A DNA stretch of 49,489 bases from NCBI GenBank assembly GCA_019136685.1, contig JAGVTS010000077.1, forward strand, positions 1 to 49,489, given 5' to 3'. The DNA is from Bacillota bacterium (GTDB lineage: Bacteria > Bacillota > DTU025). Shown here in pieces: positions 1 through 49,489 of this stretch. A program made the position numbers and the translations under genes. Position 1 is the stretch's first letter. The number at the start of each line of letters is the position of its first letter. The notes under the pieces were generated by a model, which was not told the origin of the DNA, searched no databases, and saw nothing but the letters and a program-made list of their open reading frames with translations.

Positions 1-1
1 A

Positions 2-1783
2 ATGGCGCTGGGCGACTCGGGCGAGCTCGACCACGACACGCTGGAGGGCTTCAGGAAGGCCGGAGTGTCGCATCTTCTGGCAGTGTCAGGGCTGCATGTG
101 AGTTTGGTCGTCGGCATTGCAGTGCAGGCTGCCGCAGTCGCAGGCGTGTCGTCGCGCCTGTCGCCTCTTGTGGGATTCTTCATCGCAGGCGTATACGCCA
201 TAGTGGCCGGGCTGCGTCCATCGATAGTTCGAGCGTGGTTGATGTTCGGCCTGTCGGCCATGTCGCGTGCCTGCGGTCGTCGCGCAGGCGCGCTACACAT
301 AGTGTGCGTGTCGGCGGCAGTTCAGCTCATGTTCAATCCATTGCTTCTGTGGAATGCAGGATTCCAGATGTCGTACCTGGCGATTGCGGCCCTATTCTAC
401 CTTGCGCCGCCCCTAGCCCGGATTGTGCCTGACCGATGGCCGACTCCGGCGGCGTCCATGCTTAGGACGCTGCTTGCATCGACGGCGGTCAGCGCTGCCT
501 TGTTGCCGATCGTGGCTAACATGACGTCTGAGGTCAGCCTGATCGGGCCCATAGCTAACCTGATCGCTGTGCCAATGGGCCTTCTGGCGATTGTAGCGGG
601 TCTGGGAGGGTGCGTCATCTGGCTCATCTGGCCATGGCTGGGTTCTGTCATGAACGCCGGGTCAGGAGCGATACTGACTGCGCTGGTCTCGCTCGTTCGC
701 TTCATGGCGTCGCTGCCGTTTTGTTCAGTGCCTATCAGGATGCTCTCTCAGTGGGAGATTGCCATCTACTATGCCTTGCTGGCGTGCGCATGCGCGATTG
801 GATCCGACCCATTCAGATGGTATCGGTTCCGACGGGCTGTGGGCCGAATAGCGAAGCGCCCCGCTCCGGTCGTGTGCGGTGTGGGGGTACTGCTTCTCCT
901 CGCTTTCAGGCCGGCCCCGTTCGAAGCCGTCGTGATCTCAGTCGGTCAGGGCGACGCGATTTTCGTGTCTGCTCCTGAAGGCGTCAGTATCTTGATCGAT
1001 GCCGGTACCGCCTGGGCCGGCGACAAGCACGTTGTGCCGTACCTCAGGCGGCGCGGAGTTCGACGTCTTGATCTCTTGGTGATCACTCATGAGCACGCAG
1101 ACCATGCCGGTGGAACCACTGCGGTCACGGGCTCTTTCACAACCGGATGCATCGCCGTGCCCCATTGCGCCTCGAGCCGGACGTGGGAGGGGATCTTGGG
1201 CGGGATCGCCTCGGGCTGCGGCGGCAAGTTGCCCCGCGTGGTTCGCCTGGGCCAGGGCGATGTCATCCGAGCGGGCGGCGTCACCCTGGAAGTGCTGAAT
1301 CCTCCGGCCACATCACCAGCCATCGCGCGCGGCCAGAGTATCGACGCGAATGAGTACTCTGTGGTGCTGCGTCTTGCATACCGGGGATTCTCGATGCTGC
1401 TGTGCGCGGATGCCGGGGCGGGGTTTGAGGGCCGTATTCTCGACGAACCGCTGTACCGAGCCTCTTTGGCCGCACAGGTCGTGAAGATAGGCCATCATGG
1501 CTCTTCCGGCGCCTCGTCATCCCGGTTCCTTGAGGCTATAGGTTCCAGCCTGGCCATCGTGTCGGTCGGGCGCAACGGCTACGGGCACCCCAATCCGGCT
1601 GCCATCCGACGAATAATGGACGCCGGCGCCGAGATCCGGCAGACTGATGCATGCGGCGCCGTTTCCGTCAGTATTGCCTCGCGTGGGGTAGGGCCGGCCG
1701 CACGCAGTCAAGTGGGCTATACGGCGCGTGACATGCGCGGTGTGTGGGCAAGAGCCCCGATGTTCAGGAAGCTTCGAATGTGA
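2..1783 (+). CDS. comEC: ComEC/Rec2 DNA-uptake channel, 5'-truncated by window edge
   Basis: C-terminal 593 residues of the competence channel that moves single-stranded DNA across the cytoplasmic membrane. The frame is open at the left edge, so the N-terminal part and true start are outside the window. The fragment opens in the Competence domain (HLLAVSGLHV from residue 24 is the family signature), runs through several hydrophobic segments to about residue 300, and ends in a metallo-beta-lactamase-like domain with HEHADH from residue 363 and GHHGSS from residue 497. In Bacilli comEC is followed directly by holA; here a four-gene transport cassette lies between them. Whether the cell is transformable cannot be judged from this. 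Confidence 0.93.
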   Translation: MALGDSGELDHDTLEGFRKAGVSHLLAVSGLHVSLVVGIAVQAAAVAGVSSRLSPLVGFFIAGVYAIVAGLRPSIVRAWLMFGLSAMSRACGRRAGALHIVCVSAAVQLMFNPLLLWNAGFQMSYLAIAALFYLAPPLARIVPDRWPTPAASMLRTLLASTAVSAALLPIVANMTSEVSLIGPIANLIAVPMGLLAIVAGLGGCVIWLIWPWLGSVMNAGSGAILTALVSLVRFMASLPFCSVPIRMLSQWEIAIYYALLACACAIGSDPFRWYRFRRAVGRIAKRPAPVVCGVGVLLLLAFRPAPFEAVVISVGQGDAIFVSAPEGVSILIDAGTAWAGDKHVVPYLRRRGVRRLDLLVITHEHADHAGGTTAVTGSFTTGCIAVPHCASSRTWEGILGGIASGCGGKLPRVVRLGQGDVIRAGGVTLEVLNPPATSPAIARGQSIDANEYSVVLRLAYRGFSMLLCADAGAGFEGRILDEPLYRASLAAQVVKIGHHGSSGASSSRFLEAIGSSLAIVSVGRNGYGHPNPAAIRRIMDAGAEIRQTDACGAVSVSIASRGVGPAARSQVGYTARDMRGVWARAPMFRKLRM

Positions 1784-1959
1784 GCAGTCTGGCCTGTGTT
1801 TTGTACTGTGAATCTTCTGAAACCACAAGATTGTCGCGGCAGACCACGGCCCTGTCGTTTGCCGGAAGGAGTGAGCGGGTCTCCGTCGAATACGAGTGGT
1901 GCGACGCTATTGAGAAAGGGGGGTGTTCCGGCCTGCTTTGCGCAGGCTGGGAAAGTGAC

Positions 1960-3225
1960 TTGAAACGTTCTGCCGTAATACTGCTGATTGCCGCGTTTAT
2001 CGTCACCACTCTGGCTATCGGTCCAACACTCGCGCAGCAAAAGACGACTATCACCTTCTGGCACGCCATGGGCGCGCAGCTTGGCAAGACCATTGACATG
2101 CTGGTTGAGCAGTTCAACAGCGAGAATCCAGACGTGTTCGTAAAGGCCGAGTATCAGGGCAACTACGGGGCGCTGAGCCAGAAGCTCGTGGGGTCCTTAG
2201 TGGCCCGCAAGCCTCCTACGGTAGCCCAGGTCTACGGAAACTGGGCGGCTGAGTACATAACCTCGAATGAGCTGGTCCCCATGGAGAAGTTCATAAAGGG
2301 GCCCAACGGCCTTTCCTCCCTTGAGATCGACGATATCTGGGAAGGCCTCAGGGCGGGATGCGTGTTCGATGGTGTGTGGTACACCATGCCGTTCAACAAG
2401 AGTGTTTACGTGTTGGTTTACAATGAAACGGCACTGAAGGAAGCGGGAATAGCCAAACCGCCCGTCACCTGGCAGGAGCTGGTCACGGCAGCTAATGCAC
2501 TTACGATCAAGGACGGCGACAAGATAGTCCGCTACGGTTTCGGCCTCCGTCCTAACGTCGACTACTTCGCCTGCTTCTTCTTCAATGCTGGCGGAGCATG
2601 GCTCGATGCCGGCGGCAAGGTGACCGTCAACTCCCCCGAGGGGGTCAAGGCTCTTCAGTTCATGGCGGATCTCCTCAGCAAGTACAAGGTTTCCTACTAC
2701 GTGCCTGGCTACCTCGATGCTGACTTCGGAGCGGGCAAGGTAGCGATGTATCTCACTACCTCTCCCGGCCTGAGCTACACTGACCAGTCGGTGGCCGGCA
2801 AGTTCGAATGGAGCGCGGCTCCGCTGCCGTACATGGAATCTAGGTCCAAGTCGACTCCTGTCGCCGGCACTGACCTCGCCATCTTCGCCAGGGCCAGCGA
2901 AAAGGAGCAGCAGGCTGCATGGAAGTTCGTCAAGTGGCTGGTGGAGCCGAGGCAGACCGCCAAATGGGCAATTGGCACCAGCTACATACCTGTCCGCAAG
3001 TCGGCCATGCACCTGGAGATCATGAAGCAGTGGTTTGCGGAGCATTCTCGCGAGGAGCAGAGTCTCCAGCAGCTGCGCTACATCAAGTACGACCCGAATA
3101 TCTCTGCTTGGAGCAACATTAGGGGAGATATCTCAGAGGCCGTCGAGAAGGTCTTCCTGGGCAAGGCCACGGCCAAAGAGGCCTTGGACGCCGCGGTGGT
3201 CAAGGCCAATGCAAGGCTGAAGTAG
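1960..3225 (+). CDS. ABC transporter extracellular solute-binding protein, UgpB-like (family 1)
   Basis: Secreted substrate-binding protein of an ABC importer, 421 aa, the usual length. I choose the TTG at 1960, giving an N-terminus MKRSAVILLIAAF, a hydrophobic stretch and a signal-peptidase I type site near TLA-QQ. No lipobox cysteine is present, so anchoring is unclear. GGGAAAG lies just upstream; a stronger purine tract at 1914-1921 is too far away. After the signal come ITFWHAMG and later YQGNYGAL and MPFNKS, which resemble UgpB glycerol-3-phosphate binding proteins more than maltose binders, but the ligand is inferred. The two permeases lie downstream after a secreted phosphoesterase gene; no ATPase gene is nearby. 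Confidence 0.85.
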   Translation: MKRSAVILLIAAFIVTTLAIGPTLAQQKTTITFWHAMGAQLGKTIDMLVEQFNSENPDVFVKAEYQGNYGALSQKLVGSLVARKPPTVAQVYGNWAAEYITSNELVPMEKFIKGPNGLSSLEIDDIWEGLRAGCVFDGVWYTMPFNKSVYVLVYNETALKEAGIAKPPVTWQELVTAANALTIKDGDKIVRYGFGLRPNVDYFACFFFNAGGAWLDAGGKVTVNSPEGVKALQFMADLLSKYKVSYYVPGYLDADFGAGKVAMYLTTSPGLSYTDQSVAGKFEWSAAPLPYMESRSKSTPVAGTDLAIFARASEKEQQAAWKFVKWLVEPRQTAKWAIGTSYIPVRKSAMHLEIMKQWFAEHSREEQSLQQLRYIKYDPNISAWSNIRGDISEAVEKVFLGKATAKEALDAAVVKANARLK

Positions 3226-3265
3226 CCCGACGTCGGGCCCGCGCGGAACTTGCATGATCAAGAAT

Positions 3266-3303
3266 GCCCGGGGACGTCGAGCGAGTGGTTCAACTCCCCG
3301 GGC
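3266..3303 (+). other. Intergenic stem-loop between binding-protein and phosphoesterase genes
   Basis: GCCCGGGGA (3266-3274) pairs perfectly with TCCCCGGGC (3295-3303) across a 20-nt loop. No T-tract follows, so it is a poor intrinsic terminator. A stem-loop just after the binding-protein gene is the usual arrangement for keeping that part of the transcript more abundant than the permease part; that role is inference here. Confidence 0.5.
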
Positions 3304-3328
3304 TTCAGTTCTCGGGAGGAGACGCCCA

Positions 3329-5467
3329 ATGCGCACACCGTGCCGCGCACTCCGTGCGCGCCTCTTGCCGTTGCCCTTTCCTGTCCTGGTCGCCGCAATT
3401 GCTGTCGTGCTGGCTCTGTCGATGCCGCAGGCGGCAGCGGCGGAGGCGCTCGCCGGCAGCTACAATCACTATTTCGGGAACCTCCATTCCCACACTTCCT
3501 ATTCGGACGGAGTGCTCACGCCATCCGACGCGTTTCGGCACGCCCGGCACGCCGCAGGGATGGACTTCCACGCTGTCACCGATCACGGGTACTACATGCA
3601 GGAGGCCACCAACCTGCATCACTGGTTCCTGGCCCATGAAGAGGCCGATCAGTTCTATGAACCCGGCAGGTTCGTTACGCTTGTGGGATATGAGTGGACA
3701 TTCACCGACGGTCATATGAACGGGTTCGATACGCCCCGCGCCGCCTCTCGCGACACTCAGCGCAACCTGACCGCGTTCTTCGAGTTCTTGGAGGAACATG
3801 ATGGCATCGGCGTGTTCAACCATCCAGATTACGACATCCAACCTAACTGGAACGATTTCGAGTATCGGGGGCTTGGAGACAGACAAGTCTCCTTGATCGA
3901 GGTGGGCTCCGGCCCCTACAGGCACAATGTCAGGAATGAGCGTGCCTACAGACGTGCGCTGGATAGGGGATGGCACGTGGGCGCCGTCAGCAGCCAGGAC
4001 AACCACAGGGCGGATTGGGGGACGGCTGCCCCCACTCGCACGGGGCTGATTGCGTCGGAACTCACCCGTGAGGCAGTGCTCTCCGCCATGCGCGGCATGC
4101 GGACATACGCCACTGAAGACTCCAACGTCCGGGTGCTCTTCTCGTCTGGCGACAGTGTGATGGGCGATGAGATCGTGATCGCCCCGGATGCCGTCATGTC
4201 AGGCAAGTTCCTGGAGTTTCAGGTCTATGTGGCAGACCCCGATGGAGCTGACCGCCTGGAACTGGTTGAGATCGTATCGAACGGCGGCGAAGTGGTGTGG
4301 CAGAGCGCGCCGGAACGACCGCAGGCGGGCGAGGCTGGCAAAGCAGGCGAGGAAGTCGGGGCATATGAAGCTGTCGTGTCCTTGACGCCGAGGTCATCCT
4401 ACAATTGGTACTATCTTCGTGCGGTGCAGGTCGACGGCGACGTCATAGTCACCAGCCCCATCTGGGTCACCACAGGGTCCGGCATAGCAGTGTGCGACTT
4501 CGCCTGCGTCGACACGGTAGTTCGTTCAGGAGTAACTGCCCGGGTGCGGGCGGAGATCGTCAACAGAAATGAGCAGGCCATGTACGGGGTCACTGCCGTG
4601 CTCTACGAGGCGGCGCCGCCTTGCAGGCGCGCGGTATCATCGCAACGCGTTGACCTCGCAGGGTGGTCAGGCACGGACATATGGTTCGACTGGAATCCTG
4701 CCGCGCCCGGCGAGACTGGGCTGGAGCTGGAGTTGCTCATGCCGGAACGCGAGGCGCCCCTGATCTTCCCGGGAGCCCCGCTCCTCGTGCGCAGGGCCGA
4801 CATCACGCGCGTGCTGATCGACGAGGGCCACAACAACAGGTACACCGGCTACATGGATGGATTTCTCGCGCTGCTTGCGGCATCCGACTACAGCCCGCGA
4901 ATAAGCGAAGAGCCGATAAGCTTGGACGCGCTTGCCGACACCGACATCTTGGTGGTCAACCTGCCGGAGATTGGGTTTGCGCTCACACCTACCTCTTTCG
5001 AGCAGGGCGAGCTGGAGGCGATTTCCGCCTTTGTACAGCGGGGAGGATCTCTGCTCCTTGCGGGCTGGTCCATCGGCCCAGACGGTTCGCGCACCGGTGA
5101 ACAGTTCAACGCTTTGCTCGAGCTCATGCAGGCTGCCGTCAGGTTTGCCGATGACGAACTCCAGGTGGATGGCTCATCTTCCATATGCGCCTACTGGGGG
5201 CCGAGCGAGGTCGGTAACCGTCCAGTCTTCGCATCCGAGGCGTGCCCTCTCTCGATCGAGGATCGCGGAGCAACGGTAGAGGTGTTTGCGCGGGCTGCGG
5301 ACGGCCGTGTGTTTGCAGCCGGGCAATCCATCGGGGGCGGGCGCGTAGCGTGCCTGGGCGCCCCGGTCTACTCGTCACTCGATCTCAAGAGAGATCTATA
5401 TGGGAATTCCGATTTCACACTGGCCCTCATGGCGTGGCTGGGCAAAGGGGTGTGGACAGCAAATTGA
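3329..5467 (+). CDS. Secreted PHP-domain (CehA/McbA-like) metallophosphoesterase with C-terminal extra domain
   Basis: 712-aa exported protein. Start at ATG 3329 is supported by GGGAGGAG (3314-3321); an in-frame ATG at 3254 has no good ribosome site. Residues 1-39 form a long basic then hydrophobic signal peptide ending AAAAEA. The PHP-like metal site follows: NLHSH with H53 and H55, SDG, VTDHGY, FNHPDYD and SSQDNH. The middle (about 280-490) looks like beta-sandwich material. The end (about 490-712) contains LIDEGHNN and a GGSLLLAGWS segment like the DUF4350/glutamine-amidotransferase-like folds often found in such proteins. Its frame overlaps the next permease start. Within a UgpB-like cassette it may act like UgpQ, cleaving phosphodiesters outside the membrane; the substrate is unknown. 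Confidence 0.75.
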   Translation: MRTPCRALRARLLPLPFPVLVAAIAVVLALSMPQAAAAEALAGSYNHYFGNLHSHTSYSDGVLTPSDAFRHARHAAGMDFHAVTDHGYYMQEATNLHHWFLAHEEADQFYEPGRFVTLVGYEWTFTDGHMNGFDTPRAASRDTQRNLTAFFEFLEEHDGIGVFNHPDYDIQPNWNDFEYRGLGDRQVSLIEVGSGPYRHNVRNERAYRRALDRGWHVGAVSSQDNHRADWGTAAPTRTGLIASELTREAVLSAMRGMRTYATEDSNVRVLFSSGDSVMGDEIVIAPDAVMSGKFLEFQVYVADPDGADRLELVEIVSNGGEVVWQSAPERPQAGEAGKAGEEVGAYEAVVSLTPRSSYNWYYLRAVQVDGDVIVTSPIWVTTGSGIAVCDFACVDTVVRSGVTARVRAEIVNRNEQAMYGVTAVLYEAAPPCRRAVSSQRVDLAGWSGTDIWFDWNPAAPGETGLELELLMPEREAPLIFPGAPLLVRRADITRVLIDEGHNNRYTGYMDGFLALLAASDYSPRISEEPISLDALADTDILVVNLPEIGFALTPTSFEQGELEAISAFVQRGGSLLLAGWSIGPDGSRTGEQFNALLELMQAAVRFADDELQVDGSSSICAYWGPSEVGNRPVFASEACPLSIEDRGATVEVFARAADGRVFAAGQSIGGGRVACLGAPVYSSLDLKRDLYGNSDFTLALMAWLGKGVWTAN

Positions 5468-6366
5468 AACCTTCGCATAGCAGGAAATATGCCCGCGACA
5501 CAATGGCAGCTTATCTGTACCTGGCGCCGGCCCTGATCATACTCATAGTGTTCCACTTCTTCCCGGCCTTCTACGCCCTGTATCTCAGCCTGTTCGACAC
5601 GAATCTGTTCGGAAGGTGGAACTGGGTCGGGTTGGGCAACTATGCCCAGCTCCTGCGCGATCAGGATTTCCTTCGTTCGCTGGCCAATACGGGCAAGTAC
5701 GTGCTTGGCACGGTCCCGGTGGGCATGGCCCTTGCGCTGGTCATCGCGGGATTGCTCAATCAGCGAATACGCGGACTGGCGACATACCGGACAGCCTTCT
5801 TCCTTCCATACGTCACACCGGTGGTGGCGATTTCGATTGTGTGGACATGGATATACAAGGAAGACTCCGCTGGGATGCTCAATGCAGTTCTCTCCTGGTT
5901 CGGAATAGGCCCGCAAGCATGGCTGCTCGACCCCAAATGGGCCATGTTCGCCCTCTGCCTGATGAGTATATGGAGGCACCTGGGCTACAACGTCGTGATT
6001 TTCCTGGCGGGGTTGCAGAACATACCCGCTGAGTACTACGAGGCCGCCGAGATAGACGGCGCCAGTGGATGGGCCATGTTTTCCAAGATCACCTGGCCGC
6101 TGCTCTCACCGACCACGTATTTCATCACGATAATCTCCATCATCGGCTCGTTCCAGGTGTTCACGCAGGTATATGTGCTGTGGCCAAATGCGCTCGGCGG
6201 GCCACTCGGCACTACCCGGGTGGTCGTCAAGTACCTGTACGACATGGCATGGGGTTCATACCAGTTCGGGTATGCGTCTGCCATCGGCTACATGCTATTC
6301 GCCATAATCTTTGTGCTTACTCTGATTCAGCGCAACGTAGCAGGTCGCCATGTGCACTATCAGTAG
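5464..6366 (+). CDS. ABC transporter permease, UgpA/MalF type
   Basis: Inner-membrane subunit of the uptake system, 300 aa from TTG 5464, which overlaps the TGA of the phosphoesterase gene and suggests translational coupling. GTG 5452 and ATG 5503 are alternatives, and no candidate has an ideally spaced ribosome site. It has six predicted helices, the first at AAYLYLAPALIILIVF. The cytoplasmic EAA loop, which contacts the ATPase, is visible as EYYEAAEIDGASGWAMF followed by ITWPLLSP. Length and order (binding protein, permease, permease) fit the CUT1 carbohydrate and glycerol-phosphate family. The ATPase must be encoded elsewhere, as is common where one MsmK/UgpC-type protein serves several importers. 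Confidence 0.88.
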   Translation: MKPSHSRKYARDTMAAYLYLAPALIILIVFHFFPAFYALYLSLFDTNLFGRWNWVGLGNYAQLLRDQDFLRSLANTGKYVLGTVPVGMALALVIAGLLNQRIRGLATYRTAFFLPYVTPVVAISIVWTWIYKEDSAGMLNAVLSWFGIGPQAWLLDPKWAMFALCLMSIWRHLGYNVVIFLAGLQNIPAEYYEAAEIDGASGWAMFSKITWPLLSPTTYFITIISIIGSFQVFTQVYVLWPNALGGPLGTTRVVVKYLYDMAWGSYQFGYASAIGYMLFAIIFVLTLIQRNVAGRHVHYQ

Positions 6367-6395
6367 GCCGGCGAGCGGCCCAGGGGGAGTTGAAC

Positions 6396-7229
6396 ATGTC
6401 CAAAGCGCGCAAAACTGCTCATATGACCTTAGTTTACATCCTACTCACGGTGGGCGCAGTGATGATGCTGATGCCATTTTACTACATGCTCAGCACGTCA
6501 GTGAAAGCCCCCGAGGAGCTCTATGTGAATAGACTGGTCTGGTTCCCCAGCAAGATAGTATGGAAGAACTACGCCGACGCGTGGAATGAAGAGCCGTACT
6601 TCCCACGCTACTTCTTCAACTCGGCATTCATCGCTACAATCACCACAGCACTGCAGCTGTTGACCTCGGCGCTCGCGGCATATGCTTTTTCCAACATCGA
6701 CTTCTGGGGCAAGGAGACGGTCTTCATGATCCTGCTGGGTACCATGATGATACCCAGTCAGGTCACGCTAGTGCCTAACTACGCTATCATTGCCAGGCTG
6801 GGCTGGATCGACACGTACAAGGCCCTGATAGTGCCCTTCACAGCCAGCGTATTCGGGATATTCATGATGAGGCAGTTCTTCCAGACCATCCCACTGGAGA
6901 TGTGGGACGCGGCTCAGATAGACGGGTGTTCAAGGTTTAGGTACTTGTGGGTTGTTATGGTTCCCCTGGCCAGGCCGATCTTTGTGACCAGCGGTCTGTT
7001 CACGTTCATCGGGGGCTGGAACAGCTTCCTGTGGCCGCTGATTGTTACGAACTCCGACCATCTACGCACGATCCAGGTGGGCCTCTCAAGGTTCAACCAG
7101 GAGTTCGGTACCCGGCCTGATCTGCTCATGGCCGCATCCACGCTGGCCATAGCTCCGCTCGTGGCACTGTTCTTCGTGGCCCAGAACCAGTTCATCCAGG
7201 GGATAGCCCGAACAGGCTTGAAGAGCTGA
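6396..7229 (+). CDS. ABC transporter permease, UgpE/MalG type
   Basis: Second permease of the heterodimeric channel, 277 aa. ATG 6396 follows CAGGGGGAG at good spacing. The first helix is TLVYILLTVGAVMMLMPFYYM, followed by the typical periplasmic segment STSVKAPEELY. The EAA loop reads EMWDAAQIDGCSRFRYL with the P of VPLARP downstream. The C-terminus is NQFIQGIARTGLKS, the usual short tail (family form QGltaGavKg). It lies 29 bp after the first permease and 15 bp before holA, so the cassette may run into holA transcription. Substrate follows the binding protein, for which glycerol-3-phosphate or a related phosphoester is only a suggestion. Confidence 0.9.
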   Translation: MSKARKTAHMTLVYILLTVGAVMMLMPFYYMLSTSVKAPEELYVNRLVWFPSKIVWKNYADAWNEEPYFPRYFFNSAFIATITTALQLLTSALAAYAFSNIDFWGKETVFMILLGTMMIPSQVTLVPNYAIIARLGWIDTYKALIVPFTASVFGIFMMRQFFQTIPLEMWDAAQIDGCSRFRYLWVVMVPLARPIFVTSGLFTFIGGWNSFLWPLIVTNSDHLRTIQVGLSRFNQEFGTRPDLLMAASTLAIAPLVALFFVAQNQFIQGIARTGLKS

Positions 7230-7244
7230 TAGAGGAGGATTGGA

Positions 7245-8282
7245 TTGAGGCCAGACGTAGCTGCGACCATGAAGAAAGGGACGACAGCCCCGATTTGCGT
7301 CCTGTACGGCGAGGATGCGTACTCCCGCGGACGCAACGTCGACGAACTCGTAGAGCGACTCACATCCATGCGGGGAGGGGCCGACGTCAACGCATTCGAC
7401 GCCGCGGAATCCTCCGTAGACGACATCGCGTCAGCCGTGATGACCGCTCCCATGTTCGCGTCGGCGCGCGTAGTTGTAGTCCGGCGGTTCGAGGAGATGA
7501 CTGCGGACGACCAAGCCCGTCTCATTCGGGCACTGGCTCCGGGCAAGCGCCCGACGGATCGTCGGGTGCCGGACGAGACACACGTGGTCATCGTCTCTTC
7601 ATCCCGAACTGTGCCGCGCAAGGAAGTCAACGCAGCCGGGCCCAATGTGGCCGCGTTCGAGTTCAGGCCGGCCTATGCACGCGATGCCAGGGCTTTTGTG
7701 TTCGAGCGTGCCAAGGAGCTGGGCGTCAGGATCGAGCCGGACGCCGCGTCGCTCCTCCTGGAGCTAGCGGGATTCGATTACGCGGCGATATCTCAGGAGC
7801 TGGAGAAGGTTATCACCTATCTTGGGCCGGGCGGCCGGAAGATAGCTGTCGACGACATCAGGGCAGCCGTGGGCAGGAGTTCATCTCAAACAATCTTCGA
7901 TTTCTGCGATGCGGTGATAGGCGGCGACAGCGCCCAGGCAATCAGCGCCCAGGCTGACCTGATCCGCAGCGAGCGCCAGGTCCTTTCGATCCTGAGCACA
8001 CTCGCTACACAGCTCAGGCGGCTTATGGCCGCCCGCGTTCTGCTCGACGGCGGCAGTACTCAGGATGAGGCCGCAACCACGCTGTCTGCCGGAAATCCCA
8101 GGATGAAGTGGAGGGAAGCGCGGGCGGTGGCACAAGCCTCCCATCTCACTCAGACGCAGATAGCCGCGATGCTCTCGCGGATCGCCCGAGCTGACCTCGA
8201 TATAAAGACGGGCGTGATGGCGGAGAATCTGGCCATGGAGGTACTGGTATCGGACCTGTGCGTACGGCAAAAACTCCAGTAA
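7245..8282 (+). CDS. holA: DNA polymerase III delta subunit
   Basis: Clamp-loader subunit that opens the beta sliding clamp; 345 aa, the normal size. TTG 7245 is chosen because AGAGGAGGA ends about 5 nt before it. The N-terminus ICVLYGEDAYSRGRNVDELV matches the start of the HolA AAA+-like domain. A central ADDQARLIRAL segment and FEFRPAYARDARAFV follow, and the C-terminal helical domain includes SEREVLSILSTLATQLRRL-like sequence near residues 240-265. Position before rpsT and gpr is the conserved Bacillota order. Alternative start: ATG 7269, which would remove eight residues. Confidence 0.93.
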   Translation: MRPDVAATMKKGTTAPICVLYGEDAYSRGRNVDELVERLTSMRGGADVNAFDAAESSVDDIASAVMTAPMFASARVVVVRRFEEMTADDQARLIRALAPGKRPTDRRVPDETHVVIVSSSRTVPRKEVNAAGPNVAAFEFRPAYARDARAFVFERAKELGVRIEPDAASLLLELAGFDYAAISQELEKVITYLGPGGRKIAVDDIRAAVGRSSSQTIFDFCDAVIGGDSAQAISAQADLIRSERQVLSILSTLATQLRRLMAARVLLDGGSTQDEAATTLSAGNPRMKWREARAVAQASHLTQTQIAAMLSRIARADLDIKTGVMAENLAMEVLVSDLCVRQKLQ

Positions 8283-8354
8283 CGCTGGTTACCGGAGTAT
8301 GCAAAGCGCCGCTATTCTGCGCGGTTTCAGCTTGATCCTTCTCTTAGGCCCGAG

Positions 8355-8627
8355 CTATTCAGCCTGAGCTGCTTTGTTCGCCCGGCGTGCGAGCCGCGAC
8401 TTGCGCCTCGCTGCCTGATTCTTGTGGATTACGCCCTTCCTCGCTGCGCGATCCACCGTGCTGAAAGCGCGGTTGAGTTCATCTACAGAGCCTTCAGGGC
8501 CCGCCTGCACTAGAGCCTCATTAGACCTACGGATAGCAGTCTTGACGGAGGACTTGATCGCCGCGTTCCTTAGCGTCCGTACCCTCATGGTCTTGACACG
8601 CTTCTTCGCCGACTTGATGTTTGGCAC
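8355..8627 (-). CDS. rpsT: 30S ribosomal protein S20
   Basis: Small basic 16S-rRNA binding protein, 90 aa, starting MPNIKSAKKRVKT and ending in the Lys/Arg/Ala-rich helix KNQAARRKSRLARR. The start is GTG (complement of 8625-8627) behind GGAGGAGGTGA. It is the only gene on the - strand in the window, convergent with holA and divergent from gpr, as in Bacillus subtilis. It has its own strong promoter (8667-8695). S20 genes are often autoregulated through a poor initiation codon; the GTG here would fit, but no specific element was identified. Confidence 0.97.
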   Translation of the reverse strand: MPNIKSAKKRVKTMRVRTLRNAAIKSSVKTAIRRSNEALVQAGPEGSVDELNRAFSTVDRAARKGVIHKNQAARRKSRLARRANKAAQAE

Positions 8628-8666
8628 CTTGCGTCACCTCCTCCGCCGCTGGATTGCACGACTATG

Positions 8667-8695
8667 ATTCTACCATGCACGAAGTGCCATTGCAA
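8667..8695 (-). promoter_or_regulatory. SigA-type promoter of rpsT
   Basis: On the - strand TTGCAA (8690-8695) and TAGAAT (8667-8672) are separated by exactly 17 nt, with a TGN extension before the -10. It lies about 40 bp upstream of the rpsT start. It also covers the ATG at 8675 that would otherwise be the longest start for gpr, which argues against that start. Confidence 0.8.
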
Positions 8696-8806
8696 GCGCC
8701 GCCGACGGCGCGACCGGCAGTGTTGAGCGACCCTCGGTTGGGCAAGACTAGTCCTGACAATGTGCTGACCACTCGGCAGTACGCCATTGCAGGGAGGTTA
8801 TTGCTC

Positions 8807-9895
8807 TTGGATTTTGACCGCGCTTTCGGCTCGAAATGGCGCCCGTACCCCAGGCTCGAGCATCTGTCCGGAGAGGAGTCATCGCCGGGAGGCGGTTCAT
8901 TCCGAACCGACCTGGCTGTCGAGGCCCATGAAGTGCTCAGGCAGAGCATGGGTCCGCAGATTCCGGGGGTAAGCACCAGGACAGATGAGACTGACTTCGG
9001 CTCCGTAACCCGGGTGGCGATAACCACTCCCCAGGCAGCACGGGCCCTTGGGAAAGCAATGGGCAACTACATAACCATCGACGCTCCGGAATTGCCCCTG
9101 CGCGACCGCGAACTCGAGCGCGAGGTTTCACAGGCGCTCGCGCGTGAACTGGTCGGCTTAATACGGACCAGCTTGAACAATGTGGACTTCTGGGCGGTGC
9201 CGGATTTCACCACTCTCATTTGCGGGCTGGGGAACTGGAACGCCACGCCCGATGCCATCGGCCCGCTTGTGGCCGGCAAGGTCATGGTCACGCGCCACGT
9301 GTATTCCATGACCCCACCTGAGAAGCGTGGAGGTCTGAAGTCGGTGGCGGCCATATCCCCAGGAGTCCTAGGGCTAACTGGCATAGAGACCGCTGAGGTG
9401 ATTCTGGGCGTTGTGGGACGCGTCCGGCCCAACCTCGTAATCGTGGTTGACGCCCTCGCGGCGCGTAGTGTGTCGCGGCTCGGAACCACGATTCAGCTGG
9501 GCGATACCGGGATCCAGCCGGGATCGGGGGTAGGGAACAGGAGGTTCGGGATAACTCGGGAGACCCTCGGCGTTCCCGTGATTGCCGTCGGCGTTCCGAC
9601 CGTGGTGCACGCCATGACCATCGTCGCGGATGCCCTCAACATCATGGGGCAGGCTCCGCAAGGCGCGAATCCGGAGCAGCCGGACCCGCCTCGCGGCATT
9701 CAGGACATCACGGGCGCCCCAGGGCTGCCTCCCGCGGTGAGTCAGATGCTTCAGCCCTACCTCGGCACCCTGATCATAACCCCCAAAGAAGTGGATGTTC
9801 TGGCCAAGGAGCTATCTGACGTGGTCGCCGGCGGAATCAATTACGCGCTGCATCCGGCCATAGACGAGGAGGAGATATACCAGTATCTGCAGTGA
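8807..9895 (+). CDS. gpr: Spore germination protease Gpr
   Basis: Aspartic-type endopeptidase that degrades small acid-soluble spore proteins when spores germinate; 362 aa. TTG 8807 is preferred because AGGGAGG (8791-8797) sits 9 nt upstream and because it leaves a short propeptide before RTDLAVEAHE, where family members are autoprocessed; ATG 8675 would give a 44-residue longer protein starting inside the rpsT promoter. Signature blocks follow: ALGKAMGNYITIDAP, GLGNWNATPDAIGP, VTRH, PGVLGLTGIETAE, VDALAARS, DTGIQPGSGVGN and ETLGVPVIAVGVPTVV. It is divergent from rpsT and upstream of spoIIP, the conserved order. A forespore sigma-G promoter was looked for but not recognised. Confidence 0.95.
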   Translation: MDFDRAFGSKWRPYPRLEHLSGEESSPGGGSFRTDLAVEAHEVLRQSMGPQIPGVSTRTDETDFGSVTRVAITTPQAARALGKAMGNYITIDAPELPLRDRELEREVSQALARELVGLIRTSLNNVDFWAVPDFTTLICGLGNWNATPDAIGPLVAGKVMVTRHVYSMTPPEKRGGLKSVAAISPGVLGLTGIETAEVILGVVGRVRPNLVIVVDALAARSVSRLGTTIQLGDTGIQPGSGVGNRRFGITRETLGVPVIAVGVPTVVHAMTIVADALNIMGQAPQGANPEQPDPPRGIQDITGAPGLPPAVSQMLQPYLGTLIITPKEVDVLAKELSDVVAGGINYALHPAIDEEEIYQYLQ

Positions 9896-9979
9896 CGAGC
9901 CTGCTCGAACGTGAGCTGCCCCGCGGCGAATACCGTACGCGCCCGCGGAATACAGGTGCAAAGAGAAGGGGTGGTCTCT

Positions 9980-11434
9980 TTGCTCCGGACCGCGCGGAAG
10001 GCGGGGCGCAGAACCCGGCGAGAGAGGGGCGTTGCAGCACGCGGAGCCGGCCCGCTCGGCGGTCTCTTCATCCTGTACCTGGCGATGTGCCTTGTAGCGG
10101 TAGGCCTGGCGGTACGTACCCGGATGAACGCCTCGCAGGACGCTGTGGCGGCCACGTCTCCCGGTCAGCCCGGAACCGGAACCGCCGGGCAGATTGAGGG
10201 CGCCTCACGGACTCTGCGCGACACGGTGCGTCGGGCGCTGGACCGGTTTCTCAGTCTGTTCCGGGCACGGTCGGGCGCCTCGAGCGCCGCGCCCGATGGG
10301 TCCGAGGGCGATCGCTTCGGTTCGTTTGGCTCGCGCCTGCTCAAGGCCGTACTGTTGGCCATGGGTGGGCTCGATCCTGAGGATCCGCGCACCTTCCTCC
10401 GTGCTGAGCTTCCCGGGATCCTCGGCGCGCAGCGCGACGCGGCTCTGCCGTCGCGCTCTGACAGCATGAGCCGGGGCACGCCCACCGCCGATGCACTCTC
10501 CGATACACTGTCGGGCACGCTATCGGAGTACGAGGAGCCGACGCAGGACCCGCCGGAGGCCATCCCCGCAGTGTGGGGCGGTGCACCGACGGGCGAGGCC
10601 GGTGTGGCTGGGAGCTCCTCGGCGGCAAGTGCTCAGATGTCTGTTCCGACCTCTGCCCAAGCTGTCGCAGAGGCATCCGCCAAGCCCCGCACGACCGGCA
10701 CGCAGTCTGCCAGCCCTGCACCGTCAGGCCCGCCGGCGACGTCAGCGCAGCCCCGATCGAGCAACTCAACGACGCCGACGCGCCTAGCCGCGCGTTCGGT
10801 TTCGGACACGTTGGTTCTCAGGGGATCAGCTCCAAAGGTGGCAGTCATCCACACGCACAGCTCTGAGGCGTACAGGCCGACATCAGGCGCCGACTACTGC
10901 TGGGGCAAGCCGGACGGAGTGATCAAGGTCGGCGCAGCGCTTGTAGAGGAGCTTTCCGGTAAACTTGGGGTGTCGACGGTCCACTCTTCCGCGATCCACG
11001 ATTACCCGAGCTGGACAAAGAGCTATTCAGCTGCTTACGATACCATGAAGTCCTTGATCAAGTCATACCCTAGCATCGATGCCGTGCTGGACATTCATCG
11101 TGATTCGTTGCCTGCCGGCAAGAGCAACCTGAAAACTGCCATTGTAGACGGAGAGAAAGTCGCCAGAGTGCTGTTCGTGATAACCGACGATACTTCGGGC
11201 CTTGCTCACCCTAACTGGAGGAGAAACTACGAGTTCGCTCTGAAACTCTCCGCCCAGCTTGAATCGATGTATCCCGGGGTCACCCGTGGAGTGGCTATTC
11301 ACAAGCATGCGCGTTTCAACCAACACCTGCATGATAAGGCAATAATAGCTGAGATAGGAGGGACCGGCAATACCATCGAAGAGGCAAACAGGGCCGCCCG
11401 ACTTGTCGCCCGGGCCCTTGCCCGAGTCATCTAG
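9980..11434 (+). CDS. spoIIP: Stage II sporulation protein P (peptidoglycan hydrolase)
   Basis: Cell-wall amidase/endopeptidase that works with SpoIID and SpoIIM in engulfment. TTG 9980 is preferred: AAGGGGTGGTCTC (9967-9979), very like the 16S complement, precedes it; GTG 9956 is possible. The 484-aa product has a basic N-terminus, one membrane anchor (GGLFILYLAMCLVAVGLAV), then about 240 residues rich in Ser, Ala, Pro and Thr, then the SpoIIP catalytic domain with VIHTHSSEAYRP, DIHRDS, and IHKHARFNQHLHDKA near the end. The low-complexity spacer makes it longer than the usual roughly 400 aa. It lies just after gpr, as in Bacilli. Confidence 0.93.
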   Translation: MLRTARKAGRRTRRERGVAARGAGPLGGLFILYLAMCLVAVGLAVRTRMNASQDAVAATSPGQPGTGTAGQIEGASRTLRDTVRRALDRFLSLFRARSGASSAAPDGSEGDRFGSFGSRLLKAVLLAMGGLDPEDPRTFLRAELPGILGAQRDAALPSRSDSMSRGTPTADALSDTLSGTLSEYEEPTQDPPEAIPAVWGGAPTGEAGVAGSSSAASAQMSVPTSAQAVAEASAKPRTTGTQSASPAPSGPPATSAQPRSSNSTTPTRLAARSVSDTLVLRGSAPKVAVIHTHSSEAYRPTSGADYCWGKPDGVIKVGAALVEELSGKLGVSTVHSSAIHDYPSWTKSYSAAYDTMKSLIKSYPSIDAVLDIHRDSLPAGKSNLKTAIVDGEKVARVLFVITDDTSGLAHPNWRRNYEFALKLSAQLESMYPGVTRGVAIHKHARFNQHLHDKAIIAEIGGTGNTIEEANRAARLVARALARVI

Positions 11435-11492
11435 ACGCCTGAGAGGTCCTCGGCGTGCCCGAAGGGGCGCCGGCGCTGCCGGAGCGGTAGCG

Positions 11493-11690
11493 ATGATCCT
11501 GATCGGCCTGGCATTTGTCGTGATCACCGCGCTTGGGACAAGCCTCGCCGGTCGGTCAGCCGCCCGCCTTGCCGGCGCCGCCGGCCCGTGGTCGACCGTG
11601 AGCGCATCCACACTTAGCCCCGCAGCCCGTGGAATTCGAGTGGAAGTGTTCGGTCGCTCGATCCGCATAGAGATCGAGACTGCTCAATAG
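11493..11690 (+). CDS. Small single-span membrane protein, positional equivalent of YqxA
   Basis: 65-aa predicted protein from ATG 11493, with GGAG 8 nt upstream; an in-frame TTG at 11403 would overlap the end of spoIIP and add 30 Arg/Gly/Ala-rich residues. The N-terminus [19 protein letters not shown] is one membrane helix. The C-terminus [19 protein letters not shown] alternates charged and hydrophobic residues like a short beta hairpin. Bacillus has yqxA (DUF3679, also a small membrane protein) between spoIIP and lepA; the position matches but I cannot confirm sequence homology. Function unknown. Confidence 0.55.
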
Positions 11691-11742
11691 TCCTACCCGC
11701 TTCCGGGGCGCCAGACGAGGTCCGCCCAGGAGGTGTGGTATA

Positions 11743-13596
11743 ATGCGACTTGGGATGCTCCCGATTTTCTCGGACGCTGAGGTGTACATGGACATCGATA
11801 TCCAGTCTATCAGGAACTTCTGTATCATAGCCCACATAGACCACGGGAAGTCGACTCTCGCCGACCGGATTCTCGAACTCACCGGCTCTATCGACAAACG
11901 CGACATGACCAGCCAGGTCCTGGACAAGATGGACCTTGAGCGCGAGCGAGGCATCACCATTAAGCTGAAGCCGGTGCGCATCGACTACTCAAGCCCGCGA
12001 GGCGGCGACTACATTCTCAATCTGATCGACACTCCAGGGCATGTGGACTTTACCTATGAGGTGTCGCGCTCCCTTGCGGCATGCGAGGGCGCCATCCTTG
12101 TTGTGGACGCGACCCAGGGTGTGCAGGCGCAGACCCTGGCCAATCTGTATCTTGCCATCGACAATGGGCTGGAGATTGTGCCCGTTGTGAACAAGATCGA
12201 CCTTCCCAACGCAGATCCGGAGCGTGTCCGTGCCGAGCTGGTGGATCTCCTGGGCGTGGCGCCGTCCGAGGTGCTGATGACCAGCGCCAAGACGGGGCTT
12301 GGGGTTGAGGACGTGCTGGAGGCGGTCGTTAGCGTAGTTCCGCCACCCATCGGCGACGACGAGGCCCCGCTGCGAGCGCTGATATTCGACTCTCACTTCG
12401 ATTCCTACCGCGGCGTGATAGCGCACATCCGCGTGTTCGACGGGACGGTCGAGCCGGGTGACATGGTCAAGATGATGAGTTCGGGCAAGCGGTACGACGT
12501 GACCGAAGTCGGCGTGTTTCGCCCTGACATGCAGCCTGCCGGGCGTCTGGGCCCCGGCGAGGTGGGATTCATCGTTGGCCAGATCAAACAGGTGGGAGAT
12601 GCGCCTGTGGGCGATACGATCACGTCGGCGAGCCGCCCGGCCAGTGACCCACTTCCTGGCTATAGACCGGCCAACCCCATGGTGTACTCTGGCCTGTACC
12701 CTGTCGAGGCCGCCGTGTACGGTGACCTTCGCGACGCCTTGGAGAAGCTCAGACTCAACGACGCGTCGATCTCATTTGAGCCTGAAACCTCCGTTGCCCT
12801 GGGATTCGGGTTCCGCTGCGGTTTTCTCGGGCTGCTGCACCTGGAGATAGTCCAGGAAAGGCTGGAGCGCGAGTACGGGCTGGATCTGATAACTACTGCT
12901 CCTTCGGTCATGTACCGAGTGACCGAAACCTCCGGCGCCTCCTATCTTGTGGATAACCCGGCCAACCTGCCGCCTTCCAACAGGATCGAAGTCATCGAGG
13001 AACCCTACGTGAGGGCCACCGTCTTCGTGCCGTCCGATTTCATCGGCCAGGTGATGGACTTGGTGGCGGAGAGGCGAGGGGTGATGCATGACATGGAGTT
13101 TGTCAGCCCCACCAGGGTGAGAGGCACGTACGACATGCCTCTCGCTGAGATACTGTATGATTTCTTCGATAAGCTCAAGTCGAGGACGCGCGGGTACGCG
13201 TCTCTTGACTATGAGTTCCTGGAGTACCGGCCGTCGAACCTTGTGAAGCTGGACATCATGGTGAACGGCAAGCCCGTCGACGCCCTATCCGCGATTGTGC
13301 ACTCTCAGTTCGCCGAGAGGCGCGGCCGGGCCTTGGCGGAGCGATTGCGCAAGTTGATACCGCGTCAGCTGTTCGACGTGCCGATTCAGGCGGCCATAGG
13401 CGCCCGCATCATAGCCCGCGAGACCGTCAAGGCCACGCGCAAGGATGTGCTGGCCAAATGTTACGGAGGCGACATATCCCGCAAGCGGAAGCTCCTCGAA
13501 AAGCAGAAAGAGGGCAAACGCCGCATGAAGCAGTTCGGACAAGTGGAGATACCGCAGGAGGCCTTCATGGCCGTGCTGGGATCTGACGATGAGTAG
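11743..13596 (+). CDS. lepA: Elongation factor 4 (back-translocating GTPase LepA)
   Basis: Ribosome-bound translational GTPase; 617 aa from ATG 11743, which has AGGAGGTG 7 nt upstream. The alternative ATG 11788 (GAGGTG upstream) gives a family-typical N-terminus too, and TATAAT with a TG extension at 11739-11744 could be a promoter favouring it. G motifs are clear: [26 protein letters not shown] and [10 protein letters not shown]. The C-terminus carries the LepA-specific stretch [20 protein letters not shown] and ends [17 protein letters not shown]. It lies between the spoIIP cluster and hemW, the standard order. Confidence 0.97.
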
Positions 13597-13608
13597 GTGT
13601 GGTAGGCC

Positions 13609-14865
13609 ATGGGCGGAGTGTACGTGCACATACCTTTCTGCGTGCAAAAGTGCGCATACTGCGATTTCGTGTCGTACTCGGCGCCGGACATCGAGTCGCT
13701 GGCGCCCGCCTATCTCGGCGCAGTCCTTGGCGAACTCCGACTGAGGCAGGACGAGCTTTGTAGCGTTGCCCCCATCAACACGGTGTACATCGGAGGCGGC
13801 ACTCCAACCTGCGTGCCGCCGCGCCTGCTTGGAGCGTTTCTGGAGGAACTGCTTCGGGCCGTTCGTGCGGCGAGTGTGGACACTGACCGTATCAGGCCGG
13901 CTGATGATATTGAGGTGACTGTGGAGGCCAACCCCGGAACCGTGGATCGTGCAGGCCTTGCCGAGCTACGTGCGGCCGGAGCGAATCGATTGTCCTTGGG
14001 CTTCCAGTCGCTGGCCGACCATGAGCTCGTCGCTCTTGGACGCATACACTCCGCCCAAGACTGCCTGCGAGCCTATGCCGACACCCGCGCGGCAGGCTTC
14101 GGCAACATGGGCGTAGATCTCATACTGGGAGCCCCCGGCCAGACCCACGCCTCGCTGGCCAGCACGGCCGCCGCGGTAATCGATCTCGAGCCCGAGCATG
14201 TATCCGCCTATTGCCTATCGCTGGAGCCGGGCACGCCGCTTGCCGATGCTGTCGATGCCGGGGTAGTGAGCGTGCCTGACGACGATGCGGTTGCCGATCT
14301 ATACGACTCGTTTGTGGCGCGCATGGCCGCCTCGGCCTATGCGCGTTACGAGATATCCAACTTCGCCCGAACTGGCTTCGAAAGCCGGCATAACGTTGGC
14401 TATTGGCGCAACGGAGAGTACATAGGCCTGGGAGCCGCCGCGCATTCGCATGTGCGCGTCCGCTCTGCTGCACCAGTGCCGGCTTCAGCCTCTCCCGAGT
14501 GCGCTGAGCTCGCGCCGGCGTCAGGCGGCGGAATTCGATCCTGGAACACCCCGCTGGTCAAGGAATACATTGATGTCGTCACGCACGGTGATTTACCTGT
14601 GGCCGGTCACGAAGTGCGCACTGCGCACGAAGAAGCCCGGGACGCCCTGATGGTGGGCCTTAGAATGTCGGCAGGCATAGACCTCGGTGCATTGTCGCAG
14701 GAGTACGGCGTCGACCTTGCGGGCGAGTACGGGGAGCGCTTCCGACAGCTCGCCGGGTGCGGCCTGGTGGAAGTCGTCGATTCGGGACCGTATCGGGGCC
14801 CGCGCATACGCCTCACGCCTGGCGCGTTCTTGCTGGCGAACAGAGTCTTCGTCGAATGCGTCTAG
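13609..14865 (+). CDS. hemW: Radical SAM heme chaperone HemW (HemN-like)
   Basis: 418-aa radical SAM protein. The N-terminus YVHIPFCVQKCAYCDF contains the CxxxCxxC cluster motif from residue 11, followed by IGGGTPT and later GVDLILGAPGQT and SAYCLSLEPGTPL. These features match HemW, a heme-binding chaperone historically annotated as oxygen-independent coproporphyrinogen oxidase; the real HemN has a longer N-terminus. ATG 13609 follows AGTAGGTGTGG and lies 12 bp after lepA. A 20-residue Ala/Pro/Ser-rich insert (around SAAPVPASASPE) interrupts the C-terminal half. After this gene the conserved cluster is broken by an 817-bp gap before hrcA. Confidence 0.92.
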   Translation: MGGVYVHIPFCVQKCAYCDFVSYSAPDIESLAPAYLGAVLGELRLRQDELCSVAPINTVYIGGGTPTCVPPRLLGAFLEELLRAVRAASVDTDRIRPADDIEVTVEANPGTVDRAGLAELRAAGANRLSLGFQSLADHELVALGRIHSAQDCLRAYADTRAAGFGNMGVDLILGAPGQTHASLASTAAAVIDLEPEHVSAYCLSLEPGTPLADAVDAGVVSVPDDDAVADLYDSFVARMAASAYARYEISNFARTGFESRHNVGYWRNGEYIGLGAAAHSHVRVRSAAPVPASASPECAELAPASGGGIRSWNTPLVKEYIDVVTHGDLPVAGHEVRTAHEEARDALMVGLRMSAGIDLGALSQEYGVDLAGEYGERFRQLAGCGLVEVVDSGPYRGPRIRLTPGAFLLANRVFVECV

Positions 14866-15065
14866 GTAGTTCCTGCCGTTTTCCGCACAGACGCCTGCAA
14901 ACCGACACAGGATGGCCGGAGAAGGTGTCCGGTAGGGCGCAGGATCCGATCATCGACGATCTCCCGCCCCCCATACTCGAAGGCGCCAGTATCGATGAAA
15001 GCGGCCTTGCGCAGGCATTTCGGCGAAATCGCGTTTACCAGGGGATCAGTGGACCGCTAGTAATA

Positions 15066-15366
15066 TGACACGGTTTTTGAGCGTACCTTCCCAGATGTGA
15101 CACGGTTTTGACGGGAAGGGGATGAAAACCGGGCTCTTGTGGAGGTTTCTGGCAAACCAGGGGGCGTCAGAGGCCCTCCCCGGGGATATTCCGAAGATAC
15201 TCCGGGGGCACACGAGCGCATCCACATTATGTAACCCGTGTCTGCCTGCGGATTTGATGATGGTGTGGCTCCGCAAGAATGAGGCGCCGCAAGCGGCGCG
15301 AATTCACAAAACTCGTACCTGTTCAACCGTGCTGGATCCGAAAAGGTTCGGCGAAAAACCGTCTCA
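15066..15366. mobile_element. Non-autonomous mobile-element remnant (MITE-like) with two-tier inverted ends
   Basis: The left end has two copies of a GACACGGTTTTGAC-like motif starting at 15067 and 15099, 32 bp apart. The right end, read on the - strand, has GAGACGGTTTTTC (15365 to 15353) and AGCACGGTTGAAC (15333 to 15321), also exactly 32 bp apart. The outer repeats match at about 22 of 29 positions, and the element begins TG and ends CA. Repeated motifs at both ends with fixed spacing are typical of transposase-binding sites and resemble IS21-family ends. No transposase gene is inside and no clear target duplication is visible, so it is best read as an internally deleted derivative. The family assignment is tentative. 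Confidence 0.5.
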
Positions 15367-15519
15367 GAAATGAGCAGGACACCGTACCGCATATGGCATA
15401 ACGCTGCCGCATGCCCGAAGGCCCGCGGGCGGGACTTGGCGCCTGCCCATGAATGCATGGCCCCACGAAACCTAACCCGGTTTGAGCTGGGGCATGGTCG
15501 CAGCGCGGTCGTCAGAATC

Positions 15520-15548
15520 TTGACATGGACGGGGTGGAGTGCTATGTT
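15520..15548 (+). promoter_or_regulatory. SigA promoter of the hrcA-dnaJ operon
   Basis: TTGACA (15520-15525), a 17-nt spacer and TATGTT (15543-15548). The predicted transcription start near 15555 falls inside the CIRCE element, the usual arrangement for HrcA control. Confidence 0.85.
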
Positions 15549-15552
15549 TTCA

Positions 15553-15579
15553 TTAGCACTCCCAGCCTACGAGTGCTAA
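15553..15579 (+). promoter_or_regulatory. CIRCE operator (HrcA binding site)
   Basis: Perfect TTAGCACTC, 9-nt spacer, GAGTGCTAA, the textbook CIRCE inverted repeat. It lies immediately downstream of the promoter -10 and 103 bp before hrcA, so HrcA represses its own operon together with dnaJ under non-stress conditions. Confidence 0.97.
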
Positions 15580-15682
15580 CGTTGGTTTGCTCATGCAGGC
15601 TTCCGACACCGCCCAGGCGATGAGCACGAGGAATCCGGCGAGGGCGAGGAGGGCTGCAGGAGCGAATAAGGGGTGAGAAGCG

Positions 15683-16744
15683 ATGGCGGAGAACATGGCA
15701 GACCGCAAGAAGGCGATTCTTCGAGCGGTGACCGATGACTACATCACAACAGCGGAGCCGGTGGGTTCGAGAACCATCGCGCGGAAGTACGGACTCGGGG
15801 TAAGCTCAGCTACCATCCGCAACGAGATGGCGGACCTCGAAGATGAAGGCTATCTCGAGCAACCACATGCATCCGCAGGCCGCATTCCTTCCGACAAGGG
15901 CTACCGGTTCTACGTGGATACTCTCATGACCGGGCGGGATCTGACCGGGCACGAGGAGAAGCGCATCAGGGCCGAATACGAGAGACGGCGGGATGAGATC
16001 CGCGCCCTCATCAGAACCACCGCCAAGATGCTGGGAGACATATCCCAGTGCGCTTCGGTGGTAGTGGGGCCTACGGTAAGGACGGCCGAGATACGCCACA
16101 TTCAGCTGGTTCCGATCAGCTCCGAGACGGTTCTCGTTCTGGTGGTGACCAATTCAGGCCTAGTTGAGCACCGTGTGCTTTCGATAGAACACGCAATGCA
16201 CCCGTCTGACCTAGATAGGATATCGCGCATTCTCAACAACAGGCTTCGCGGAAGCACGCTTGCGCAGATGCACGGAGCAGCGCTGCGCGAGATTCAGGCG
16301 GAGCTCTCAGCTTATGCGACGTTCCTGGATCAAATGTTCGAGCTGCTACTTTCGGCGATGCATTCGTCAGATGAGGAACGGGTATATGTCGATGGGCTGA
16401 TGCAGTTGCTGGCGCAGCCGGAGTTCAAGGATGTGGGCCGCGCTCGGCCTGTGTTGGAGTTCCTCGAATCAGATGACCTGGTGCTCCGGGCGCTAACCGC
16501 TGTAGGTTCGCGCGGCCTTGGGGCAACGGTGGTCACCATCGGTTCCGAAAACGTCATGAATGAACTGCAGTCATGCAGTGTGATCAGTGCGCCGTACGGT
16601 GTCGCTGGCAGAGTAGTAGGCGCCGTCGCCGTTGTGGGTCCCACGCGATTGGACTACTCGATGGTGACCGCGCTGGTGGGGTACATGGCCGAGGGTCTGT
16701 CGGACATACTCGCCCGACTGGACTCTTGCGAATCTGGCGAATGA
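15683..16744 (+). CDS. hrcA: Heat-inducible transcription repressor HrcA
   Basis: 353-aa repressor of class I heat-shock genes. ATG 15683 follows AAGGGGTGAGAAG. The N-terminal winged helix contains [25 protein letters not shown] and [22 protein letters not shown], followed by [16 protein letters not shown], which is highly conserved in HrcA. The C-terminal dimerisation and GAF-like part ends with [21 protein letters not shown] and [19 protein letters not shown] perfect CIRCE site lies upstream. Downstream is dnaJ after only 4 bp, with no grpE or dnaK between, unlike the usual hrcA-grpE-dnaK-dnaJ order. Confidence 0.97.
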
Positions 16745-16748
16745 GGCG

Positions 16749-17894
16749 GTGTTGGCGACGGCGACGCGTGACTATTACGACGTACTCGGAGTGGAACGGA
16801 ACGCATCGGAGGCAGACATAAAGAAGGCCTACTGGGATCTGGCCCGCAAGTACCATCCGGATGTGAACCCCGACGACCCTTCAGCCGAGTCGAAGTTCAA
16901 GGAGATAAACGAAGCTTATCAGGTGCTTTCCGATGAGGACAAGCGCGCGAGATACGATAGGTTTGGACCGGAAAACGGAGCAGGGGCCGGGGGAGGTTGG
17001 TCTCCCGATTTCGGGGGTTTCGACCCATTCGGCAGCATATTCGATGCATTTTTCGGCGACAGTCCGTTCAGCCGATCCGCCCGTTCAGGCCCGGCGCGCG
17101 GTCACGATCTCAAGCAATCTGTTGAGATAACGCTGGAAGAGGCAGTGGCAGGCGTCGCGAAGACGGTGCGCGTGGATCGTATGGGCATGTGTAAGTCATG
17201 CGGCGGCGAGGGTACGCGCCCGGGCACGTCCAGGACGACGTGCCCCGAGTGCGGTGGGCGAGGCCAGGTACAGTCTGTGAGCAGCACTCCGTTTGGGATG
17301 TTTACGCGGGTTACTACATGCCCGCGCTGCAACGGCGAAGGCAGGATCATCGAGAGCCCGTGCGAAGAGTGCCGGGGCGCAGGGCACGTGCGCGAAACCG
17401 TCCGCCTTGAGGTGGAGGTGCCCGCCGGAGTGGACACCGGGGCCAGGATTCGTGTACGAGGCGAGGGCGATGCGGGCACGTTCGGCGGTCCACCGGGTGA
17501 CCTATGGGTGTACATCACGGTCTTGCCCCACTCGCGGTTCGAGCGCGACGGCAATGACCTGCGCATAGAGGTCCCCATATCATTTGCCCAGGCAGCCCTG
17601 GGCGATGAACTGACCATACAGGCCATCGATGGCGTCGACGTGAAGGTGAAGGTGCCTGCCGGCGCTCAGAGCGGCGACGAATACCGTGTGCGCGGACGCG
17701 GAGTGCCATCGCTGCGCGGGTTCGGCAAGGGGGACATGATCGTTCGGGTTACAGTGGTGACACCCACACGCCTCAGTGCCAGGGAAAGGGAGCTTTTCCA
17801 GGAGCTTGCCGAGCTGCAGCCGGGCGGCGCGCGGCCCAGCGGCGGCAGGAAGAAGAAGCGCCAAGGCCTGTTCGGCCGGGCTAGACAGGTGTGA
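16749..17894 (+). CDS. dnaJ: Chaperone protein DnaJ
   Basis: Type I Hsp40 co-chaperone, 381 aa, starting at GTG 16749 (TTG 16752 is equally possible) directly after hrcA. The J domain begins [21 protein letters not shown] with the essential HPD in KYHPDVNP. A Gly/Phe region follows ([15 protein letters not shown]). Four zinc-binding CxxCxGxG repeats appear as [24 protein letters not shown] and CEECRGAG, and the C-terminal substrate-binding domains include [22 protein letters not shown]. It needs DnaK and GrpE as partners; neither gene is in this operon or elsewhere in the window. Confidence 0.97.
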
Positions 17895-17939
17895 CGCGTG
17901 GAGGCATGCAGGCGGGATCGAAAGGGATGAGGTGACGGG

Positions 17940-18881
17940 GTGATCTGGGCGGAAGTGTGGGCTGAAGTAGCCGACGACCGCAGTGAGCTGGTCGCAGAGG
18001 TCTTTCGCGATGCTGGGGCTGGTGGAGTCGCATTCACCGGCCCCTTGTTGATGCGCCGGTCGGCTGAAGCCGTCAACATAGACGGCAAACTCTTTCCGGA
18101 AGACATCCCGCCTGGTGAGCTGATTAGGGTGACGGCGTACTATCCCGCAGACGACTTGCTGGAGAATCGGCTTCTATCCATCCAATCGGCGCTGGACGTC
18201 GCATTCGGTGACGGGCCCGCCGGCGTGCGTCCCGCCATCTCCGTGGCGCGAGTAGCGGGCGAGGATTGGGCCGGCGCGTGGAAGCAGCATTACCACGTCG
18301 ACCACGTTGGTCAACGCATCGTGATCGTGCCTTCTTGGATAGAGTACGCGCCTGCGCCAGGCGAGGTCGTGGTGCTTCTCGATCCTGGAGAGGCTTTCGG
18401 AACAGGACAACACGAAAGCACCCGAGGCTGCATCATCGCTCTGGAAGAGTGTGTTAGGCTCGGCGCCACTGTGCTCGATGTAGGCTGCGGTTCGGGCGTG
18501 CTCTCTATCGCCGCCGCCCGTCTGGGCGCCGCAAGCGTGCTCGCGATCGATATCGACAGCGTCGCGGTGAGCGTGGCGAGGAGCAACATTGCCACGAACA
18601 GAGTGGCGGATCGAGTGGCCGTCCGTCAGGGCGACCTCGCCGGCGATGTGTTGCAGGAATTCGACGTAGTGGTGGCCAACATTCTGGCCGATATCGTAAT
18701 CGAGTTGCTGCCCGCGCTTCCGCGCGTGCTTGCTCCGGGGGGTCGCTTCGTCTGCTCCGGTTTCGTGAAAGAGCACTCTGCCCGCGTTGAGCAGGCGCTT
18801 TGCGCGAACGGCCATCGGATTATCCGTCGCATTCAGGTTGAGGACTGGGTCACGTTGGTCTCGGTAGCTGAGTCATTCTAG
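17940..18881 (+). CDS. prmA: Ribosomal protein L11 methyltransferase
   Basis: SAM-dependent enzyme that trimethylates ribosomal protein L11; 313 aa. GTG 17940 follows GATGAGGTGA at good spacing. The N-terminal substrate-recognition domain begins WAEVWAEVADDRSELVAEVFRDAGAGGV. The methyltransferase core shows LDPGEAFGTGQHEST, the SAM loop VLDVGCGSGVLSIAAARLGA, and the catalytic-type VVANILADIVIELLP. It sits between dnaJ and rsmE, the conserved Bacillota neighbourhood, and probably shares their transcript. Confidence 0.95.
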   Translation: MIWAEVWAEVADDRSELVAEVFRDAGAGGVAFTGPLLMRRSAEAVNIDGKLFPEDIPPGELIRVTAYYPADDLLENRLLSIQSALDVAFGDGPAGVRPAISVARVAGEDWAGAWKQHYHVDHVGQRIVIVPSWIEYAPAPGEVVVLLDPGEAFGTGQHESTRGCIIALEECVRLGATVLDVGCGSGVLSIAAARLGAASVLAIDIDSVAVSVARSNIATNRVADRVAVRQGDLAGDVLQEFDVVVANILADIVIELLPALPRVLAPGGRFVCSGFVKEHSARVEQALCANGHRIIRRIQVEDWVTLVSVAESF

Positions 18882-18902
18882 CCTATCTGGGAGATAGTTG
18901 AC

Positions 18903-19655
18903 ATGCGCAGGTTCTTCGTAGCGTCTGACGCAATCGCAGACGGCGTAGTCCGAATATCGGGGCGCGATGCCAGGCACATCATGCGTGTGCTCAGGATGGG
19001 ACCAGGCGATAGGCTGTCAATAGTGGACGGCTCCGGGCGCGAGTACATAGCCCGTATTCTGCGTACGGCCGAGACAAGCGTTGCTGCTGCAATTGAGGAA
19101 GAGCGAGGGTCAGGCCCTGCCGAGCCCCATGTGCCCCTCACGCTGGCGCAGGGCATCCCAAAGTTCGACAAGATGGACTTCATAGTGCAGAAGTGTACCG
19201 AGATCGGTGTATCTAGGTTCTTGCCAGTGCTCACCGAGCGCTCTGTGGCCCGAACCAACGCGGATTCGGCCGATCGCAGGGTGCTCAGGTGGCAGCGGAT
19301 TGCAACGGAGGCGGCCAAGCAGAGCGGTCGAGGCGTAGTGCCGCCGGTGGAGGGCATCCGCGGGCTCGAAAGCGTCCTTGGCGAACTTGCGTCCCAGGGC
19401 ATGCTGCTTGTTATGCCGTGGGAACTGGAGCAGGACCGAAACCTCCGCGGAATGCTGGCCGATGCCGATCTCGAGGAAGTTCCCGGAATAGCTGTGATCA
19501 TCGGACCCGAGGGAGGATTCTCCCACTGCGAAGTGGAACTAGCCAAGAGCTATGGCGCCCTGACGGTGACACTTGGGAGGCGGATTCTCCGCACTGAAAC
19601 GGCCGGCCTGGCGGCGGCCACGGTCATCATGTATGAGTTGGGGGAATTCGGGTAG
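18903..19655 (+). CDS. rsmE: 16S rRNA (uracil-1498-N3)-methyltransferase
   Basis: SPOUT-class enzyme methylating U1498 of 16S rRNA; 250 aa, ATG 18903. The N-terminal PUA-like part begins MRRFFVASDAIADGVVRISGRDARHIMRVLRM. The knotted SAM-binding domain contains KFDKMDFIVQKCTEIGV, the signature IIGPEGGFSHCEVE and LGRRILRTETAGLAA. It follows prmA by 21 bp. In Bacilli the next gene is mtaB; here thioredoxin, two lipoproteins and queT separate them. Confidence 0.96.
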   Translation: MRRFFVASDAIADGVVRISGRDARHIMRVLRMGPGDRLSIVDGSGREYIARILRTAETSVAAAIEEERGSGPAEPHVPLTLAQGIPKFDKMDFIVQKCTEIGVSRFLPVLTERSVARTNADSADRRVLRWQRIATEAAKQSGRGVVPPVEGIRGLESVLGELASQGMLLVMPWELEQDRNLRGMLADADLEEVPGIAVIIGPEGGFSHCEVELAKSYGALTVTLGRRILRTETAGLAAATVIMYELGEFG

Positions 19656-19687
19656 CCCCCGTCGAGCGCGTTACTGAGTGACGCATG

Positions 19688-19716
19688 TTGACTTGCAAAC
19701 CTTGCCATCATATAAT
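19688..19716 (+). promoter_or_regulatory. SigA promoter of the thioredoxin gene
   Basis: TTGACT (19688-19693), a 17-nt spacer and a perfect TATAAT (19711-19716). It predicts a start near 19723 and a leader of about 160 nt before the thioredoxin ATG. The leader contains a candidate operator (next entry) and no recognised riboswitch. Confidence 0.85.
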
Positions 19717-19727
19717 GATGCTAACAG

Positions 19728-19744
19728 ATACCCCCCTACCGTAT
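19728..19744 (+). promoter_or_regulatory. Candidate CsoR-family operator in the thioredoxin leader
   Basis: ATACCCCCCTACCGTAT starts about 5 nt after the predicted transcription start. ATAC/GTAT ends flanking a C-tract resemble operators of CsoR-family copper or persulfide sensors (CsoR, CstR). The match is to the general pattern only and no csoR gene is in the window. Confidence 0.3.
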
Positions 19745-19886
19745 GCGTGCTGCAGGCCGGTATCGCCGGACCTGAAGTGCCGAGCATCGCGGGATTCGGC
19801 GGAGGGCACGATGCGTACACTAGTGAACAGCATTTCACAGCGACGCGCCGCCGGGGCGGGATCTGTAAGGGAGGATCGGAACTAAT

Positions 19887-20228
19887 ATGGCGATAAGCAA
19901 CAAGCCTGTTGTTGTTACTGACGCTACTTTCGAGTCGGAGATCGGCAAGCATACCGGGGTGTCGATTGTCGACTTCTGGGCTGCCTGGTGCGGACCGTGC
20001 CGAATGCAGGGCCCGATAATCGACAATCTGGCAGGCGAATACGCCGGCAGCTCCGTTAAGGTAGCAAAGTTGAACGTTGACGAGAATCCATATTCGGCTA
20101 GCCAATTCGGGGTGATGAGCATCCCCACGCTCATCATCTTCAAGGACGGCAAGCCCGTCGACAAGCTGGTGGGCGTCACTCCGCTACCCGTGCTGAAGCA
20201 GCGCGTCGGACGGGCGTCGACGCAGTAG
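19887..20228 (+). CDS. trxA: Thioredoxin
   Basis: Cytoplasmic disulfide reductase, 113 aa. The active site is FWAAWCGPC with the redox CGPC pair, and the cis-proline loop is SIPTLIIFKDG. ATG 19887 is the natural start; the best SD (GGGAGG, 19869-19874) is 12 nt away, rather far. The gene has its own strong promoter and a hairpin behind it, so it is probably monocistronic. It lies between rsmE and mtaB, where Bacilli have no thioredoxin gene. Confidence 0.95.
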   Translation: MAISNKPVVVTDATFESEIGKHTGVSIVDFWAAWCGPCRMQGPIIDNLAGEYAGSSVKVAKLNVDENPYSASQFGVMSIPTLIIFKDGKPVDKLVGVTPLPVLKQRVGRASTQ

Positions 20229-20268
20229 AGACAGGGGCTCTTGCGTCGCCTGCGCCCCTCAGACTCAG

Positions 20269-20307
20269 GCCCGCTTCCATGCCCTTGCTGCCGGGCTGGA
20301 GGCGGGC
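20269..20307 (+). terminator. Probable terminator after thioredoxin
   Basis: GCCCGCTTCCA (20269-20279) pairs with TGGAGGCGGGC (20297-20307), 10 Watson-Crick pairs and one G-T, with a further GCCC/GGGC inside the loop. It is followed by TTATTGCT, a weak T-tract. The rest of 20229-20437 holds nothing else I recognise. Confidence 0.5.
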
Positions 20308-20437
20308 TTATTGCTGTACCGGCCTGATAATTCGCCCAATTGTCGAGAACACCAGCAGGAATCTTCCATCTGTAGGCGAATAGACTCATAAGCTTTGCAG
20401 GGGACAAGATCCCCAATACAAAGAGGAGGGCCAATAC

Positions 20438-20896
20438 ATGAAGAGGTCAAACGTTTTGAGGCTTGCGGCCATACTTGCGGTCGTGGTTCTTGCCTCAATG
20501 ACCACTGGATGCTTGAAGGCTTCCGTTAGCCTGGAAGTCGTGCTGGATCCAGCTGAGTACACCGTAGGCGACAGTCTGGCGGGCACGATGACGGTCATAG
20601 CGACCGGAGTTGGCAAGGCCGGAGTTTACACTGACCTTACCGTCGAATTCTTGGATGGAGATGGCGCGACAATGGACGGCGCCACATTGGAGGTGGCGAA
20701 CCTCCAGATCGCTATAGTGCCGTGGAGCAACGAATCGCAGTCTTTCGAGCTTATCGACTATGAAGAGCTCGTCGTTCCCGGGGAGGCGGTTGGCGCCGCC
20801 ACGGCCAAATTCACCCTGACCGGTGGAGGTTTTTCCGTAACCCCGATCTTCGATGTGGTGGACATCACGGTGATCGAGGCTGCGCCGCAGGTCTAG
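20438..20896 (+). CDS. Small lipoprotein of unknown function
   Basis: 152-aa exported lipoprotein. ATG 20438 follows AGAGGAGGG at good spacing. The signal peptide MKRSNVLRLAAILAVVVLASMTTGC ends in a lipobox with the acylated Cys at about residue 25. The mature part is rich in Val, Thr and Gly and predicted all-beta (SVSLEVVLDPAEYTVGDSL, VYTDLTVEFLDGDGAT), like a single immunoglobulin-type or transthyretin-like domain. I do not recognise a named family. It stands between hairpins on both sides and is followed by a second lipoprotein of similar size and general plan, so the two may be distant relatives. Confidence 0.8.
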   Translation: MKRSNVLRLAAILAVVVLASMTTGCLKASVSLEVVLDPAEYTVGDSLAGTMTVIATGVGKAGVYTDLTVEFLDGDGATMDGATLEVANLQIAIVPWSNESQSFELIDYEELVVPGEAVGAATAKFTLTGGGFSVTPIFDVVDITVIEAAPQV

Positions 20897-20922
20897 GTCA
20901 ACTGCAGTAGCCAGCGAAAGCG

Positions 20923-20962
20923 GTCGGGACCCATTGCGAACATGTTCTCAAGGGGTCCCGAC
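20923..20962 (+). terminator. Perfect 10-bp hairpin between the lipoprotein genes
   Basis: GTCGGGACCC (20923-20932) pairs exactly with GGGTCCCGAC (20953-20962). The loop contains the smaller palindrome GAACATGTTC (20938-20947). No T-run follows, so it may be a factor-assisted terminator or an mRNA-stability element. Confidence 0.45.
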
Positions 20963-21052
20963 TAACGTTCGTTGGCCAGTTGCCGATATGTGCTCTAGCG
21001 ACCTCTTCGCATGTATCTGACTCTAGTGAGAGGCCCACTGGAGGTGCAGTAG

Positions 21053-21544
21053 TTGAAAAGACGTGTTTCGCTCATTGTTATCGCAGCGCTCCTGCTGGTC
21101 ATGGCGACTACACTCGCGGGGTGCAGTCTCGGCCCGCCAAGGCTGGTGGTATCCTTCGTCCCATCGACGCTGGTGCTCCAACCGAATCAGGAGATCAACC
21201 TCACGATTCGCGTCCGACTCGACGGTTGGGGGTTCTTCACCGTCGACGAAATCCGCCTGAAATACCTTGATTCCCAAGGTCAGGAGATTGAGGACGTTGG
21301 CGAATGGGGTATGCCAATGGGCCAGGTTCTCGATGAGCCGATTAAGCTCGCAGGCACGCTGGGCATGCTGAGCGCGGAGAGGACGCTGAAGCAGCTCAAC
21401 GACGGCAAGCCGGTCGTGGCGGATCCCGATTGGTGGTTGATTCCGTCAAAGCCGGAGACGATGGTATTCATGTTCCTCGACGAATCAGGGAACCTCGTGG
21501 GCAGCGGCGAACTCGGACTTACGTGGGCCAGTATTACCGGCTAA
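21053..21544 (+). CDS. Small lipoprotein of unknown function
   Basis: 163-aa exported lipoprotein starting at TTG 21053, supported by GGAGGTG 6 nt upstream. The signal is MKRRVSLIVIAALLLVMATTLAGC, with lipobox LAGC. The mature N-terminal half has beta-type sequence (LVVSFVPSTLVLQPNQEINLTIRV), again suggesting an Ig-like fold; the rest contains WGMPMGQVLDEPIKL and PDWWLIPSKPETMVF. No family is recognised. It resembles the preceding gene in plan (lipobox, then a short beta domain), and both lie between thioredoxin and queT. Confidence 0.8.
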   Translation: MKRRVSLIVIAALLLVMATTLAGCSLGPPRLVVSFVPSTLVLQPNQEINLTIRVRLDGWGFFTVDEIRLKYLDSQGQEIEDVGEWGMPMGQVLDEPIKLAGTLGMLSAERTLKQLNDGKPVVADPDWWLIPSKPETMVFMFLDESGNLVGSGELGLTWASITG

Positions 21545-21646
21545 CCTGAGCGGCGCCGGCGAACACTAGAGCTGCTAAGGGGTCGTGGCCTCGGGATTCT
21601 GCGCAGGATTCGCGGGGCACCATGACATGGGGGGCGGGATGCGAAA

Positions 21647-22066
21647 ATGAACGTACATACTCTCGCCCCCATCTCCTACAAGGTCCTCCAGGTGCGGGTG
21701 GCCGAGGGGCTTACCTTGCTTCCCATGGTGTGGCCCGAGGCTGTCGTAGGGCTAACCTTGGGTGCGCTTATCGCCAACACAGTCGGTCCATTCGGGATAG
21801 TCGACATCGTTTTGGGAACGGCGGCCACGGCGATCGCCGCCTTCCTCACCTACAGGTACCGCGGTTCGCGTGTGGCTTATGTCTTCCCGATACTAGTCAA
21901 CGGCCTTGTGGTCGGCGGATACCTTCCGTTCGTGGCGGATATGCAGATCCACGCGTGGACTATACCTGCGGCGATGCTGTCGGTTGCCGCGGGAGAGGCG
22001 GTTGCCGTGTTCGCCGTGGGCGTGCCGCTTCTCCGCGCCCTGTGCAAGATAGGCATGATAGAATAG
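21647..22066 (+). CDS. queT: QueT-family queuosine-precursor transporter S component, N-terminally short
   Basis: Membrane S component of an ECF transporter for queuosine precursors such as preQ1. The 139-aa frame contains the conserved APISYKVLQVRVAEGLTLLP, VVGLTLGALIANTVGPFGIVDIV and FLTYRYRG. Family proteins normally have about 20-25 more residues, forming the first helix, before APISY. Here ATG 21647 is the only start after an in-frame TGA at 21623, so that helix is missing, and no hydrophobic stretch is encoded in other frames just upstream. The protein may be naturally short, decaying, or affected by a sequence error. No preQ1 riboswitch was recognised upstream. Confidence 0.8.
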   Translation: MNVHTLAPISYKVLQVRVAEGLTLLPMVWPEAVVGLTLGALIANTVGPFGIVDIVLGTAATAIAAFLTYRYRGSRVAYVFPILVNGLVVGGYLPFVADMQIHAWTIPAAMLSVAAGEAVAVFAVGVPLLRALCKIGMIE

Positions 22067-22096
22067 ACGAAGAACAGATGCAGAAGGAGACTGGCT

Positions 22097-23431
22097 GTGC
22101 GCAGGGTTGCCATTGCTACCCTTGGATGCAAAGTGAATCAGTATGACTCGGACGCGCTTGCGCTGGAGTTTGGCAGGGCCGGGTTCGAGGTAGTGCCGTT
22201 TAGCGAAAAGGCGGACGTGTATGTGGTGAACACCTGCACTGTCACGCAGATCGGGGATAAGAAATCCCGGCAACTGATCCGGAGGGCCCACGCCAAGAAC
22301 CCCGAGGCAGTGATCGTGGCCACAGGCTGCTATGCGCAAGCCTCGCCTTCTGAGGCGGCCGCGATCCCAGGGGTTTCGGTGGTGTCGGGCACGTCGGATC
22401 GCGCCGGCATCGTCCGGGCCGTCACCGACCTGGTCGAGAGCGGCGGCGCTCCGACCATCCTTGTCTCCGAAATAGGCGAGTGCCGCGCCTATGAGGAACT
22501 TCCCTCCGAGGGCACGGCCGAGCGCACTCGCGCTTATGTCAAGATTGAGGATGGATGCGAGAACTTCTGCTCGTACTGCAAAGTTCCTTACGTGCGCGGT
22601 CCGGTGAGGAGCCGGGATTTCGAGCGCGTACGTGAAGAGGTTCGGCGCTTGGCCGCCCGGGGGTTCCGCGAGATAGTCCTTACAGGCATTGACCTGGGTG
22701 CATATGGGCGCGACTTCGGCGGAACGTCGAGTTTGGCCGATGTGCTTGAGATGGCCGCGCGCGTGGAAGGTGTCGCCCGCGTGCGCGTGAGTTCAGTAGA
22801 TCCTACGGACGTAACCGATAGGCTCCTGGATATCATGGGGTCTGAACCGGCAGTCTGTCCGCATCTGCATGTGCCGCTGCAGTCTGGCGATGATGAGGTG
22901 CTCGGGCTCATGAACCGTCGCTACACTGCCGCCGAGTTCGAGGCGGTTGTGACCCGCGCCCGCGCCCGAGTCCCGGGCCTTGCGGTGACGAGCGACGTGA
23001 TAGTCGGGTTTCCGGGCGAGGATGAATCGGCTTTCGAGGCCACCATGTCGCTATGTGGCCGGGTGGGCTTCTCGCGTCTTCATGTCTTCCAGTATTCCAG
23101 GCGTCGCGGCACTGTTGCGGCGGGTCTTGCGGGGCAGGTGCCGCGAGAGGAGAAGCAACAACGCAGCGAGCGGCTGATAGCCCTCGGGCGGCAGCTCGCT
23201 CTCAGATTCCATCGGGGCCTGCTCGGCCAGATCGTCCACGTGTTGGTCGAGAAGTCGGACGGAGCGGCATGTGAGGGGCTAACCGGCAACTATGTTCGGG
23301 TTGTCGCCAGTGCGGTCGCGGAAACCGGGCATCCGGCCCCGCCTCCAGGCGCCATGGCGGCTGTGCGAGTCGCCGAGGCACAGGAAGGTTTCGTGCAGGG
23401 AATCGTAGAAGGGTCAGTAGAGGGGGTGTAG
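22097..23431 (+). CDS. mtaB: tRNA (t6A37) methylthiotransferase MtaB
   Basis: Radical SAM enzyme adding a 2-methylthio group to t6A37 of tRNAs reading ANN codons; 444 aa. GTG 22097 follows AGAAGGAGA. The N-terminal UPF0004 domain has TLGCKVNQYDSDAL, VNTCTVT and ATGCYAQ, whose cysteines bind the auxiliary cluster. The radical SAM motif is CENFCSYCKVP, followed by LTGIDLGAYG, HVPLQSGDDEVL and DVIVGFPGED. The C-terminal TRAM domain includes VHVLVEKSDG and ends near residue 430. Both mtaB and the preceding queT act in anticodon-loop modification, though this may be coincidence. Confidence 0.95.
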   Translation: MRRVAIATLGCKVNQYDSDALALEFGRAGFEVVPFSEKADVYVVNTCTVTQIGDKKSRQLIRRAHAKNPEAVIVATGCYAQASPSEAAAIPGVSVVSGTSDRAGIVRAVTDLVESGGAPTILVSEIGECRAYEELPSEGTAERTRAYVKIEDGCENFCSYCKVPYVRGPVRSRDFERVREEVRRLAARGFREIVLTGIDLGAYGRDFGGTSSLADVLEMAARVEGVARVRVSSVDPTDVTDRLLDIMGSEPAVCPHLHVPLQSGDDEVLGLMNRRYTAAEFEAVVTRARARVPGLAVTSDVIVGFPGEDESAFEATMSLCGRVGFSRLHVFQYSRRRGTVAAGLAGQVPREEKQQRSERLIALGRQLALRFHRGLLGQIVHVLVEKSDGAACEGLTGNYVRVVASAVAETGHPAPPPGAMAAVRVAEAQEGFVQGIVEGSVEGV

Positions 23432-23434
23432 ATA

Positions 23435-23779
23435 GTGGGCGATTGCATCTTCTGCAAGATAGCCGGGAAGGAGATCCCTGCGTCCCTGGTTTACGAGGAC
23501 GATCAGTTGGTGGCGTTCGGTGATGCTAACCCCCAGGCGCCTACGCACATGCTCATAATACCTCGGGAACATATTCCCAGCCTGGGCCATCTGGATTCAG
23601 GCCACGACCAACTTGTGGGCAGGGCGCTTCGGCTCGCGGCAGAGCTGGCCAAGGGAAAAGGCCTGGGTGAGAGAGGTTACCGCGTTGTAGTCAACTGCGG
23701 GCCGGATGCCGGGCAGAGTGTAGGCCATCTCCATTTTCATGTTCTTGGCGGGCGGGTTATGGGCTGGCCGCCGGGTTGA
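23435..23779 (+). CDS. HIT-family purine nucleotide hydrolase (HinT-like)
   Basis: 114-aa histidine-triad protein. GTG 23435, 4 bp after mtaB, follows GGGGGTG. It starts DCIFCKIAGKEIPASLVYEDDQLVAFGDANPQAPTH, typical of the HinT/PKCI branch, and ends in the catalytic triad VGHLHFHVLGGR. Such enzymes hydrolyse nucleotide phosphoramidates, for example aminoacyl-adenylates. It likely shares the mtaB transcript; rpsU downstream has its own promoter. Confidence 0.93.
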   Translation: MGDCIFCKIAGKEIPASLVYEDDQLVAFGDANPQAPTHMLIIPREHIPSLGHLDSGHDQLVGRALRLAAELAKGKGLGERGYRVVVNCGPDAGQSVGHLHFHVLGGRVMGWPPG

Positions 23780-23805
23780 ATCGGCGAAACTAGGCCCGGG
23801 TGAGA

Positions 23806-23835
23806 TTGACACTGCCGGAATGCGTGAAGTATAAT
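23806..23835 (+). promoter_or_regulatory. SigA promoter of rpsU
   Basis: TTGACA (23806-23811), an 18-nt spacer and TATAAT (23830-23835), consensus in both boxes. The leader of about 85 nt contains a CACGTA/TACGTG hairpin (around 23858-23884). Confidence 0.88.
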
Positions 23836-23926
23836 TTGACAAGATTGCCTCGTGGGCCACGTACGGATCCACGGAGCTACGTGCAGTGGTGTTGGTTGAT
23901 TCTCGCACGGAGAGGGGGGTATCCGT

Positions 23927-24103
23927 ATGTCAGAGATCAGGGTTGGCAAGAACGAATCGCTAGACAGTGCACTCCGTCGTTTCAAGCGGCAGTGCCAGCA
24001 GTCGGGTGTGTTGGCCGAGATTCGCAGGCGCGAGCACTATGACAAGCCTAGCGTGCGGAAGAAGAAAAAGTCTGAAGCTGCCCGAAAGCGGAAGTATCGC
24101 TAG
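23927..24103 (+). CDS. rpsU: 30S ribosomal protein S21
   Basis: 58-aa protein starting [20 protein letters not shown], with [18 protein letters not shown] and a C-terminus KRKYR, all diagnostic for S21, which sits near the 3' end of 16S rRNA and aids initiation. ATG 23927 follows AGAGGGGGG. It has a consensus promoter and a strong terminator, so it is an independent, probably highly expressed unit. In Bacilli yqeY usually follows; here a spore germination operon does. Confidence 0.97.
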
Positions 24104-24156
24104 TCGGCCGGCAGCTTGACCCCCCGTAGTGCGGTGCGAACACGAATGAACATGGG

Positions 24157-24192
24157 TGTGGGAGAGACGATTGTCTCTCCCACATTATTTTT
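24157..24192 (+). terminator. Rho-independent terminator of rpsU
   Basis: GTGGGAGAGAC (24158-24168) and GTCTCTCCCAC (24173-24183) form a perfect 11-bp stem with a GATT loop, extended by one T-A pair, and followed by ATTATTTTT. Confidence 0.95.
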
Positions 24193-24250
24193 CCCTCGCA
24201 TGGGCAGATTGATATGGTGAGACCGGCATGGGAACGGAGGAGTGTTCACC

Positions 24251-26011
24251 GTGAGATTCCTTCGCAGACTGGTCCGCGGCGACGTGCGCAGGCCCAGGAT
24301 GATACTGGGACGGCCGCTGCTGCCTCTGGAAGAGATCGCGGACGGAATCGGGACTGCCGGCCCCGGCGACGGGGATTCCAAGGCGCCGGGCGATGTCGAT
24401 GCCGCGCCGCCGGACTCGCCGATCCCCGACACGCTGGACGGCGTTGAACGACGGCTTCGCGATCTTCTGGGTGAAGGCAGCCCGGATGTGATCATACGTC
24501 GCATGGTCATCTGGACCAACCCCGAGATCGAGGGAGTGCTTCTCTACATCGAAGGGCTCGCGTCGCGCGATATCGTCAACCTGGTCGCGCTGCGCTCTCT
24601 GATGCTTGCCGAGCGCGTGCCCACGCTAGATGCGAGCGCGCTCAGCCGCGACAACATCGCTTCAGTGTTCATGACGCATATCGTGCCGTCGGGGCAGATC
24701 TCCGTCTTGTCCTGTATCGACAAGGTCGTCGATCACGTTCTGACGGGCGAGGCCGCCCTGTTCATTGAGGGCGCGCGCGAGTGCGTGGTGTTCGAGGCCA
24801 AGGGCTGGGAGCACAGGGGAATCGAGGAACCGCATACCGAGAAGGTGGTCCGTGGGCCGCGCGAAGGCTTCTCCGAACTGCTGCGAGCGAACACCGCCCT
24901 GGTCAGGCGGCGCCTGCGCACACCTGACCTACGGATGGACTCCATGAAGGTCGGCCGGAGATCCAAGACTGACATCGTCATTGCCTATGTCGAAGGGCTT
25001 ACCAATCCGCGTCTGGTAGCGACCGTCAGCGAGCGCATTGACCACATCGACACTGATATCCTGCCTGACTCCGGTTTGATCGAGGAGTTCATTGAAGACT
25101 ACCCCTACTCGCCGTTCCCCCAGATGCAGTATACGGAGCGCCCCGATCGTTTCTGCGCGGGGCTTTCCGAGGGCCTTGTGGGCATAATCGTGGACGGAAG
25201 CCCCATGGCGCTTCTGGCCCCGGGCAACTTGGCAAGCTTCTTTCAGTCGCCTGAAGATTACTACGAGCGATTCCCGTACGGCGGCCCGCTGCGCGCCCTG
25301 AGGTATATCGCAGGGATCATTGCCCTGGTATTCCCAGCGCTGTACGTGGCGATATCCCTGTTCCACCAGGAGATGCTCCCCACGAAACTAGCCCTTGCGA
25401 TAGCCGGATCGCATCAGCCGGTACCGTTCCCCGTGCTCGTCGAGGCCCTGCTCATGGAGGTGACCCTCGAGCTGATAAGGGAGTCGTCCGTCCGACTGCC
25501 CGACCCGGTGGGGCAGACTATGGGGTTCGTAGGGGCTCTTCTGCTTGGAGACGCGGCCGTTTCGGCCGGGCTCGTGAGCCCGATCATGGTGATAGTGGTG
25601 GCCGTGACCGGCCTGGCCTCGTTCACTATTCCGCACTACCCAACCGGCCTGGCGATCAGGCTGCTCAGGTTTCCGCTCCTTTTCCTCTCTGCCGGGCTGG
25701 GGTTGTTTGGGCTCATGGCGGGGCTTACGGCGATCGCGCTGCATCTGGGGGCACTGACATCATTCGGGGTTCCGTATCTTGAGCCCCTGATGAAGCCCAG
25801 GCCTTCGTTGCGCGACGTGGTTTGGCGTTCGCCGGTGTTCACCTTCAACAAGAGACCGGAGTACCCCGAACCGCTGGACCAGGTGCGCCAGAAGAAATTC
25901 ATCCGCACATGGGCGCCGGGAGTGGCCGAGATGGCGCGCAAAGAATCCCGGGAAGGAGGCGGCGAAGACGGCGAGAAGAGCGGAGACGGCGGGCGCGGGG
26001 CCCCAAGATGA
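24251..26011 (+). CDS. Spore germination receptor subunit A (GerA family)
   Basis: 586-aa inner-membrane subunit of a nutrient germinant receptor. GTG 24251 is chosen because GGAGG (24236-24240) lies 10 nt upstream; GTG 24242 is too close to it. An N-terminal cytoplasmic domain carries an acidic low-complexity segment (residues 35-60), then conserved GerAA sequence such as YIEGLASRDIVNLVALRSL, HVLTGEAALFIEGA, VRGPREGFSELLRANTALVRRRLRTPDL and the SPEDYYERFPYG segment. Several helices follow from about residue 350. The C-terminus is Gly/Glu/Lys-rich. First gene of gerA-gerB-gerC; the germinant is unknown. Confidence 0.93.
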   Translation: MRFLRRLVRGDVRRPRMILGRPLLPLEEIADGIGTAGPGDGDSKAPGDVDAAPPDSPIPDTLDGVERRLRDLLGEGSPDVIIRRMVIWTNPEIEGVLLYIEGLASRDIVNLVALRSLMLAERVPTLDASALSRDNIASVFMTHIVPSGQISVLSCIDKVVDHVLTGEAALFIEGARECVVFEAKGWEHRGIEEPHTEKVVRGPREGFSELLRANTALVRRRLRTPDLRMDSMKVGRRSKTDIVIAYVEGLTNPRLVATVSERIDHIDTDILPDSGLIEEFIEDYPYSPFPQMQYTERPDRFCAGLSEGLVGIIVDGSPMALLAPGNLASFFQSPEDYYERFPYGGPLRALRYIAGIIALVFPALYVAISLFHQEMLPTKLALAIAGSHQPVPFPVLVEALLMEVTLELIRESSVRLPDPVGQTMGFVGALLLGDAAVSAGLVSPIMVIVVAVTGLASFTIPHYPTGLAIRLLRFPLLFLSAGLGLFGLMAGLTAIALHLGALTSFGVPYLEPLMKPRPSLRDVVWRSPVFTFNKRPEYPEPLDQVRQKKFIRTWAPGVAEMARKESREGGGEDGEKSGDGGRGAPR

Positions 26012-26033
26012 GATCTACTACACTCAGGTAGTA

Positions 26034-27110
26034 GTGATCACGGCCATGATCGTGTTCGCCACCGGGTTTCTGGCTGCGGCGAGGATCCTAGTTCCTGTAG
26101 CCGGTACGGCGGCGTGGATGGCGGCCTTGATAGGCGGGGCCATCGGTCTGGGGATAGGCGGGCTCGCCGGGATGCTCGCAGGGCGTTTTCCCGGTCACAG
26201 CCTTGTCCGCATGGCGGAGAGAATATTCGGGGCTCCGCTAGGCAAGCTGATAGGCCTCACCTTCGCCGCTTACTGCACCGTGGTACTGGGCCTTGGATCG
26301 CGCCAGTCTGTGCTGGCGATGTGGATTGCCTTTCTGCAGACTACACCGCCGGTCCTGATAAGCGCCGTCTTCTATGCTCTGGTCATCTATGCGGCCTACC
26401 TTGGCATCGGGGCCATAGCCCGGGTATCGCTGATCTTCTTCTCCCTGGTTGTGGTCTCGCTTGTGGTGTTGACCGCCCTCGCTGTCCCTGTGGCTGCGCC
26501 CGGACGCCTGCTGCCCATTGTCGGCAACGGGCTCGGACCGCTCATCCGTGCCGGGTTTCTAGCCGCCTCCTACGCGGGAGAGAGTATCGTAGTTCTGGCT
26601 TTTCTCAGGCACCTAAAGGACAAACGAGGCGCCTCCAGGGCAATGGCTACAGGGGTTGCGGTGGGGATGGTTGTCATGGCTGTTGCCACCGGATTTGGAG
26701 TGATGATGCTGGGCGTGCGAGGGATATCGCGCGTTACGTTTCCGGTGCTCGAGACCGCCAGGATGGTCGGCTTCGGGCAGTTTCTCGAGCGAGCCGAGAT
26801 ACTCTTCCTCGCGCTGTGGTTCTCAGCTGCTCTGCTGAAACTAGCAACGGTGTTCTACGCATCGATCACATCCATCGCCGACGTACTTGGGCTTCGTGAC
26901 TATCGCCCTCTCGTCATCCCATATGCGCTGCTGGGGACTGCGCTCAGCCTGATCCCCGAGAGTGTGCTTGAAACATTCGATTACCTGGATGTGTTTGTGA
27001 AGTACTCAGTATGGTATGCGATAGCGTTGCCCGTCGTACTTCTGCTGGGGGCGGTCGTCCTGGGTAGGAGAGGAGGGGATGACCATGTCCAGAGCAAGGA
27101 CGAGCACTAG
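26034..27110 (+). CDS. Spore germination permease subunit B (GerAB/GerKB family)
   Basis: 358-aa polytopic protein of the APC superfamily, the germinant-binding subunit of GerA-type receptors. GTG 26034 is the first in-frame start (AGG 5 nt upstream), but coding similarity seems to extend eight codons further left (EIYYTQVV), where no standard start exists before deep overlap with gerA. So initiation may be at a rare codon, or the first residues may simply be lost. About ten helices are visible, including SYAGESIVVLAFLRHLKD and LETARMVGFGQFLERAEILFLALWF, which are typical GerB motifs. It overlaps gerC by 32 bp. Confidence 0.9.
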   Translation: MITAMIVFATGFLAAARILVPVAGTAAWMAALIGGAIGLGIGGLAGMLAGRFPGHSLVRMAERIFGAPLGKLIGLTFAAYCTVVLGLGSRQSVLAMWIAFLQTTPPVLISAVFYALVIYAAYLGIGAIARVSLIFFSLVVVSLVVLTALAVPVAAPGRLLPIVGNGLGPLIRAGFLAASYAGESIVVLAFLRHLKDKRGASRAMATGVAVGMVVMAVATGFGVMMLGVRGISRVTFPVLETARMVGFGQFLERAEILFLALWFSAALLKLATVFYASITSIADVLGLRDYRPLVIPYALLGTALSLIPESVLETFDYLDVFVKYSVWYAIALPVVLLLGAVVLGRRGGDDHVQSKDEH

Positions 27111-28323
27111 AACGCAGCCAGGCGCCGTGCTCGTCGCCGTGTGCCTGCTTGCCGTAGTATCCGTCAGTGGATGCAGAGACGCTCGGGAAATCGAGAGTGT
27201 TGGGTTCGTGCTTGGTCTGGGCATAGACGAGACGGCAGATGGCCGGATAGAGGTTTGGGCGCAGGTGGCGCTTCCGTCTGCCAAGCCTGCGGAAGAGGAG
27301 AAGCGGGAGTCGTGGATGGCGAGCTCGGTAGGCGACACGGTGTGGGACGCTCTACGCCAGCTGAATAACAGGTCGACCAAGGTGCTCTTCCGAGCCCACG
27401 TCAGGGCGCTCGTGATTGGTGAGCGGTTTGCCCGCGGCGGAGTCGCGAGGGCCCTTGACGTGCTGGCTCGCGACGCTCAATTCCGCTATAGGTCGTGGGT
27501 ATTCGTGACAAGCGATCCAGTGGGCGACGTGCTCGGGGTTGAGACCAAGCAGTCGAGCTCGGCGGCCTTGTTCCTAGACGATCTCATGCGCAACACCGCC
27601 CGCTCATCGACGGCGCCGCGATCACGCTTTCTGGACTTGGTAACATCGATCGAAGAGCCAGGCGACCAACCTCTTCTGGCCCGAGTCAGCCTTGCGGGGC
27701 CCGCAGACGCAGGCCGGGGCGCCGAGGGCACACCCGAAACCGAACCGAAGGAACTGAGGATAGAAGGCAGCGCCGCCCTGTGCGGAGACAAAATGGTGGG
27801 ATGGCTCGATGCCGAGGAAACGGCCATGGCCCTCTTGGTCTGCAACAGACTTGCAACGTACTCTTTCGTCATGCCCATGCCGGGCAATGAGGGCGGCACG
27901 ATAGGATTCGACATGATTCGCTCGCACGCTGACACGCTCTTTCCGGAGGGAATCCACACGGGCGACGCAGCCGGGCAGGTGACGGACGTAGTGATCCGGA
28001 TCACCGGCACGGTGGATATCCGGGAAGTTCTGTCAAGCGAGCAACTCATGTCGATGCAGTTTCTGGAAAGGTTACAGGCTGGCATATCGCAGCATCTGGA
28101 GACCGGGGTGAGGCGGCTCGTAGAGGCAGCGCAGAACAGGTTGGGCTGTGACATCATCAGCATCGGAGAGTGCGTGAGACGTAGAGTGCCTGCGAGGGTG
28201 TGGAAAGAGGATGTGGCGTCGACGTGGCACGATCAGTTCCGAACCCTCAGAATCGTGCCTGATGTCCATTTCGAGGTGGGCAAGCGCGGCATGACAATGC
28301 AGTCGCCGAGGCCGGTCGACTAG
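27079..28323 (+). CDS. Spore germination lipoprotein subunit C (Ger(x)C family)
   Basis: 414-aa lipoprotein of the receptor. ATG 27079, or ATG 27085, which is better spaced from AGGAGG (27071-27076). The signal peptide ends in the lipobox VSGC, with Cys at about residue 32. Family motifs follow: DAREIESVGFVLGLGID, LRQLNNRSTKVLFRAHVRALVIGE, YRSWVFVTSDPVGDVL, and near the end KEDVASTWHDQFRTLRIVPDVHFEV with IRITGTVDI. The last subunit of the operon; a short GC-rich gap follows before the nfeD promoters. Together with subunits A and B it would form a complete receptor in the spore inner membrane. Confidence 0.92.
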   Translation: MTMSRARTSTRTQPGAVLVAVCLLAVVSVSGCRDAREIESVGFVLGLGIDETADGRIEVWAQVALPSAKPAEEEKRESWMASSVGDTVWDALRQLNNRSTKVLFRAHVRALVIGERFARGGVARALDVLARDAQFRYRSWVFVTSDPVGDVLGVETKQSSSAALFLDDLMRNTARSSTAPRSRFLDLVTSIEEPGDQPLLARVSLAGPADAGRGAEGTPETEPKELRIEGSAALCGDKMVGWLDAEETAMALLVCNRLATYSFVMPMPGNEGGTIGFDMIRSHADTLFPEGIHTGDAAGQVTDVVIRITGTVDIREVLSSEQLMSMQFLERLQAGISQHLETGVRRLVEAAQNRLGCDIISIGECVRRRVPARVWKEDVASTWHDQFRTLRIVPDVHFEVGKRGMTMQSPRPVD

Positions 28324-28353
28324 CTCCCGAAGCGGCAGGCTTGGGGGGCGTGG

Positions 28354-28382
28354 TTTCGTGGAGAACCCACGGATGGTATAAT
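28354..28382 (+). promoter_or_regulatory. Extended -10 promoter upstream of nfeD
   Basis: Perfect TATAAT (28377-28382) preceded by TGG (extended -10). The -35 position at 17-nt spacing is TTTCGT (28354-28359), a weak match. About 90 nt upstream of nfeD. Confidence 0.55.
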
Positions 28383-28413
28383 TGGACCGACGACGACTCT
28401 TTTCGCAGTTTCC

Positions 28414-28439
28414 GGAACTTGTGAGGTAACCTGGACGTA
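28414..28439 (+). promoter_or_regulatory. Candidate ECF-sigma (SigW-like) promoter of nfeD-floA
   Basis: GGAACTT (28414-28420) and CGTA (28436-28439) with 15 nt between them (17 nt from the end of GGAAC to CGTA), resembling extracytoplasmic-function sigma promoters. The predicted start would lie about 25 nt before nfeD, just upstream of its SD. In Bacillus subtilis nfeD-flotillin operons are SigW-controlled, which makes the match plausible. Confidence 0.35.
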
Positions 28440-28470
28440 AGGGAGTATTGAGGAGAGGAGGGATTTGGGC

Positions 28471-29805
28471 TTGAAGTCGAATGAGCGTGTCATTGCCGTG
28501 CTTGCAGCCGTGCTGGTGTCGTTGGTCTGTGTCATCGGCTGCGCTCAGGCTGCCGGTGCAGCGCCTCTGGTCTATTCTGTGCCTGTTCGAGGAGCTATCG
28601 AGCATGGTCTGGCTGCCTTCCTCGCACGGGGTCTGCGCGAGGCGCGCGAGGCAGGCGCCGATGCGGTGATTATCGAGATCGATACTCCGGGCGGTTTTGT
28701 CGACGCAGCGCTCAAGATGCGCGACTCGATCATGACGGCAGGAGTCCCCACAGTGGCTTTCGTCAACACCAGGGCGTGGTCGGCGGGGGCTCTGATAGCA
28801 ATCGCCTGCGAAGACGTGGGCATGAAGATGGGCGGATCCATGGGCGCTGCCGAAACGCGGCCCAAGGAGGAGAAGTACATCTCCGCCATGCGCGCCGAGT
28901 TCGAGGCCACCGCTGAGATGCGAGGGCGGGACCCCAAGATCGCCGGCGCAATGGTAGATGCGGATGTGGAGATCCCCGGCCTGATTGAGCGGGGCAAGAT
29001 ACTCACGCTCACAGCCAAGCAGGCCGAGGATGTGGGGTACGCCGACTACACTGTGCGAGATATCGGCGACCTGCTGGAACAGGCTGGTCTCGCCGGCGCG
29101 GAGTTGCACGAGGTGGACATGACGTCCTCTGAGTGGTTGGGGCGGGCGCTCACTAACGAGGCGGTGTCGCAAGTCCTTCTGACGCTGGGCCTTGTCGGGC
29201 TCGCTGTGGAAGTGTTCACGCCCGGGTTCGGAATTCCGGGAACCGTCGGCCTGGTCTCTCTTGCCCTGTTCTTTGGAGGCCGAATAGTGGGCGGTTTGGC
29301 GGGCTGGGAAGTAGTAGTGCTGTTTCTGGTGGGCCTGGCTCTGCTGCTGCTGGAGCTGTTCGTCATCCCGGGCTTTGGTGTGGTAGGAATACTTGGAATC
29401 GTAAGCATATTCGCCAGCCTGATCCTGAGCTATCCCACGCCCGCTCAGGCAATGGGCGCAATATCGATCTCCATTGTGGTCACGGTGCTGCTCATACTCC
29501 TGCTCATTCGCTTCTTGTCGCGAGGCGGCAAGAGGCTGGGGCGCGCCGGCCGGATTGTGTTGGAACATAGTGAGGCGCCGGAGGAAGGCTATGTTGGAGT
29601 GGAGGATCTCCGGTCACTGCTTGGCGAGGAAGCGCGGGCGATTACGCCGCTTCGACCGGTTGGGGCCATCAACGCGAGCGGTCGAAGGGTCGAGGCCATC
29701 TCAGAAGGCGGCTTCGTGCCGGAAGGAACGCATGTGCGCGTGATCCGAGTAGAAGGAAACCGGGTTTTCGTTAAGCCCATTGCTCAGGAAGAACGGGGGG
29801 GTTGA
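28471..29805 (+). CDS. nfeD: NfeD-family membrane serine protease (long, ClpP-like domain form)
   Basis: 444-aa membrane protein partnering flotillin-like FloA. TTG 28471 is 9 nt from AGGAGG; TTG 28465 is the alternative. A signal segment ([17 protein letters not shown]) precedes a ClpP-type domain with [21 protein letters not shown] and the serine region [15 protein letters not shown]. About four helices then run from residue 230 to 350, and a C-terminal OB-fold NfeD domain ([39 protein letters not shown]) closes it. NfeD proteins cleave stomatin-type partners in some species and help form membrane microdomains. Confidence 0.93.
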
Positions 29806-29809
29806 CGTA

Positions 29810-30823
29810 ATGTATTACATGGGGGCGATTGGCTGGGTTATTCCGCTCATCGTGATCGTGTTTCTGTTGGTGCTGCTGAACTTCATACCGATTGGCTTGT
29901 GGATATCAGCGTGGGCCGCAGGAGTGCGGGTGGGGTTGCTCACCTTGGTCGGAATGAGATTGCGCAGGGTGGTGCCGGCCAGGATCATCATGCCTATGAT
30001 CAAGGCCGTGAAGGCCGGCATACCGGTTAGCGTTGATAAGCTCGAGGCCCACCATCTGGCGGGCGGAAATGTAGACCGCGTTGTGGACGCTCTCATCGCT
30101 GCGCAGCGAGCCGATATTGGCCTTCCTTTTGAGAGGGCGGCAGCTATCGACCTGGCAGGACGGAATGTGCTCGAGGCAGTGCAGATGAGCGTTAATCCCA
30201 AAGTAATCGAGACGCCGGTGGTGGCCGCTGTGGCCAAGGACGGCATTGAGCTCAAGGCAAAGGCGCGTGTTACAGTGCGCGCCAACATCGACAGGCTAAT
30301 CGGAGGCGCCGGCGAGGCCACGGTCATCGCGCGGGTGGGCGAGGGCATAGTCACCACTGTGGGCTCTGCTGAGAGCCACAAGGTAGTCCTGGAAAATCCC
30401 GACATGATCTCCCGGACGGTTCTGAACAAGGGCCTCGATGACGGCACAGCCTTTGAGATCCTCTCCATCGACATTGCCGATGTCGACGTCGGCAGGAACA
30501 TAGGGGCGCGCCTGCAGATGGATCAGGCGGAGGCCGACAAGAACATTGCACAAGCCAAGGCGGCCGAACGCAGATTCGCGGCGCTTGCCCTGGAGCAGGA
30601 GAACAAGGCCAAGGTGCAGGAGATGCGGGCGCTGGTTGTGGAGGCGGAAGCCGAGGTGCCGCGCGCTTTGTCGGATGCGCTCAGAACAGGCAACATGGGG
30701 GCCATAGACTACTACAACCTGCTGAACTTGAAGGCCGATACGCAGATGCGCGACTCAATCTCGCGTTCTACGGGCAAGGCCGGCACGCCTGACGATTCGG
30801 GGCCGGATGCCGGCATGAGATAA
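29810..30823 (+). CDS. floA: Flotillin-like protein FloA
   Basis: 337-aa bacterial flotillin that organises membrane microdomains. ATG 29810 is 4 bp after nfeD and behind GGGGGG; ATG 29819 is possible. One membrane segment ([25 protein letters not shown]) precedes the family-specific [17 protein letters not shown]. The SPFH-like domain includes [56 protein letters not shown]. An Ala/Glu-rich coiled-coil region follows ([17 protein letters not shown]), and the tail contains [21 protein letters not shown], conserved in FloA. Confidence 0.96.
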
Positions 30824-30869
30824 TGAGGCAGAAGGCGGCTAATCAGGTTTGTGCGGGGAGGTGGGCGGA

Positions 30870-31622
30870 GTGGACGGCCTAGAAGGCGTCATCGGGCTGA
30901 TCTGGTTGATGTTCCTTGTGGGATCGGTGCTGCGCGCCATTGTCCAAGGCAAGAGGCGTGCCGAGCAGGAAGCCGCCAGGCGGGCCATGCGGCGCGCGCA
31001 GGGGCGACCTGACGCGGCTGTGCCGGGCCGAACAAGTCAGTCACAGGCGCCGGCCCCGCCGCGGCGGGCGCCGGTCCCGCGCAGGCAGGTGCTCAGGCCC
31101 GGGTGGCCGGTCTACCCCGGCATGCCGGCTCAGCCCGTGGTTGTGGTCGAACAGGGCGAAGGCGAAGGCGAAGGCGAGTCTACCGAGGGCGGCGACACGC
31201 TTCAGCCCGGACGGTGGGGCGCGCAGGAGGATGACTATTCCACCGAGGGAGACGGCCGCGACATACGGCGCCGGCTCAGGCAGGAGCAGTCAGAGGAATG
31301 GCAGTCCGACAGGGCGCGGACGTGGGAAATGCCCGCCGATGCCGGTTCTCTGGGCGCTCCGGGGGAGGTTGTCGACGAGCCATTTGTGAGGTCGGCCGAC
31401 GCGTTTGGGGTCAGCATGGATTGGGATATGCTGGACGGGGCTCTTGATGAGGATATGGACGCCGAACTCGGCGGGGATGTCGTGGCCGCTCGGCGCCTTG
31501 ATGCAGATTCCGGAGTGTGGAAGTTCCCGGGCAGTGTTGAGCCGGAGCATGCCCTTGCAGGGATAGTGTGGGGGACTGTGCTCGCAGCGCCGCGATGCAG
31601 GTTGACTCGGCATGGGCGGTAG
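30870..31622 (+). CDS. Membrane-anchored hypothetical protein downstream of floA
   Basis: 250 aa from GTG 30870, behind GGGGAGGTGG. One N-terminal helix (GLEGVIGLIWLMFLVGSVLRAIV) is followed by an Arg/Ala-rich helix, a Pro-rich stretch (APAPPRRAPVPRRQ), an acidic EGEGEGE repeat, and a long charged, probably disordered region. The last 25 residues turn hydrophobic again (HALAGIVWGTVLAAPRCR); I recall a similar short tail in other small proteins beside floA, but cannot confirm it. It occupies the place of Bacillus yqfB without evident similarity. Likely part of the nfeD-floA unit. Function unknown. Confidence 0.75.
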   Translation: MDGLEGVIGLIWLMFLVGSVLRAIVQGKRRAEQEAARRAMRRAQGRPDAAVPGRTSQSQAPAPPRRAPVPRRQVLRPGWPVYPGMPAQPVVVVEQGEGEGEGESTEGGDTLQPGRWGAQEDDYSTEGDGRDIRRRLRQEQSEEWQSDRARTWEMPADAGSLGAPGEVVDEPFVRSADAFGVSMDWDMLDGALDEDMDAELGGDVVAARRLDADSGVWKFPGSVEPEHALAGIVWGTVLAAPRCRLTRHGR

Positions 31623-31630
31623 TGTAAGCT
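31602..31630 (+). promoter_or_regulatory. Probable promoter of the purine operon
   Basis: TTGACT (31602-31607), a 17-nt spacer and TAAGCT (31625-31630). It overlaps the end of the preceding gene and would start transcription near 31637, just upstream of the riboswitch. Confidence 0.5.
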
Positions 31631-31675
31631 TGAGGCAGGCAAGCTAGCAAGTTGAACTGAATACGCTGCTTTCAC

Positions 31676-31797
31676 GAGCGAAAGTGCGCCTAGGGTTCCA
31701 CTTCCGCGCCGCGCGGGTGCGGTGCGCAAGGTTCGGTCCGAGCGGCGCAGGCGCCATGGCGGCGCTACACCTCTAGGGACAAAAGCCCCGGCGGTTA
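31676..31797 (+). promoter_or_regulatory. ykkC-family riboswitch, probably PRPP-sensing (subtype 2b)
   Basis: The leader contains the ykkC conserved blocks in order: GCGAAAGTG (31678-31686), CTAGGGTTCC (31690-31699), GGTCCGAGCGG (31735-31745), CTACACCT (31765-31772) and GGGACAAAAGCCC (31776-31788), with variable hairpins between. GCGC after GAAAGTG can pair with the GCGC after GAGCGG. ykkC subtypes sense guanidine, ppGpp or PRPP. The purE operon downstream points to PRPP, the substrate of the first purine step. The conserved 3' block is also the 5' arm of the terminator, so ligand binding should prevent termination. No guanine aptamer is seen next to it. Ligand assignment is from context. Confidence 0.85.
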
Positions 31798-31838
31798 GGT
31801 TTCACTCACCGTAGTGAACCGCCGGGGCTTTTCTTTTT
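31781..31838 (+). terminator. Riboswitch-controlled intrinsic terminator before purE
   Basis: AAAAGCCCCGGCGGTT (31781-31796) pairs perfectly over 16 bp with AACCGCCGGGGCTTTT, followed by CTTTTT. The loop holds a smaller TTCACT/AGTGAA pair. Its 5' arm overlaps the last conserved block of the ykkC aptamer. Confidence 0.93.
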
Positions 31839-31896
31839 CGCTTGGTGATTCTGTGTTTGCTTTCGGTTATCGTAACACCACAAGGAGGGAGCTGCT

Positions 31897-32454
31897 GTGA
31901 AGGGGAGAGCTGCTGGGCATACCCAGGCAGACCCTGGAGTTCGAGTAGGGGTGGTCATGGGGAGCCAGTCAGACCTGGGCAAGATGTCGAAGGCGTGGGA
32001 GGCCCTTGCCGAATTGGGAATCGGGTATGAGGCGAGAGTGATCTCAGCGCACAGGACTCCTGATGAAGCCGCGGCCTATGCTCGCGGCGCAGAGGAGCGT
32101 GGGCTGTGCGTCATCATCGCCGGTGCGGGAGGCGCCGCTCACCTGGCGGGCGTGATGGCGGCCTACACCGTTCTGCCTGTGATCGGCGTGCCCGTCGCAT
32201 CAGGCGCGTTGGGAGGTTTCGACGCCCTATGTGCCACAGTGATGATGCCGTCCGGCGTGCCCGTGGCTACGGTAGCGATCGATGGGGCGGCCAATGCAGG
32301 GATACTCGCAGCGGAGATTGTGGCCCTGCTAGATCAGGAAGTGAGGGAGCGTTTGGCAGAATACAGACGTTCGATGGCGGAGAAGGTACGGCAGGCGGAC
32401 GCACGGGTGCAGGCAACAACGCAGGTGCAGATATCAGGGGGTGCAGTTGATTGA
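31897..32454 (+). CDS. purE: N5-carboxyaminoimidazole ribonucleotide mutase
   Basis: Class I PurE, 185 aa, converting N5-CAIR to CAIR. GTG 31897 follows AGGAGGGAG. Core motifs: VVMGSQSDL, VISAHRTPDEA, IIAGAGGAAHLAGVMAA, PVIGVPV and ATVAIDGAANAGILAAEI. About 17 extra residues precede the core. First gene of the operon, directly under the riboswitch. The usual partner purK, which makes N5-CAIR, is not in the window; it must be elsewhere, or CAIR forms by another route. Confidence 0.96.
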   Translation: MKGRAAGHTQADPGVRVGVVMGSQSDLGKMSKAWEALAELGIGYEARVISAHRTPDEAAAYARGAEERGLCVIIAGAGGAAHLAGVMAAYTVLPVIGVPVASGALGGFDALCATVMMPSGVPVATVAIDGAANAGILAAEIVALLDQEVRERLAEYRRSMAEKVRQADARVQATTQVQISGGAVD

Positions 32455-32711
32455 AATACGTAGCCGATATCGTTGTGACACTGAAGAGGTCCATACTCGA
32501 CCCGCAGGGCGACGCTGTCAGGTCGGCCCTGAAGTCCATGGGCTACACCGGCGTGCAAGACGTGAGGATCGGAAAACGCATTGAGGTTCGCCTTGAGGCG
32601 GCCGACGAAGCCGAGTGCAGGCAGACAGTGGATGAGATGTGCGCGAAACTCCTGGCCAACACGGTTATGGAGACTTACGACTTCAGCATCAGGGAGGCGC
32701 CTAGGGAATGA
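32451..32711 (+). CDS. purS: Phosphoribosylformylglycinamidine synthase subunit PurS
   Basis: Small 86-aa subunit bridging PurQ and PurL in the three-part FGAM synthase of Gram-positives. TTG 32451 overlaps the purE stop by 4 nt. The sequence [31 protein letters not shown] and [11 protein letters not shown] is typical PurS, ending in a helix and TYDFSI. Overlapping starts and stops suggest translational coupling through purE-purS-purQ-purL. Confidence 0.96.
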
Positions 32712-33412
32712 AGTTCGGTATAGTTGTGTTCCCCGGGTCCAACTGCGATAAGGACGTCCAAACTGCAGCGCGCGCCGTCGGCCATGATGCCGATTTCATC
32801 TGGCATACGGATACGTCTGTGGATGGGTTCGACTGCCTAGTGTTGCCGGGGGGATTTTCATACGGTGACTACTTGCGCACCGCGGCCATCGCGCGATTTT
32901 CGCCGGTGATGGAGCCGGTTGCTCGTTATGCGGCATCCGGCCGTCCCGTCATCGGGATCTGCAACGGGTTTCAGGTTCTGCTCGAGGCGGGTTTGCTTCC
33001 CGGTGCGATGCTGCGCAATACCAGCTGCAAGTTCGTATGCAAGCCGCAGCGGATACGAGTGGAATCGACACGTACTCCGTTTACGCGCAAGTTCCGCCAG
33101 GGCCAGGTGATTACATTGCCTATCGCCCATGGCGACGGCAATTACTACATCGACGGCGAGACGCTTGAACAGATGGAACGGGGCGGCCGGGTAGTGTTCA
33201 GGTACTGCGATGAATCCGGCGAGCCGACGCCCGAGTCCAACCCCAACGGCAGTCTCAACAACATCGCCGGCATATGCAATAATGCCGGCAATGTGCTTGG
33301 CATGATGCCCCACCCCGAACGCGCCGCGGAAGGGATACTCGGCGGCGCCGACGGAAGGCTGTTACTCGAATCAGTTGCCCAGTGGGTGCAGGGAGGCGGC
33401 AAGATTGGCTGA
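32708..33412 (+). CDS. purQ: Phosphoribosylformylglycinamidine synthase, glutaminase subunit PurQ
   Basis: 234-aa class I glutamine amidotransferase subunit supplying ammonia to PurL. ATG 32708 overlaps the purS stop (ATGA). Motifs: [21 protein letters not shown], the nucleophile in GICNGFQ, and the catalytic His in [10 protein letters not shown] near the end. It overlaps purL by 8 nt. Confidence 0.97.
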
Positions 33413-35636
33413 TGAGTTGATATGGCAGACTATGGGCCTTTCGGATGAGGAATACGAGCGCATCCGCGTGCTGCTTGGGCGGGATCCAAACTACGTTGAG
33501 CTCGGCATGTTTTCGGTCATGTGGTCCGAGCACTGCTCCTACAAGAACACGCGCGCCGTCCTGCGTGGGCTGCCCACTTCAGGGCCGCAGGTGCTGCAGG
33601 GGCCGGGCGAGAACGCCGGGATTGTCGACGTCGGCGACGGACTGGCTGTCGTCTTCAAAATCGAGAGCCATAACCACCCCTCGGCGGTCGAGCCCTACGA
33701 GGGCGCGGCCACCGGCGTAGGGGGCATCATCAGGGACATCTTCACCATGGGCGCCCGACCCATCGCATCCCTCGACTCTCTGTGGCTGGGCGATCTCAGC
33801 TCGGCCCGGGCGCGTAGGCTGTTTTCGGGGATAGTGGCAGGCATTTCGGGATATGGAAACGCCGTGGGCATCCCCACCGTCGGGGGCCAGACGATGTTTC
33901 ATCGCTCATACGAAATCAATCCGTTGGTCAATGCCATGTGCGTGGGTTTCATGCGCCATGAAGATATCAAGCGCGGCGCTGCCACGGGCGTCGGCAATTC
34001 CGTTATGGTAATTGGCTCCACAACCGGCCGAGATGGGATACACGGCGCTACGTTTGCATCGGCCGACCTGACCGATGAAGCTATTGAACGTAAGTCGGCG
34101 GTTCAGGTAGGCGACCCTTTCCGCGAGAAACTGCTGCTTGAGGCTTGCCTGGAGCTGGTGGCGCGCGGGTGTGTACTGGGCATTCAGGACATGGGCGCCG
34201 CCGGGCTGACATGTTCATCGTGTGAGATGGCGTCGCGGGGCGGCACTGGGATGATCATTGATCTAGACCGAGTGCCAAGGCGTGAGACGGGCATGACTCC
34301 ATACGAAGTCATGTTGTCGGAATCACAGGAGAGAATGCTTCTGGTGCCGACTCCAGGCCGGGAGGAGGAGGTTCGGGAAGTCCTCGTCAAGTGGGGCCTC
34401 GAGGCTGTGGTAGTGGGAGAAGTCACGGCGGACGGGATGATCACCTTGATCGAAGGCGGGGCTCGAGTGGCGCAGGTGCCTGCGAGAGCTCTTGCAGATG
34501 AGGCGCCGGTCTATCACAGAGAATCGTCGAAACCAGAGTATGTAGAGAGGCTGGCTGCGTTCGATACGGCCGGAGTGCCGCCGTGCGCGGATCTGGGAGG
34601 CGCTCTGCTCCGGCTTATCGGCAGCCCGAGCATTGCCAGCAAGAGATGGGTTTGGGAACAGTACGATCACCAGGTAGGGGCCGGCACGGTGATAGGGCCG
34701 GGCGCCGACGCAGCCGTGATACGTCTGCCCGGATCCAAGCGTGGGGTCGCGCTGTCGACTGACTGCAACTCCAGGTATTGCTATCTCGACCCGCGCCTGG
34801 GCGCGGCGCATGCCGTGGCCGAGGCCGCACGCAACGTGGCCTGCACCGGAGCGCGCCCGTTGGCCGTGACCAACTGCCAGAACTTCGGCAATCCCTACAA
34901 GCCCGAGGTGTTCTGGCAGTTCCGCGAGGCTATCGCGGGAATGTCCGTGGCGTGTCGCGCGCTGGGAACGCCCGTCACAGGCGGCAATGTCAGCCTGTGT
35001 AACGAGGATGGCGAAACGGCCATTCGCCCGACGCCCGTCATAGGGATGGTCGGCGTGATAGACGATGTAGAGCTCCGGGTGCCCATGGGGTTCCAGGCAG
35101 AAGGCGATATCGTGGTGCTTCTGGGCGCCACTCGCGATGAGATCGGAGCATCGGAGTATCTGGCGACTGTACACGGGGTGGAGGCCGGGCGGGTGCCCGC
35201 ACTCGACCTCGAGGCCGAGGCTCGCCTATGCGAGCTACTGTGGACCGCGGCGTCGAGAAGGCTGTTGAGCTCGGCGCATGACATGTCCGAGGGCGGCCTG
35301 GCAGTGGCTCTGGCTGAGTGCGCTATCGCCGGAGCTCTTGGCGCGACCTTGCGGGTTGATTGTGTCGGCGGCGATGCTGGGCTCGCCCCTGATCGTTTCC
35401 TGTTCAGCGAGAGCGGAGCCAGAGCGCTGGTTACCATTGGACCTAGTCAGCGCGACGAGTTCCTAGCCCTTGCGGCCGGCCTGAACGTGCCTGCGGCGGC
35501 TTGTGGCCGTGTGGGCGGCAGCAGGCTGTGTGTGGAGTTCGGTGAGGGAGCGGGCGGTGCGCGGCGCATCGATGTGAGTGTCGCTGCACTGTCGAAGGCG
35601 TACGAGGAGGCGGTACCATGCGCCATGCAGGGGTAA
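33405..35636 (+). CDS. purL: Phosphoribosylformylglycinamidine synthase subunit PurL (small type)
   Basis: 743-aa ATP-dependent synthetase subunit that makes FGAM. TTG 33405 lies 8 nt after GGGAGG and inside the end of purQ. It is the short, PurS/PurQ-dependent type. Motifs: [16 protein letters not shown] near the N-terminus, [50 protein letters not shown] and [16 protein letters not shown], plus a second synthetase half with [16 protein letters not shown]. It overlaps the start of purF-purM by 19 nt. Confidence 0.97.
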
Positions 35637-38185
35637 CGCCTGCCGGTGTCGACAGGGCAGGCAATGTGGACAGGCCCAGGGAGGAGTGCGGCGTTTTTGG
35701 CGCTTGCATGAGTTCGGGCGGCGGCGCCGTGTTGACCACCTTCTACGGCCTCATGTCTCTTCAACACAGGGGCCAGGATAGCGCGGGCATCGCGTCGTCG
35801 GACGGGGAGCGTATCCGGGTCGTCAAGGGTCCTGGTCTTGCTGCCGAAGTCTTCCATGAAGACGCGCTCGCTCGTCTGTCCGGACATGTGGCTATCGGTC
35901 ACGTGCGCAATGCGGCGCGCGCGGATGAAGACGACACGGCCATACAGCCCTTCGTCTTTCATTACACAGGCGGGATGATGGCTGTTGCCCACAATGGAAG
36001 CATAACCAACGGCAGGGCCCTGCGCGAGCGACTGGGGCGCTCGGGAGTAGTGTTTCAGAGCGAGTCGGACGCCGAGATCATTGGCTCGCTCATCGCCCGC
36101 TACTACTCGCTTGGCATTATCGGAGCCATAGAACGCGCCATGGAGGACATGGAGGGCGCCTACTCCTTCTTGGTCATGGCGGGCGACATGATATACGCTG
36201 TGCGCGACCCCTATGGGTTCCGACCGCTAGCGGTGGGCTCGTCGCCGGATGGATGGGCGGCGGCCTCCGAGACATGCGCCTTGGACGCCGCGGGCATGAC
36301 AACCCAGCGTGACGTGGCGCCCGGCGAGATTGCCGCCATTTCATCTGACGGTATCAGACGAATATCGACGCGTGCCTCCCGAAGGGGCGCAAACCGAGCT
36401 ACGTGCATTTTCGAGTACATCTACTTCGCGCGCCCGGATTCGGTGGTGGACGGCATCAGCGTCTCCGCCGCGAGGCAGGCTTTCGGCGCGCGGTTGGCGG
36501 CTGAGTCTACGATTGAGGCGGATGCGGTGATCAGTGTTCCGGAATCCGGCGTGGCCGCCGGGCTGGGATACGCGGCAGCCAGCGGCATCCCCTACCAGCA
36601 GGGGATTGTGAGGAATCGGTATCTAGGACGGACGTTCATCCGCCCTACGGCGAGTCAGCGCGAGACGGGGGTGCGTCTGAAGCTCAACGCGGTTGAGCAC
36701 GCCTGTGCCGGACGTCGTGTGGTGTTGGTAGACGACTCCATCGTGCGAGGCACGACCAGTGCTCGGCTGGTCAGCCTGATGCGCAGGTCCGGGGCGCGCC
36801 AGGTGCACCTCGGGGTGTCATCGCCTCCGGTGAAGTTCGCGTGCTGCTACGGGATAGACACGTCGCGCGGCCGCGAACTCGTTGCAGCGACCAAGAGCAT
36901 CGAGGAGATACGCCAGTTCGTAGGCGCCGATAGCCTGCACTACCTGTCCATCGAAGGACTGCTCCAGACCATGCGGGCGCTAGAAGCGCATCCGGATTCA
37001 GCGGACGGAGGCGGAGCCGGCGCCGGATTCTGCACTGCCTGTTTCACCGGCGTCTACCCGGACCGTGCCGAACCGTGCGGATTGTGTAGCCCGAGCGGAT
37101 CGGCCGGGCGACTATCGTATGCAAAAGCAGGCGTGAACATCGACGAAGGTAACCGCGCCGTAGATCTAATAAGGTCCGCTGTGAGGAGCACCTTCACGTC
37201 GAACGTGGTGGGCGATGTGGGCGGCTTCGCCGGCATGGTCAGGTTCAACCCGGTCGGATACGATGATCCCGTGCTGGTATCGGGCACGGATGGCGTGGGC
37301 ACCAAGCTCAAGATAGCTTTCGCCATGAATCGCCACGACACGATAGGCATAGACGCGGTGGCCATGTGCGTCAACGACGTGCTAGCGTCGGGGGCGCGTC
37401 CTCTGTTTTTCCTGGACTACATCGGTTGCGGAAAGCTGGAAGCCGAACAGATAGCTCAAATCGTGTCGGGAGTTGCGGCTGGATGCCGTGAGGCAGGCTG
37501 CGCGTTGGTGGGTGGGGAGACCGCCGAGATGCCTGGGTTCTACCCGGACGGAGAGTACGACATCGCGGGATTCGCGGTCGGCGCAGCGGATAGGCAGCGC
37601 ATAGTCGATGGCTCGGACATCCGGCCGGGAGATCTGGTGATCGGACTGGCCTCGTCCGGGTTGCACTCCAACGGGTACTCTCTTGCCCGAGAAGCGCTGC
37701 TGGAACAGGGCGGCCTGACCGTGGCACAGAGCGTGGACGGGCCGGGATCGGAGTTTGGTCGCGGGTTCGGCTTCACTCTGGGCTGTACCGTCGGCGAGGA
37801 GATGCTCAGGCCGACCAGAATATACGTCAGGCCTGTGCTGGCCCTGATGGAGCAGGCGCGTGTGCTGGGGATGGCGCACATCACCGGCGGCGGGCTTGTT
37901 GAGAACCCGCCTCGCATGCTGCCTGCCGGCGCATCGATGCGACTTGAGTGGGGGTCGTGGCCCGTGCACCCCATATTCCAGCTGATTCAGGAGGTAGGCA
38001 ACGTGGATCCGGGCGAGATGCGCCGGGTGTTCAACATGGGCATAGGGTTCATGCTTGTAGTGCGGCCGGGCGACGCACAGCGCACAGTGGAGATCCTTCA
38101 GGCCAACGGGGAGAACGCCTACGTCATAGGGGAGATACTGCCGGGCGATGGCAGAGTGTCGTTCTGTGAGCAGAGCGCGGAGTGA
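35618..38185 (+). CDS. purF/purM: Bifunctional PurF-PurM fusion: PRPP amidotransferase / AIR synthetase
   Basis: One uninterrupted 855-aa frame from ATG 35618 (AGGAGG 8 nt upstream) joins two purine enzymes. Residues 1-482 are glutamine-PRPP amidotransferase: a propeptide ending REE, then nucleophile Cys24 in [14 protein letters not shown], the PRPP loop [14 protein letters not shown], and cysteines matching the 4Fe-4S type ([22 protein letters not shown]). A linker of about 16 residues contains CGLC. Residues 499-855 are AIR synthetase: [45 protein letters not shown] and FNMGIGF. No start codon lies at the junction, so a separate PurM is unlikely. PurF is step one and PurM step five. Confidence 0.93.
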
Positions 38186-38222
38186 GCGGGCAGGCGCTAC
38201 GGATCCGGAGGAGGCGTGCACT

Positions 38223-38858
38223 GTGAGTATCCGCTTGGCGGTTCTGGTTTCAGGGCGGGGATCGAATCTGCAGGCGATAATGGATGCTGTCCGGGCCGGA
38301 CATCTCGATGCGTCGATCGAGATCGTGGTCTCCGACATGGCCGACGCGCTTGCCATTGCGCGGGCGCTGGCAGGCGGTATTCCGGCGGCTGTGGTGCGGC
38401 GGCGGGATTACGTTTCGCGCGCGGAGTTCGAAGCGGCTCTGGGGGGGGCGGTGGAAAAGGCCCGACCGGACCTGATTGTGCTGGCAGGTTTCATGAGGCT
38501 GTTGGGCCCGGCGTTTTTGGATCGGTTTCCGGGCCGTGTGATTAACATCCATCCGTCTTTGCTGCCGGCCTTTCCGGGGCTTGAGGCACAAAGACAGGCG
38601 CTGGAGTACGGAGTGAAGTTCACAGGATGCACTGTGCACTACGTGGACTACGGCATGGACTCCGGCGCCGTCATCGACCAGCGTGTGGTGGAAGTGATGC
38701 CGGGCGACGATGTGGACAGCCTATCGGCGAGGATCCTACAGCAGGAGCACGACTTGCTGGTGGATGTAATAAGGCGTCTCGCCCAACAGATGGGCGGGCA
38801 GAGAGGCAACGAGTTAGGCGAAGGGAGATGCGCGCACCGTGGGCAAGAGCAGGCGTAG
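38223..38858 (+). CDS. purN: Phosphoribosylglycinamide formyltransferase
   Basis: 211-aa folate-dependent GAR transformylase. GTG 38223 has GGAGGAGG 8 nt upstream, in the gap after the fusion gene. Motifs: LVSGRGSNLQAIMDA, the catalytic region INIHPSLLPAFPG with its His, and TVHYVDYGMDSGAVI with the essential Asp. The C-terminus is charged and overlaps purH by 20 nt. Confidence 0.96.
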   Translation: MSIRLAVLVSGRGSNLQAIMDAVRAGHLDASIEIVVSDMADALAIARALAGGIPAAVVRRRDYVSRAEFEAALGGAVEKARPDLIVLAGFMRLLGPAFLDRFPGRVINIHPSLLPAFPGLEAQRQALEYGVKFTGCTVHYVDYGMDSGAVIDQRVVEVMPGDDVDSLSARILQQEHDLLVDVIRRLAQQMGGQRGNELGEGRCAHRGQEQA

Positions 38859-40437
38859 GGCGCTGATAAGCGTGTACGACAAGGAAGGTGTAGCCGAGTT
38901 CGGGCGGGCTCTGGCAGAGCTGGGCTTCGAGATTGTCTCAACCGGTGGGACTGCCTCGGCTCTGCGCCGGGCGGGGCTTGAGGTAACGGATGTTTCTGAT
39001 GTGACGGGTTTCCCCGAAGTGCTCGACGGCAGGGTCAAGACCTTGCATCCTCGAGTTCACGCAGGCATTCTGGCCCGACCCACTCAGGAGCACATGGAGG
39101 CTTTGGAAAAGCTAGATGTGACCCCCATCGACATAGTCGTGGTTAACCTCTACCCGTTCCAGCGAACGGTGGAGAGCGGGGCGGGCGAGGCAGAGGTTGT
39201 GGAGAACATAGACATCGGGGGTCCGTCCATGGCCAGGGCGGCGGCCAAGAACTTCGACAGGGTAGCGGTCATTGTGGATCCGGCGGATTACCCTGTCGTC
39301 ATTGCTGAGCTGAGGGAGAATGGGTCGGTGTCGCAGAAGACCCGCGCGCGCCTGGCGGCCGCGGCATTTCAGCATACCGCGGCCTACGATGCTGCTATCG
39401 CCCGCTACTTCGCCGACAGCGTAGCCGGCGCGCCCAAGCAGCGCGGGCAGCATGAGGCGGACGAAGGGCGAGAGGCAGGCCCGGGTTTGGGACGCGAGTT
39501 TACCCTAGGGGGCACGGCAGTTCAGACCCTCCGCTACGGCGAGAACCCGCATCAGGCAGCTGCCTTTTACCGCGTTGCGGGCGCCCGCCCGTGGGGCTTA
39601 GCCGCAGCCAGGCAGCTGGGAGGCAAGGAACTCTCCTTCAACAATATCGGAGACGCGGATGCTGCCGTCAGAGCGGTGGCTGAGTTTTGCGAGACCGCAG
39701 TGGTCATCGTCAAGCACGCCAACCCGTGCGGCATAGGAGTAGGCGCCGGCGCGGCGGAGGCATATCGAACGGCGCTGGATTCCGACCCCGTGTCCGCCTT
39801 CGGCGGAATCGCGGCCTTCAACCGCCTTGTGGACCTGGAGGCAGCGCGGCTGATGTCGGAGATATTCCTCGAGGTCATAATAGCGCCGGGATTTGCTCCC
39901 GAAGCCGTTGAGCTGCTCCACGGTAAGAAGAACCTGCGCCTTCTGGAGCTGGCCGTGGATGATATCATGCCTGGAGCTGGGTGGGACGTGCGGTCGGTCG
40001 CCGGTGGTGTTCTGGTGCAGGAGCCTGATAGAGTTGGACGCCTTGATATGCGGGAAGTGTCCGTGGTCACCAGGCGCGCGCCGAACGAGCGCGAGATGAC
40101 TCAGCTGGCGAATGCGTGGAAGGCGGTAGCTCATGTGAAGTCCAATGCTATCGTGCTGTGGAAGGGAAATGGTACCGTGGGCGTCGGCGCTGGGCAGATG
40201 AACCGGGTGGGCGCGGCCAGAATCGCGGTGGAGCAGGCAGGACCGCGGGCAGCGGGCTCAGTGATGGCGTCGGACGCCTTCTTCCCGTTCGCCGACACCG
40301 TCGAGCTTGCGGCGAAAGCGGGCGTGACAGCCATAGTCCAGCCGGGCGGATCCCTGCGAGACAAGGATTCGGTCCAGGCCGCGGACGCGCACGGGATCGC
40401 CATGGTCTTCACAGGCAGACGGCACTTTCGACACTGA
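38839..40437 (+). CDS. purH: Bifunctional AICAR formyltransferase / IMP cyclohydrolase
   Basis: 532-aa enzyme for the last two steps to IMP. GTG 38839 is inside the end of purN, with AAGGGAG about 11 nt upstream. The N-terminal cyclohydrolase part starts RRALISVYDKEGVAEFGRAL with STGGTA and VKTLHPRVHAGIL. The transformylase part has LRYGENPHQ, KHANPCGIG, SDPVSAFGGI and near the end ASDAFFPFAD followed by VQPGGSLRDKD. A short Gln/Glu/Arg-rich insertion lies between the domains (PKQRGQHEADEGREAG). Confidence 0.97.
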   Translation: MGKSRRRALISVYDKEGVAEFGRALAELGFEIVSTGGTASALRRAGLEVTDVSDVTGFPEVLDGRVKTLHPRVHAGILARPTQEHMEALEKLDVTPIDIVVVNLYPFQRTVESGAGEAEVVENIDIGGPSMARAAAKNFDRVAVIVDPADYPVVIAELRENGSVSQKTRARLAAAAFQHTAAYDAAIARYFADSVAGAPKQRGQHEADEGREAGPGLGREFTLGGTAVQTLRYGENPHQAAAFYRVAGARPWGLAAARQLGGKELSFNNIGDADAAVRAVAEFCETAVVIVKHANPCGIGVGAGAAEAYRTALDSDPVSAFGGIAAFNRLVDLEAARLMSEIFLEVIIAPGFAPEAVELLHGKKNLRLLELAVDDIMPGAGWDVRSVAGGVLVQEPDRVGRLDMREVSVVTRRAPNEREMTQLANAWKAVAHVKSNAIVLWKGNGTVGVGAGQMNRVGAARIAVEQAGPRAAGSVMASDAFFPFADTVELAAKAGVTAIVQPGGSLRDKDSVQAADAHGIAMVFTGRRHFRH

Positions 40438-40449
40438 GGAGGCGTACAT

Positions 40450-41769
40450 ATGACAACGCGCAATCCGTCTTCCCGTCCCAATGTGCTGATCGTGGGGTCG
40501 GGAGGAAGGGAGCACGCAATAGCCTGGCGCCTCGCGCAGAGCCCCAGGATAGGACGTATTTTCGCTGCTCCGGGTAATCCCGGAATCGGCCGACTCGCCG
40601 CATGCGCGCCGGTTGGGGCGACCGACGTGGCCGGGCTGGTCAAGTTGGCCCGGGAGGCCGCATGCAACCTGGTGGTAGTAGGCCCTGAAGCGCCTCTGGC
40701 AGCCGGGTTGGCCGATGCCATGCGCGCTCAAGGCATAACGGTATTCGGGCCGAGCGCGGCGGCGGCCCGGATCGAATCGTCCAAGCACTACGCCAAGGGC
40801 GTCATGGCCCGGGCTGGAATACCAACTGCGCACTGTGAAGCATTCACGGACCTTGGCCGCGCACGCGATGCCGCGCGTGCTGTTGCGCGAGAGGCAGGCG
40901 GCGTCGTGGTTAAGCTGGACTGCCTGGCGGCAGGCAAGGGCGTTGTAGTGGCCGGTAGCCCGGAAGAGGCTGCGCGGGCTGTTGACGAGCTCGGCGCCAT
41001 GGGCGGGAGCCAAGGCTGCAAGATACTCGTGGAGGAGAGGCTCGCCGGCCCGGAGGCCAGCGTAATGTGCTTGTCGGATGGAGTTGACATATGGGTCCTG
41101 CCGCCGGCGCGCGATCACAAGCGCGCACTTGATGGCGATCAGGGCCCCAATACCGGGGGAATGGGCGCCGTCGCCCCTGCGAGGCTGGTCGCCGACGCCA
41201 TGCTGGCCGATCGGGCGATGCTGGCCGCCATCGAGCGGACGATCCTTAGGCCGGCTATTGAGCAGATGGCGGCGGAGGGCACTCCGTTCGTGGGCGCTCT
41301 GTTCGCAGGGCTGATGCTCACCTCGGAAGGCCCCAAGGTGCTCGAATTCAACTGCAGGTTGGGCGATCCTGAAACCCAGGCGGTACTGCCCCTGGTCGAC
41401 GTAGACCTGCTCGATTTGGTGGAGGCTGCGTGCCATGGGCAGCTGGGGCGTGTGGGCGCGAGTGCAAGTTCGGGTGGAGTACACTACGGCCTCCACAGCA
41501 CGTGTGTCGTGATGGCCAGCCTGGGATATCCCGGTCATTACGAGATGGGGATTCCAATTTGCGTCCCTGACCCGCTGCCGACAGGGGTCACGCTGTTCCA
41601 CGCCGGCACAGCGCTGGACGATGGCAAGCTGGTGTCGGCGGGCGGAAGGGTCATTGGCGTCGTGGGCGTGGCCTCAAGCGCCGCCGAGTCGCGGCGGCTT
41701 ACGTACGACGTAGTGGGGCGCATCGGGTTCGAGGGTGCACACTACCGGCGGGATATCGGAGCAATTTGA
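40450..41769 (+). CDS. purD: Phosphoribosylamine-glycine ligase
   Basis: 439-aa ATP-grasp GAR synthetase and last gene of the operon; ATG 40450 follows GAGGAGGCG. Motifs: VLIVGSGGREHAIAWRL, APGNPGIG, VVGPEAPLAAGLAD, PPARDHKRALDGDQGPNTGGMGA and EFNCRLGDPETQ. The ATP-grasp loop reads KLDCLAAGKGVVVA, where most homologues have KADGLAAGKG; the Gly-to-Cys change is unusual. The operon makes most of the pathway, but purB and purC are not in the window. A 596-bp gap follows. Confidence 0.96.
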   Translation: MTTRNPSSRPNVLIVGSGGREHAIAWRLAQSPRIGRIFAAPGNPGIGRLAACAPVGATDVAGLVKLAREAACNLVVVGPEAPLAAGLADAMRAQGITVFGPSAAAARIESSKHYAKGVMARAGIPTAHCEAFTDLGRARDAARAVAREAGGVVVKLDCLAAGKGVVVAGSPEEAARAVDELGAMGGSQGCKILVEERLAGPEASVMCLSDGVDIWVLPPARDHKRALDGDQGPNTGGMGAVAPARLVADAMLADRAMLAAIERTILRPAIEQMAAEGTPFVGALFAGLMLTSEGPKVLEFNCRLGDPETQAVLPLVDVDLLDLVEAACHGQLGRVGASASSGGVHYGLHSTCVVMASLGYPGHYEMGIPICVPDPLPTGVTLFHAGTALDDGKLVSAGGRVIGVVGVASSAAESRRLTYDVVGRIGFEGAHYRRDIGAI

Positions 41770-41822
41770 TGTCGTACGCTGGGCTTCGAGCACAAATGGC
41801 GGTTGAGCTGGGGGTTTGTGAT

Positions 41823-41896
41823 CTGTTCGTTTTCCGAACACGTTTTCGGGGATGTGTCGCGAATCCGAGCAATGGTTGATGCATAACGAGACGCAT
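41823..41896 (+). repeat. Left copy of a diverged 74-bp inverted repeat
   Basis: Aligns without gaps to the reverse complement of 42060-42133 at about 48 of 74 positions by hand count. The best block is GGTTGATGCAT (41874-41884), identical in both. Far above chance, but strongly diverged. Confidence 0.55.
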
Positions 41897-42059
41897 AGTT
41901 GCATGAAACGGCATGATGGCAAAGGCTGGGGCACACATCGCCAGAGAACGGTGATATACACCCACATTCAAGGAGATTAGCAGCGCCGCATGGCGCTATA
42001 TGGATCCACAATTGGGTGATGATGTCTCTGTTGGCGCTCTGCTGTGCCTCTATGCAGTC

Positions 42060-42133
42060 ATGCGTTCCGATATGCATCAACCTCTGTCGCGAAATCGAAC
42101 AGATCGGCAAAAATGTGTCCATAATGCGAACAA
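42060..42133 (-). repeat. Right copy of a diverged 74-bp inverted repeat
   Basis: Reverse-complement partner of 41823-41896; the identical core is ATGCATCAACC (42072-42082). The pair spans 311 bp, about the size of the element before hrcA, but the sequences are unrelated. Confidence 0.55.
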
Positions 42134-42365
42134 ACTAAATTTTGGAAATACGGAAGCCTCACCCTGCAAAGAGATCCTGCGCACAGCCGGACTCGCCAAA
42201 GCTGTGCCGTGGCCCGCGCAGTGGGCTTGCCGACGCTGCCGTCCGTCATTCCGACCTGTGTCGAGGAATACATCTTGAGAGTGAGTAATGCGTGCAGTGA
42301 TCGCGTAAGGATAGCCGACGCAGGGTACGACCGCCGCTTGGCGAGGACGCGTGGGAGGTGGGCGG

Positions 42366-42713
42366 ATGCGGAGCCACGGTGTCGATGTTGCCGGTCGGCG
42401 CAGCATTCCAGGCGCCCGCCGGATATCCGATGCTCTCGGAGTGCCCATAGATGTCGCGCTCAACATGCCCCGAATGAGCTTCGAGGGCAATGCGCGCTTG
42501 GTCCTGGATAACCACCGGGGGCTAGTTGAGTACACTCCCGGCCATCTGCAGATAAATACGCCCGCGGGGCAGCTTGACATAACCGGCAGGCGCCTGCGCA
42601 TCCGCGGCATCAGCCGGGAGCAGATTGTGGCGGACGGCTGGTTCGACCGGGTGGAGTTCTCAGGTTGGGTCGGCAATTCCACAGCTGGCAGTGCTGGTCA
42701 GGAGGCACCCTGA
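42366..42713 (+). CDS. yqfC: Sporulation protein YqfC (YabP/YqfC family)
   Basis: 115-aa member of the YabP/YqfC family, made in the mother cell under SigE in Bacillus. ATG 42366 follows GGGAGGTGG. Conserved features: DVALNMPRMSFEGNARLVLDNHRGLVEYTPG, then beta-rich LQINTPAGQLDITGRRLRIRGISREQI. It sits directly before yqfD, as in other spore formers. A SigE promoter was not found by eye. Confidence 0.93.
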   Translation: MRSHGVDVAGRRSIPGARRISDALGVPIDVALNMPRMSFEGNARLVLDNHRGLVEYTPGHLQINTPAGQLDITGRRLRIRGISREQIVADGWFDRVEFSGWVGNSTAGSAGQEAP

Positions 42714-42714
42714 A

Positions 42715-43902
42715 ATGGCAGGGGCTGGATTGTGGGACTGGCTCCGCGGATATGTTATAATTCGGATCGAAGGGCGGGCGCCGGAGAAGTTCGTCAACAT
42801 GGCGGCGGCCCACCGCATTGAGCTGGCGGACGTCGCGATGCTCGGCCAGGGTACGATGCTGATCAGAACGAGCGTCGATGGTTACAGGCGACTGGGCCCG
42901 GTGCTCAGGGCCTCAGGTTGCCGGGCGGTGATCGAGGAACGGGTGGGAGCGGCGTTTGTCGTGGCGCGCCTCCTTCGCAGGAGGTTCCTGATCCTCGGCG
43001 CCGTTCTTTTCCTTGCTGCGCTGTACGGTTCCTCTTCGGTTCTGTGGACCATCGAAGTCGTGGGCGCAGAGCCGCCCGACCGCCAGCAGATCCTCCAGGC
43101 ACTGCAGTCCATGGGCGTTCGGCGCTGGATGTTCCGACACCGAGTAGATTGCGACGCGATCAGGCGTGAGATCACCCGCTCACTCCTGCAGCTGGCATGG
43201 GTGGGCGTGGAGCTTCGCGGAACGACCCTTACGGTTCGTGCAGCGCCTAAAGTGACGCCCGAGGTTCCGGAGGGCCCCATCGATATAGTGGCCTCAGCAG
43301 ACGCCGTCATAACGCGGTTCATACTCCTGGCCGGCGATGCAGTCGTCCGCGAGGGTGATACCGTAGTTCAGGGCCAGATCATGGTGCGTGGCAGGGCGGG
43401 GCCGAGCACGGGCGATCGGCCTGTAAATGCCCGAGCTTTGGTGCAAGGGCGCGTATGGCGAGCCGGGCAGGCGCGCATTCCGCTCACTATTGAGCAGAGG
43501 CTCAGGACGGGTCGCACCGCGGATCAGTACGTGCTCCGCCTGGCCCGAACCCAGCTACGCCTGGGGCGGGCGGGCAGATTCGAGGCATATGATAGTGAGC
43601 AGTTCTCCACGACTCTCGCCGTGGGCAGGGACGGTGGCAGTCTTGTCGAAGTTATCAAAATTAGGCGGTATGAACTCCGTGTGGAGTTAATCCGGCTCTC
43701 ACGGGAGCAGGCGTACACTGCTGCGCGCGACTCGGCGATGTCGGCGGCTATGTCTCAAGTGCCTGCCGAAGCCAGGATCATCATGGTCAGCGAGGAAGTA
43801 TCTGATCAGTTGCTGCTGCCCGAAGCGGTGGACGTGCGGATCGTGATAGAGAGTCTGGAGGAAATCGGCGCACCGCAGATAAGGCTGCCCGCCGGTCTGT
43901 AG
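42715..43902 (+). CDS. yqfD: Sporulation protein YqfD
   Basis: 395-aa membrane protein needed for efficient sporulation. ATG 42715 follows AGGAGG and lies 1 nt after the yqfC stop. It starts LWDWLRGYVIIRIEGRAPEKFVNMAAAHRIEL, the family signature, has one helix (FLILGAVLFLAALYGSSSVLW), then the extracytoplasmic part with ILQALQSMGVRRWMFRHRVDCDAIRREI, ELRGTTLTV and RAGDAVVREGDTV-like repeats. Paired with yqfC upstream and phoH downstream, the standard cluster. Confidence 0.94.
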   Translation: MAGAGLWDWLRGYVIIRIEGRAPEKFVNMAAAHRIELADVAMLGQGTMLIRTSVDGYRRLGPVLRASGCRAVIEERVGAAFVVARLLRRRFLILGAVLFLAALYGSSSVLWTIEVVGAEPPDRQQILQALQSMGVRRWMFRHRVDCDAIRREITRSLLQLAWVGVELRGTTLTVRAAPKVTPEVPEGPIDIVASADAVITRFILLAGDAVVREGDTVVQGQIMVRGRAGPSTGDRPVNARALVQGRVWRAGQARIPLTIEQRLRTGRTADQYVLRLARTQLRLGRAGRFEAYDSEQFSTTLAVGRDGGSLVEVIKIRRYELRVELIRLSREQAYTAARDSAMSAAMSQVPAEARIIMVSEEVSDQLLLPEAVDVRIVIESLEEIGAPQIRLPAGL

Positions 43903-43912
43903 ATGAGGTAGA

Positions 43913-43932
43913 TCGTCGAATCTGTTCGACGA
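43913..43932 (+). other. Stem-loop between yqfD and phoH
   Basis: TCGTCGAA (43913-43920) and TTCGACGA (43925-43932) form an 8-bp stem with a TCTG loop, 30 bp before the phoH start. No T-tract follows. Could be a processing or regulatory element. Confidence 0.4.
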
Positions 43933-43962
43933 ATGAGATAAGACGGGAGGGAACAGTCTCAT

Positions 43963-44964
43963 TTGAGCGATCCGGTTGTGGAGGCACGATTCTGTACTGA
44001 AGGTAATACGGAAGCTGCGGCGCTTTTCGGCAACCGCGACGAGAACTTGCGACTCGTGGAAGGGATGCTCGGATGCAAGATCATGGCCCGTGCCAATGAG
44101 GTGACTGTAGTAGGGTCTCAGGACGTAGTCGAGAAGGTGCTCCGTGTCCTTTCGGACCTACAGTCGGCGGTGCGCGCGGGCAGTCGCATTTCTGGAAGGG
44201 AGACAAGGTATTCGGTGATGCTGGCGCAGGATGGCCGGCCCGAGACGCTTTCGACAGTGCTGGCCGATGTAATTCAGGTGACGGCCAGGGGCAAGCAGAT
44301 CCGGCCCCGCACAGTCGGGCAGAAGCACTACGTCGACGCCATCCGGAACAACGACATAGTCTTCGGCATAGGACCTGCGGGCACCGGCAAGACGTATCTG
44401 GCTATGGCCATGGCAATCGCGGCCCTCAAGTCCAAGCAGGTGAGCAGGATCATACTGACGCGTCCGGCAGTGGAGGCCGGCGAGAAACTAGGGTTTCTCC
44501 CAGGCGACCTGCAGGAGAAGGTCGACCCTTACCTCAGGCCGCTATATGATGCGCTCTTCGACATACTTGGTCTCGAGGTGTACGAGCGCTACAGGGAGCG
44601 TGGGATCATCGAGATAGCGCCGCTCGCTTACATGCGCGGCAGGACTCTGGATGACGCCTTTATAATACTAGATGAGGCACAGAATACCAGTCCTGAGCAG
44701 ATGAAAATGTTCCTTACCAGGCTAGGGTTTTCGTCTAGGGCAGTGGTTACCGGCGACATTACCCAGATAGACTTGCCGAGGAGACGTTTTTCGGGGCTGG
44801 AGGAAGTGCGGACTGTGCTTGTGGGCATCGACGGGATCGAGTTTGTGTATTTTTCCGACCAGGACGTGGTACGGCACGAGTTGGTTCAGAGGATTATCCG
44901 TGCATATGAGAGATTTGATTCACGGCGCGTCGATATTTCCCCGGATCGGCGCGAAGAGGAGTGA
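43963..44964 (+). CDS. phoH: PhoH-like ATPase (YbeZ/PhoH family)
   Basis: 333-aa P-loop ATPase. TTG 43963 is used; GGGAGGG lies about 12 nt upstream. A small N-terminal KH-like region (ALFGNRDENLRLVEGMLGCKIMARANEV) precedes the PhoH domain, with Walker A GPAGTGKTYLAM, RPAVEAGEKLGFLPGDLQEKVDPYLRPLYDAL, Walker B-type IILDEAQNTSPEQMKMFLTRLG and GDITQIDLP. It neighbours ybeY, and the family is linked to RNA metabolism. It overlaps pgpH by 4 nt. Confidence 0.95.
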   Translation: MSDPVVEARFCTEGNTEAAALFGNRDENLRLVEGMLGCKIMARANEVTVVGSQDVVEKVLRVLSDLQSAVRAGSRISGRETRYSVMLAQDGRPETLSTVLADVIQVTARGKQIRPRTVGQKHYVDAIRNNDIVFGIGPAGTGKTYLAMAMAIAALKSKQVSRIILTRPAVEAGEKLGFLPGDLQEKVDPYLRPLYDALFDILGLEVYERYRERGIIEIAPLAYMRGRTLDDAFIILDEAQNTSPEQMKMFLTRLGFSSRAVVTGDITQIDLPRRRFSGLEEVRTVLVGIDGIEFVYFSDQDVVRHELVQRIIRAYERFDSRRVDISPDRREEE

Positions 44965-47168
44965 CACGGCCTATGGAGTCGCGGTTGGGCGAGCGTGCGC
45001 AGCGCGTGGGTTCTAGAATAAAGGCGTTTGTGGGCGGCAAAGCGATGATAGCTCTGGCTACTGTGGCTGTGTCGGCCCTCATTATCGCGTATGCCGTCTT
45101 GCCTCAATCTGTCGCTCTCGAAGTTGGGCAGTTCGCCAAGAGGGACATCGAGTCGCCTAGGACGATTGTGAACCGCGTGGCCACGGACAAGCTCAGGGAA
45201 GAGGCTCGCAAGGCCTATATGAAAAGCGCTCCGAATTCGCTTGACAACTACGAGATCAGCCAATCGTACTCCTATATGGCGGAAGAATCGGTGGACGCCG
45301 TATTCGCGGCTGTGGTTGCTGAGCGGGATGGCGACTCTAGCCTAACGCCGCAGGCTGTGGCGCGAGCAGCAGCCAAGAAGCTGGGAGGGGCGGCCGACAC
45401 GCTCAGTCTGTCTGCCGCGGATCTGGAGGGCCTAGCCCAAATTCCCAGTGACGAGTTCGACTCGGTCCGGCAGGTTGCGACGTCGCTGGTCGGCCGAACA
45501 ATGCGCGAGATCCGCATCACAGATGCCGGCCTTCAGAAGGTGGCTGCGGGCATTCCCGACGACTTGGTGCGGGCCGGGTTGTCGCCCCAGTGGGTGAAGG
45601 CAGTGTCCAGGGTCATCGTTGGGGCTCTTCGCCCCAATCTCTCGCTGGACCTCGCGAAGGTGGAGAAGGCCGCCGAAGAGCAGGCCCGCCTGGTCCCGCC
45701 TGTATACATTCAGAAGGGACAGAGCATCATCAGAAGGGGCGATGCGGCAACTGACGAGCAGATAGCGGTTCTCTCCGATTTGGGCCTCCTGGGCTCGCGG
45801 GGAAGCATCATGGGCTGGATCGGCGTGGTCGCGCTGACGGCCATGGCGGTGGCATATACAGCTGCCTATGTGCGCAGGTTCACCCCCAGGCTGTCATCGG
45901 CTGAAGGGAGCTTGGCACTGTGCGCAGTGGCCGGCATAGTAGTCCTTGTTTCAGCCAGCGTTCTGGTGAGCCTGGTTCCCGACTTTGCGCCGTATCTCAT
46001 ACCGGCGGCATTTGCGTCAATGGTCATCTCGTCTTTGCTGTCTCTGGAGATGGCGATGGCGGTCAATCTGTCAGTCGCAGCGCTGATCGGGATCATATTG
46101 CGGGGCGACGCCTTTGCCATGCTGGCGGCGCTGGCCGCTGGGGCCGCCGGCGCCTATGCAATGCCTGGGCTGCGCGACAGGGCCAGTATGACTAGGGCTG
46201 TTGTATACGTCGGCGGCGCCGTCGCCGCGGTGTCTGTCTTTTACGGTTTTGCCTTTGGCGAACCTCAGGTCCTTTCCAGGTGGTACTGGGGTCTTGTGAA
46301 CGGGATGATGTCCACGGTGATGACCGTGGGTTCGCTGCCGTTTTTTGAGTCCATTTTCGGCGTGACGTCTCCCATGCGCCTGCTGGAACTGTCCAATCCG
46401 GGGCACCCGCTTCTCAGGCGACTTCTGCTGGAGGCGCCGGGGACGTACCATCATTCGATACTAGTGGGCAACTTGGCTGAAACGGCTGCTCAAGCCGTGG
46501 ATGCCGATGCATTGCTAGTCAGAGTGGGAGCGCTCTACCATGACGTAGGCAAGCTCAAACGGCCGTATTTCTTTGTGGAGAACCAGTTCGCTCAGGCGAA
46601 CCCGCATGACAAGATCAGCCCGGCCCTGTCGACGCTGGTGATAACTTCTCATGCCAAAGACGGTGTGGAGCTGGCCAAGCAGTACAAGCTGCCCAAGTCG
46701 GTGGTAGACTTGATTCAACAGCATCACGGCACGGGGCTTGTGTCATTTTTCTATCAGCGAGCGTCGGAGAATGGCCGGGATCCGTCAGTGGACGAGAAGG
46801 ATTTCAGGTACCCGGGTCCGCGTCCGCAGACGCGCGAGGCCGCAATAGTGATGCTGGCCGATTCGGTGGAAGCGGCAGTCAGGGCCCAATCGGACGTGTC
46901 GCCGTGGCAAGTACAGAGCACTGTGAAGAAGGTAGTCAGAGGCAAACTCGCCGACGGCCAGCTTGACGAGTGTGACCTAACGCTCAAGGATCTGTACGCC
47001 ATCGAGAATGCTTTTCTCGATGTGCTGTCGGGAGTGTATCATGAGCGCGTTGAATACCCCGACCTGAAAGCGTCGGGGTCCAAGGATCAGTCGGTCATAC
47101 CCGGCGACCAGGATGACCGGGAAGGAGAGGCGACAGATGTCCGCCGAGATAGTGAACAGGCAGACTAA
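44961..47168 (+). CDS. pgpH: Cyclic-di-AMP phosphodiesterase PgpH (7TM-HD family)
   Basis: 735-aa membrane enzyme that hydrolyses c-di-AMP. GTG 44961 overlaps the phoH stop; ATG 44973 is the alternative. One N-terminal helix (MIALATVAVSALIIAYAVL) is followed by a large extracellular 7TMR-HDED domain to about residue 275 (VPPVYIQKGQSIIRRGDAATDEQI near its end), then seven helices, then a cytoplasmic HD domain with LLEAPGTYHHSILVGNLAE, GALYHDVGKLKRPYFFVENQ, and QQHHGTGLVSFFY. The C-terminal tail is acidic. Homologue of YqfF, in its normal place between phoH and ybeY. Confidence 0.96.
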   Translation: MTRPMESRLGERAQRVGSRIKAFVGGKAMIALATVAVSALIIAYAVLPQSVALEVGQFAKRDIESPRTIVNRVATDKLREEARKAYMKSAPNSLDNYEISQSYSYMAEESVDAVFAAVVAERDGDSSLTPQAVARAAAKKLGGAADTLSLSAADLEGLAQIPSDEFDSVRQVATSLVGRTMREIRITDAGLQKVAAGIPDDLVRAGLSPQWVKAVSRVIVGALRPNLSLDLAKVEKAAEEQARLVPPVYIQKGQSIIRRGDAATDEQIAVLSDLGLLGSRGSIMGWIGVVALTAMAVAYTAAYVRRFTPRLSSAEGSLALCAVAGIVVLVSASVLVSLVPDFAPYLIPAAFASMVISSLLSLEMAMAVNLSVAALIGIILRGDAFAMLAALAAGAAGAYAMPGLRDRASMTRAVVYVGGAVAAVSVFYGFAFGEPQVLSRWYWGLVNGMMSTVMTVGSLPFFESIFGVTSPMRLLELSNPGHPLLRRLLLEAPGTYHHSILVGNLAETAAQAVDADALLVRVGALYHDVGKLKRPYFFVENQFAQANPHDKISPALSTLVITSHAKDGVELAKQYKLPKSVVDLIQQHHGTGLVSFFYQRASENGRDPSVDEKDFRYPGPRPQTREAAIVMLADSVEAAVRAQSDVSPWQVQSTVKKVVRGKLADGQLDECDLTLKDLYAIENAFLDVLSGVYHERVEYPDLKASGSKDQSVIPGDQDDREGEATDVRRDSEQAD

Positions 47169-47685
47169 GGTCGACGTGGCGCCTGTGCTGGAGGGAAAAG
47201 TGAAGGAGGCAGTCGAAATAGCACTCAAGCTGACAATGGGACATGACGATTTCGAAGTAGATGTGAGCTTCGTGGACGACTCAGAGATCGCGCAGCTAAA
47301 CGCGGCGTATCGGGGTGTGGAAGGGCCCACCGACGTGCTGTCGTTTCCAATGGACGACCCGGACGAATTGGCGGCGTACGAAGGCGACTGTGCTGAGCTG
47401 GTGGAATGCCCTGACCTGCCGAACATTATCCCGCCGGATGATTTCGACACTTGGGATGACACCGACGCCCCCGAGAGCCATTTGTTGGGCGATATCGTGA
47501 TATCACTTCCCCGCGCTGTGGAGCAAGCTCGGGACTACGGCCACTCGCTGGAGCGAGAGGTATGCTACCTTACCGCCCACGGGGTCCTGCACCTTCTGGG
47601 GCATGACCACGAAACCGAGGCGGATGCGTTGCGAATGAGGGAGATTGAGGAGTCGGTCATGGGTCGGATCGGGCTCTCGAGGTAG
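47137..47685 (+). CDS. ybeY: Endoribonuclease YbeY
   Basis: 182-aa zinc-dependent RNase for 16S rRNA maturation and ribosome quality control. ATG 47137 follows AGGAGAGG and is inside the end of pgpH. Motifs: VSFVDDSEIAQLNAAYRGVEGPTDVLSFPM and the metal site HGVLHLLGHDHE. Between VLSFPM and LLGDIVIS it carries about 40 mostly acidic residues (DDPDELAAYEGD... DTWDDTDAPES), where most homologues have about 10. Followed by dgkA as in Bacilli. Confidence 0.95.
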   Translation: MSAEIVNRQTKVDVAPVLEGKVKEAVEIALKLTMGHDDFEVDVSFVDDSEIAQLNAAYRGVEGPTDVLSFPMDDPDELAAYEGDCAELVECPDLPNIIPPDDFDTWDDTDAPESHLLGDIVISLPRAVEQARDYGHSLEREVCYLTAHGVLHLLGHDHETEADALRMREIEESVMGRIGLSR

Positions 47686-47731
47686 CCGGAGCCTCCCGGC
47701 GTGTGCAATGTAGCATGTGGGGGCGGACAGT

Positions 47732-48115
47732 TTGAAGGCTCGTAACCTGTGCGAGAGTTTCAGGTTCGCGGCGATCGGAATGGTTCAGGCATTTCGGAGC
47801 GAACGCAACATTCGCATACACATCGCTGCGGCTGTATCAGTGGTGTTGCTCTCGTACGTGCTGGGCCTTGGGAGGCTGGAAGCCGCTATCGTGGTTTTGG
47901 CGGCTGTTATCGTGATAGTCGCGGAGATGGTCAACACGGCGCTGGAGCATTTCGTGGACATGGTCACTGCAGAGTACCATCCCGCAGCTGCGAAGGTGAA
48001 GAACATAGCGGCGGGAGCCGTTCTGACGGCGGCGGTGGGGGCAGCAGTAGTCGGTTTGGTGATCTTCGGTCCGCGTCTCGTGTCCATGATCTGCAGAGGC
48101 GAGGTGAAACCGTAG
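47732..48115 (+). CDS. dgkA: Diacylglycerol/undecaprenol kinase family protein
   Basis: 127-aa integral membrane kinase; in Gram-positives this family mainly phosphorylates undecaprenol. TTG 47732 gives the family-typical start MKARNLCESFRFAAIGMVQAFRSERNIRIHI and follows GGGGGCGG; GTG 47717 would add five residues. Three helices, with the catalytic signature IVAEMVNTALEHFVDMV between the second and third, then HPAAAKVKNIAAGAVL. Ends directly before the next gene. Confidence 0.94.
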   Translation: MKARNLCESFRFAAIGMVQAFRSERNIRIHIAAAVSVVLLSYVLGLGRLEAAIVVLAAVIVIVAEMVNTALEHFVDMVTAEYHPAAAKVKNIAAGAVLTAAVGAAVVGLVIFGPRLVSMICRGEVKP

Positions 48116-49171
48116 ATGGCTTCCAACACCAAGGTAAAGGGCAAGAGCGTCCGCAGGCAGCGGCAGTGGCTCACGGGCATCATAATAGTGCTTCTGTTCA
48201 TAAACATCCTCGTGCTGGCCCGCGCGGCCGAGTTGATAACATTCCCAGGCGAGGTCTCCAGCACTGCGCTGTTGCGGGAGGGAGCCATGTCTCTGGCAGA
48301 TTACTACGAGTCTCAAGCTGCCAAGCTGGGGCTGGACCGCAATACTGCAGTGCGGGAGGCGCTCGCCAAGTTCAAGTTCGAGATATCCAAGGCGGGCGAC
48401 GCGGAGGGCATCGCGTACATCATCGGCTACTACGGGCGCGCCACCGGCGATGTCATCGAGCGCGAGCAGGAGAACAGACGGCGCGAGGCGGTGCTGGCTA
48501 TCGTCAACTCCGATCCCAAGGTGATAGCAGTGACTGGGCAGGCCATGATCACGGTGTCGGCGGGCCAGGACGGACGGATAGTTGTTGAGGATCCTACTCG
48601 CGTGCTGTCGCTCACGGCCATCGATTCTATACAGAAAAGCCCGGCCCTAGCCGGCCTGGCGGCGCCCATTGATATTGAAATATCGGCCGGAAAAGCCAAC
48701 GTGATCACAGCTCGGACTATGCAGGACAGGATACGGCTTCTCCGTGACGAGGTCGACTCGCTTCGCCTGTCGCTTGAGGAGCTGAGGCGCACGGCGGGCC
48801 ACGCAGCGCTTACGGGACGGGGAATAGTGGTATCGATGTACGATGCCGAAGGCGGATTTGCCAACGAAGAGGTTGTTCAGGAGAAGGACATCAGGGACGT
48901 GGTAAACGAGCTGTTCGCCGCGGGCGCCCAGGGCGCCGAAGTGGGCGGGCAGCGGTTGATTGCTACCTCATCGATAAGGTCGGCGGGTCCTCAGGTTCTC
49001 GTCAACCAGAGGCCGATTCCGGTCAACCCGGTGGTGGTCAGGGCGGTGGGTGATCCGCAGGTGCTCGAAAGCAGCCTCGACCTTATCAGAAACTCCCTCA
49101 AACGCTGGGGGATAAGAGTGGAAGTGGAGCGGTATGACAGCCTTAGCTTACCGCCGTACCGCGCCCAGTGA
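48116..49171 (+). CDS. DUF881-domain membrane protein
   Basis: 351 aa, ATG 48116 behind GAGGTGA, immediately after dgkA. One N-terminal helix (WLTGIIIVLLFINILVLA), then about 170 residues with a periplasmic-type repeat (IVNSDPKVIAVTGQAMITV), a coiled coil (MQDRIRLLRDEVDSLRLSLEELRR), then the DUF881 domain (GRGIVVSMYDAEG, VVNELFAAGAQGAEVGGQRLIATSSIRSAGPQVLVNQRPI, RAVGDPQVLESSL). DUF881 genes are often near division genes (ylxW, ylxX); their job is unknown. The long segment before DUF881 is unusual. It overlaps the next gene. Confidence 0.9.
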   Translation: MASNTKVKGKSVRRQRQWLTGIIIVLLFINILVLARAAELITFPGEVSSTALLREGAMSLADYYESQAAKLGLDRNTAVREALAKFKFEISKAGDAEGIAYIIGYYGRATGDVIEREQENRRREAVLAIVNSDPKVIAVTGQAMITVSAGQDGRIVVEDPTRVLSLTAIDSIQKSPALAGLAAPIDIEISAGKANVITARTMQDRIRLLRDEVDSLRLSLEELRRTAGHAALTGRGIVVSMYDAEGGFANEEVVQEKDIRDVVNELFAAGAQGAEVGGQRLIATSSIRSAGPQVLVNQRPIPVNPVVVRAVGDPQVLESSLDLIRNSLKRWGIRVEVERYDSLSLPPYRAQ

Positions 49172-49489
49172 CCGCCCGCCCAAGCGGCGGCGCGTCAAGA
49201 TTCGGCGAGTCCGGGTGAGGATGGGCGAGCTTAACTGGCTTGCCTTGCTGCTTCTTGCCTCTATCGTACTGCTCTTCGACTCACTCGTCATAGCCAGGCA
49301 GCTTGGTTTCATCCGCCTTCCCGGCGAGCTCACCGAGCTCGACATGGCCCGGAGCGGCTCCATGGCCTACGTCGAACTAGCCAGAGTATCGTTGGAACGT
49401 GACGAACTGACTGGAGTGGGCTCGGCTGAGCCGGTGCTTTCGGGAGCGGCGGAGATGATAGCGCGAGCGCGCAGCCGCGAGGAGATCGG
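49134..49489 (+). CDS. Membrane protein related to the preceding DUF881 gene, 3'-truncated by window edge
   Basis: Open frame from ATG 49134 to the window end, 118 codons without a stop, overlapping the previous gene by 38 nt. The start has GGAG about 7 nt upstream. An Arg/Lys-rich N-terminus (PPKRRRVKIRRVRVRM) precedes one helix (NWLALLLLASIVLLFDSLVIA), then RLPGELTELDMARSGSMAYVELA. This matches the plan of the preceding protein (LARAAELITFPGEV, then REGAMSLADY), so the two look like tandem paralogues. Whether this one also has a DUF881 domain lies outside the window. Confidence 0.75.
   Translation, partial: MTALAYRRTAPSDRPPKRRRVKIRRVRVRMGELNWLALLLLASIVLLFDSLVIARQLGFIRLPGELTELDMARSGSMAYVELARVSLERDELTGVGSAEPVLSGAAEMIARARSREEI

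Follow-up and report, generated by a model that had tools for sequence, protein, structure and literature searches.

PRPP riboswitches of the ykkC superfamily were described in 2018, when singlets made up 130 of the 257 published examples and PRPP binding was found to raise read-through both in vitro and in vivo (PMC5912903). RNAs of this superfamily can switch ligand through few mutations (PMC6031431, PMC7266159). The G96A point mutant of a PRPP aptamer, for example, binds ppGpp, and among the residues that touch the ligand, position 101 is only weakly conserved (a purine in >75% of sequences), with its A contacting the alpha-phosphate (PMC6031431). In Rfam 15, guanidine-I (RF00442) is the sole model available for the entire superfamily.

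The window, by which is meant the whole 49,489-base stretch of DNA analysed here, carries an RNA of this superfamily in the leader of a purine biosynthesis operon (Table 1). Judged from its sequence and from comparison with related RNAs, this leader is very probably an ON switch for the operon, a PRPP riboswitch of ykkC subtype 2b in singlet form. The kind is already known, and the leader is a clear but ordinary fresh example of it from an uncultured Bacillota lineage, whose nearest named relatives, among them Firmicutes bacterium UBA5389 and Clostridia bacterium DTU025, are genome bins.

Table 1. Leader RNA elements and operon genes, in window coordinates
Feature	Position	Strand	Basis or remark
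ykkC core	31676-31807	+	conserved blocks all present, in order
Block GAAAGTG	31680-31686	+	
Block CTAGGGTTCC	31690-31699	+	
Block GGTCCGAGC	31735-31743	+	
Block CTACACC	31765-31771	+	
Block GGGACAAAAGCCC	31776-31788	+	
Block TAGGTTTC	31796-31803	+	
P0 5' strand (G31680-A31683) with 3-bp extension (G31676-G31678)	31676..31683	+	pairs with 31800-31803 and 31805-31807
P1 (31685-31690 with 31744-31749), P1a, P1b	31685..31749	+	RF00442 alignment, model R1
P1b hairpin, enlarged, GC-rich	31701-31730	+	RF00442 and R1 alignments
C31743, equivalent of C49	31743	+	pyrimidine excludes guanidine-I (A there)
P2 hairpin	31750..31766	+	covariation
P3 (31776-31778 with 31786-31788) and long-range pair C31768-G31790	31768..31790	+	RF00442 and R1 alignments
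G31790, equivalent of G96	31790	+	marks PRPP rather than ppGpp
Equivalents of A103-G104-G105, and P0 3' strand TTTCACTC	31797..31807	+	alignment conservation
Intrinsic terminator, 16 bp	31781..31832	+	5' arm within ligand pocket of aptamer; T-rich tract to 31838
purE, first operon gene	31897..32454	+	TIGR01162, 196 bits
purS, purQ, purL, purF-purM fusion, purN, purH, purD	32451..41769	+	NCBIfam, above curated cut-offs

For comparison, ykkC RNAs were collected across the phylum, with downstream genes assigned by comparison with the pur proteins of the window and by scanning cluster representatives with Pfam. The search pattern mis-anchored L023, L095, L100 and L102, which belong to a single clade, and these four loci were excluded from the models. 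Ahead of SMR-type exporters, the RNAs lack the P0 tails and position 49 is A or G. In RNAs ahead of branched-chain amino acid or glutamate genes, 49 is a pyrimidine, the P0 tails are present, and 96 is A or the segment there is shortened. Those preceding purine synthesis genes, the group to which the window belongs, combine a pyrimidine at 49 and P0 tails with G96. Three of the guanidine-type RNAs found before SMR exporters (L002, L042 and L048) have G rather than A at position 49.

The collection also contains variants of the PRPP-like theme. In eleven loci (L044, L054, L055, L077, L086, L090, L099, L103, L107, L112 and L123) the segment from G96 to A103 is shorter by one base (CAGGCGGTAGG), and these RNAs mostly lie before xanthine/uracil-type permeases, a Bmp-type substrate-binding protein or adenine deaminase, and mostly not directly upstream of purine synthesis genes. 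In two related genomes (L072 and L134), a ykkC RNA lies just 3' of what appears to be the 3' half of a guanine/xanthine-type aptamer and precedes a phosphoribosyltransferase gene followed by a gene with a purine permease-like start; this RNA differs from the PRPP consensus at two contacts (G6 to U, G105 to A), so that an altered pocket is possible.

The architecture of the leader is well supported by comparison among the purine-type RNAs. An initial reading made from the sequence alone had reported ykkC blocks in order, overlapping a 16-bp stem before purE; blocks, stem and overlap were all found, and the start it gave, 31676, is the exact beginning of the extended P0 helix. In P0, GAAA at 31680-31683 pairs with TTTC at 31800-31803, lengthened by GAG/CTC. 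Across the alignment of 45 sequences, standard pairs occupy 94.7% of cells, where slid versions reach 46% at most. Changes on both sides are seen in 13 of 24 pairs, with covariation in P0, P1 and P2. P0, a helix that guanidine-I lacks, has such changes in five of its seven pairs; P1 is 99.6% paired and shows them in four of six; in P2, where 94% of cells are paired, they occur in three of the four outer pairs. Residues 31682 and 31684 are invariant in the same alignment, and the leader is retained before purE in genomes of the same genus, family and order. An upstream hairpin that could compete with P0 (31669-31684) was dropped from consideration, being kept only in a relative of the same genus.

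Class assignment was approached with a covariance model, R1, built from 32 purine-context ykkC RNAs of other families, with the family and order of the window excluded. The leader matches R1 at 92.9 bits (E = 7.9e-28) in an alignment spanning model positions 1-118, and R1 has no second match in the window or elsewhere in the 2.9-Mb genome; by comparison, R1 gives ppGpp-context RNAs 63.1-82.9 bits and guanidine-context RNAs 39.1-58.4. Sequence profiles of three groups of ykkC RNAs sorted by downstream gene, with the window outside the training set, give 71.7 bits for PRPP, 35.5 for ppGpp and 7.6 for guanidine, and in leave-one-out tests the right class was chosen every time. PRPP had been proposed earlier as the probable ligand, with a better guanidine or ppGpp score, matched by binding data, named as one result that would count against it; the profiles instead favor PRPP, by 36 bits over ppGpp and by 64 over guanidine, and the leader has the sequence, structure and context features of the subtype, namely the ykkC core with P1-P3, P0, a pyrimidine at 49, G96, the contact residues and purine genes downstream.

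The nearest competing class is the ppGpp riboswitch (ykkC subtype 2a), which would here switch purine synthesis on during starvation. Subtypes 2a and 2b have the fold, P0 and pyrimidine 49 in common, and a single substitution, the G96A noted above, suffices to convert a PRPP aptamer to ppGpp binding. The nucleotide that separates the two, which the sequence-only reading had singled out for inspection, is G in the leader (G31790), where ppGpp riboswitches have A, C or U or no residue at all, and together with C at position 49 it agrees with the requirements for PRPP (PMC6031431). Two routes, the model alignments and a backward count from A103-G104-G105, placed position 96 at the same residue. 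Its G is invariant in 45 of 45 purine-type RNAs, all of which also have C or T at 49, whereas ppGpp-context RNAs have A or a shorter segment. As the ppGpp profile also falls 36 bits below that for PRPP and the gene context is purine synthesis rather than branched-chain amino acid or glutamate metabolism, a ppGpp sensor is improbable.

A subtler alternative is that the aptamer is of the PRPP type but that its pocket has drifted, through U101, toward another sugar-phosphate or nucleoside diphosphate of purine metabolism. With published-structure numbering carried over by consensus rather than by alignment of the crystallized sequence, the leader matches the PRPP consensus at all published contact positions but this one. 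The contacts G6, G48, G96, G104 and G105 (contacts from PMC6031431) are invariant across the 45 purine-type RNAs, the equivalents G31684 (G6), G31742 (G48), C31770 (C77), G31798 (G104) and G31799 (G105) are present and invariant, and A31797 is conserved in 44 of 45. At position 101, U31795 replaces the mostly purine published consensus; it recurs in several relatives of the same family and the same order, and ligand changes through few mutations are known in ykkC RNAs (PMC6031431, PMC7266159). Against drift, 101 is the weakest of the conserved contacts and the strongly conserved ones are all kept, while U101 also occurs in L079, where the ykkC RNA precedes a xanthine/uracil-type permease and purE. 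A shifted ligand is thus about as improbable as ppGpp. It is also unlikely, if by a hair less so, that U101 in the family of the window and in a second family of the order marks a pocket variant reading a different or additional purine-pathway phosphate.

Guanidine-I, the sole matching Rfam family, would be the assignment suggested by database models, since RF00442 gives the only credible Rfam match. At gathering thresholds, no Rfam match was obtained in the window or in ten related loci; at a relaxed threshold, RF00442 matches full length (31679-31795, model positions 1-107) with 51.9 bits and E = 1.9e-8, uniquely in the genome. As the curated cut-off is 63, the leader escapes routine annotation, and a missing match was not read as a missing element. 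Of the covariance-model check proposed earlier, then, the match to a PRPP model was obtained with R1, while the one model that Rfam offers stayed under its cut-off. With C31743 in place of A49, P0 tails present, a guanidine profile score of only 7.6 bits, and purine synthesis downstream rather than guanidine export or breakdown, a guanidine sensor is scarcely credible. The microRNA and small-RNA Rfam matches that also appear at the relaxed threshold arise by chance from the terminator hairpin or the GC-rich arm.

The terminator stem consists of 16 perfect pairs between AAAAGCCCCGGCGGTT (31781-31796) and AACCGCCGGGGCTTTT (31817-31832), followed by CTTTTTC, with a folding energy of -32.7 kcal/mol (z = -6.8 relative to shuffled sequences). 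In this hairpin, residues 95-102 and the 3' strand of P3 fall in the 5' arm and the 3' strand of P0 falls in the loop, so that ligand-bound aptamer and terminator are mutually exclusive. Each of the 12 related leaders that were folded has a stem in this position, overlapping the pocket; the 5' arm is in every case the GCCCCGGCGG segment, and a clear T tract is present in some but not all. An automatic terminator scan reported none for the leader because the loop exceeds the limit of 8 set in that scan, and a scan upstream of the leader recognized no sigma-70 promoter.

Secondary-structure energy calculations, which leave tertiary contacts and folding during transcription outside their scope, place the native aptamer fold at -43.2 kcal/mol (-47.9 kcal/mol if the lone C-G pair is left out), against a computed minimum of -60.2 kcal/mol for 31676-31808. 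The non-native minimum arises because mispairing is possible in the GC-rich arms P1b and P2; as unconstrained folding of the aptamer gives this non-native structure, the native fold was evaluated directly and reliance was placed on covariation. That the native fold differs from the minimum-energy structure might suggest a plain attenuator, with an active terminator and an aptamer surviving as a decayed relic, but the invariant residues are all intact and the helices covary across 45 genomes, which a relic would not maintain, and this explanation can be dismissed with near certainty. Neither U101 nor the non-minimum fold nor the unrecognized promoter outweighs conservation and covariation.

The genes downstream form one purine operon, with a Shine-Dalgarno-like AAGGAGG near 31881 ahead of purE. 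The purF-purM fusion is a single reading frame of 855 amino acids (35618-38185) matching TIGR01134 at residues 24-481 and TIGR00878 at 499-841. Because the five closest relatives (L137-L141) also have it unbroken and none of the 75 other loci tested does, it looks, from these comparisons, like a real and lineage-specific fusion and not a sequencing error. Immediately upstream of the leader is a 257-aa reading frame (30849-31622) without an NCBIfam match.

Where that frame ends, at about 31622, some 54 bases remain before P0, leaving no room for a guanine aptamer. None (RF00167) was found at E values up to 10 in 31500-32000, nor elsewhere in the 94%-complete genome or in the ten related loci, so the leader is a singlet. 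The earlier suggestion of a solo version was thereby borne out; any implication that this is unusual was not, given the share of non-tandem RNAs among published PRPP switches (PMC5912903). The PurR N-terminal domain was likewise not found in the 94%-complete genome, and the leader appears to provide RNA control of the whole purine operon.

PRPP, the sugar-phosphate from which purine synthesis starts, is used by PurF, so that the output of the operon consumes its input. Taken together with the aptamer residues, covarying helices, overlapping terminator, gene context and conservation in relatives observed here, analogy with the class leads us to infer ligand binding and an ON direction. With little PRPP available, the 16-bp terminator would form, taking in the 3' strand of P3 together with residues 95-102 and the next bases, and transcription would halt before purE. 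When PRPP is abundant, it would be bound in the P3/P1a/P0 pocket by the equivalents of G6, G48, C49, C77, G96, G104 and G105; the bound aptamer would hold 31776-31807, the terminator could not start, and polymerase would continue into purE-D.

The leader adds an uncultured and poorly sampled Bacillota lineage to the range of a known riboswitch class and illustrates a practical gap, as with guanidine-I alone modeled in Rfam such switches score below the cut-off or risk a guanidine label. Compared with guanidine-I (RF00442), it shares P1, P2, P3 and most core residues but has P0 tails, C49 rather than A, a score under the cut-off and no guanidine gene. With the ppGpp riboswitch (2a) it shares the fold, P0 and pyrimidine 49, and differs by G96 and purine context. 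Like the tandem guanine-PRPP riboswitch (PMC5912903), it has a PRPP aptamer and a single overlapping terminator; unlike it, it is without an upstream guanine aptamer, the preceding frame ending 54 bases before P0. Closest are the singlet PRPP riboswitches of Heliobacterium modesticaldum purB and Facklamia ignava purC (PMC5912903), which have the same core, P0-P3, G96 and pyrimidine 49, a purine synthesis gene downstream and a terminator 5' arm overlapping P3 and P0, and from which the leader in the window is set apart by a longer GC-rich P1b, U101, purE as first gene and an operon containing a purF-purM fusion.
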